From Desulfobacula sp. (lineage in GTDB: Bacteria; Desulfobacterota; Desulfobacteria; Desulfobacterales; Desulfobacteraceae), in assembly GCA_028280105.1 (NCBI GenBank), contig JANQML010000205.1:1-34611 (forward strand): 34,611 nucleotides of DNA, given 5' to 3'. This document shows positions 1 to 34,611 of the stretch, piece by piece. How positions within the stretch are numbered: position 1 is the stretch's first letter; each line of letters begins with the position of its first letter. The notes under the pieces are model-generated. The model saw only the letters and a list, made by a program, of their open reading frames with translations, was not told the origin of the DNA and searched no databases. The position numbers and the translations under genes are program-made.

Positions 1-269
1 GGATGGTCCGTATTCAGTCAGCCATTGACCACAGGAATCAACGGACACGGGACCTGTTCCGGGTGAACGCCGATGCCGGAAACAAGGGCATTGGTTTTGA
101 AACCGTCTTCCAGTATTTTTATCCCGCCCCTAAAGCGGTGCCCCGGTATATTTTGGAGGGCTGGATCTGTCTGACCCTGGACCATCTGGTTGAAACCGGG
201 AAGATTCGTATCTCAAAAAAAGAACGAGAGGTAAGATTCCACACCAACGATTCAGCTTTCCCTTTCTAG
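1..269 (+). CDS. C-terminal part of a probable MBL-fold hydrolase (winged-helix tail)
   Basis: The frame is open at the left edge of the window and ends at a TAG stop, so only about the last 88 residues are seen. These residues have the look of the winged-helix tail found at the end of LACTB2-type metallo-beta-lactamase-fold hydrolases. There is an Arg-rich helix (HRNQRTRDLF), a short linker ending in a YFYPAPKAVPRY segment, a helix ILEGWICLTLDHLVETGKI, and a basic beta wing. The metal-binding MBL core, if present, lies outside the window, so the catalytic motif cannot be checked. No ribosome binding site precedes the first in-frame ATG, which supports a partial gene. The family call rests on the general pattern only; another winged-helix protein is possible. 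Confidence 0.45.
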   Translation, partial: MVRIQSAIDHRNQRTRDLFRVNADAGNKGIGFETVFQYFYPAPKAVPRYILEGWICLTLDHLVETGKIRISKKEREVRFHTNDSAFPF

Positions 270-383
270 GATTCACCAAACCCCAAATCCACATCAATTG
301 TCTTGAATCTGTCTCAACCGGATAAAATTTATGATATAGTAAAGAAACGAATATCGGGAAGAAACCCGGGAAAGGAGAGATGA

Positions 384-1265
384 ATGCAGGCCTTAAATGC
401 CAATCGATTCAGCAGCCGATTCACTTTGAACGCACATAAATCATACAAACGGTTGAGCCTGTTCGCAGTCCTGGTTTTCAGCCTGTTTCTCGGGGCGTGT
501 GAAGATACCAACATCGATCTTGCCGCACAGGCCGGTGCAGATGCGATTAAAGCGGTCACCTTGTCGGACCGTGAAATAAAAGCCCTTGCTGAAGCGGCAT
601 CCAGAGAATCTGACGCCCGGCATACCGTCGCAGGTCCCGGCAACCCATATGCCGTCAGGTTACAGCGGATAGCCGGAAGCTATTATGAATCAGACGGATT
701 CCGCTTTGATTTTAAGGTCTACCTCTCCCCTAAGGTCAATGCCTTTGCCATGGCGGACGGCACCATAAGGGTTTACAGCGGGCTGATGGATATTCTCAAT
801 GATGAAGAGCTGCTCTTTGTCATCGGCCATGAAATGGGCCATGTGGTTGAAAGGCACATCAAAAGAAAAATCATGCTGGCCTATGCGGCAAGTTCGGTTC
901 GCAAAGGCATTGCCTCACAGGAAAATATTGCCGGCGACCTTGCCAGGTCTGCCTTGGGCGGTCTTTTGCAGAACCTGCTAAATGCCCAGTTCTCACAATC
1001 CGAAGAAAAGGCAGCCGATGATTTCGGACTTTTGTTTTTAAAAGAACAGGGGGTTGATGCCACCGCAGCCGTGTCTGCCTTAAAAAAGCTGGGGCGACCC
1101 GGAACCAGCTATTCCCTGTTGTCCAGCCACCCCGAACCCCTGGCCAGGGCGGAACGCATGCGGCAACAGATCGACTCGCCCGAAACAATGGGCGATCCAT
1201 CATTTATTGAGACATGGATTGCCAGAATAAAATCCTTTTTTTCGGTTCTTTTCGGGTCCGATTGA
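384..1265 (+). CDS. LoiP/YggG-like M48 family metalloprotease, lipoprotein
   Basis: This is a zinc metallopeptidase of family M48, probably anchored in the cell envelope and acting in envelope quality control as E. coli LoiP (YggG) does. Residues 24-39 form a hydrophobic signal segment ending in the lipobox LGAC, with Cys39 as the likely lipidated residue. The family block NAFAMADGTIRVYSGLMD lies at 119-136 and is nearly the same as in E. coli YggG. The zinc motif HEMGH is at 149-153 (H149, E150, H153). The third ligand is probably a Glu in SEEKAADD near 207. The length of 293 residues is about 40 more than LoiP, mostly at the N-terminus. AAAGGAG lies 5-8 bases before the chosen ATG. It stands alone, with a convergent gene downstream. 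Family assignment is firm; orthology with LoiP is likely but not proven. Confidence 0.85.
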   Translation: MQALNANRFSSRFTLNAHKSYKRLSLFAVLVFSLFLGACEDTNIDLAAQAGADAIKAVTLSDREIKALAEAASRESDARHTVAGPGNPYAVRLQRIAGSYYESDGFRFDFKVYLSPKVNAFAMADGTIRVYSGLMDILNDEELLFVIGHEMGHVVERHIKRKIMLAYAASSVRKGIASQENIAGDLARSALGGLLQNLLNAQFSQSEEKAADDFGLLFLKEQGVDATAAVSALKKLGRPGTSYSLLSSHPEPLARAERMRQQIDSPETMGDPSFIETWIARIKSFFSVLFGSD

Positions 1266-1450
1266 CCCCCCGGCACGGCATAAAATTGGGGTGGCTGCTG
1301 TCGCTTTCAGGTTCCCATCTGCTTTTTTACCATATCAGAAGCGTGTCTGAACGGCGGTGCAGATATTCTTACATCCTTATCTTTAACTCGTCAGCCGATC
1401 TTCGGTTTTTGTTTAAAAGGGTTCGTTTTTTTCAAAACCATATGAAGCCG

Positions 1451-1711
1451 TCAATTCGAATCATAGGTTTCATCTTCAGATCCGGCTATTTCCCGTTCGG
1501 CAATAATATCTTCAAAGCGTTCCTTTTCTGCAACCAGTTCTTCCAGCGTCATGCTTTCCGGGTTCCTCACGGAAGGCCCGCTCAGATGAATGCCGTGTTC
1601 ACCCAGCCATGCGTCGAAACGGGACTGATTCCGTTTGTATAAATAGATGCAGGCTGCAGAGGCGGTGATACCGGCAGCAAATCCGATAAAATGATTTGAA
1701 TTGATCTTCAT
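1451..1711 (-). CDS. small membrane-anchored protein at the end of the metal-ATPase operon
   Basis: This 86-residue protein is not recognised. It has one hydrophobic segment near the N-terminus (about residues 8-24, FIGFAAGITASAACIYLY). A basic stretch and a soluble acidic tail rich in Glu follow (about residues 53-80). Its start lies 9 bases after the stop of the HMA-domain gene upstream, and a GGAG-type site precedes the ATG (reverse complement of ctcc near 1718). This spacing makes it the last gene of the P1B-ATPase operon. It could be an accessory subunit of the pump or a small metal chaperone, but no Cys/His metal motif is seen. The function is unknown. Confidence 0.65.
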   Translation of the reverse strand: MKINSNHFIGFAAGITASAACIYLYKRNQSRFDAWLGEHGIHLSGPSVRNPESMTLEELVAEKERFEDIIAEREIAGSEDETYDSN

Positions 1712-1720
1712 TGTGATCTC

Positions 1721-2554
1721 CTATTTAAATATTATGGGAATGCCCTGGGACTGCTCCCCCATTCCTTCCAGCACCTTTCCATGAACCGTTGCAACATTTT
1801 GAAGTTCACCAAAAAGATTTTCGTATCCACCGGCAAAACTGGCAATCCCCAGGATATCCAGACCCCCTTTGAGAACATTGAGCAACGGCGTTTTATCCGT
1901 ACTGTTTTTACCCAATTTGACCTGGTAGCTATTGATTTTCTTTCCCCCATCCATGCGGGTGATCGGGCTCACTTCGATACATTGTTCTTCCCCGGACAAA
2001 AGATGCCTGCCAAAACTGGCAATCCAGGTAATCACGGCACCACGAAAGAGCGTGTCCCGAAAATAGGACGTCACCAGGTATCCAAGGGAGAGGAGCTCCG
2101 GATGAATAAACCCCTGCTCCCGGGCTTCCCGCCATCCATGTTCAACCACTGCCAGGGCAACGCCCGCACCGGCGGTTTTGTCGATTATTCCATGAAATTT
2201 AGGCGATGCCGAAAACCGGATAACCGCCGCACCCGCCAGCAGGATTCCGGCCAGAACCGCACCATCGGTCATCACATGGGTTGCCGGTTCAGCCAATACT
2301 TTCACCGGACGGTCTCTGTATTCAAATGAGAGGGCAATCGCGGATCGAAGCAATATTTCTTCGGTGGTCAGATGGCCTTTTCCATATCTGATGAGCAGAC
2401 TTCTGCTGACGGGTGAATAAGTGACCTCATTCATGCCGTCGTGGAATTGAATCGCCTCAATAAACCGGCCCGTGTCAAAGGGGGGATCGGATAACCGGAT
2501 TCGAATCCGCCCGGGAAGGGCATGCAGCAATGTGACATTCAGATCGCCGTTCAT
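1721..2554 (-). CDS. HMA-like domain membrane protein of the metal-ATPase operon
   Basis: The first 70 residues resemble a heavy-metal-associated (HMA) ferredoxin-like fold. HALPGRIRIRL at 11-21 is the typical first strand and loop, and there is a second strand near 44-57 (VTYSPVSRSLLIRY). The CxxC metal site of classical HMA domains is absent. Hydrophobic segments follow at about 96-113 and 128-138, with a third around 153-182. A soluble C-terminal part of about 90 residues ends the protein. Its ATG overlaps the stop of the P1B ATPase upstream by four bases (ATGA), so the two are translationally coupled. It probably works with the pump, for example as a regulatory or docking subunit. A second, shorter HMA-like membrane protein lies on the other side of the ATPase. 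No named family is recalled for the whole protein. Confidence 0.75.
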   Translation of the reverse strand: MNGDLNVTLLHALPGRIRIRLSDPPFDTGRFIEAIQFHDGMNEVTYSPVSRSLLIRYGKGHLTTEEILLRSAIALSFEYRDRPVKVLAEPATHVMTDGAVLAGILLAGAAVIRFSASPKFHGIIDKTAGAGVALAVVEHGWREAREQGFIHPELLSLGYLVTSYFRDTLFRGAVITWIASFGRHLLSGEEQCIEVSPITRMDGGKKINSYQVKLGKNSTDKTPLLNVLKGGLDILGIASFAGGYENLFGELQNVATVHGKVLEGMGEQSQGIPIIFK

Positions 2555-4752
2555 TTTCCATTGTCCATATCATGAATTAAAAGCCGGGACGAATTCAACA
2601 CCACCACCACGGTGCAGGCATTGTGCAGGACTGCCCCCCAGAAGACCGGCAGGACACCCACGGATGCGAGCATAATCCCAAGGGTGTTCACACCGATGGC
2701 CGTAGCAAAATTCTGCCGCACAATATGCATGGTGCGCTGGGATAACCGTGCCACGGACGGAATCATGAGCGGATCATCCCCGGTAATCGTAATGTCTGCG
2801 GCCTCCATGGCAATATCTGTTCTGTTTTTACCCATGGCGATGCCGACATCTGAATATGCCAGGGCCGGTGCGTCATTGATGCCGTCCCCCACCATTACAA
2901 CGGGTGTCCCTTTTGATTGAAGCCGGAGAACGGTTTCCGCCTTTTCATCAGGGAGGACCTCGGCATGGTACCGGTCCATGGACATCCGCATGGCCACGAT
3001 TTCAGCGTGCTGCTCCACATCTCCCGTGAGAAGAATAATATCGTCAAAACCGATATGCCGCATCCGGTTCAATGATTTTTTCATGTCTTCTCTTAATACA
3101 TCCTGAATACCGATGACACCGGCGAGTATCCGTCCCTTGGATACGTAGACGACATTTTCCCCTTTTCTTGCAATTCGTTGCGCCTGTTCTTCCACTGCCG
3201 ACAGATCAATCCGGCTTTTCAGCATAAACCGTTTGCTGCCGACACGGACAATGGAACGTTGAATACGGGTGGAGACCCCCAGTGCCGTGTGATTTTCATT
3301 ATCCGTATGCCTGGGGACGGCCCAGCCCTCTCTTTTGACCCGCTCAACAATGGCCACGGCCATGGGATGCGTACTGGTCTCTTCTGCAGCCGCCGCCATG
3401 CAGAGCACGTCTTTTTCAACAAACTTGTCATTGGCACACAAGACCGTACTGACCAATGGCTTGCCCTCGGTCAATGTTCCGGTCTTGTCAAAAATAACCG
3501 TATCGGCCTCTGCCAGCGTTTCCAGGTAGTTGCTTCCCTTGATTAAAACGCCGTTCCGTGCCGCCGTACATATCGATGCGGACAGGGCCGTTGCAGTGGA
3601 GAGCCGGACACCGCACGAATAGTCAATGATAAGCATATTCAGGGCCCGGCCGATTTTTCCGGTTATAAAATAGACCAGAATCGCCAGGATAAAATTCACA
3701 GGGATGAACTGCCCGGAAATGCGGTCCGCAGCAGACTGGACAGCGGCTTTTCGATGGGCAGCCTCTTCAACCATGGTCACGATCCTTGCCACGGCCGTCC
3801 GGTCGCCGACCCGTTTTGCCAGGGTAACGATCCTGCCGGTTCTGACCACGGTACCGGCAAAGACGTCATCTCCTGTCCGTTTATGGACCGGCATAAATTC
3901 ACCGGTTATCGGTGACTGATCCACGGCTGCGTCACCGCTCTCGATGGTGCCGTCCACACTGATTTTCTCTCCGGTGCGTGAAATGACACGGTCTCCCTGT
4001 TCAAGTTTTGACAATGCCACCTTTTCTTCGTTGCCCTGGGCATCGATACGCCAGACAAAATCCTCGCCCATGGAGAGCATCTCCCGGATGGCATTGCGTG
4101 TGCGGTCCATGGTATAAGCCGTTAAGAGTTCCGCAATATCTGCCAGCAAAATGATTGTCAGTGCGGACTGGCCCTGCCCGGCCGCCACACTCGCCAGAAT
4201 GGCACTGGAACTCAGGGTATCTGCATTGGGCCGTTTGTGTACTGCCAGGGCCTTTAATCCGCTTTTCAGTATGGGGGCCGCCAGGGAGACGGCGGTCAAA
4301 GCCGGAACGCTCAAGAATCTGCCGAGAATGTTATTGGGTTCCCTGCCGGGACGGAGCCAGGAATACAAAATGGTACCGCCGGTAATGGCAATCCGCTGCA
4401 GGGTTTCCGACATGGGTTCCTCCTGCAGGCGGCGTTCCTGAACCGTCCGGGCCATTCTTTCGGTGCGTTCGGCCTTAAATGCATTCATGGAATAGGCACT
4501 TAGTACCGAATTGATCTGTGTCAGAATATCATCGGCAGTGGCCTGATCCGCATCATAATAGACCAGCACGGTGGCCGTGACAGGGGAAACAACGGCGGAC
4601 CGAATAAACACACATTCGGCAAGGTCTTTTGTAATCGGATCTTGATAAGGTTTTAAATACCTTACCCCCCTGCAATGGACACGGATACGCCCTTTGATCG
4701 AGTGCCGGGTTTCACAGTGCATAAGTGCCTGCTTGTTTCTGTTATATATCAT
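2551..4752 (-). CDS. P1B-type metal-transporting ATPase with a non-canonical transmembrane motif
   Basis: This 733-residue inner-membrane cation pump has all core P-type signatures. They are PITGEF (281-286, actuator loop), DKTGT with phosphorylated Asp422, THP (461-463), TGD (576-578) and GDGIND (622-627). The THP motif places it in the P1B (heavy-metal) class. The transport-site helix usually carries CPC or a similar CPx motif, but here reads DYSCGVRLSTATAL (377-390), giving SCG. The N-terminal domain (about 10-90) has an HMA-like fold but no CxxC. The last helices read HNACTVVVVLNSSRLL (710-725). An altered CPC motif plus an adjacent DtxR/MntR regulator fits export of Mn(II) or Fe(II) better than Cu or Zn. 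That substrate call is inference. It overlaps both neighbours by four bases. Confidence 0.9.
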   Translation of the reverse strand: MIYNRNKQALMHCETRHSIKGRIRVHCRGVRYLKPYQDPITKDLAECVFIRSAVVSPVTATVLVYYDADQATADDILTQINSVLSAYSMNAFKAERTERMARTVQERRLQEEPMSETLQRIAITGGTILYSWLRPGREPNNILGRFLSVPALTAVSLAAPILKSGLKALAVHKRPNADTLSSSAILASVAAGQGQSALTIILLADIAELLTAYTMDRTRNAIREMLSMGEDFVWRIDAQGNEEKVALSKLEQGDRVISRTGEKISVDGTIESGDAAVDQSPITGEFMPVHKRTGDDVFAGTVVRTGRIVTLAKRVGDRTAVARIVTMVEEAAHRKAAVQSAADRISGQFIPVNFILAILVYFITGKIGRALNMLIIDYSCGVRLSTATALSASICTAARNGVLIKGSNYLETLAEADTVIFDKTGTLTEGKPLVSTVLCANDKFVEKDVLCMAAAAEETSTHPMAVAIVERVKREGWAVPRHTDNENHTALGVSTRIQRSIVRVGSKRFMLKSRIDLSAVEEQAQRIARKGENVVYVSKGRILAGVIGIQDVLREDMKKSLNRMRHIGFDDIILLTGDVEQHAEIVAMRMSMDRYHAEVLPDEKAETVLRLQSKGTPVVMVGDGINDAPALAYSDVGIAMGKNRTDIAMEAADITITGDDPLMIPSVARLSQRTMHIVRQNFATAIGVNTLGIMLASVGVLPVFWGAVLHNACTVVVVLNSSRLLIHDMDNGK

Positions 4753-5327
4753 TTGTAATCCGCTCCCGTGCCTTTACCGCTCCGGATCGTATTAAGGGCC
4801 CACCACAACATCGTAATACCGGCAGGAAATGCAGCCCGGCGGTCGCGCCAGACTTTTAATCCGCCAAATAAGAGCAATGATAAAACAAGAAAGGACCGCA
4901 GATCGATCCATCCGTGGGCTTCCTCATAAACTGCTCGGTTCAGACTTGCACCCGCGTTTTTAAGCCAGCTCAGCAGATACGGGTCCGGTGTCTGCAAGAT
5001 TTTATCCTCCAGACCCAAAATTTTTGCCAGGCCCATCAACACCATTGCAGGCTCAATCGTTCCGTGGGAGTAATATACAACGATACTGCCGGAAATCGAA
5101 TTGGCAGTTACTTTTGTTACACCGGGCAGACGGGTTATTCTTTCTAAAGTCTTCAGATCCGAAGGCCTGCAGCCGCGAAGATCCGGAACCATAAACCGGA
5201 GCCGCCCCGGAACGGCGTGTGCAATACGCACCGGACCGGTCTTCAGTTTCGGTACCCCCTTCACTCCTTTATTTTTCTTCACTTTTTTGGCCAGCATGGC
5301 AATAATAAAACCCGTTATAATATGCAT
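4749..5327 (-). CDS. HMA-like domain protein with membrane segments, upstream partner of the P1B ATPase
   Basis: This 192-residue protein opens with a short hydrophobic segment (residues 2-13) and a Lys-rich linker. An HMA-like domain covers about 32-105: PVRIAHAVPGRLRFMVP is the first strand and loop, and a KVTANSISGSIVVYY strand lies at 72-86. It has no CxxC pair. Two hydrophobic segments follow at about 142-160 and 166-180. The stop overlaps the start of the P1B ATPase (ATGA), and the upstream small gene ends 3 bases before this start. It is therefore part of the same transcript. It may deliver a substrate ion or control the pump. Three HMA-like domains in one operon, all without the Cys pair, suggest a shared non-thiol function. 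Confidence 0.75.
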   Translation of the reverse strand: MHIITGFIIAMLAKKVKKNKGVKGVPKLKTGPVRIAHAVPGRLRFMVPDLRGCRPSDLKTLERITRLPGVTKVTANSISGSIVVYYSHGTIEPAMVLMGLAKILGLEDKILQTPDPYLLSWLKNAGASLNRAVYEEAHGWIDLRSFLVLSLLLFGGLKVWRDRRAAFPAGITMLWWALNTIRSGKGTGADYK

Positions 5328-5330
5328 GAT

Positions 5331-5552
5331 TCAATATCCTGTTATCTCAAGCAGTAATCGTTTTAAAAATGATAGAATACCCAGTAAAATGCCTAAAAAA
5401 ATAAAAATCATAAAAAGCCGGAATATCTGCAAAAAAATAACCGTTTTTGTTCCCCAGATTGCCATACAACCGATGACCAGACTAAAGGGAATACTGAAAG
5501 CCAGCTCCCTTTTTATTCTGCTCATTATCCGCCTTTTTGACATCCGGGTCAT
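5331..5552 (-). CDS. small hydrophobic membrane protein, first gene of the metal-ATPase operon
   Basis: This protein of about 73 residues has a basic N-terminus (MTRMSKRRIMSRIKRE). Two strongly hydrophobic segments follow, around residues 18-36 and 38-62. The family is not recognised. Of two nearby ATG codons (at 5558 and 5552 on this strand), the inner one lies 8 bases from an AGGGGT ribosome binding site; the outer has only 2 bases of spacing. The inner start was chosen. The gene ends 3 bases before the HMA-like gene and is the first gene downstream of the DtxR-box-like palindrome at 5639-5652. It is probably co-expressed with the pump. The N-terminal Arg/Lys cluster would stay in the cytoplasm by the positive-inside rule. 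Confidence 0.6.
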   Translation of the reverse strand: MTRMSKRRIMSRIKRELAFSIPFSLVIGCMAIWGTKTVIFLQIFRLFMIFIFLGILLGILSFLKRLLLEITGY

Positions 5553-5638
5553 TATCATTCACCCCTGAATAAATAATTATTAAACCGGCTCATACACCTT
5601 TGTGTAAAACGATCACATAATAAGAATCCTTCCAACTG

Positions 5639-5652
5639 TTAGCTTAAGGTAA
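5639..5652. promoter_or_regulatory. candidate DtxR-family operator upstream of the metal-ATPase operon
   Basis: TTAGCTTAAGGTAA is a 14-base dyad with 6 of 7 positions paired. It resembles the TTAGG-type half-sites of DtxR/IdeR/MntR boxes. It lies about 85 bases before the first gene of the pump operon. It shares 10 of 14 bases with the palindrome upstream of the adjacent DtxR-family gene (6278-6291). Binding is inferred, not shown. Confidence 0.45.
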
Positions 5653-5754
5653 TTTTTATTCTCTGTTTGTCAAACACCAAGACCGCATACCGGTGAATAA
5701 AAAAAGGTGAAAATTTTCCTGGGTTAACAGCCGAATATTTTCCACCCCAAAAAT

Positions 5755-6246
5755 TTAGGGATTATTCTCCCCCTGATGGATTTGACTGGAACCCACAACG
5801 AATGCATCCGGCGTTGTTTTTTTCGATAGTGATTTTTCAATCCGGTGGTGCAGTCTTTTAAGCCAGGCCGTGGATGAACCGGCAAGGTCTGTTAATATTT
5901 CCAGACGAACCAGTACATCATCGCTGATCACGTGTTCCAGCCGGTGTACCTCCGGTTTGGCAGCCTCTTGCGGCATTCCGCAGATGGTCACCAGCAATTT
6001 CGTTAAACATTCATTGCGCCGAATAATTGCCTTTGCAAGGGCTCTCCCGGCTTTTGTCAACTTGATATCGCCGTGAGGCTTGTGAAGCACAAACCCGTCC
6101 CGGACCAATGTGGCCACAAACTTGGTCGCGCTCGGCCTTGACACACCCAACCTCTCCGCAAGCCGGCTCGGCTGGACAGGGCCTTTTTTCAGCATGCGAT
6201 AGATCTGCTCAATGTAGTTTTCCTGACTGGGTGTTGTCTTTTTCAT
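5755..6246 (-). CDS. DtxR/MntR-family metal-dependent transcriptional regulator
   Basis: This 163-residue protein has an N-terminal winged helix-turn-helix (about 6-70), with QENYIEQIYRML and the recognition helix RLGVSRPSATKFVATL. A dimerisation and metal-binding region follows, with EVHRLEHVISDDVLVRLE at about 103-120. This block matches the MntR/DtxR metal-site helix (E-x-x-x-x-E-H-x-(I/L)-S-D). The protein lacks the SH3-like third domain of DtxR and is MntR-sized. It lies beside the P1B-ATPase operon on the same strand, about 200 bases upstream of it. It probably represses that operon and itself in response to Mn(II) or Fe(II). A 20-base palindrome sits 29 bases before its start codon, which fits autoregulation. 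The metal specificity cannot be read from sequence alone. Confidence 0.85.
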   Translation of the reverse strand: MKKTTPSQENYIEQIYRMLKKGPVQPSRLAERLGVSRPSATKFVATLVRDGFVLHKPHGDIKLTKAGRALAKAIIRRNECLTKLLVTICGMPQEAAKPEVHRLEHVISDDVLVRLEILTDLAGSSTAWLKRLHHRIEKSLSKKTTPDAFVVGSSQIHQGENNP

Positions 6247-6274
6247 TCTATATTCTTTATAAGCGCATTCAAAT

Positions 6275-6294
6275 AAATTAGCCTAGCATAATTT
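6275..6294. promoter_or_regulatory. palindrome upstream of the DtxR-family gene, candidate autoregulatory operator
   Basis: AAATTA-N8-TAATTT is a perfect 6+6 inverted repeat with core GCCTAGCA. Counting the core, 8 of 10 positions pair. It contains TTAGCCTAGCATAA (6278-6291), which resembles the dyad before the ATPase operon. It lies 29 bases upstream of the regulator's start codon, where a promoter would be. Confidence 0.5.
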
Positions 6295-6404
6295 GCTTTT
6301 TTTAACAAATCAAATCGCAAAAAATATTTTCAACGGGACTATACTCTAAAACCGGCCCATGGCCAGTCCCATAAACGATCATTCGAATGGAAGGGAATGA
6401 ATAA

Positions 6405-6423
6405 CCCCAACATTGCATAAAAA
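6405..6423 (+). repeat. copy 1 of a dispersed 19-base intergenic repeat
   Basis: CCCCAACATTGCATAAAAA. Near-identical copies occur at 29283-29301 (same orientation, 16 of 19) and 32179-32197 (inverted, 18 of 19). All three are in intergenic DNA. This copy lies in the 234-base gap between the DtxR-family gene and the EamA gene. Confidence 0.5.
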
Positions 6424-6431
6424 TTCGGTAG

Positions 6432-6465
6432 AACCTCACCGGGTCCCTCACCAGAGGTGGAGGTT
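6432..6465 (-). terminator. possible stem-loop terminator of the EamA gene
   Basis: Read on the minus strand, AACCTCCACC and GGTGAGGTT form a stem with one bulged base. The stem lies just after the EamA stop, with GAATTTTT a few bases further on. The T-run is not directly attached, so this is a weak call. Confidence 0.35.
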
Positions 6466-6480
6466 TTAGACCGAAACTAA

Positions 6481-7374
6481 TTAATCTTTTTGAAGGGTTG
6501 TTAGTATGATTGCGCTGAATACAATCATAACGCCGATAAACTGAGTTATGTTCAATTTTTCAGACAGAAGTAAAAAGGCTGCCGCAATTGAGATGATTGG
6601 CTCAAGATTGAAAAGAATAGATGTCTTTGCCGGCCCCAGGGCATGAATTGACTTGAACATAAAAAGTACGGCGATGGGGTAGGCAATACTTGCCCCGATA
6701 AACCCCATCCAACCAGTAGAAAAGCCATTGCTATAAGACGGGAGTCCCGTCTCTCCAATTGTCATTAAAACCAACCCCGTTAAAACAGCACCCCCGGTAT
6801 TCATATACAAGGCTACTTTTAGCAGACCATGTTTTCCGACCAAATGTTGCGTCATAAGATAAAGACCTGCTGTGCTGACCGCGCTTATAAAAGCGAGAGA
6901 TAAACCTATCGGATTTAGAACTCCAAAGGAAGGACCGATTGAAAGTGTCAACCCTCCGAATGCCCAAAAAGGTATCATCCAACTAGTTTTTTTTCTTTTC
7001 TCCTTTAATAACAAATATGTATTTATAATCACCGGAAAGGTGAAAAAAATAATCGCCGCAAGCCCAACCGGAATAAAATAAACAGAGACAAGATAAGTAG
7101 CCGTTGAAACATACCAGATAAAAGTCCCAGCCCCCATCAAATAGCAATCTTCCAACTTAAGTGTAACAGGTTTTTTTATGATGACGCAGACAATTGAAAA
7201 AAGAAGGGTCGCGGTTAAAAAGCGCGACAGGATTAATGTAAGCGCAGTTGCCCCTTCTGCATATGCAAGCTTGGCAAAAGTCGTGGTGATACCAAAACAG
7301 ATGACCGATAAGAGTGTTACACTAACTCCCCAAATTGTGATGTTGTTTTCACTATTTCTCTGACTCTGCTTCAT
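6481..7374 (-). CDS. EamA/DMT-family transporter
   Basis: This 297-residue inner-membrane protein has the ten-helix, two-repeat layout of the drug/metabolite transporter superfamily. Each half has an EamA-type start: WGVSVTLLSVICFGITTTFAKLAY at about 15-38, and SLAFISAVSTAGLYLMTQHLV in the second half. The conserved LEPIISIAAAFLLLSEKL segment at about 256-273 is the usual EamA helix 9 signature (LxPvxaxxxaxlxLgE). It most likely exports a small metabolite; the substrate is not predictable. The start overlaps the end of the methyltransferase gene upstream by 23 bases, so both were one transcript. The stretch is richer in A+T than the flanking genes and ends in insertion-sequence debris, suggesting acquired DNA. 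Confidence 0.85.
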   Translation of the reverse strand: MKQSQRNSENNITIWGVSVTLLSVICFGITTTFAKLAYAEGATALTLILSRFLTATLLFSIVCVIIKKPVTLKLEDCYLMGAGTFIWYVSTATYLVSVYFIPVGLAAIIFFTFPVIINTYLLLKEKRKKTSWMIPFWAFGGLTLSIGPSFGVLNPIGLSLAFISAVSTAGLYLMTQHLVGKHGLLKVALYMNTGGAVLTGLVLMTIGETGLPSYSNGFSTGWMGFIGASIAYPIAVLFMFKSIHALGPAKTSILFNLEPIISIAAAFLLLSEKLNITQFIGVMIVFSAIILTTLQKD

Positions 7375-7935
7375 GTTGCATTATATCCATTAACGGAATA
7401 TTATCTAATTTCCTGCCAAGAACTGCCGTATAAATGATCGGACGCTGATTGATGGCGATTCTATGCTGATACGACTCATTCCGGGTGACGGAGGCAATCT
7501 TGTTGCTCACTAAATAACGGATGAAAGAAGCGATATTTCCATTGCTATCTGAGTTCGTATCAAAAAAATCTTTTACACCTTTAATATTAACAACAAACCA
7601 AGCATCAGGAACCAAAAGATTGTAGGCGGCGGCAAAACCTAAAGGAGGAATATCACTGAAATCAAGAGCAGAACCACATGTAAGAATGTTAAACTTTTCT
7701 TTTTGCAATTGACTATACTTCTGTTTGGATATGTCACTCATGTCCATAGCATAACAATCCCGGTATATCCCTGGTTGTTCTCTGTTTATTGCGTCGATTG
7801 CCTCTTCCAGAAGATTGATCCCAACAATATCAGTTATGCCATTTTTGTAAAGCTTTTCACCGACTAGGCCGCTACCGGCTCCAATATCAAGGACACGAAA
7901 ACTGTCTAAAGTTTCTCCTGTCTTTAAAACTACGG
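7352..7935 (-). pseudogene. 5'-truncated SAM-dependent methyltransferase
   Basis: About 194 residues of a class I methyltransferase remain. Motif I is intact (FRVLDIGAGSGLVGEKLY), followed by VGINLLEEAIDAI (motif II area) and NILTCGSALDFSDI (motif IV area). The reading frame upstream of the motif runs straight into the terminal sequence of an IS3-family remnant at about 7936. The only start is then a TTG inside that insertion sequence, so the native N-terminus is missing. In this family motif I usually lies 40-70 residues from the start, whereas here it lies about 20 from the junction. A shortened protein from the TTG is possible but unlikely to be native. Its 3' end overlaps the EamA gene by 23 bases. 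Confidence 0.7.
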
Positions 7936-8189
7936 TGGTCCCCAAAAACTGGACAATGTGTTAAGCTCTAATTTGATATTTAAAATGGAGAACAACATGG
8001 GAAAAAAATGAAAAAAGGTACAGTCCGGAATTCAAGGCGAAAGTCACACCCGCTGCAATTAAAAATGAAAAAACACTGTCGGAGCTATCAGCCAGATTTG
8101 GCGTACACCCGACCATGATAAACAGACGGAAACGGTCACTGTTGAGTGGTGCGGCCGATGTTTTTGACAAAAACCGGAACAGTCAATGA
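7936..8189 (+). mobile_element. decayed left end of an IS3-family insertion sequence with orfA remnant
   Basis: TGGTCCCCAAAAACTGGACA at 7936-7955 resembles an IS3-family left inverted repeat. The orfA remnant follows: an ATG at 8008, then, after a one-base deletion in the A-run, a frame reading YSPEFKAKVTPAAIKN, then TLSELSARFGVHPTMINRRK (the OrfA helix-turn-helix) and ending at a TGA at 8187. The frameshift and the loss of orfB and of the right end show that the element is dead. Its right side abuts the last codon of the phosphatase gene, so a deletion joined the two. Confidence 0.75.
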
Positions 8190-9992
8190 TCATCCATTAT
8201 ATTTTGCAACCACTATGGACAAATCATCCTCCAAGCTGCCCTTAATAAAATTTTCCACAGATGAAAAAAGCAATGTTTTAATCTCTTCCGATGAACGTAT
8301 GGCATTCTCCCTGAGAATCTTTTTCACCCCCTCTTTTCCAAACATTTGACCGGTTTCATTTTTTGCTTCCCATAATCCGTCTGTGGCCAGCAACAAGACG
8401 GTGCCCGGGATCAGCGTATTGAATTCATAATGATCATAACGGTAAAGGGGATCAAACCCAAGGGCGATCCCCTTTCCTTTTAATTCAAAAAAATCATCTT
8501 CAACCGGATTATACCCTAAAACCGGATCATGCCCGGCCCGTGACCAATAGACGGCGTTTCGTTCAGGATCGAATATCAGATACAGCATTGTGACAAAATT
8601 ACCTGTTTCCAGCGTATGCTGGCAAAGATAATGGTTCAGGGATGTCAGTGTCTCCGACGGATTATCAAATAACTCCGACTGGCATTTCAGCAGGGCGCGG
8701 GTGGCCGTCATCATCAATGCGGCTGAAATGCCGTGCCCCGACACATCGGCAATGACCAGCCCCCATAACCGGTCATTTGAACGGACGGGGTGGATATAAT
8801 CGTAATAGTCCCCGCCGGTTCGATCACAATACCGGCTCATACCGGACACATCAAATCCGGGGATTACCGGGTCGTTGCCCGGCAGAAGCTGCCGCTGAGT
8901 TTCATGGGCGACTTCCAGATCGCTGATTACCCTGGCATTGCGGATGGCCAGGTCTGTCAGGTATGTAACCGTCCGGGCGCTATTGGCAAGCGTTTCAATC
9001 AGGAAGCGATCGTAATGGTTGACACCGTTCGCCTTGTTATAGGCGATGATGACGGTATCACTTTCATGGTAGTTTAAAAAATTAACAATCGGAAATGCCA
9101 GAAACCGTTTAATTGCGGTGTCAAAGGGGTATTTTTTTTCAAATTGACTTTGCTGCCAATTCTTTTTTTTGTTGGCATAAGACGGTTTACCCGTTTTTTG
9201 AGAAAATAAAGCGGCCACGGGTGAATCCCCTTTAATTATGATTTTTTCGGATCGGATGATCGTTTTATCCGGCGCTTTAAACGCATACCCCGCCAGGTTA
9301 TTTTCCGGATTGAACCGGGCAATGAAAACCCCCTTAAATCCCTCTTGAAAGATCAGTTTTGCCAATCTGTGGTAGACATCATTCTCTCTGATCAGATCAT
9401 CGATATGATGAATGACATCCTGGTTGAACCGCCGGATGGCGGACAGGCTCAAATCCAGCCGTTTCCGTTCGGTCACATCCACAAGCCAGATAAATATATG
9501 GTTTTTATTTTCAGAGAATGTAAGCTGTATCCGGTACCATAAATCAAACACCTCTGAAAAGTACTCAAACGAATGGATGTCTCTTCTATCGCCGGTCAAA
9601 GCGTGTTTCAGAATATGTCCGGCATTTTTTTCACCGAAAATATCATCAAGACGCTTTATGTTTTTGTGCTCAAACATTTTTTTTGTCCGGCCCATGGAAA
9701 TGATTATCCTGCCGGAATGATCAATAATAAAGGTTGGATCTTTTCTCATAATCGGCATTTGAGACAGCAGATGTTCCTTCCGGTTTACCCATTTCTCATA
9801 TGAAATATAACCGGCTGAAAAGATAAATATAAATGCACCTAAAAAAACGGATGAGAACAGATCTTTAAACAGAACCGACCACAAAACAAAGGCAAGTGCC
9901 GAAAAGACATACACGTGGGTGTTTTTTATCCCGTCAATGAACAACCGGATAAAATCAGTGAACGATTCGCCTGTCTTTGCAGGAGGACTCAT
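8190..9992 (-). CDS. SpoIIE-type (PPM) phosphatase with membrane anchor, PAS and GAF-like domains
   Basis: From the chosen start this is a 600-residue protein. Two hydrophobic helices lie at about 27-46 and 48-64. A PAS-like region follows at 85-175 (DPTFIIDHSGRII, ending in VDVTERKRL), then a GAF-like region at about 195-350, and a C-terminal PPM/SpoIIE phosphatase domain at 355-598. Metal-binding motifs are visible: GGDYYDY with D395, ADVSGHG with D416, ATDG with D538, and EDD near 588-590. This RsbU-like layout usually dephosphorylates an anti-sigma-factor antagonist, but no such partner is in the window. ATG at 9992 was preferred over the GTG nine bases upstream because AAGAAGG lies 8 bases before it. 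The LysR gene ends about 70 bases upstream on the same strand. Confidence 0.88.
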   Translation of the reverse strand: MSPPAKTGESFTDFIRLFIDGIKNTHVYVFSALAFVLWSVLFKDLFSSVFLGAFIFIFSAGYISYEKWVNRKEHLLSQMPIMRKDPTFIIDHSGRIIISMGRTKKMFEHKNIKRLDDIFGEKNAGHILKHALTGDRRDIHSFEYFSEVFDLWYRIQLTFSENKNHIFIWLVDVTERKRLDLSLSAIRRFNQDVIHHIDDLIRENDVYHRLAKLIFQEGFKGVFIARFNPENNLAGYAFKAPDKTIIRSEKIIIKGDSPVAALFSQKTGKPSYANKKKNWQQSQFEKKYPFDTAIKRFLAFPIVNFLNYHESDTVIIAYNKANGVNHYDRFLIETLANSARTVTYLTDLAIRNARVISDLEVAHETQRQLLPGNDPVIPGFDVSGMSRYCDRTGGDYYDYIHPVRSNDRLWGLVIADVSGHGISAALMMTATRALLKCQSELFDNPSETLTSLNHYLCQHTLETGNFVTMLYLIFDPERNAVYWSRAGHDPVLGYNPVEDDFFELKGKGIALGFDPLYRYDHYEFNTLIPGTVLLLATDGLWEAKNETGQMFGKEGVKKILRENAIRSSEEIKTLLFSSVENFIKGSLEDDLSIVVAKYNG

Positions 9993-10061
9993 AAACAGCA
10001 CCTTCTTTTTTTGTGTTTCCGCCCGGTTGACGGTTGCGTCACTACCTTCGTTTTCAACCCG

Positions 10062-10943
10062 TCACCCGGCAATACGGGGATGTGCTGATATATAAGGGAT
10101 CGAACGGAATTCATCAATAATGTATTGAAACAGATGGTTCAGGGTCCCGTCTTCCGGACTGTCCGCCTGATAGAGGCAGACTTTGGCGGACGGCAGACCC
10201 GGCAGCACCCCTTGGGATAAGATACGAAAACCGGATACCGGTGTACTGGCCCCCACCGGCGCCACGGCAAACCCGGATTTAACAGCGGCCAGAACCCCTG
10301 AAATACTTGGGCTGGCATAGGCAACCCGATACGTTATGCCGTGTTTATCCAGGGCTTGAACCGCCCACCGGCGGTATATGCAGCCTGGATGAAAAACAGC
10401 CAGCGGCATGGGGGAGCGTTTTTCAGGTTCGGCATCTTTGGGCCCGATCCAGATCACCGGCTCTTCACGCAGAAATTTTCCGCCGGGTTCTATGTCCCGG
10501 GTATTCCGCAAACAGAGATCAAGCATACCGGATTGCAGCATTTTCAACAGCTCGTTCGACAAATCGCAATAGAGTTCCATCTGGACAAAGGGATATTTTT
10601 CAGCAACCCGGTTTAATATTCCCGGCAGGTGCAGTGCGGCATAGTCTTCCGGTGCCCCCAGCCTGATCCGGCCTTTAATGCCGGGAGCCGTCAATGCAGC
10701 CAGGGCCTCATTGTGCAATTTCAACATACGGTCCGCATATGTTAAAAGCGACTCTCCTTCCCGGGTCAGCGCCACACCGCGGGCCATCCGTTTGAACAGT
10801 TTTTTCCCTAAGCTGGCTTCCAGCTTCCTGATCTGTATACTAACGGCGGATTGGGTCCGGTTCACCTTTTCAGCGGCCCGGGTAAAACTCAGTGTTTGGG
10901 CGGCAGCCGTAAACGTGCGGAGTATATCAGGGGTTAAATCCAT
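10062..10943 (-). CDS. LysR-family transcriptional regulator
   Basis: This 293-residue protein has the LysR winged helix-turn-helix at 1-62 (ILRTFTAAAQTLSFTRAAEKV, then QSAVSIQIRKLE) and a periplasmic-binding-protein-like effector domain from about 90 to 290. Its start faces the QueG-like iron-sulfur gene across about 170 bases. A dyad with the geometry of a LysR-family site lies in that gap. LysR regulators usually control the divergent neighbour, so the iron-sulfur protein is the best target candidate. The effector cannot be predicted. The next gene on the same strand is the SpoIIE-type phosphatase, about 70 bases downstream, which could be co-transcribed. Confidence 0.9.
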   Translation of the reverse strand: MDLTPDILRTFTAAAQTLSFTRAAEKVNRTQSAVSIQIRKLEASLGKKLFKRMARGVALTREGESLLTYADRMLKLHNEALAALTAPGIKGRIRLGAPEDYAALHLPGILNRVAEKYPFVQMELYCDLSNELLKMLQSGMLDLCLRNTRDIEPGGKFLREEPVIWIGPKDAEPEKRSPMPLAVFHPGCIYRRWAVQALDKHGITYRVAYASPSISGVLAAVKSGFAVAPVGASTPVSGFRILSQGVLPGLPSAKVCLYQADSPEDGTLNHLFQYIIDEFRSIPYISAHPRIAG

Positions 10944-10976
10944 ATCATCTTATCCATATTTTACCCATATTCTATT

Positions 10977-10993
10977 CATAAACAATATTTATG
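10977..10993. promoter_or_regulatory. dyad in the LysR divergent intergenic region, candidate operator
   Basis: CATAAA-N5-TTTATG is a perfect 6+6 inverted repeat, 34 bases upstream of the LysR-family start and between the divergent genes. Its size and AT-rich arms fit the T-N11-A type of site bound by LysR proteins. Binding is inferred. Confidence 0.45.
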
Positions 10994-11111
10994 CCTGGCA
11001 TAATAACTATTTATTTGAAAAATGTCAAAAAAAGGATCATGATAAAAATCCGTACAAAAATGACAGGCCAAAGCACCTTTTTCACACGTATTACTTTTGA
11101 AAGGAAAGCCA

Positions 11112-11891
11112 ATGAAGAATTCACAGGATTTTCAATCATACACCCGGGAGCTTAAGGAAAAGATACGGGAATGGGGGGGTGACCGGGTCGGTATCGCTTC
11201 CCTAGAACCGCTGAAAGCGTTACCCGTGGATCCTTTGGATCTTCTTGAACCGTTTACAACCGCCGTATCAATTGCCATCCGCCTCCCCTGGGCGACATTC
11301 GGTGACATTAAAGACCGGCCGACACTGATCTACGATGAAGTCTACCAAACGGCAAACAGCCTCCTCAATACACTGGCATTTAAAACAGCCTGTTATCTTG
11401 AAGATGACGGATACTACAGCATACCCATTCCGGCGTCACAGATGACGGATGAAAAAAACTGGTACGGGGCGATCAGCCATAAAGCGGTGGCCAGGATGGC
11501 CGGCCTTGGCTGGCAGGGAAAGAATCTGCTTCTTGTCACCCCGGAATACGGTTCGTCTGTGCGCCTGATCACCATCCTCACCAGCGCGCCTTTAACCGTT
11601 GACACCCCTGTTGAAAACCGGTGCGGAAAATGCACCCGGTGCCAGGGAGCCTGCCCGGCAGGCGCCATCAAGGGAGTGAATACCAAAAGCAACTACCGCA
11701 ACCGGAATGAGGCACTCTTTTTGGACAAATGTGTGGCCCAGCTAAAAAAACATTCCCAGATGCTTGAAGCCTATCCGCTGACAGACAAAACCAAGGTGAG
11801 CGAACCCACCTATCATAAACTAATCTGCGGCCTCTGTATTAAAGCCTGCCCTTTCGGAAAAAAACCAAAAACCGGCCTCACCCGAAACTGA
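11112..11891 (+). CDS. QueG-like double 4Fe-4S cluster protein
   Basis: This protein of about 259 residues ends in two ferredoxin-type clusters. The first is CGKCTRCQGACPAGAI near 171-186, and an extra Cys lies in DKCVAQLKKHS. The second is CGLCIKACPFGKK near 239-251. The arrangement is that of the C-terminal half of epoxyqueuosine reductase QueG and related reductive-dehalogenase-like proteins. The segment GLGWQGKNLLLVTPEYGSSVRL is also typical of the QueG group. It is over 100 residues shorter than QueG and lacks the HEAT-repeat tail, so a tRNA role is doubtful. It may instead be one of the uncharacterised COG1600-type reductases. ATG at 11112 was chosen over a TTG 15 bases upstream because AAAGGA lies 6 bases before it. 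It is divergent from the LysR regulator. Confidence 0.75.
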   Translation: MKNSQDFQSYTRELKEKIREWGGDRVGIASLEPLKALPVDPLDLLEPFTTAVSIAIRLPWATFGDIKDRPTLIYDEVYQTANSLLNTLAFKTACYLEDDGYYSIPIPASQMTDEKNWYGAISHKAVARMAGLGWQGKNLLLVTPEYGSSVRLITILTSAPLTVDTPVENRCGKCTRCQGACPAGAIKGVNTKSNYRNRNEALFLDKCVAQLKKHSQMLEAYPLTDKTKVSEPTYHKLICGLCIKACPFGKKPKTGLTRN

Positions 11892-12248
11892 ACCCAAGGT
11901 TCTGCGAAATGCCCGGGTGAATGGTTCGATGATATCAATCGGCCTTTTTTTAACGGATCGTTTCCTGCTTCACCTTTTCCCGACGATATCGGGATCCCGG
12001 ACATGGTTTGGATCTTTTCTTTGAGGATAATCTCAACCGTTCAACAACCGAATTGCCAATCTTATGATAGTCAATTATTCCTATTGCCATAATTTAATAT
12101 GGATAATAGAATGTTAATATCAGAACCTTGAAAGACTATATATCAATTTTAATATAATTTATAAAAGGATTGTATTTCAAAAATGATGTATACACCAAAT
12201 TTTCTCCCAACCTCAATCTACAAGGATTTTCTCTGCTAAGCTTCCATT
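11892..12248. other. 357-base intergenic region, change to AT-rich DNA
   Basis: Apart from the terminator near its start, no gene, RNA or clear repeat is seen here. The first 150 bases have the composition of the upstream genes. From about 12040 the sequence turns AT-rich and stays so through the HNH gene, which suggests the left boundary of an acquired islet. No integrase or tRNA marks the boundary. Confidence 0.5.
11923..11951 (+). terminator. probable rho-independent terminator of the QueG-like gene
   Basis: A short stem (CGAT pairing with ATCG around GATATCA, extended by wobble pairs) at 11923-11944 is followed directly by seven T at 11945-11951. It lies 32 bases after the QueG-like stop codon. 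Confidence 0.5.
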
Positions 12249-12950
12249 ATGAAAGCACCTATATTTGAAAACGTAAAAAAGAAATATCGTGCATTAGAAG
12301 AGCCTCATAAAAAAATTATTAATGACCTTGACAATGAAAGAAAAGATATATGGGAAAATTCAATAGAATATTTGATACTTTCAAAATTTGATATTCTCCC
12401 GACTATTGGTATCAAAGATTATTTTACCCTTGTTACAATAGCTTTATTTTTTGTAGCATTTGATCTTAACCTCATTGGACTAATATTGTTTGGGGTTATA
12501 ACGATATATGTTTTGCTACTTATTGTGGTTCATTTTTTGAAAACCCCTTTAAAAAATCAAGTTATAAGACGAAATGAACCGCAGTTACTACCATATATTC
12601 AAAAAGCTGATAGATCTAAAAACTCATTAGAAAAAATCAATCAAGATTATACGGCTGCCTGGGAAGGGGCATGCGAAACTTATGAAAGTTATCCTCCGGA
12701 TTGGAATGATCGTCGTGAGCAGGTTTTATTCAGAGATGGCTACAAATGCACGAAATGTGGTTACCCAGATGGTTTCAAAAGAAAATCTCGCGATTTGCAT
12801 GTCCATCACATAGTTCCTTTATACAAAGGTGGATCAAACTCGTTAAAAAATCTTACAACTCTTTGCCACATTTGCCATAGAAATATTGATAAAAAACATT
12901 CACGAATACGGAAAATATCAAAAAAGAAACATTATAAAAAATATAGTTAG
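12249..12950 (+). CDS. membrane-anchored HNH endonuclease-like protein
   Basis: This 233-residue protein is encoded by DNA much richer in A+T than its neighbours. It has a charged N-terminal region and two adjacent hydrophobic helices (about 56-75 and 77-97). A linker and a C-terminal HNH domain (about 150-215) follow. In the HNH domain, two CxxC pairs (CTKC near 167-170, CHIC near 206-209) frame the catalytic-type HVHHIVPLYKGGSNSL segment with His186/His187. This is the McrA-like HNH fold with a structural zinc. Membrane anchoring of an HNH nuclease is unusual for restriction enzymes and could mean a defence role at the membrane. Its family is not recognised beyond the HNH domain. A yefM/yoeB-type pair follows 60 bases downstream. 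No strong ribosome binding site is seen. Confidence 0.75.
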   Translation: MKAPIFENVKKKYRALEEPHKKIINDLDNERKDIWENSIEYLILSKFDILPTIGIKDYFTLVTIALFFVAFDLNLIGLILFGVITIYVLLLIVVHFLKTPLKNQVIRRNEPQLLPYIQKADRSKNSLEKINQDYTAAWEGACETYESYPPDWNDRREQVLFRDGYKCTKCGYPDGFKRKSRDLHVHHIVPLYKGGSNSLKNLTTLCHICHRNIDKKHSRIRKISKKKHYKKYS

Positions 12951-13012
12951 GAATCGCAAACAATTAGATAGCATAATTTTAAATTTATTCAAACTATACT
13001 TAAAGGTGCGAC

Positions 13013-13255
13013 ATGACTACATTAACCGTAACAGAAGCAAGAAAAAAATTATACCGGCTAATTGATGAAACGGCACTAACACATGAGCCGATCACAATTA
13101 CCGGCAAGAGAGGCAATGCCATTCTTATTTCCGAAAGCGACTGGAGAGCAATCCAGGAAACGATGTTTTTAGTTAATATACCCGGAATGAGAGACTCCAT
13201 CATCAAAGGTCTAAAAACGCCAATTGACGATTGCTCTGAGGACCTTGACTGGTGA
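13013..13255 (+). CDS. YefM/Phd-family antitoxin
   Basis: This 80-residue protein has the Phd/YefM N-terminal DNA-binding fold: the start TLTVTEARKKLYRLIDETA, then EPITITGKRGNAILISESDW, which is the family signature. The disordered, acidic C-terminal tail (TPIDDCSEDLDW) would wrap around and neutralise the toxin. The gene overlaps the toxin start by four bases (GTGA), the usual order for yefM-yoeB operons. AAAGGTG lies 4 bases before the ATG, and TATACT at 12995-13000 is a possible -10 element. The protein is expected to repress its own promoter together with the toxin. Confidence 0.88.
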   Translation: MTTLTVTEARKKLYRLIDETALTHEPITITGKRGNAILISESDWRAIQETMFLVNIPGMRDSIIKGLKTPIDDCSEDLDW

Positions 13256-13515
13256 CTTGGCGTATTGTCTTTACAAAACATGCCCAAAAAGATGCAAAAA
13301 AGTTAGCCTCTTCCGGCCTTAAAAAGAGAGCGTCTAAGTTACTTGAGACACTTAAAGAAAATCCGTTTCAATCGTCACCTCCATACGAAAAGCTCATCGG
13401 TGACCTGTCAGGCGCATATTCTCGTAGAATAAACATTCAGCATCGTTTAGTCTATCAGGTGCTTACTGAAGAAAAAGTTGTTAAAGTTCTCCGAATGTGG
13501 AGCCAGTACGAATAA
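13252..13515 (+). CDS. YoeB/Txe-family toxin with a Gln in place of the catalytic His
   Basis: This 87-residue protein starts at GTG and overlaps the antitoxin stop. YoeB toxins are ribosome-dependent mRNA interferases. The fold signature YSRRINIQHRLVYQV is intact. Glu46 (PPYEKL) and Arg65 (QHRLVY) fall at the positions of the E. coli catalytic residues. The C-terminus, usually HY or HYE, reads SQYE: Gln85 stands where His (E. coli His83) is expected, and Tyr86 is kept. A single base change (CAC or CAT to CAG) would do this. The toxin may be weakened, or the pair may be decaying or acting mainly as a regulator. The family call is firm; the activity is uncertain. Confidence 0.88.
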   Translation: MTWRIVFTKHAQKDAKKLASSGLKKRASKLLETLKENPFQSSPPYEKLIGDLSGAYSRRINIQHRLVYQVLTEEKVVKVLRMWSQYE

Positions 13516-13869
13516 TCCAGATCACCGTTGTAACGATGAGACCTGCATAAAAATCGTTATCTAACAAAAGACCTGATCTGTCCGAACACCGACCCCGGTT
13601 CCTGCGGCGGGCCGAATCCTGGAACGCTTTGGCGGCAAGGGGTTCCCGAGTGATTGATAAAAGAAAATTATAATTCGCCCCAACTCTCAGTGAGCAGGAA
13701 GGCCGCCCTTTGAAAATAATCGGCTTATCAGACAAATTTAAACTAGTGATCGGCTAGTATTGATAATGGCTTGAGCAGAACTGTAATCATCTGTATAGTA
13801 TAAAGATAAAGTTTTACAGTTATACATCATCTTTATCACTTCTATTAACTTCTATTACAGGAGGGATGA
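13516..13869. other. 354-base leader region upstream of the chemoreceptor operon
   Basis: No convincing gene is seen. GGCGGC near 13630 and GCCGCC near 13703 could pair as a long-range stem. The c-di-GMP riboswitch cores (GGGACGCAAAGCC-type) were looked for and are absent. The last 60 bases are AT-rich with TATAGT and TATAAAG-like elements around 13795-13805, which could hold the promoter of the operon. Confidence 0.4.
13838..13857 (+). repeat. 10-base tandem duplication before the chemoreceptor gene
   Basis: ACTTCTATTA is repeated twice without a gap, immediately before the AGGAGG ribosome binding site (13859-13864). It may be a slipped-strand variable tract that alters the leader. Confidence 0.6.
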
Positions 13870-15021
13870 ATGAATCAGGTCCGTATTATCCGCACCACCG
13901 TTTCCGCCGTGGTGGAAACAATCATCATTTTGCTAATCATTGTTTTTATCGCCGAAAAGAGCATGATCCTGTCCGGGGGGTGTATTTTGGCCGTTCTTCT
14001 GATTTCCCGGCACTGGGTTGTGACGACAAAACCAAAGCCGGCAACCCGTTCAGCAGGGAGGTGGGATAATATTGCCGGCAATATCGACAAAGTCTTTGAG
14101 TTTTTCGTCGTTTCAACCAAAGAACTTACCGCATCCGTTGAAATGATATCGTCCAACATGAAAGACCAGGCCAATGTCAATGAAATCAGTTCTTCCGCCG
14201 TTACTGAAATGATTGCAAGTGTGGCGTCCATTTCACGCAGGATGGAAGAACAATCTGAAATAATAGGTAATTTTTCAAATACATCCAAACACCTGGCCAC
14301 CTCCATCGCCGAGGTGGATACGGTTTCAAAGGAGACGGCGGAAGCTGCCGAAATCCTTTCCTCTGAGGCAGAGAAGGGCGGGGAAAGCATCCGGATCGCC
14401 GTGGACTCGATCAACTCCGTCCAGGGCTCAACCGGACAGATCAACAAGGCAGTGTCAACGATCTCTGAAATTGCCGAACAGACCAAACTGCTGGCGTTGA
14501 ATGCCACCATCGAAGCCGCCCGTGCCGGTGAAGCCGGTAAAGGCTTTGTGGTTGTGGCGGATGAAGTAAAGGCGCTTGCCAATATCAGTTCGAAAAACGT
14601 GAAGGAGATCAGCGACCTGTTTGCCAAAATCGTTAATGACATTCAATATGCAACAACCTCCATCAACGAGGCGGGTGACGGGTTTGACGTGTTAAAAACA
14701 AATGCGTTAAAGACCCGGGACAGCACCAGAACCATTGCAAAGGCAATGACCGACCAGGCAGCATCTGCCGAAGAGTTCAGCGTGTCAACGGAAAGTCTTG
14801 TCACAATTACCGGTGACCTGCAGCAAAATATCGCTGAACAGGCCACAGCAAACGATGAAATCCAGAACGCCATAACGGAAATGCTGACCATTTCCGAAAA
14901 TGTAAAACAGGCGGTTCAAATCCTGACCGACAAAAAGTATCGAATGATAGATGCCGAAAACAGACTGGGCAAGGTGAATGTCAGGTTGAGCCGGGTCCTC
15001 AGTAACCTTGAGACGGTTTAA
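13870..15021 (+). CDS. methyl-accepting chemotaxis protein without a sensor domain
   Basis: This 383-residue chemoreceptor has two hydrophobic segments back to back (about 11-28 and 31-46), so it has no periplasmic ligand domain. A long coiled coil follows. The conserved CheA/CheW-binding hairpin tip lies at about 200-237 ([20 protein letters not shown], then [15 protein letters not shown]). No PAS, GAF or HAMP domain is seen, so the signal must come from the membrane segments or from a partner. Two V4R-like proteins follow at once (13 bases, then 1 base apart) and are good partner candidates. AGGAGG lies 5 bases before the ATG at 13870; an out-of-frame ATG at 13866 is ignored. Confidence 0.88.
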
Positions 15022-15034
15022 CAGGAGAGATGAG

Positions 15035-15562
15035 ATGAGTATTGAATGCGAATTTAACCAGGAGTTTGATCCCAATCATATGTTCCAGTATGTGAACAAC
15101 GAGATATCGGTGATGCACTGTCATCATTATGCATCCCTGTTTACCAAGCTGGCCATTGATATGGAACGGATCGGCGGTCCCGATCTGCTGAAGGATGCCA
15201 TGGAAGAGTCGTCCTTTTTGACTTTGAAACGGCTTTTTTTGACCCAGAAAGTGACGTCTAAAGCGGAAAAGACGGCATTGGCCGAGCAGTATTTTGGATT
15301 ATCCGGACTGGGGCGGCTGGAACTGTCCGTGGATTCGGACGGCGGCAGCGCAACCATGATCCACTCCCACGTTGATGAAGGCTGGATTAAAAAATGGAAA
15401 AAGGAATCCCGGCCGGTTAATTTTATCGGACAGGGGTATCTTGCGGCTGCGTTTTCCATCATTAACGGCAGACCCATTGGAAGTTACACCATTGATGAAA
15501 CCCAAAGTATTGTCACCGGCGCAGACACCAGCCGGTTCCTGATTACACAGAAGGGAGGATAA
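15035..15562 (+). CDS. V4R-like small-molecule-binding protein (first of two)
   Basis: This 175-residue soluble protein ends in a block (about 133-172) like the V4R (4-vinyl reductase) domain, with GYLAAAFSIINGRPIGSYTI followed by DETQSIVTGADTSRFLIT. V4R proteins of the BchJ and XylR-N type bind small hydrophobic or tetrapyrrole ligands and often act as sensors. In many members this block holds two Cys (E-x-x-C and D-x-x-C); both are Ser here. A His/Cys cluster, HCHHYA, lies at 28-33. The ATG at 15035 has AGGAGA 8 bases upstream and was preferred over a TTG 27 bases earlier. It lies between the chemoreceptor and a second V4R-like gene, so a cytoplasmic sensing role for the receptor is plausible. 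Confidence 0.6.
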   Translation: MSIECEFNQEFDPNHMFQYVNNEISVMHCHHYASLFTKLAIDMERIGGPDLLKDAMEESSFLTLKRLFLTQKVTSKAEKTALAEQYFGLSGLGRLELSVDSDGGSATMIHSHVDEGWIKKWKKESRPVNFIGQGYLAAAFSIINGRPIGSYTIDETQSIVTGADTSRFLITQKGG

Positions 15563-15563
15563 C

Positions 15564-16157
15564 ATGGCCATTGACAGAGAAAAGGCAATCAACGATCTTT
15601 CGCAGATAAAAGTCAAGGGAAACGAGGAGGGATTGATACCTGCATTTGGTGTGCTCGTACAATTTCTGCCGGCAAATTTCTGGAACACTTTTACGGAAAA
15701 AATGCTGGATGCGGCAGGGGATAAACATCAGGCATCCGTTGAAACCGGGCTTGAACAGGCGGCTGCCGAATGCGGTTACCACACCGGATGGGGAATCATT
15801 AATTCGGATGAGTTTAATGCCATCGTCGGTCCGATGATCGAAAAGATGCCTGAAGATGTCCTCCACGGCGCGTATGCGGTTTTATCCGCCTGGGGGTGGG
15901 CCAAATGCGAGATTATCGAATTGATTCCCGGAGAGCGAAAAGTCGTCCGGGCTTATGAGTATTATGAGTCAAAAATAACCGAAACCTTTTCGATAAAAAA
16001 ACCGTGCGCCTATATGATTAAAGGAATTACACGGGCGTTCATGGACATCGCTTACGGCGGGGAATACCCCGACAGCTTTGATCATTTTAAAAGTGAACAG
16101 GTCAAAGGGATAGAATTGGGGGACAGCTTTGGGGAATTTGTTGTTACAAGAAAGTAA
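15564..16157 (+). CDS. V4R-like small-molecule-binding protein (second of two)
   Basis: This 197-residue soluble protein starts one base after the previous stop, with GGAGG 5 bases before the ATG. The C-terminal half (about 95-195) has the V4R-like order of strands and helices: GWAKCEIIELIPGERKVVRA, then a helix (YMIKGITRAFMDIAYGGEY) and a final strand (LGDSFGEFVVT). The match is looser than in the first protein. The N-terminal half is helical with no known domain seen. Two unequal V4R-like proteins in tandem suggest a heterodimer that senses one ligand, or a pair in which one binds and one transmits to the chemoreceptor. The ligand is unknown. Confidence 0.5.
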   Translation: MAIDREKAINDLSQIKVKGNEEGLIPAFGVLVQFLPANFWNTFTEKMLDAAGDKHQASVETGLEQAAAECGYHTGWGIINSDEFNAIVGPMIEKMPEDVLHGAYAVLSAWGWAKCEIIELIPGERKVVRAYEYYESKITETFSIKKPCAYMIKGITRAFMDIAYGGEYPDSFDHFKSEQVKGIELGDSFGEFVVTRK

Positions 16158-16172
16158 AACCGGTTGTCCACT

Positions 16173-17321
16173 ATGATTTACCTGAACAACGCCGCCACCT
16201 CTTTTCCAAAACCGGAATCCGTAATCGAGGCTGTCAACAGATACAACCAAAGACCGCCGATGGAGGCAAGCCGGTTCGCCGCTGCAGATGATACACCGGA
16301 TCTTATCCTGGAATGCCGGAAAAACCTGAGCCGGCTGTTAAAGGTGACTGATCCTGAAAACATTGTTTTCACCTCCGGTGCAACCCATTCGCTGAACCTG
16401 GCCCTGCTCGGGTTGCTCCGGCCGGGAGACCATGTCGTTACCACCCGGATTGAGCACAATTCGGTGTTACGGGTGCTGAAAACCCTTGAAAAAGACCGTG
16501 AAATCACTCTGAGTATCGTCCCCTGCGACAGCCTGGGCCATGTATCCCCTGCTGACATCCGTTCCTGTCTGAAAAAAAATACCAGGGCAGTGGTGGTCAA
16601 CCACTGCTCAAATGTGACGGGCAGGGTACAGGATATCAAAACAATCGGCAGAATGGTCCGGGATCATCCGGCCGTGTTTATTGTTGATGGTGCCCAGTCC
16701 GCAGGCGCCATTGATATCAATATGGAAGACCTGGCCGCGGATGTCTTTGTCTTTACCGGCCATAAATCCCTTTTCGGGATGCAGGGAACGGGCGGTCTTT
16801 ACATGAGACGGGAAGTCTGCCCGGAACCGCTCATCATCGGTGGTACCGGTGTGAAAAGCGATTACCTGTACCAGCCCCGGGAAAGGCCTGTCCATTATGA
16901 GGCCGGCACACCCAATGTTCCCGGCATTGTCTCCCTGAATGCCGGGGTATCCTTTCTCCTGAAATGCGGTATCGCATCCGTCCGAAAGAAGAAGAACGCA
17001 TTAAAACAGACAGCCCTTGATTCATTTTTGAACAACCCGGCAGTTACGGTATACGGCGGAACCTGTTTGGATGATTTTTCCGGGCATGAAGCGGTTATCG
17101 GATTTAATTTAAAGGATATACCGCCTGATGAGGCCGGGTATATTCTGACCCGCTCTTTCGGCATTATCTGCCGAAGCGGTCTCCATTGCGCCCCCCTTAT
17201 CCACGAGGCCATCGGCACCGGGCCGGCCGGATGTCTTCGGGTCAGCTTTTCATACTTTAATACCGAACAGGAGGTGCAAGGGCTGATTCATGCGGTGGAT
17301 GAGATTACAGCAGTGATTTGA
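16173..17321 (+). CDS. class V aminotransferase / cysteine-desulfurase-like PLP enzyme
   Basis: This 382-residue PLP enzyme belongs to the IscS/SufS/CsdA fold. The N-terminus MIYLNNAATSFPKPESV and VFTSGATHSLNLALLGLL are typical. VDGAQSAG is the cofactor Asp motif, and FTGHKSLFGMQGTGGLY carries the PLP Lys. The loop that carries the catalytic Cys reads ICRSGLHCAPLIHEAIGT, which matches the EF2568-type subgroup (TIGR01977) rather than classical SufS. It would mobilise sulfur or selenium from cysteine or selenocysteine, or act as a lyase on another amino acid. ATG 16173 was chosen because family members begin MIYLDNAAT; a TTG lies nine bases upstream. It is the fourth gene of the chemoreceptor operon, which is odd for a sulfur-trafficking enzyme. 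Confidence 0.85.
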   Translation: MIYLNNAATSFPKPESVIEAVNRYNQRPPMEASRFAAADDTPDLILECRKNLSRLLKVTDPENIVFTSGATHSLNLALLGLLRPGDHVVTTRIEHNSVLRVLKTLEKDREITLSIVPCDSLGHVSPADIRSCLKKNTRAVVVNHCSNVTGRVQDIKTIGRMVRDHPAVFIVDGAQSAGAIDINMEDLAADVFVFTGHKSLFGMQGTGGLYMRREVCPEPLIIGGTGVKSDYLYQPRERPVHYEAGTPNVPGIVSLNAGVSFLLKCGIASVRKKKNALKQTALDSFLNNPAVTVYGGTCLDDFSGHEAVIGFNLKDIPPDEAGYILTRSFGIICRSGLHCAPLIHEAIGTGPAGCLRVSFSYFNTEQEVQGLIHAVDEITAVI

Positions 17322-17327
17322 CACGAT

Positions 17328-17627
17328 ATGAAAATCCTAAGTGTAAAAGAGCAACCGGATTGTTTTGACGGATCGCTTATGAAAGAGGTGGTCTTTGATC
17401 AACCCGTTACAAAATCCTTTATCGATTTTATGGGTGAAAAAGGGGATCTTTCTTATTTTCCATCGTTTGCCCGTCCGTTTTTCAAGGTGGATGTAAAAGG
17501 ATATTATTTTTTAAAGGGTATTGAGGATAACCGGACGGCCAGCCTTGTTCTGTACAAACGCAACCCGTCCGAAAGCCTGAATCAATTTGCCGCCCTGGTT
17601 GAGGCATTTTCGCAAATTCAGGGATAA
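17328..17627 (+). CDS. uncharacterised 99-residue protein of the chemoreceptor operon
   Basis: The family is not recognised. The protein is soluble and mixed alpha/beta, with one Cys (Cys12) and many aromatic residues in the middle (SYFPSFARPFFKVDVKGYYF at 42-61). It starts 6 bases after the PLP enzyme stop and is the last gene of the five-gene run. It may be a small partner of the PLP enzyme, for example a sulfur acceptor or a ligand-binding subunit, but no catalytic motif supports this. Confidence 0.6.
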   Translation: MKILSVKEQPDCFDGSLMKEVVFDQPVTKSFIDFMGEKGDLSYFPSFARPFFKVDVKGYYFLKGIEDNRTASLVLYKRNPSESLNQFAALVEAFSQIQG

Positions 17628-17818
17628 ACCGGTATCAGCCACTGCCGTGACATATCCGGGGTTGATCCCCATCTTAAAAAAGAAACGACCCGCCTGATCC
17701 ATAGGGGTTCGGTTCAAGGGGGTTGCCTTTTTTGACCCGTAAGGTTTTTCTCCCTTTGCAGACCAATTGGATGTATTATAGTTATGCTATATCAACTCTG
17801 TATAAATAAGGAGTGGCC

Positions 17819-19459
17819 ATGAAAGTTTCCGATCTGTTTGTCAAAGCGCTTGAAAATGAAGGTGTAAAGTATATTTTCGGTGTACCCGGTGAAGAGAACA
17901 TTGATTTTATAGAGTCTTTAAAGCATTCAAACATAGAACTCATCCTGACCCGCCATGAGCAGACCGCCGGTTTTATGGCCGCCACCTGGGGCCGGCTGAC
18001 TCATTCAACAGGGGTCTGCCTGTCCACGCTGGGGCCCGGGGCGACAAACCTGGTAACCTCTGTTGCCTATGCTCAGCTCGGCGGCATGCCGCTGCTGGTC
18101 ATCACCGGCCAGAAACCCATAAAAAAATCAAAACAGGGCAAGTTTCAGATCATCGATGTGGTGGATATGATGAGGCCCATTACCAAGTATACGAAAACCG
18201 TTGTTAACGGGGATGTGTTGCCGTCCATGGTCAGGGAGGCGTTCCGGATCTCCCTTGAAGAACGGCCGGGAGCGGTCCATCTTGAACTGCCGGAAGATAT
18301 CGCGGCAGAGCCCTGCCGGGAACGGGTCTTTTCCCTGCATCCCAAAACCCGGCCGGTGGCAAAACAATCCGTTATCGACCGGGCGGCCCAAATGATTCAG
18401 TCTGCCAAACACCCGCTTGTCCTGCTCGGAGTGGGGGCCACCCGGCATGGCTGTGTTGAATGGATCAACCGGTTTGTGGAAAAGACAGGGATTCCGTTTT
18501 TCAACACCCAGATGGGAAAAGGGGTGGTGGACGAACACAGCCGCCTTTATCTCGGCACGGCTGCCCTGTCCGAACACGATTATCTGCACTGTGCCGTTGA
18601 CCGGGCAGACCTGATCATTAATTTTGGTCATGATATTATTGAAAAACCCCCGTTTTTCATGCAGCCGGACGGACCCAAAGTCATCCACATCAATCATTTC
18701 TTCTCCCGGGCAGATGATGTCTACTTCCCCCAGCTGGATGTAGTTGGAGATATTACGGAAAATGCACAACTGCTGACACAGACCATTGAGGTGCAGCCGC
18801 ACTGGGATTTCTCCTATTTTCTCAAGGTGAAAAACGAGATCTGGAATCAGCTGGTCAAGGACGATCATGCAGACAGCTTCCCGGTTCTGCCCCAACGGCT
18901 GGTGGCAGATGTTCAAAAAGCCATGCCGAGCAACGGCATTGTTACACTGGACAACGGGATCTATAAAATCTGGTTTGCCAGAAGATACCAGGCGTCTCGG
19001 CCCAACGGCCTGCTGCTGGACAATGCACTGGCCACCATGGGTGCGGGTTTCCCGTCCGCCATAGCCGTCAAATTGGTCCACCCGGAAAAAAAGGTCGTAT
19101 CAGTCTGCGGTGACGGCGGATTTATGATGAACTCCCAGGAAGTGGAAACCGCTGTCCGGCTCAATCTCGATCTTGTGGTCATTATTTTGAACGATTCCGC
19201 ATACGGCATGATCAAATGGAAGCAGGAGCATATGGGATTTGATGTCCACAGCCTGGATTTCACCAACCCGGATTTTGTTCAATATGCCCGAAGTTACGGC
19301 GCAAAAGGGCATCGGATCACCCATGCCGGTCAGTTGTATCCGTGCCTGGCCGATTGTCTTGAAACCCCCGGGGTGCACCTGATCGACCTTCCCGTTGATT
19401 ATACCCAAAATTCCAAAGTACTGATCAATGATATTGAAAATATTACCTGTCTGCTTTGA
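17819..19459 (+). CDS. acetolactate-synthase-like thiamine diphosphate enzyme
   Basis: This 546-residue ThDP enzyme has the three-domain pyruvate-oxidase/acetolactate-synthase layout. Glu47 in RHEQTAGFMA activates the cofactor. The central domain has LVLLGVGATR. The C-terminal ThDP motif is GDGGFMMN (431-438) with LNDSAYGMIKWKQ downstream. It most resembles acetolactate synthase large subunits, which join two pyruvates. No regulatory small subunit (ilvN/ilvH) is adjacent, so a catabolic (AlsS-like) or other 2-oxoacid carboligase role is possible. AAGGAG lies 5 bases before ATG 17819; a GTG inside that site was rejected. It stands alone, about 190 bases from the previous operon, and converges on the IclR gene. 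Use of a sulfonated 2-oxoacid cannot be excluded given the sulfonate cluster nearby. Confidence 0.8.
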   Translation: MKVSDLFVKALENEGVKYIFGVPGEENIDFIESLKHSNIELILTRHEQTAGFMAATWGRLTHSTGVCLSTLGPGATNLVTSVAYAQLGGMPLLVITGQKPIKKSKQGKFQIIDVVDMMRPITKYTKTVVNGDVLPSMVREAFRISLEERPGAVHLELPEDIAAEPCRERVFSLHPKTRPVAKQSVIDRAAQMIQSAKHPLVLLGVGATRHGCVEWINRFVEKTGIPFFNTQMGKGVVDEHSRLYLGTAALSEHDYLHCAVDRADLIINFGHDIIEKPPFFMQPDGPKVIHINHFFSRADDVYFPQLDVVGDITENAQLLTQTIEVQPHWDFSYFLKVKNEIWNQLVKDDHADSFPVLPQRLVADVQKAMPSNGIVTLDNGIYKIWFARRYQASRPNGLLLDNALATMGAGFPSAIAVKLVHPEKKVVSVCGDGGFMMNSQEVETAVRLNLDLVVIILNDSAYGMIKWKQEHMGFDVHSLDFTNPDFVQYARSYGAKGHRITHAGQLYPCLADCLETPGVHLIDLPVDYTQNSKVLINDIENITCLL

Positions 19460-19599
19460 TGGGTGATTGCCACAGAAAACTAGGATTGCCCCGGAAAAGA
19501 GGAAACCGTGCATCGGTATTGAAAAAAACGGATGATACCATACCCACCGTGATCCCGGCGGAATTGTTGAAATGGTTCAGACGGACCGGCCGTCCCTCC

Positions 19600-20388
19600 C
19601 TACTGCCGCATGCCGGCTGTGGTGACCAGGTTCGAGGCTTCCGTGGCCAGGGTGAGCAGAACGGAAATATACTGTTTTTCGATGGCCTCCAGAGAATATT
19701 CTTTTGATGGAAAATCCAGGCTCACGGCGCCCACCACGGATTTGGTCTGCAGGTTCATCATGGGCGCTCCGATACTGATCACCCCGGTCATATACTCCCT
19801 GTCATTGATGGAATACCCCCTTGTCCGGGTGTTCCGGATATCTTTCCGGATCTCTTCGATGTCCACCAGGGTTTGAGGGGTCAGCCGCCGGGGTGCCAGG
19901 GAGGCAAAATAATGTTCCAGTTCGTCAGGTTCCACGTTGGCCAGCACGATCTTTCCCATGGCCCGGGCATAGAGTTCGTCCATGATCAGGGGCAGGTGGA
20001 ACGATACCAGGTTGGGCATTTCCCGGCGGTACAGGGAGATCAGTTTATGCCCGTCGATCAGGGCCGAGTCGATGGAGATGTGGTGTTCAAAAAACGTCTT
20101 GTCAATGATGGGCTTGATGCCCTGGTAGATGTCAAACCCGTGAAAACACTCATGGCCCATGGAAAACGCCTTGGGACCAAGGCGCAGGGATTTGTCGGTA
20201 ATGCTTTTTCGCAGAAATCCCAACTGGACCAGGGTGTTTACCAGGCGGTAGGTGGAGGTCTTGTTGATGCCCGTGAGGATGGATATCTCCGTCAGGGACC
20301 GGGAAGGGTTTTCTCTGCCGAACAGGTTCAGGATGGACAATCCTTTTTCAAGGGTTTTGGAAAAATACTGGTCTTGCTTGCTTGGCAT
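19600..20388 (-). CDS. IclR-family transcriptional regulator of the sulfonate cluster
   Basis: This 262-residue protein has an IclR winged helix-turn-helix at 8-70 (KTLEKGLSILNLFGRENPSR, then EISILTGINKTSTYRLVNTL) and an IclR effector domain at about 80-255. The effector domain shows YSINDREYMTGVISIGAPM and the usual final AVSLDFPS. It is divergent from the TRAP transporter operon, and the shared 230-base region holds a palindrome placed just downstream of a good promoter. The simplest reading is a repressor lifted by the sulfonate substrate or an intermediate. Some IclR proteins activate instead. Confidence 0.9.
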   Translation of the reverse strand: MPSKQDQYFSKTLEKGLSILNLFGRENPSRSLTEISILTGINKTSTYRLVNTLVQLGFLRKSITDKSLRLGPKAFSMGHECFHGFDIYQGIKPIIDKTFFEHHISIDSALIDGHKLISLYRREMPNLVSFHLPLIMDELYARAMGKIVLANVEPDELEHYFASLAPRRLTPQTLVDIEEIRKDIRNTRTRGYSINDREYMTGVISIGAPMMNLQTKSVVGAVSLDFPSKEYSLEAIEKQYISVLLTLATEASNLVTTAGMRQ

Positions 20389-20516
20389 GGTGTTTCAATG
20401 GCCTCTTTTTTCTGGTTACAGGGTGACGGATCGCTGTAATCATATGATCCAGACTTGTGCATACCATATTTAACCACAGCATGGAAAAAAATACAAAAAA
20501 TTATCCGAAATAAGTA

Positions 20517-20545
20517 TTGACATTTAAAAAAAGCTCTTTTAGAGT
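20517..20545 (+). promoter_or_regulatory. sigma-70-type promoter of the TRAP/sulfonate operon
   Basis: TTGACA (20517-20522) and TAGAGT (20540-20545) are separated by 17 bases, the optimal spacing. The -35 matches perfectly and the -10 at 4 of 6 positions. A small dyad AAAAG-CT-CTTTT (20529-20540) overlaps the spacer. The start site would be near 20552. Confidence 0.6.
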
Positions 20546-20561
20546 ATGTATATTAGAATCA

Positions 20562-20582
20562 TTGTTACGATAATAGTAACAA
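20562..20582. promoter_or_regulatory. palindrome downstream of the promoter, candidate IclR operator
   Basis: TTGTTAC-N7-GTAACAA is a perfect 7+7 inverted repeat centred at 20572, about 20 bases after the predicted start site. A repressor bound here would block transcription. The divergent IclR-family protein is the obvious candidate; binding is inferred. Confidence 0.6.
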
Positions 20583-20618
20583 ATTAGTCCAGTAAAATCA
20601 AATTTAAGGGGAGGTCTC

Positions 20619-21638
20619 ATGAAAAAATTATTTCTTTTTCTGATCGTAGCAGCGATGTCCGTCTGTCTGATGGCGCCGACGCAGGTATTTGCCAAACAGG
20701 TACTGAAACTGGGATTCGGTGATCCCATCAACTCCGATCAGGGAGCTATTGCCAAGCAGTTCAAGTACCTGGTGGAAGGGTATACCGGCGGTGAGGTTGA
20801 AATTCAGCTGTTCCCGGGCAGTGCACTGGGAAATGAAACAGAAATGCTGCAGAACACCCGCAGCGGGGAACTGGACCTGTGCATGCTGTCTGTCCCCAAC
20901 CTGTCACCGTTTTCACGTAAAATCAACATCCTGACCTTCCCTTATGTCATCAAGAGCATGCGGGATGCCGTCACCATCACCACGGGCAAACTGGGCGCAC
21001 AATGGAATGAGATCCTGCAAAAAGAAGCCGGTATCCGGATTCTGGCCTGGACCTATTCCAATTTCCGTCACCTGACCAATTCAAAACGGAAAATCACCAG
21101 CATGGCCGATCTTGAAGGCCTGAAAGTCCGGGTTCCCCAGAACGCCCTGATGATCGCATCCTACGAGGCCTGGGGGGCGAACCCCACCCCGATGGCATGG
21201 CCGGAGACCTTTACCGCGCTGCAGCAGGGCGTGGTGGACGGTCAGGACAATCCCTATATTGTCAACTACACCATGAAGTTCCATGAAGTGCAGAAATACA
21301 TTACACCGCTGCATTACCAGTTCTCCCTGCAGCCCATGATTGTTGGTGAAAAACATTTCCAGAAAATGGATCAGAAGCTAAAAGACATCCTGGTCCGGGC
21401 CGGTATCGAAGCCCAGCAGTACTGTGTACTGTTCCAGATGGAAGAATCTGAAAAAGCCAAGCAGGCAATGCTGGACGCCGGCATGGAATACAGTGAATTC
21501 TCCGACGAAGACAAGATGATTGAATTGGCCAAGGAAAAAGTATGGCCCAAATACTATGACAAGGTCGGCGGCAAGGAAGCAGTGATGGACGTGGTGGCAG
21601 AGCTTGAAAAAGCTGACAAAGCCAGGCAGGCCCAGTAA
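20619..21638 (+). CDS. dctP: TRAP transporter substrate-binding protein (DctP family)
   Basis: This 339-residue periplasmic protein has a Sec signal peptide: MKKLFLFLIVAAMSVCLMAP, then a cleavage site after TQVFA at about residue 25. The DctP family signature GLKVRVPQN holds Arg171, the conserved residue that grips the carboxylate of the ligand in most TRAP systems. The family block WPETFTALQQGVVDGQDNP is at 194-212. It captures an organic anion and hands it to the membrane subunits encoded next. The downstream enzymes suggest a small sulfonate such as DHPS, cysteate or a related compound. GGGGAGG lies a few bases before the ATG. It is the first gene of the operon controlled from the IclR intergenic region. 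Confidence 0.92.
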   Translation: MKKLFLFLIVAAMSVCLMAPTQVFAKQVLKLGFGDPINSDQGAIAKQFKYLVEGYTGGEVEIQLFPGSALGNETEMLQNTRSGELDLCMLSVPNLSPFSRKINILTFPYVIKSMRDAVTITTGKLGAQWNEILQKEAGIRILAWTYSNFRHLTNSKRKITSMADLEGLKVRVPQNALMIASYEAWGANPTPMAWPETFTALQQGVVDGQDNPYIVNYTMKFHEVQKYITPLHYQFSLQPMIVGEKHFQKMDQKLKDILVRAGIEAQQYCVLFQMEESEKAKQAMLDAGMEYSEFSDEDKMIELAKEKVWPKYYDKVGGKEAVMDVVAELEKADKARQAQ

Positions 21639-21735
21639 TCACCTGATTCCCGGGTAATGACTGTTGAAACGGGAGGGTCTCCTCTGAAAACTGGGGAACC
21701 CTTCCTGAACAAATTCAAAAATGAGGAGCAAAAAG

Positions 21736-22326
21736 GTGGCTCTCAGCAGTATTCTGAAATCTTCGATCACTGTTCTGGACAATATTGAAGGATACCTGTG
21801 TAAATTCTTCCTCAGTTTTTTTGTGATCCTTCTGTTCTTCCAGGTGATCATGCGGACTGTTTTCCAGAATTCCCTTGCCTGGAGCGAGGAAGCGTCCCGG
21901 TTCGCTTTTGTCTGGTTCTCCTTTCTGGGGGCCTCCTATGCGGCACGGCTGGGGGCCCACAACAGGGTCACCTTTCAGTTCAAACTGTTTCCCAAAATCG
22001 TAGGAAATGTTTCCCAGCTCATTGCAGACGGTATCTGGCTGATATTTAACGCCATCATGACCGTCAAAAGTATTGAAGTCATCCGGGACATGATGGAATA
22101 TCCGTTTTATTCACCGGCCCTGGATATCCCCATGCAGTATGTGTACATGCTGTTTCCCTTCACCTTCACCCTCATGAGCGTCCGGATCATCCAGGTCAAT
22201 ATCCTGAAACATATTTTAAAACGGGAGATCGTGGATGTGGACGACATTTCGTCGGATATTGAGGATATCAAGCGGGACATGAGAATCGATTCTCGTGATG
22301 ATATGGATGAAGGGAGGGTATCATGA
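21736..22326 (+). CDS. dctQ: TRAP transporter small membrane subunit (DctQ family)
   Basis: This protein of about 196 residues has four hydrophobic helices, the DctQ layout. FLSFFVILLFFQVIMRTVF is helix 1, and WSEEASRFAFVWFSFLGASYA is the family signature after it. It links the binding protein to the large permease subunit. GTG at 21736 has GAGGAG 7 bases upstream and was chosen; the in-frame ATG at 21721 lacks a site. The C-terminal tail is unusually long and charged (DVDDISSDIEDIKRDMRIDS) and overlaps the start of the large subunit by four bases (ATGA). Confidence 0.88.
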   Translation: MALSSILKSSITVLDNIEGYLCKFFLSFFVILLFFQVIMRTVFQNSLAWSEEASRFAFVWFSFLGASYAARLGAHNRVTFQFKLFPKIVGNVSQLIADGIWLIFNAIMTVKSIEVIRDMMEYPFYSPALDIPMQYVYMLFPFTFTLMSVRIIQVNILKHILKREIVDVDDISSDIEDIKRDMRIDSRDDMDEGRVS

Positions 22327-23603
22327 TTTCATCGGTATTGTTTGGCGCATTCGGCATCCTTCTGGTGATTGGCGCCCCCATTGCGGTCGCTTTGGGCATG
22401 GCAGCCATGGCTGCGTTCATGTCCATCGACAAGGATGTTACCACCCTGGTGCAGATCGCCTATAACTCGGTCAATTCGTTTCCGGTTATGGCCCTGCCCG
22501 CCTTTATCCTGTCCGGCGCCCTGATGCAGGGATCCGGTATTTCAAGGCGGCTGGTGGCGGTTGCCGAAGCACTGGCCGGCCGTATGGCCGGAGGCCTGGG
22601 CGCCTCCACCGTGCTGGCCTGCCTGTTTTTCGGCGCCATATCCGGATCCGGACCGGCTACCACGGCCGCTGTGGGCATGCTCATGATTCCGGCCATGGCC
22701 AGAAAAGGATATGACCGCAGCTATGCATCTGCTATCACAGCTTCATCCGGGGGTCTGGGAATTGTAATCCCCCCCAGCATTCCCATGGTGATTTTCGGGG
22801 TGACCGCCAGTGTATCCATCACCCAGCTGTTCATCGCCGGGGTGTTTCCGGGTCTGCTCATTGCGAGCGGTATCATTCTTCTCAATTATTTCATCAGCAA
22901 AAAAAAGGGGTACAAACCTAACGCAGATGAGTGGTCCCTAAAAGAAACCCTGGTAACCATCAAGGATGGATTCTGGGCATTGATGGCGCCTGTGGTGATC
23001 CTGGGCGGGATCTATTCCGGGTTTTTCACACCCACGGAAGCCGCTATTGTGTCGATTTTCTACACCCTGTTCGTGGGCATTTTCATTTACCGGGAACTTA
23101 AACTGCCCGCCATTTTCAAAGCCCTGGATTCCACCACTTGGCTGTCCGGCCGGGTCCTGATCATTCTGTTCACGGCCCAGGCTTTCGGCCGTCTTCTGGT
23201 GCAGTACAAAATTCCGGATGTTATTGCCGCCTGGCTGTTGGCCCTGACCGGCAATGTCTACATCATCTGGGCTCTGGTAATTATTTTCCTGATTCTGATC
23301 GGCATGTTCATGGAGACCCTGGCCACCATCATGCTGGTGACTCCGGTACTGCTACCGGTTATGACCAGTCTGGGGGTGGACCCCATCCATTTCGGCGTGG
23401 TGCTGGTGATGTGCTGTGAAATCGGGTTTGAAACTCCGCCTTTGGGAGAAAATCTGTTCATAGCATCCGGCATTGGAAAGGTGAGCATTGAAGAGATTTC
23501 TTTGAAAGCAATTCCATTTTCAGTCATACAGATCTTGGCCGTGTTTATCGTGGCATTTATACCTGGATTCTGCCTCTGGCTTCCCAAAGCTTTCGGGTAT
23601 TGA
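22323..23603 (+). CDS. dctM: TRAP transporter large permease subunit (DctM family)
   Basis: This 426-residue membrane protein with about 11-12 helices is the sodium-coupled transport subunit. Family motifs include the first helix SSVLFGAFGILLVIGAPIAVALGMAA and the SGSGPATTAAVGMLMIPAMA turn at about 111-130. The block SSGGLGIVIPPSIPMVIFG lies at about 143-161, and the C-terminal PLGENLFIASGI at about 377-388. Residue count and motif order match DctM. The four-base overlap with dctQ is usual for these pairs. Together the three genes make a complete high-affinity importer. Confidence 0.93.
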   Translation: MISSVLFGAFGILLVIGAPIAVALGMAAMAAFMSIDKDVTTLVQIAYNSVNSFPVMALPAFILSGALMQGSGISRRLVAVAEALAGRMAGGLGASTVLACLFFGAISGSGPATTAAVGMLMIPAMARKGYDRSYASAITASSGGLGIVIPPSIPMVIFGVTASVSITQLFIAGVFPGLLIASGIILLNYFISKKKGYKPNADEWSLKETLVTIKDGFWALMAPVVILGGIYSGFFTPTEAAIVSIFYTLFVGIFIYRELKLPAIFKALDSTTWLSGRVLIILFTAQAFGRLLVQYKIPDVIAAWLLALTGNVYIIWALVIIFLILIGMFMETLATIMLVTPVLLPVMTSLGVDPIHFGVVLVMCCEIGFETPPLGENLFIASGIGKVSIEEISLKAIPFSVIQILAVFIVAFIPGFCLWLPKAFGY

Positions 23604-23702
23604 TGTCCTATAGATACGTCCCCGGAATCATCAGCAGAAGAATCAGAACAGATACCCACACAAGAGATGCGCTTAAATAATCAAATATGGAGAATGCGAT
23701 AA

Positions 23703-25016
23703 ATGCAGCATTTAAAAAAAGCGGTGAAAACCGCGGAATCCCACAGTGAAAGCATCCGGCCGTCCGTCGAAAAAATGCTGGCCGATATCCGGGCCGACCG
23801 GGAAAAAGCGGTGGAAGCCCTGGCATTGAAGTTTGACAACTGGACTGAACCGTTCATCCTCAGCGAGGAAAAAAAACAGCAGTTGATCGACACGGTAGCT
23901 GAGCCGGTCAAAGACGATATCCGGTTTGCCCACCACCAGGTGTCGGCATTTGCCAAAGCCCAGAGAGACAGCATCCAGGAATTTGAAACCCAAGTATACC
24001 CAGGCGTCCGCCTTGGCCAGCGGATCATTCCCATGGATGTGGCCGGGTGCTACATCCCCGGGGGCCGGTTCGCTCATGCCTGTTCCGCCATCATGAGTGT
24101 GGCCACGGCAAAGGCGGCCGGGGTGAAGACCGTTATCGCGGCCTCCCCTCCCCGGGGAAAGAGCATCGATCCGGCCGTTGCTTATGCCATGGATATCGCT
24201 GGAGCCGACATCATCCTGGAGATGGGCGGGGTTCAGGCCATTGCCACCATGGCTTTCGGGCTGTTCACCGGGAAACGGGCCAATATCCTGGCCGGGCCGG
24301 GCAATGCCTATGTGGCGGAAGCCAAGGCTCTGCTGGCCGGATCAGGCGAATGCACCATCGACGTATTTGCCGGTCCCACTGAATCCGCCGTGATTGCCGA
24401 TGACACGGCCGACCCCATGACCGTTGCCGTGGACCTGATGTCCCAGGCCGAGCACGGGTATGACTCTCCCGTGTGGCTGTTCACCGATTCAAAGGCCCTG
24501 GGTGAGAAGGTGCTGGCGCTGATGCCCAGAGTGATCGATGACCTGCCGGATCCTGAGGTGGCGACCGCTGCCTGGCGTGATTACGGGGAGATCATTTTGT
24601 GCAAAGACTGGCGTGAGATGGCTGTGGCCAGCGACCAATATGCCCCGGAGCATGTCCAGGTGATGACAAAGGACAACCAGTGGTGGTGCGACCATTTGAC
24701 CGCCTACGGGTCTCTGTTTATCGGGGAGTACTGCACCGTGGCCCAGGGGGACAAGTGTTCGGGTACCAACCATATCCTGCCCACCCGCAAGGCCGGGTAT
24801 TATTCAGGAGGTCTGAACGTGCACAAGTTCCTGAAAATCTGCACCTATCAGGAGATTGAAAAACAGGCCTGCCAAGAGATCAGCGCCCGGGCTTCCCGGC
24901 TGTCCAGGGTGGAAGGCATGGAAGGCCATGCACGGGCCTGTGACTGGCGCCTGAAAAAGTTCTTCCCGGACCAGGAATGGGATTTCACGGTCTATTCCCA
25001 GAAAGATTATTCATAA
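23703..25016 (+). CDS. hpsN: HpsN-type histidinol-dehydrogenase homologue (sulfopropanediol dehydrogenase)
   Basis: This 437-residue NAD- and zinc-dependent alcohol/aldehyde dehydrogenase has the HisD fold. All HisD zinc ligands are present: Gln248 and His251 (SQAEHGYDSP), Asp350 (GDKCSGTNHILPT) and His409 (EGHARA). The catalytic Glu316-His317 pair (APEHVQ) is also present. It is not in a his operon, and the GDKCSGTNHILPT...YSGGLNVHKF region is of the HpsN type. HpsN oxidises (R)-2,3-dihydroxypropane-1-sulfonate (DHPS) to sulfolactate in two steps. HisD itself turns an amino alcohol into an amino acid, so cysteinolate to cysteate is an equally good chemical guess with CuyA two genes downstream. 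GGAGA lies 9 bases before the ATG. It is the fourth gene of the TRAP operon. Confidence 0.82.
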   Translation: MQHLKKAVKTAESHSESIRPSVEKMLADIRADREKAVEALALKFDNWTEPFILSEEKKQQLIDTVAEPVKDDIRFAHHQVSAFAKAQRDSIQEFETQVYPGVRLGQRIIPMDVAGCYIPGGRFAHACSAIMSVATAKAAGVKTVIAASPPRGKSIDPAVAYAMDIAGADIILEMGGVQAIATMAFGLFTGKRANILAGPGNAYVAEAKALLAGSGECTIDVFAGPTESAVIADDTADPMTVAVDLMSQAEHGYDSPVWLFTDSKALGEKVLALMPRVIDDLPDPEVATAAWRDYGEIILCKDWREMAVASDQYAPEHVQVMTKDNQWWCDHLTAYGSLFIGEYCTVAQGDKCSGTNHILPTRKAGYYSGGLNVHKFLKICTYQEIEKQACQEISARASRLSRVEGMEGHARACDWRLKKFFPDQEWDFTVYSQKDYS

Positions 25017-25038
25017 CCGCGGTCAACACTCAGAAAGG

Positions 25039-26271
25039 ATGGATATGTCTGCTCCCTTGGAACACCCTTTGACGTTTACCAAGAGTTTCACCCGGCAGGA
25101 ACCCATTTCCGGACCGGCCATTGACAATGCCCTGGAAGTGTTGCGGTCCGGCCGGCTTCACCGGTACAATGTGGTCAAGGACGAGGCCTCCCAGACCGCG
25201 CTGCTGGAAAAAGAGTTTGCCCAGTACATGGGCTCCCGGTACTGCCTGGCGTGTGCCTCCTGCGGCAGCGCCATGTATTTGGCGTTGAAAAGCGCCGGAG
25301 TCCGGCCCGGGGATGGCGTGCTGTGCAATGCCTATACCCTGGCCCCGGTACCGGGCGCCATCCACAACACCGGGGCCGGCATCATCCTGGTGGAGATCAC
25401 GGATGACTATACCATTGATTTTGACGACCTGGCGGCCAAAGCGGCAGAAAAACATGTCAAGTGTTTCATGATGTCCCACATGCGGGGACATATCGCCGAC
25501 ATGGACCGGATCCTGGAAATCTGCCGGCAGTACGGGATTACGCTGATCGAAGACTGCGCCCACACCATGGGGGCAAGGTGGAACGGCCGGTTGTCCGGAT
25601 CGTTTGGCACGGCCGCCTGCTTCAGCACCCAGACCTACAAGCACATGAACTCCGGAGAGGGGGGCCTGCTGGTCACGGATGATCCGGACCTGATGGCCAG
25701 GGCCATCATCTATTCCGGGTCCTACATGAATTACGATCTGCACCTGTCCCGGCCGGACAACGCCGTGTTCGAATCGATCCGGGAACTGGTGCCCAACTAC
25801 TCCTGCCGCATGGACGACCTGAGGGCCGCTATTCTCAGGCCCCAGCTGGAGATCCTGGATGACCAGTGCCAAAGGTGGAACCGGCGGTATCAGCTCCTGG
25901 AGTCCCGGCTGAACCGGATCCCGGGCCTCACCTGTCCGCAAAGGCACACGAAAGAACAGTATGTGGGCAGCTCCATCCAGTTCAACCTGCACACGGACGA
26001 TCCCGCTTTGATCCGCCGGTTTCTGGATACCTGTCTTTCACGGGGTGTGGCACTCAAGTGGTTCGGCAACAAACGGCCGGTGGGATTCACCAGTGCCTAC
26101 AGCAGCTGGAAATATTTTGACAATCTGCCGAAATTGCCCAATACCGACCGTATTTTGGCCGGGATGTGCGACATGCGGATTCCGCTGACCTTTGAGATGG
26201 CGGATTGTGAACGGATCGCACAGATCATCGCGGATGTGGCGGCCCAGGTGCTGCCTGCCGACCCTGATTGA
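25039..26271 (+). CDS. DegT/DnrJ/EryC1-family PLP aminotransferase
   Basis: This 410-residue PLP enzyme belongs to the sugar-aminotransferase (DegT) family. Key parts are ACASCGSAMYLALKSAGVRPGD (cofactor phosphate loop), IEDCAHTMGARWNG (the Asp that contacts the pyridine nitrogen) and CFSTQTYKHMNSGEGGLLVT with the PLP Lys201. Family members usually transaminate keto sugars. Here it lies between hpsN (22 bases upstream) and cuyA, so it probably makes or recycles an amino sulfonate. Candidates are cysteate from sulfopyruvate, or cysteinolate from the 2-keto form of DHPS, which is ketose-like. No sugar biosynthesis genes are nearby. The specific substrate is inference. Confidence 0.85.
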   Translation: MDMSAPLEHPLTFTKSFTRQEPISGPAIDNALEVLRSGRLHRYNVVKDEASQTALLEKEFAQYMGSRYCLACASCGSAMYLALKSAGVRPGDGVLCNAYTLAPVPGAIHNTGAGIILVEITDDYTIDFDDLAAKAAEKHVKCFMMSHMRGHIADMDRILEICRQYGITLIEDCAHTMGARWNGRLSGSFGTAACFSTQTYKHMNSGEGGLLVTDDPDLMARAIIYSGSYMNYDLHLSRPDNAVFESIRELVPNYSCRMDDLRAAILRPQLEILDDQCQRWNRRYQLLESRLNRIPGLTCPQRHTKEQYVGSSIQFNLHTDDPALIRRFLDTCLSRGVALKWFGNKRPVGFTSAYSSWKYFDNLPKLPNTDRILAGMCDMRIPLTFEMADCERIAQIIADVAAQVLPADPD

Positions 26272-26415
26272 CAACCACGGCCCGGGACCGCAGCCGGGGA
26301 TAAAACCATTAGCTGCCGGGAATCCGCTTAACACCGGATCCTTAACGCGATCTTTCCATTACCATCATAAAAGGAACCCCCTCCTTAAAAACCCATTAAA
26401 ATATAAGGAATTCCC

Positions 26416-27417
26416 ATGAACTTTACACGATTTCCCAGACGCAAATATATTCAGACCCCCACGGTCATCGAACCCATGCCGGCATTGAGCCGGGCTTTGG
26501 GAGGAAATGTCAACCTGTTTGTCAAACGCGACGACCAGCTGCCAGGCGCTGCCGGGGGAAACAAAACCCGGAAACTGGAATTCTGCATTGCCGATGCCCT
26601 GGAAAATGACGCCAACACCATCATCACATGCGGAGCCGTGCAGTCCAACCACTGCCGCCTGACCCTGGCCTGGGCCGTTAAAGAGGACCTGGACTGTCAC
26701 CTGGTGCTGGAAGAACGGGTCAAAGGCTCTTATAAGAAAGAAGCCAGCGGCAACAATTTTCTGTTTGAACTCATGGGTGTCAAAAGCATTGAGGTGGTGC
26801 CCGGCGGCACGGACATGATGGCGGCCATGGAAAAAAAAGCCGAGGCCTTGAAAGCGGAAGGCAGACATCCCTATATCATTCCCGGCGGTGCCTCCAATGC
26901 CATCGGGGCTTTGGGATATGCCTCGTGTGCCGCGGAAACCATGGCCCAGCTCAATGACATGCACCTGAACATCGACCACCTGGTGGTGCCGTCCGGTTCC
27001 GCCGGGACCCACGCGGGCATGGTGGTGGGCATGACCGCCATGGAGACGGGCATCCCGGTGAGCGGCATGAATGTGTCCCGGGAAAAGACGGTCCAGGAGG
27101 AGATCGTCTACAAACTGGCAAAAGAGACCGCGGCCAAACTGGGGATGGAAAAGGGTATTCCCCGTGAAAAAGTAGTCTGTTTTGACCAGTATGTGGGGCC
27201 GGGATATTCCATTCCCACGGACAGCATGGTGGAGGCGGTGGAACTGTTTGCCCGGACCGAAGCGATTCTGCTGGATCCGGTTTACTCCGGCAAAACTGCA
27301 GCCGGCCTCATCGACCTGGTCAGAAAAGACCATTTTGCCTCCGGCGCCAATGTGCTGTTTCTTCATACGGGAGGATCACCGGCCCTGTTTGCCTACATGG
27401 ATTCCTTCCGGAAGTGA
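26416..27417 (+). CDS. cuyA: L-cysteate sulfo-lyase-like PLP enzyme (CuyA)
   Basis: This 333-residue PLP enzyme belongs to the ACC deaminase/D-cysteine desulfhydrase family. The PLP Lys is Lys50 in GGNKTRKLEF. TCGAVQSNHCRLT and PSGSAGTHAGMVVGM are also family blocks. The segments VLEERVKGSY, ASGNNFLFELMGV and VVPGGTDMMAAM match the CuyA branch, as recalled from the Silicibacter (Ruegeria) enzyme, rather than DcyD. CuyA splits L-cysteate into pyruvate, ammonia and sulfite. No sulfite exporter (CuyZ/TauE type) follows, in line with sulfite being reduced by the cell. A D-cysteine desulfhydrase activity cannot be ruled out. AAGGAA precedes the ATG; the gap to the aminotransferase is about 145 bases. 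Confidence 0.8.
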   Translation: MNFTRFPRRKYIQTPTVIEPMPALSRALGGNVNLFVKRDDQLPGAAGGNKTRKLEFCIADALENDANTIITCGAVQSNHCRLTLAWAVKEDLDCHLVLEERVKGSYKKEASGNNFLFELMGVKSIEVVPGGTDMMAAMEKKAEALKAEGRHPYIIPGGASNAIGALGYASCAAETMAQLNDMHLNIDHLVVPSGSAGTHAGMVVGMTAMETGIPVSGMNVSREKTVQEEIVYKLAKETAAKLGMEKGIPREKVVCFDQYVGPGYSIPTDSMVEAVELFARTEAILLDPVYSGKTAAGLIDLVRKDHFASGANVLFLHTGGSPALFAYMDSFRK

Positions 27418-27426
27418 TATTACCCC

Positions 27427-27454
27427 GGGGCCGCCCTTTTTCGGGGGCGGCCCC
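27427..27454 (+). terminator. GC-rich stem-loop at the end of the sulfonate operon
   Basis: GGGGCCGCCC and GGGCGGCCCC form a perfect 10-base-pair stem around an 8-base loop (TTTTTCGG), 10 bases after the cuyA stop. No T-run follows, so it may act as a transcript-end stabiliser or a two-way barrier to the convergent CGNR gene rather than a classical terminator. Confidence 0.55.
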
Positions 27455-27527
27455 GCAAGCAGTGCAATGCCAACCCGAGATGAGTTGTTTGATTAAATGA
27501 TTTTTGAAATCTTTTCCGGGTCGTTTC

Positions 27528-28133
27528 CTATCTTTCTTTCTTCCGGCCATAAAACTGCCGGGCCTTATGCTTGTTGCCGCAGGTTGCCATGGAGCACCAG
27601 CGGCGGCGGTTATTGGGGCTGCTGTCCAGAAAAAGCCAGCCGCACCGGGGCCCCGGGCATTGTTTGATTCGTTTTTTTAAGGGCGAGATTAAGAGTTCAG
27701 CAGCCGAGTAAGCAACCGGCGCCTCAATCCACGACAGATCATGACTCCGGCAGACAAAATTGAGATCTTTTTCCGTTACTGTCATGACAAGACCGCCGGT
27801 CTGTCTGAGGCATTGGTTGAAAAGGGCAAGGGTTGCCGGGTCCGGCGGCTGGGCTGAGACAAACAACTGCCTTAACATGTAACGGAACTGATGCAGCCGC
27901 GCCATCCTCGGATCGGTTTTCCGATTGGTTGGATCCAAAGAATCCGCCTCCCCTGGAAAGCGGATCAGGCCAACCCTCACCCCCCAGGCCAATACCTGGG
28001 AAAAATCAGTTAACCGGTCATCCACCGAATCCATATCCAGCCAGTTGGTTGTATTGATAAAATCGAGGCACAGACGGCCTCCGACCATGGCCATCTCATT
28101 GATTGCCGGAAGATTTCTCTGTGACGCACCCAT
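27528..28133 (-). CDS. CGNR zinc-finger (ABATE-domain) transcriptional regulator
   Basis: This protein of about 201 residues has the N-terminal ABATE stress-response domain, opening with VGGRLCLDFINTTNW. The C-terminal CGNR zinc finger reads CPGPRCGWLFLDSSPNNRRR followed by WCSMATCGNKHKARQFYGR, with four Cys as zinc ligands. CGNR proteins are poorly characterised DNA-binding regulators. The ATG at 28133 has GGAGG 5 bases upstream. An ATG 30 bases earlier has GGAGG 15 bases upstream and looks worse. It is divergent from azlCD and probably regulates these; repeated TATAACCTCCAT elements lie in its leader. Confidence 0.85.
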   Translation of the reverse strand: MGASQRNLPAINEMAMVGGRLCLDFINTTNWLDMDSVDDRLTDFSQVLAWGVRVGLIRFPGEADSLDPTNRKTDPRMARLHQFRYMLRQLFVSAQPPDPATLALFNQCLRQTGGLVMTVTEKDLNFVCRSHDLSWIEAPVAYSAAELLISPLKKRIKQCPGPRCGWLFLDSSPNNRRRWCSMATCGNKHKARQFYGRKKER

Positions 28134-28197
28134 TATAACCTCCATTCCGGTTGACATTCCCATTTTTATTTTATATAACCTCCATAATGGTTATATA
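28134..28197. promoter_or_regulatory. repeat and palindrome cluster between the CGNR gene and azlC
   Basis: TATAACCTCCAT occurs twice as an exact direct repeat (28134-28145 and 28174-28185), 40 bases apart. The second copy is part of the perfect inverted repeat TATATAACC-N8-GGTTATATA (28172-28197). The first copy covers the ribosome binding site of the CGNR gene. This is the pattern of an operator array and suggests autorepression, with control of azlCD too. Confidence 0.5.
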
Positions 28198-28268
28198 GAT
28201 TTTATACCATAATGCAACTGTTAAACCCAAATCCACCTCAAGTTTTTGTTTAAAAGAAGAAGGATTCA

Positions 28269-28973
28269 ATGCCCTTTTTTGCCGAAAAAAAAGCTACGTT
28301 TACCCTGAACGGCACAATTCGGGGTGCAAAGACCATCTGGCCGGTGGCTGTGGCCGCTCTGCCCTTTGGCATCACTTTCGGGGTATCTGCCGGGGAAGCC
28401 GGGCTTCCCGCTTCAACCACTCTTTCCATGAGTGTGCTGGTCTTTTCAGGTGCGGCTCAGTTTGCAGTTCTTGACCTCTGGTCGGACACGGTTCTCTTGT
28501 TCCCGCTGGTGCTCGCCCTGCTGGCTGTAAACGCCCGGAACATTATCATGGGGGTATCGGTTTATCCCTGGATCGGCCGGCTCTCCAAATATAAAATCGC
28601 CATGATAACTTCCGTGTTAACCGATGCCAACTGGGCTGTTTCCATGGACGCTCATGGGAAAGGCGAGCGGGATGCCGGGATCCTTCTGGGCAGCGGTTTG
28701 CTGCTCTGGCTGACCTGGGTGGCAGGTACGGGGATCGGCGTCTTTTTTACCGGTTTTACCGTCTCACCGGAATCCCTGGGTCTGGATCTTTTGATGCCGG
28801 TCTTTTTCATTACGGTCCTGATCGGGATGGGAAAACAAAAAGGCGTGTTCATACCATGGACGGCAGCAGCAGTTGTCTCTCTTATCACTTCATATCTGGT
28901 CCCGGGAAGCTGGTACATCATCACCGGTGCCCTGGCCGGTGGGATTGCGGGGGTGTGCCGTGATATCCGTTGA
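28269..28973 (+). CDS. azlC: AzlC-family branched-chain amino acid / small-molecule exporter subunit
   Basis: This 234-residue inner-membrane protein has about 6-7 helices and the AzlC signature blocks: PVAVAALPFGITFGVSAGEAGL, SVLVFSGAAQFAVL and LLAVNARNIIMGVSVYPWI. With AzlD it forms a two-part exporter, best known for branched-chain amino acids and their analogues. AAGAAGG lies 5 bases before the ATG. The gene is divergent from the CGNR regulator and overlaps azlD by 14 bases. Export of an amino-acid-like sulfonate intermediate is conceivable given the neighbours, but nothing in the sequence shows it. Confidence 0.9.
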   Translation: MPFFAEKKATFTLNGTIRGAKTIWPVAVAALPFGITFGVSAGEAGLPASTTLSMSVLVFSGAAQFAVLDLWSDTVLLFPLVLALLAVNARNIIMGVSVYPWIGRLSKYKIAMITSVLTDANWAVSMDAHGKGERDAGILLGSGLLLWLTWVAGTGIGVFFTGFTVSPESLGLDLLMPVFFITVLIGMGKQKGVFIPWTAAAVVSLITSYLVPGSWYIITGALAGGIAGVCRDIR

Positions 28974-29262
28974 GTTGTCGCCCGTGGCAGCGGTTTTCAC
29001 CATGATGGTCATCACTTACATCACCCGAATTTCCGGGGTGATCATTATGGCCAGGGCCGGATGGAATAAAAGACTGGAAAAATTCTGCAACGCCCTGTCC
29101 GGTTCCGTCATTGTGGCGATTGTGGTTCCGGCAATTGTGTCCGGTGACGGTTCCTTCCGGTTGGCGGCCGGAATGGCCGCCGTTGTCATGGGGTTGACAA
29201 ACAACGCGCTTCTTGCCATGGGGGTCGGTGCGGTCACGGCATCCATTATCCGTATCCTTTAG
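28960..29262 (+). CDS. azlD: AzlD-family exporter subunit
   Basis: This 100-residue membrane protein has three to four hydrophobic segments and the AzlD features TMMVITYITRISGVIIM and FCNALSGSVIVAIVVPAIVS. The GTG at 28960 was chosen: it gives the normal AzlD length and a start at VISVELSP. The frame is open further upstream, but that part overlaps azlC and looks non-native. The 14-base overlap with azlC implies coupled translation, and the pair works as one exporter. Confidence 0.88.
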   Translation: MISVELSPVAAVFTMMVITYITRISGVIIMARAGWNKRLEKFCNALSGSVIVAIVVPAIVSGDGSFRLAAGMAAVVMGLTNNALLAMGVGAVTASIIRIL

Positions 29263-29282
29263 CCGTTATGCGTTTGCAATAA

Positions 29283-29301
29283 CCTCAGCGTTGCATAAAA
29301 A
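29283..29301 (+). repeat. copy 2 of the dispersed 19-base intergenic repeat
   Basis: CCTCAGCGTTGCATAAAAA lies just after azlD and before the sigma-54 activator gene. It matches the copy at 32179-32197 in 17 of 19 positions in inverted orientation. The two copies therefore bracket the activator-RhuM gene pair. Confidence 0.5.
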
Positions 29302-29379
29302 GTGAATACCCGATATAAATAAAACCCGATAGCTTGACGTCAGGGAAACGCCCCTGCTACCATTTAAAAAGGCTGAACA

Positions 29380-30750
29380 ATGCATCGAGAACTGAATATT
29401 GATCTGGGCGATCTGATCGGCAATCTGCCCGGAATGGCATTCCGTTGCCTTAACGACAGGGATCTGACCATTATTTATGCCTCCAAAGGTTCCCATGACC
29501 TTCTGGGATATGCGCCCAAGGATCTGATTGAAAAAAAAGCCTTCCGGAAAATTGTTCACAAAGACGATCTGGACGGGAATAAAGAGGTGTTGAACCGGTT
29601 ATCCGTCACCGCACCGCGTTACTGCCTGGTCTATCGGATCCAAACCTCCGGCGGATCGGACAAATGGGTGAGAGAAGAGGGGACCGGTATTTTTTCAGAC
29701 AGCGGAGAATTCAAGTTCATCGACGGCCTGCTCACGGATATCACCGACCATAAAACCGTTGAAATCGAACTGCAAAAACAAAACACCAGATTGAAGTCTT
29801 CCATGGGCCAGCGGTTTCGCCTGGAGCAACTCATCGGTAAAAGCAAGGCCATGCAACGGGTCTACGACCTGATCCTGAAACTGTCGGAAAAAGAATCCTC
29901 CGTCATCATTACCGGGGAATCGGGTACGGGAAAGGAGTTGGCTGCCCACGCCATCCATTCGTTGAGCAGCCGGAATCAGAAACGGTTTGTACCGGTCAAC
30001 TGCGGTGCCATTCCGGACACACTTCTGGAACGGGAGTTTTTCGGCCATAAAGAGGGCTCGTTCTCCGGTGCCACGTCTGACAAACCCGGATATCTCGAGC
30101 TGGCCAGGGGCGGCACCCTCTTTCTGGATGAAGTCGGAGAAATCTCCCTGAGCTTTCAGACAAAACTGCTCAGAGGGCTTGACGGCATCGGTTATACCCC
30201 TATTGGCGGACGGGACCTGAGGCAATCCGACTTTCGTCTGATCTGCGCCACCAACCGGGAATTGTCGGAACGGGTCCGCCAGGGTAAGATGAGAGAGGAT
30301 TTCTATTACCGGATCAATGTGGTGCCCCTTCATATGCCCCCGCTTCGGGAGCGGCAGGGGGACATCCCCTTGCTCATCGATCACTTTCTCAAAACAGATT
30401 CCGGCAGGCAGGGAAAAGACATGCCGACGCCGCTGCGGCTCAAGATGGAATCCTATTCCTGGCCCGGCAATGTCAGGGAAATGAAAAACGTGATCGACCG
30501 GTACCTGACCCTGGGGCAGCTTCATCTTGAGGACATGCTTTCCCATGCCGCGGACCCCCTGGCATTGGAGCCCCCCCATACCTCCGACCTGAGCCGGGCC
30601 ATGGACAGCTATGAACAGCGGCTCATCACGGCCGCCCTGGAAAAATGCCGGTGGAAAAAGGGTAAAACTGCAGATTTACTGGGCCTTTCCATGCGCACCC
30701 TCCAAAGAAAGCTTAAAAAACATGAATTAAACCGGGGAGGCGTTGAATGA
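29380..30750 (+). CDS. PAS-domain sigma-54-dependent transcriptional activator
   Basis: This 456-residue enhancer-binding protein has an N-terminal PAS domain (about 9-125) with no receiver domain, so it senses a small signal directly. The AAA+ domain follows (about 150-375): Walker A GESGTGKE (179-186), Walker B GGTLFLDE (244-251) and REDFYYRINVVPL. A Fis-type helix-turn-helix ends the protein (about 415-446, KTADLLGLSMRTLQRKLKK). The loop that contacts sigma-54, normally GAFTGA, reads GSFSGA (226-231), with Ser in place of both the first Ala and the Thr. A sigma-54-type promoter with upstream dyads lies before the sulfatase-fold gene downstream, the likely target. The stop overlaps the RhuM start by four bases. 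Confidence 0.9.
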   Translation: MHRELNIDLGDLIGNLPGMAFRCLNDRDLTIIYASKGSHDLLGYAPKDLIEKKAFRKIVHKDDLDGNKEVLNRLSVTAPRYCLVYRIQTSGGSDKWVREEGTGIFSDSGEFKFIDGLLTDITDHKTVEIELQKQNTRLKSSMGQRFRLEQLIGKSKAMQRVYDLILKLSEKESSVIITGESGTGKELAAHAIHSLSSRNQKRFVPVNCGAIPDTLLEREFFGHKEGSFSGATSDKPGYLELARGGTLFLDEVGEISLSFQTKLLRGLDGIGYTPIGGRDLRQSDFRLICATNRELSERVRQGKMREDFYYRINVVPLHMPPLRERQGDIPLLIDHFLKTDSGRQGKDMPTPLRLKMESYSWPGNVREMKNVIDRYLTLGQLHLEDMLSHAADPLALEPPHTSDLSRAMDSYEQRLITAALEKCRWKKGKTADLLGLSMRTLQRKLKKHELNRGGVE

Positions 30751-31820
30751 AGAGAGATAAAAACAAACAGCTTCAGAAAGTCGGGAAAAAAAAGGCTTCA
30801 ATTGTCCGACCTATTGCCCGGTCATCGGCTGCTGAATACCTGACCTTTGTTGCGGCAACCGGAAAAGGAGGCGTCGAGACAGTTTATGCCGATGAGAATA
30901 TCTGGATGACCCAGAAAATGATGGCCACACTCTATGACGTTGATGTCAGGACGGTTAACTATCATCTGAAAAAGATCTTCAGCGACAGTGAGTTAGAAGA
31001 GATTTCAGTTATCCGAAATTTTCGGATAACTGCCGCTGATGGTAAAAATTACAACACCAAGCATTACAATCTATATGCCATTATAGCCGTCGGGTACAAG
31101 GTCAACTCGGAACGCGCCGTGCAGTTCCGCAAATGGGCGACTCAGGTCATTCAGGAGTTCACCATCAAGGGATACACCATGGATGATGAACGTCTGAAAA
31201 ATGATGGTACTGTCCTCGGGAAAAAGTACTTTGAAGAGCAGCTCGAACGTATCCGGGAAATACGCCTTTCCGAGCGCAAGTTTTACCAGAAGATCACCGA
31301 TATCTACGCCACGTCCATCGACTATGATGTAACGGCTCAAGCCACCAAGCGGTTTTTTGCTGCGGTTCAGAATAAACTGCATTGGGCCATTCATGGTCAA
31401 ACGGCTGCCGAGGTGATTGTTGACCGGGCAGACCATCAGAAACAAAATATGGGGCTGACGACCTGGAAAGATGCTCCGAAAGGAAAAATCCAGAAGTTTG
31501 ATGTCAGCATAGCCAAAAACTATCTGACCGAAAATGAAATGGTGCAACTGACAAGGCTTGTGAACGCCTATCTGGATATCGCGGAAGATATGGCTTTTCG
31601 CCAGATCCCTATGACCATGCAGGACTGGGAAACACGCTTGAATAAATTCATCGAAGCCACTGATCGGGAAATTCTGCAGGATGCAGGGAAAGTGACCGCA
31701 GAAATCGCCAAAGCACATGCAGAAAGTGAATTTGAAAAATACCGCATCATTCAGGATCGGCTCTTTGAAAGTGACTTTGACCGGATGTTGAAACAGATTG
31801 AACACAAGGATGATGAATAG
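30747..31820 (+). CDS. RhuM-family protein
   Basis: This 357-residue protein is of the RhuM type, named from a Salmonella pathogenicity-island gene. Its function is unknown, but related proteins are common in mobile and defence-linked DNA. The N-terminal half (about 50-165) is the RhuM core: IWMTQKMMATLYDVDVRTVNYHLKKI looks like a helix-turn-helix, and SERAVQFRKWATQVIQEFTIKGYTMDDERL is the diagnostic block. The C-terminal half is helical and charged. The ATG overlaps the stop of the sigma-54 activator (ATGA), which implies one transcript and coupled translation. That is unusual for this family. Confidence 0.85.
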   Translation: MKRDKNKQLQKVGKKKASIVRPIARSSAAEYLTFVAATGKGGVETVYADENIWMTQKMMATLYDVDVRTVNYHLKKIFSDSELEEISVIRNFRITAADGKNYNTKHYNLYAIIAVGYKVNSERAVQFRKWATQVIQEFTIKGYTMDDERLKNDGTVLGKKYFEEQLERIREIRLSERKFYQKITDIYATSIDYDVTAQATKRFFAAVQNKLHWAIHGQTAAEVIVDRADHQKQNMGLTTWKDAPKGKIQKFDVSIAKNYLTENEMVQLTRLVNAYLDIAEDMAFRQIPMTMQDWETRLNKFIEATDREILQDAGKVTAEIAKAHAESEFEKYRIIQDRLFESDFDRMLKQIEHKDDE

Positions 31821-31834
31821 TTCATCCCGTTTTT
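31808..31834 (+). terminator. rho-independent terminator overlapping the RhuM stop codon
   Basis: GGATGA (31808-31813) pairs with TCATCC (31822-31827); alternatively GATGAA pairs with TTCATC around the TAG stop. TTTTT follows at 31830-31834. It would end the activator-RhuM transcript. Confidence 0.5.
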
Positions 31835-32227
31835 CTATGCAGAACTGTGGCGTTATTATGCAAACTGCTGTGACAGAAACATGCGGCAAACTCACGACAA
31901 AATTTGTGACATGGCCGTTTTCAGAAGGACAGGAACTTCCTTTTTGTCGATTAAGGTATAACAATGGTCTATCTACAAAAGGAAGTGATTGAAATAATAT
32001 GAGAAGGTGATGGAGACCTCCGCAATCCAGATACGTATAGATTACGGTTATTACATATGTCCGTCAGAATCCATACCGGAATGCATAAATGTCACCCCAG
32101 GTCCGTTCCAGCCCTTCAAAGCGATTTTCAGGCAATTATAACATGTTGTTGCCTAAAGTCATGACTCGCCGCTACATTTTTTTATGCAACGTTGGGGCAA
32201 AAAACTTTCCCTTTAAAAAACTGCCGC
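31835..32227. other. non-coding region between RhuM and the regulatory region of the sulfatase-fold gene
   Basis: No gene is supported here. The stretch has mixed composition and short open frames without ribosome binding sites. An imperfect dyad (GGCAA...TTGCC) lies near 32132-32154, and copy 3 of the dispersed repeat is at 32179-32197. It may be leftover DNA from the arrival of the activator-RhuM pair. Confidence 0.4.
32179..32197 (-). repeat. copy 3 of the dispersed 19-base intergenic repeat (inverted)
   Basis: On the minus strand this reads CCCCAACGTTGCATAAAAA, 18 of 19 identical to the copy at 6405-6423 and 17 of 19 to the copy at 29283-29301. Confidence 0.5.
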
Positions 32228-32259
32228 ATGTGTCGCATAACACGACACATAAGTCGCAT
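32228..32259. promoter_or_regulatory. upstream activator site I (perfect dyad plus half-site)
   Basis: ATGTGTCG-N7-CGACACAT (32228-32250) is a perfect 8+8 inverted repeat. The half-site GTCGCAT occurs at 32232-32238 and again at 32253-32259, 21 bases (two helical turns) apart. It lies about 190 bases before the -24 element, a normal distance for a sigma-54 enhancer. Confidence 0.6.
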
Positions 32260-32303
32260 CCCATCAACCACCTTTAAAATCCGTGAAAACGATTCCGCGC
32301 ACC

Positions 32304-32328
32304 GTCGTGACACGACATATCTGTCGTG
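32304..32328. promoter_or_regulatory. upstream activator site II (overlapping GTCGTG/CACGAC dyads)
   Basis: Three half-sites alternate: GTCGTG (32304-32309), CACGAC (32311-32316) and GTCGTG (32323-32328). They form two overlapping perfect dyads, GTCGTG-A-CACGAC and CACGACA-N4-TGTCGTG. The core matches the arms of site I. It lies about 100 bases before the -24 element. Confidence 0.65.
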
Positions 32329-32385
32329 CTTTTAATATCCCCCTACCTTGGGAAAGCATAACCAAAACAATAAAACACACTCTAA

Positions 32386-32398
32386 ATTCAAATCCTTG
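32386..32398 (+). promoter_or_regulatory. possible IHF site between enhancer and promoter
   Basis: ATTCAAATCCTTG matches the IHF consensus WATCAANNNNTTR with one mismatch. It sits in an AT-rich stretch between the activator sites and the -24/-12 promoter, where IHF would bend the DNA. Confidence 0.35.
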
Positions 32399-32426
32399 CA
32401 ATAAAAAACATCCCCTTTCATTCCCA

Positions 32427-32442
32427 TGGCACACTTGTTGAT
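32427..32442 (+). promoter_or_regulatory. sigma-54 (-24/-12) promoter of the sulfatase-fold operon
   Basis: TGGCACACTTGTTGAT matches TGGCAC-N5-TTGC except for A instead of C at the last -12 position. The GG is at 32428-32429 and the second element at 32438-32441 in the correct register. It lies about 100 bases before the start codon of the sulfatase-fold gene. Confidence 0.65.
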
Positions 32443-32539
32443 AAGACCTGCTGATAACTTAATAAAATTTTAAAACAAAACCGGGCCGGCACCACACGTT
32501 TAGCCGTTACCCGAAGATTAAACCGAGGAGAAAAAATAG

Positions 32540-34108
32540 ATGCAGAAACGAAATAAAAATGTGGTCATGATCATGTGTGACAGCCTCCAGTGGCATTATA
32601 TGGGATGCTACGGCGGTAAAGTAAAAACCCCGAACTTTGACAGACTGGCCAGGGAAGGGGTGGTCCTGGACAATGTCTACTCCGAAGGCCTGCCCACCAT
32701 CCCGGTGCGCCGGGCCCTGTTCACCGGACGCTACACCCTTCCCTACCGTGGCTGGTCCCCGCTGGAACTGGACGATACCACCATTGCCGATATTCTCTGG
32801 CGGTACTCCACCTATTCCGCCCTGATTACGGATACGGCCGTCATGCACCTGCCCAAGTACGGGTATCAAAGGGGATTTGACTATGTCTACAACCTGAGGG
32901 GCCATGATGATGACAACCACTACTATGCCGAAGATCCGCTCTACCATCTGAAGATGGAAGATTACCACAAACCGGCCTACCGGACCGATGAAAACGGCAA
33001 CAAGGTTGAAGAGATGTGGTCTGAATTTTCCAAGGATGAAATGAAGGGATATCTGGCCCAGCGCCAGTACTGGAGAACGGATGCCGATCAGAACGTGGCC
33101 CAGATTGCCAAACAGTCCATCCGCTTTCTGGAAGAGGCGGACCGGAATAAACCCTTTTTCCTGTGGATCGACAGCTTTGATCCCCATGAACCATGGGATG
33201 CCCCCTCCATTTACGATGATGACCTCAAATGCCCCTATGATCCCGATTATGACGGCCAGGAAATCTGGAATCCGGTCTCCACCTATGCGGACAACGTGTA
33301 TACAGACCGGGAAATGGAACACATCCGCGCCCTGTACGCGGAAAAGATAACCAACGTGGACAAATGGCTGGGCAAGGTTCTGGACCGGATCAGAGAACTG
33401 GGTCTGGAAAGGGACACCATGGTGGTTCTCATGTCCGACCACGGAGAACCGTTGGGCAACGGTAAACACGGTCACGGCATTGTCAGAAAATGCCGCCCCT
33501 GGCCCTATGAAGAGCTGGTCCACATTCCCATGATCGTCAAGGCAGAAGGGCTTGAGGCTGGCACCCGCACCTCCGCCCTGGTACAGAATATCGATATCAC
33601 TCCCACCATGATGGAATGGATGAACATCCCCAAAGAGGCCTGGTCAGACATGCAGGGCAAAAGCCTGTGGCCGCTGCTCAAAGGCGAAGTGGACGATATC
33701 CGGGATTTTCTGATCACCGGTTTCTTCGGCCAGTCCTGGAGCATCATCACCAAAGAGTGGTCCTATATTCACTGGCTGAACACCGTGGCACTGGAAAATT
33801 CCGAAGCCGGGGGAAAAACCATGTTCGAAGTCTTTGATATCCAGGAAGGCGAAGTTTCGGAAGGGGTGGGCGATACCCAAACCATGTTTGACAGGATCAA
33901 GGCCCAGCAGGAAAACCAGTGGACCTGCGTGCCCGGTTCCCTCACCGAAGTGCCGGAAAAAGACGGCCTGTTTAACCGGTCAAAAGATCCGTTTCAGCTT
34001 GAAAACGTGGCAGAACAATTTCCCGAAAAAGCAAGGGAAATGTATGACAGACTAAGGGAGTTCATGCTGGAACTCAAAGCCGAATCCATCTACCCGGATA
34101 TGGATTAA
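32540..34108 (+). CDS. cytoplasmic sulfatase-fold (alkaline phosphatase superfamily) hydrolase with Thr nucleophile
   Basis: This 522-residue protein has the sulfatase fold: NVVMIMCDSLQWHYMGCYG at the N-terminus, TPNFDRLAREG, VLMSDHGEPLGNGKHGHG, and ALVQNIDITPTMMEWM near the C-terminus. Metal-site residues are seen at Asp14, Asp300, His301 and His310/His312; His216 (DPHEPW) is also conserved-looking. Classical sulfatases have C/S-x-P-x-R, where Cys or Ser becomes formylglycine. Here the motif is T53-I-P55-V-R57 followed by RALFTGR. Thr cannot form formylglycine but is the nucleophile in NPP phosphodiesterases and phosphonoacetate hydrolase of the same superfamily. A phospho- or phosphonate ester substrate is therefore as likely as a sulfate ester. 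There is no signal peptide. It is probably driven by the sigma-54 promoter upstream. Confidence 0.85.
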   Translation: MQKRNKNVVMIMCDSLQWHYMGCYGGKVKTPNFDRLAREGVVLDNVYSEGLPTIPVRRALFTGRYTLPYRGWSPLELDDTTIADILWRYSTYSALITDTAVMHLPKYGYQRGFDYVYNLRGHDDDNHYYAEDPLYHLKMEDYHKPAYRTDENGNKVEEMWSEFSKDEMKGYLAQRQYWRTDADQNVAQIAKQSIRFLEEADRNKPFFLWIDSFDPHEPWDAPSIYDDDLKCPYDPDYDGQEIWNPVSTYADNVYTDREMEHIRALYAEKITNVDKWLGKVLDRIRELGLERDTMVVLMSDHGEPLGNGKHGHGIVRKCRPWPYEELVHIPMIVKAEGLEAGTRTSALVQNIDITPTMMEWMNIPKEAWSDMQGKSLWPLLKGEVDDIRDFLITGFFGQSWSIITKEWSYIHWLNTVALENSEAGGKTMFEVFDIQEGEVSEGVGDTQTMFDRIKAQQENQWTCVPGSLTEVPEKDGLFNRSKDPFQLENVAEQFPEKAREMYDRLREFMLELKAESIYPDMD

Positions 34109-34116
34109 TCACACGG

Positions 34117-34153
34117 ATCTGCCGGCCGGTGAATCTTTCGGCCGGCAGATTTT
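34117..34153 (+). terminator. strong stem-loop between the sulfatase-fold gene and thioredoxin
   Basis: ATCTGCCGGCC (34117-34127) pairs perfectly with GGCCGGCAGAT (34140-34150) around a 12-base loop; TTTT spans 34150-34153, followed by GGTTT. It lies 9 bases after the sulfatase-fold stop. It may terminate most transcripts, so that thioredoxin depends on read-through or its own promoter, or it may protect the upstream mRNA. Confidence 0.65.
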
Positions 34154-34176
34154 GGTTTAAACAAAGGGAAGATCCC

Positions 34177-34500
34177 ATGACAATAGAAATGATAAAAGAA
34201 CTGACAGACAAGGAATTTGAATTCGCCGTTTCCAACGGATTGAACATTGTCCTGTTTTATAAAGACAAATGCCCCTATTGCAATGCCATGAAAAAAATCC
34301 TGACCAAATTCTCAGGAATGCCTGCCGCCCAGGGCAAAGCGATCACCTATTTTCAAATGAACCGGGAAAACTGTCCCCAAACCGTGGCAGATCTGAACGT
34401 CGGACGGATCCCCTCCCTTTTTATTTTTAAAGACGGGGAGAAGACCGCTGAACGAAGCGGGGATGTCACCTACCGCCAGCTTGAAAAGATGGTGGTCTGA
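34177..34500 (+). CDS. thioredoxin-like protein with CPYC active site
   Basis: This 107-residue protein has a thioredoxin fold. The redox motif is CPYC (33-36, in FYKDKCPYCNAM), which is the glutaredoxin-type dipeptide rather than the CGPC of TrxA. The cis-proline loop reads GRIPSLFIF. ATG 34177 has AAAGGGA 7-8 bases upstream. An open frame runs 48 bases further upstream but crosses the stem-loop and lacks a site. It lies 14 bases before a thioredoxin-reductase-like gene, so the two probably form an electron-transfer pair. Such dedicated Trx/TrxR pairs are known next to glycine/sarcosine/betaine reductase genes. What they serve here would be shown by the genes beyond the window. Confidence 0.85.
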   Translation: MTIEMIKELTDKEFEFAVSNGLNIVLFYKDKCPYCNAMKKILTKFSGMPAAQGKAITYFQMNRENCPQTVADLNVGRIPSLFIFKDGEKTAERSGDVTYRQLEKMVV

Positions 34501-34514
34501 ACCGGAGCCGACAA

Positions 34515-34611
34515 ATGAAAGAGATATACGATATCATCATCCTCGGGGGCGGGATTGCCGGCATGACCGCCGCCATATATGCGGCCCGGGCAAACCTTCG
34601 CACCGTGATCC
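34515..34611 (+). CDS. trxB: thioredoxin-reductase-like flavoprotein, N-terminal fragment
   Basis: The gene begins 14 bases after the thioredoxin stop and runs off the window; 32 codons are seen. IIILGGGIAGMTAAIYAARANL is the FAD-binding dinucleotide fold (GxGxxG-type, here GGGIAG) as in thioredoxin reductase and related disulfide reductases. The pairing with a CPYC thioredoxin supports the thioredoxin reductase call over other members. The NADPH site and the CxxC active site lie outside the window. Confidence 0.75.
   Translation, partial: MKEIYDIIILGGGIAGMTAAIYAARANLRTVI

Follow-up and report, generated by a model that had tools for sequence, protein, structure and literature searches.

The operon at positions 20619–27417 of the window, the 34,611-nucleotide stretch of Desulfobacula sp. 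DNA analysed here, appears from sequence comparison to be a copy of a widely distributed cassette through which an aminated C3-sulfonate would be catabolized. Cysteinolate (2-amino-3-hydroxypropanesulfonate) is the most likely substrate; we assign this reading a probability of about 0.65. We infer the substrate, each reaction, and the role of the DegT aminotransferase from gene families, motifs, conservation, linkage, and the absence of DHPS partners in the stretches examined. Cysteinolic acid is reported to be a widespread marine microalgal osmolyte, in some algae exceeding DMSP in content (PMC8703288). The open-access literature that we searched contained no description of the cassette and named no genes for cysteinolate breakdown. 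If correct, our assignment would provide marker genes for this process in aerobes and sulfite-respiring anaerobes, prevent a set of HpsN homologues from being taken for DHPS degraders, and give a DegT aminotransferase a new role.

Open reading frame and family calls place genes for a TRAP importer, an HpsN-type dehydrogenase, DegT, and CuyA in a row on one strand, with an IclR gene adjoining and intergenic spacings inside the operon of 82, -4, 99, 22, and 144 bp:

19600..20388, minus strand: IclR-family regulator (PF01614 and PF09339), divergent from the operon, 230 bp to dctP
20619..21638, plus strand: DctP, TRAP solute-binding protein of the cassette type (PF03480, 235 bits)
21721..22326, plus strand: DctQ, TRAP small permease (PF04290, 97 bits)
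22323..23603, plus strand: DctM, TRAP large permease (PF06808, 370 bits)
23703..25016, plus strand: HpsN-type dehydrogenase of the HisD/HpsN family (PF00815, 418 bits), proposed to convert cysteinolate to cysteate with NAD+ in a 4-electron oxidation
25039..26271, plus strand: DegT/DnrJ/EryC1/StrS aminotransferase (PF01041, 200 bits), proposed to transaminate or epimerize cysteinolate at C2
26416..27417, plus strand: CuyA, D-cysteate sulfo-lyase, a PALP protein (NCBIfam NF052482 "D-cysteate sulfo-lyase CuyA", 533.9 bits, cut-off 450)

These calls, the family models, and conserved linkage confirm the TRAP-HpsN-DegT-CuyA row behind an IclR regulator that an earlier note had read from the DNA. Searches of the window by tblastn (E up to 1) returned no match to CuyB, leaving this copy without it, and only chance-level matches to RidA. 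A second cassette copy in the window's own bin (L039) does have CuyB.

The cassette is conserved and common to sulfate reducers and several unrelated bacteria, and this association is not due to chance. Across 145 related genomes, DegT occurs at 26 places in 25 genomes. HpsN adjoins it at 25 of these places, the 26th beginning at a contig end, and the operon includes CuyA at 23 and CuyB at 20, a linkage that favors the cysteinolate reading. All 25 genomes carry an HpsN at least 64% identical to that of the window, and one more, G087, carries an HpsN of this kind but no DegT; the co-occurrence corresponds to a Fisher p of about 3e-27, a value that ignores the relatedness of the genomes. In two Desulfobacterota copies (L046 and L047), HpsN has as its immediate neighbor either a corrinoid protein or one that is MtaA-like (URO-D).

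Members of the HisD family catalyze a 4-electron alcohol oxidation. The window dehydrogenase would share this chemistry with histidinol dehydrogenase HisD and has the fold family and PF00815 match in common with it, but differs in having a His126-type sulfonate motif. Its closest solved relative is sulfopropanediol 3-dehydrogenase HpsN (485 bits, against 212 bits for the best histidinol dehydrogenase), and it is 52.3% identical to HpsN of C. pinatubonensis HN-2 and 36.1% identical to the HisD-like protein of its own bin. It lies inside the HpsN clade with support of 100/100 in a tree of 53 rows, from which the near-copies L003, L051, L052, L053, L057, and L058 and the partial copy L039 were left out. 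Residues were counted in the tree alignment minus 10 more rows (non-HpsN "other" rows, L078, L093, and L094). For the motif G-R-Y-A/S-H the window reads GRFAH, keeping the equivalent of His126, and the same F for Y is seen in 4 of the 11 DHPS-type rows. The His126 position is His in all 30 cassette and all 11 DHPS-type rows and Cys in both HisD-like rows. The zinc and catalytic residues (Q248, H251, H411, D352, E318, H319, and K353) are all kept, likewise in the two HisD-like rows, so they are not discriminating.

Curated models also identify the downstream enzymes: the CuyA model is passed by all four plasmid proteins tested, and the CuyB model by all three plasmid proteins and the one Desulfobacterota protein tested, with CuyB of L004/L058, L002, and L009 detected by tblastn. 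Together with the HpsN score and the His126 motif, these matches argue against an operon with no sulfonate role, in which a histidinol-type or other amino-alcohol dehydrogenase would accompany a D-cysteine desulfhydrase. Family-level annotation of homologues as hisD and D-cysteine desulfhydrase speaks for that explanation; the separate HisD-like gene in the window's bin (G000:C115) and the sulfite/sulfate exporter-type genes in 7 of 10 plasmid stretches (PF03601 in the two tested; TauE/SafE) speak against it, and we consider it highly improbable.

In the route that we favor, the TRAP system would import cysteinolate, and the HpsN-like enzyme would oxidize its C3 alcohol to the acid with two NAD+, yielding cysteate. 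CuyB, where present, would interconvert L- and D-cysteate as a cysteate racemase, and CuyA would cleave D-cysteate to pyruvate, ammonia, and sulfite. The sulfite would pass to DsrAB in these sulfate reducers and to an exporter in many aerobic hosts. The window's host bin contains dsrA, in agreement with the earlier suggestion that sulfite is respired. The broader proposal of a C3-sulfonate route to sulfite, possibly via cysteinolate, likewise gains support from the HpsN motif, the CuyA model, CuyB in most relatives (not the window), the lack of adjoining DHPS partners, and the other importer type. The cassette has CuyA and, in most copies, CuyB in common with known CuyA-CuyB cysteate degradation, but is extended upstream by HpsN and DegT. 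One point counts against cysteinolate: the preference of CuyA for the D form and the L-cysteate that a CpHpsN-like stereochemistry would give are mismatched where CuyB is missing, as in the window copy.

In the alignment, the HpsN active-site residues are identical to those of DHPS enzymes, which weighs against cysteinolate, and the conserved sulfonate-site residues do not reveal whether C2 of the substrate bears a hydroxyl or an amine. A Ser226-to-Thr change considered as a mark of amine substrates was dropped, as it also occurs in 6 of 11 DHPS-type rows; other columns specific to a clade play no part in the argument. Binding of L-cysteate to CpHpsN resembles that of sulfolactate, and in HisD the amino group occupies the same zinc site, both in favor of cysteinolate; against it, CpHpsN is described as highly selective, with L-cysteate only a weak inhibitor (IC50 2.4 mM) (PMC11382572).

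These shared residues would also suit a DHPS route, in which HpsN converts R-DHPS to sulfolactate, an unlinked sulfolactate dehydrogenase forms sulfopyruvate, and DegT is the missing sulfopyruvate aminotransferase supplying cysteate to CuyB (where present) and CuyA. There is a precedent in the sulfopyruvate-cysteate-CuyA branch described for Ruegeria pomeroyi and Roseovarius, where the aminotransferase gene is unassigned (PMC11382572). Moreover, the window's bin encodes three Ldh_2 proteins like ComC (up to 280 bits, below the cut-off of 500), and in Mesorhizobium L110 an Ldh-family gene lies about 6 kb upstream of cuyA. We nevertheless regard this route as unlikely. Apart from the L110 gene, no HpsO/HpsP or sulfolactate dehydrogenase accompanies the cassette (the SlcC type being outside the search): HpsP, SuyB, ComE, Xsc, and SlcD had no match at E<=1e-10 in 25 Desulfobacterota-type and 11 plasmid cassette stretches, HpsO matched only 29–32% SDRs, in L049, and neither hpsO nor hpsP had a match beside the window operon. 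HpsO and HpsP are both present in 10 of 10 DHPS-type comparison loci, of which six came from the 11 plasmid HpsN records fetched out of 163 (L099–L109; the others being one cassette, L105, and four other contexts) and four from the genome search. Among 12 hand-picked cassette genomes, the set also used for the dsrA search, nine have no ComC-family match and nine give only partial, weak matches to SlcD.

DHPS catabolism by hpsNOP with suyAB or slcD-comDE-xsc (Cupriavidus pinatubonensis, roseobacters) resembles the cassette in its HpsN-family enzyme, TRAP import, and sulfite end product, whereas the cassette has no adjoining hpsO, hpsP, suyAB, or comDE, and instead has CuyA, CuyB, DegT, and another type of DctP. 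In local alignments, the window DctP is 52–87% identical to five other cassette DctPs and 25–31% identical to eight of the DHPS-cluster type; overall, identities are 48–87% among the six cassette proteins, 58–89% among the eight DHPS-type proteins, and 24–33% between groups. Furthermore, G023, G077, and Paracoccus seriniphilus DSM 14827 each hold a DHPS-type HpsN locus as well as the cassette. Both observations favor cysteinolate over DHPS, as does Ruegeria plasmid L105, which has CuyA-CuyB-HpsN with DegT absent from the 15-kb stretch. A point against cysteinolate is G087, where the DctP adjoining a window-clade HpsN is of the DHPS type; clade membership of HpsN is therefore insufficient to settle the substrate.

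The likely site of DegT action is C2 of cysteinolate, the enzyme either making this compound from 3-hydroxy-2-oxopropanesulfonate or inverting one enantiomer via that ketone, a route that would be comparable to HpsO/HpsP acting on DHPS. The alternative role raised earlier, linking sulfopyruvate and cysteate, is less favored, as the cassette is not accompanied by a sulfolactate dehydrogenase in searches that did not extend to the SlcC type; the window's own bin does have sub-cut-off ComC-like homologues. By sequence and fold, and by its Lys/GEGG region, the protein groups with DegT/DnrJ/EryC1/StrS aminotransferases (AHBA synthase, inosose and sugar transaminases), but cassette members sit in sulfonate gene clusters. 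Its PLP lysine, Lys201, is invariant in all eight alignment rows and falls in a low-confidence segment of the predicted model (mean pLDDT 77.7); Foldseek matched this model to DegT-family structures at family level only, and the best solved relative scores only 112.7 bits. The DegT tree carries no claim, with 18 of 44 inner branches starred and very long outgroup branches.

Some occurrences of DegT count against the cysteinolate reading. In Gammaproteobacteria it stands without HpsN and CuyA in 7 of 8 stretches fetched wide, from 12 places, and three further DegT genomes have no HpsN or only the DHPS type, and no CuyA over the cut-off. Locus L148 contains CuyA-DegT-CuyB, with HpsN not found in 18 kb. 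As a contrast between the cassette and known CuyA-CuyB cysteate degradation, DegT lies within 1.5 kb at only 3 of 22 places in a sample of alphaproteobacterial CuyB (10 fetched wide, including all three with DegT).

In favor of cysteinolate, CuyA, DegT, CuyB, and HpsN occur together on 10 of 11 DegT-bearing plasmids of other Pseudomonadota. Five loci (L083, L086, L088, L105, and L148) also have amine-demethylation-type genes near the cassette, encoding MTTB-family proteins and/or FAD oxidoreductases that combine DAO, GCV_T, and GCV_T_C domains and resemble dimethylglycine/sarcosine dehydrogenases; Pfam domains were checked for L083 and L086, and the remainder assigned by similarity or annotation. 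Such neighbors suit an amine substrate. They would also fit a related aminated sulfonate, such as N-methylated cysteinolate, which some hosts would demethylate before the same cassette steps, as would the MtaA-like or corrinoid proteins beside HpsN in the two Desulfobacterota copies. We think this quite improbable: the neighbors are missing at most loci examined, and betaine genes can be close for other reasons. We know of no natural methylated cysteinolate.

In the HpsN tree, the cassette proteins form three separate groups with four label changes, three of them forced by starred branches. A repeated origin was rejected as an interpretation; the changes may be gains or losses, so we claim separate lineages and no number of origins. 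We speculate, with more doubt than conviction, that the cassette is a general route for cysteinolate or its methylated form. HpsN-scaffold enzymes from several distinct HpsN lineages would then serve as cysteinolate:NAD+ dehydrogenases, and DegT, as an amine equivalent of HpsO/HpsP, would invert C2 via the ketone. In G124, a threonine-synthase-like PLP enzyme would act on L-cysteate directly, taking over from CuyB and the D-specific CuyA. G124 has the operon with CuyA missing genome-wide, in a search of genomes chosen partly for local CuyA absence, and CuyB missing from the stretch; this other PLP enzyme occupies their place, an arrangement that favors the cysteinolate reading.

Comparative genomics supports the proposal of the earlier note that the window operon encodes a C3-sulfonate route, possibly via cysteinolate, although the chemistry is putative. 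The operon and its surroundings are as follows.

17813-19459: relative of catabolic-type acetolactate synthase, upstream of iclR (NF006187, 843.5 bits, cut-off 509)
Adjoining the operon, divergent: iclR
20619-27417, + strand: dctPQM, an HpsN-type gene, degT and cuyA (intergenic gaps 82, -4, 99, 22 and 144 bp)
27528-28973: CGNR zinc-finger regulator and AzlC-family exporter, downstream of cuyA
30747-31820: RhuM-family protein, right end (PF13310)
32540-34108: sulfatase-family protein, right end (PF00884)

Gene families, strand and gaps confirm the TRAP-HpsN-DegT-CuyA operon behind iclR that had been noted. Its HisD-family protein is closer to solved HpsN (485 bits) than to the best HisD (212 bits), and shares 52.3% identity with HpsN of Cupriavidus pinatubonensis HN-2 and 36.1% with the HisD-like protein of its own bin. 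The PALP protein meets the NCBIfam CuyA model, which is named D-cysteate sulfo-lyase.

The search for a conserved hpsN-degT-cuyA order that the earlier note proposed bore this arrangement out. DegT was detected in 25 of 145 related genomes, at 26 places (E<=1e-90), and all 25 encode an HpsN at least 64% identical to that of the window, as does G087, a genome lacking DegT. HpsN directly adjoins DegT in 25 of the 26 cases, the exception being G079, whose contig starts within DegT. CuyA lies within the operon at 23 places, two of them interrupted by the end of a contig. The G028 contig stops before CuyA is reached, and a CuyA above cut-off lies on a different contig; in G042 one is located more than 1 Mb from the cassette (the HpsN-type, DegT and CuyA genes, with CuyB in most copies). 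By tblastn, CuyB is present at 20 of the 26 places, and the one Desulfobacterota CuyB scanned meets its model (280.6 bits, cut-off 190); CuyB was not found at the window copy or in G124, nor at G048, G028, G044 and G019, where the contig or fetched stretch stops nearby. RidA, of the enamine/imine deaminase family, occurs at 16 of the 26 places (fragmented at one) and was not found in the window. In G087, the window-clade HpsN (65%) is followed by two DHPS-type DctP genes; DegT was not found in this stretch, and the genome lacks CuyA. One cassette copy has an MtaA-like (URO-D) protein between DctM and HpsN (L046:6609-7736), and another a corrinoid-binding protein immediately before HpsN (L047:6953-7585).

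In G124, a threonine synthase-family PLP enzyme sits where CuyA would be (L050:7930-9135; NF006050, 657 bits); CuyB is absent from this stretch, and the genome has no CuyA over E 1e-60. This single case makes the enzyme a possible L-cysteate lyase, and an L-specific lyase would render the racemase CuyB unnecessary.

Outside the sulfate reducers, DegT was found on 11 plasmid records, ten of which carry CuyA, DegT, CuyB and HpsN together within ~9 kb: those of Pseudomonas MPC6, Ancylobacter, Ensifer, Paracoccus (2), Mesorhizobium (2), Shinella, Leisingera and Polaromonas, the last with broken HpsN and CuyA. On the eleventh, from Roseovarius W115, DegT is a 38% match and stands in a different gene context. 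All plasmid proteins scanned meet their models (CuyA 4/4, CuyB 3/3). Importers vary: Pseudomonas has TRAP, six of eight alphaproteobacterial plasmids and Polaromonas have TauABC-type systems, and Leisingera and P. seriniphilus have other ABC genes close to the cassette. Seven of the 10 stretches include exporter-type genes (YeiH/'putative sulfate exporter', TauE/SafE). Ruegeria SCSIO 43209 has CuyA-CuyB-HpsN in a 15-kb stretch from which DegT is absent, and the search of plasmids for DegT did not retrieve the one that carries this locus. CuyB was above cut-off in 21 of 385 alphaproteobacterial genomes, at 22 places, three with DegT within 1.5 kb. Ten places were fetched wide, including all three with DegT; HpsN is in the stretch for two of these, and the other seven encode CuyA-CuyB without HpsN or DegT. 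Cysteate degradation thus stands alone at those seven places, and the cassette adds an upstream extension.

All 30 cassette rows and all 11 DHPS-type rows keep the CpHpsN (C. pinatubonensis HpsN) residues for zinc, catalysis and sulfonate binding, except that Ser226 is Ser/Thr; among the named residues, only the His126 position separates these rows from two HisD-like rows. By motif, cassette HpsN is predicted to be a sulfonate enzyme. CpHpsN structures show sulfolactate and L-cysteate bound alike, and in HisD the amino group occupies the same zinc site (PMC11382572). An amine at C2 of the substrate is therefore plausible by analogy, the choice between hydroxyl and amine lying beyond what sequence decides. 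Cassette HpsNs split into three separate groups in the tree. One is the window clade, which takes in Pseudomonas and also the G087 protein (100/99); a second comprises seven rows from Alphaproteobacteria (94/93); the third is a Paracoccus pair nested in a DHPS-type group.

A DHPS route would require sulfolactate dehydrogenase. DHPS-type comparison loci encode HpsO and HpsP in 10 of 10 cases, SuyB in five, and ComE and SlcD in two. Across 25 Desulfobacterota-type and 11 plasmid cassette stretches, HpsP, SuyB, ComE, Xsc and SlcD gave zero matches (E<=1e-10); HpsO matched only SDRs at 29-32% identity, in one locus (L049). A Mesorhizobium locus (L110) has an Ldh-family gene ~6 kb from cuyA. Genome-wide, the ComC model was met in none of 12 cassette genomes, with weaker homologues in three, including the window's bin, and its cut-off, met by just one of 14 control genomes, may be too strict for bacteria; an SlcD query gave partial, weak matches in nine of the 12. 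Both locus types coexist in G023 and G077, and in P. seriniphilus on two plasmids. By local alignment, TRAP binding proteins fall into two groups, cassette type (48-87%, n=6) versus DHPS type (58-89%, n=8), with 24-33% between them. Given CuyA and CuyB downstream, the HpsN product should be cysteate and its substrate cysteinolate.

By sequence and in a moderately confident structural model (mean pLDDT 77.7), DegT groups with aminotransferases of the sugar, inosose and AHBA types. It is closely associated with HpsN in Desulfobacterota and on plasmids, and only loosely in other settings. DegT occurs in 12 of 274 gammaproteobacterial genomes; among the eight stretches fetched wide, L154 alone has both CuyA and HpsN, the other seven having neither; in Vibrio hannami, the HpsN search gives only a 33% HisD, with no CuyA above cut-off. 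A taurine-type binding protein is present in three of the eight (L008/L163, L152 and L156), all lacking HpsN and CuyA and all with a class III aminotransferase, and an SDR is listed for the first two. These perhaps scavenge nitrogen from amino-sulfonates. An enzyme moving the amino group of an amino-sulfonate would fit DegT in both settings.

FAD oxidoreductases with DAO, GCV_T and GCV_T_C domains lie near cassettes L083 and L086 (scanned) and L088 and L148 (by similarity). Proteins of the MTTB family occur near L086 (scanned) and, again by similarity, near L148 and the Ruegeria locus L105. In all, five cassettes have dimethylglycine-dehydrogenase-like and/or MTTB-family genes nearby. These neighbors suggest a methylated amine (amine-sulfonate) substrate in some hosts. 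dsrA meets its cut-off in all 12 cassette genomes tested, including the window's bin; this is general to sulfate reducers and not specific evidence for the cassette.

Literature searches on cysteinolate/cysteinolic acid, CuyA, CuyB, and HisD with DegT and cysteate returned no title or abstract describing the cassette, and its novelty is provisional. Burchill et al. (PMC11382572) restricted their analysis to HpsN accompanied by hpsO and hpsP (272/1000), a selection that excludes the cassette. According to PMC10507020, Taurinivorans muris encodes homologues of both hpsN and cuyA, the former adjoining suyAB, and neither DHPS nor cysteate supported its growth.

The window's bin (G000; 6.51% contamination) holds a second cassette copy on contig C405 (L039), and the window contig may be foreign to it. 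Copies from another genus of the same family (g14) share 88-92% identity with the window DegT, against 68-71% for those of C405 and same-genus genomes. The window's P-type ATPase has no match in its own genus, and its best match (79%) is in yet another genus.
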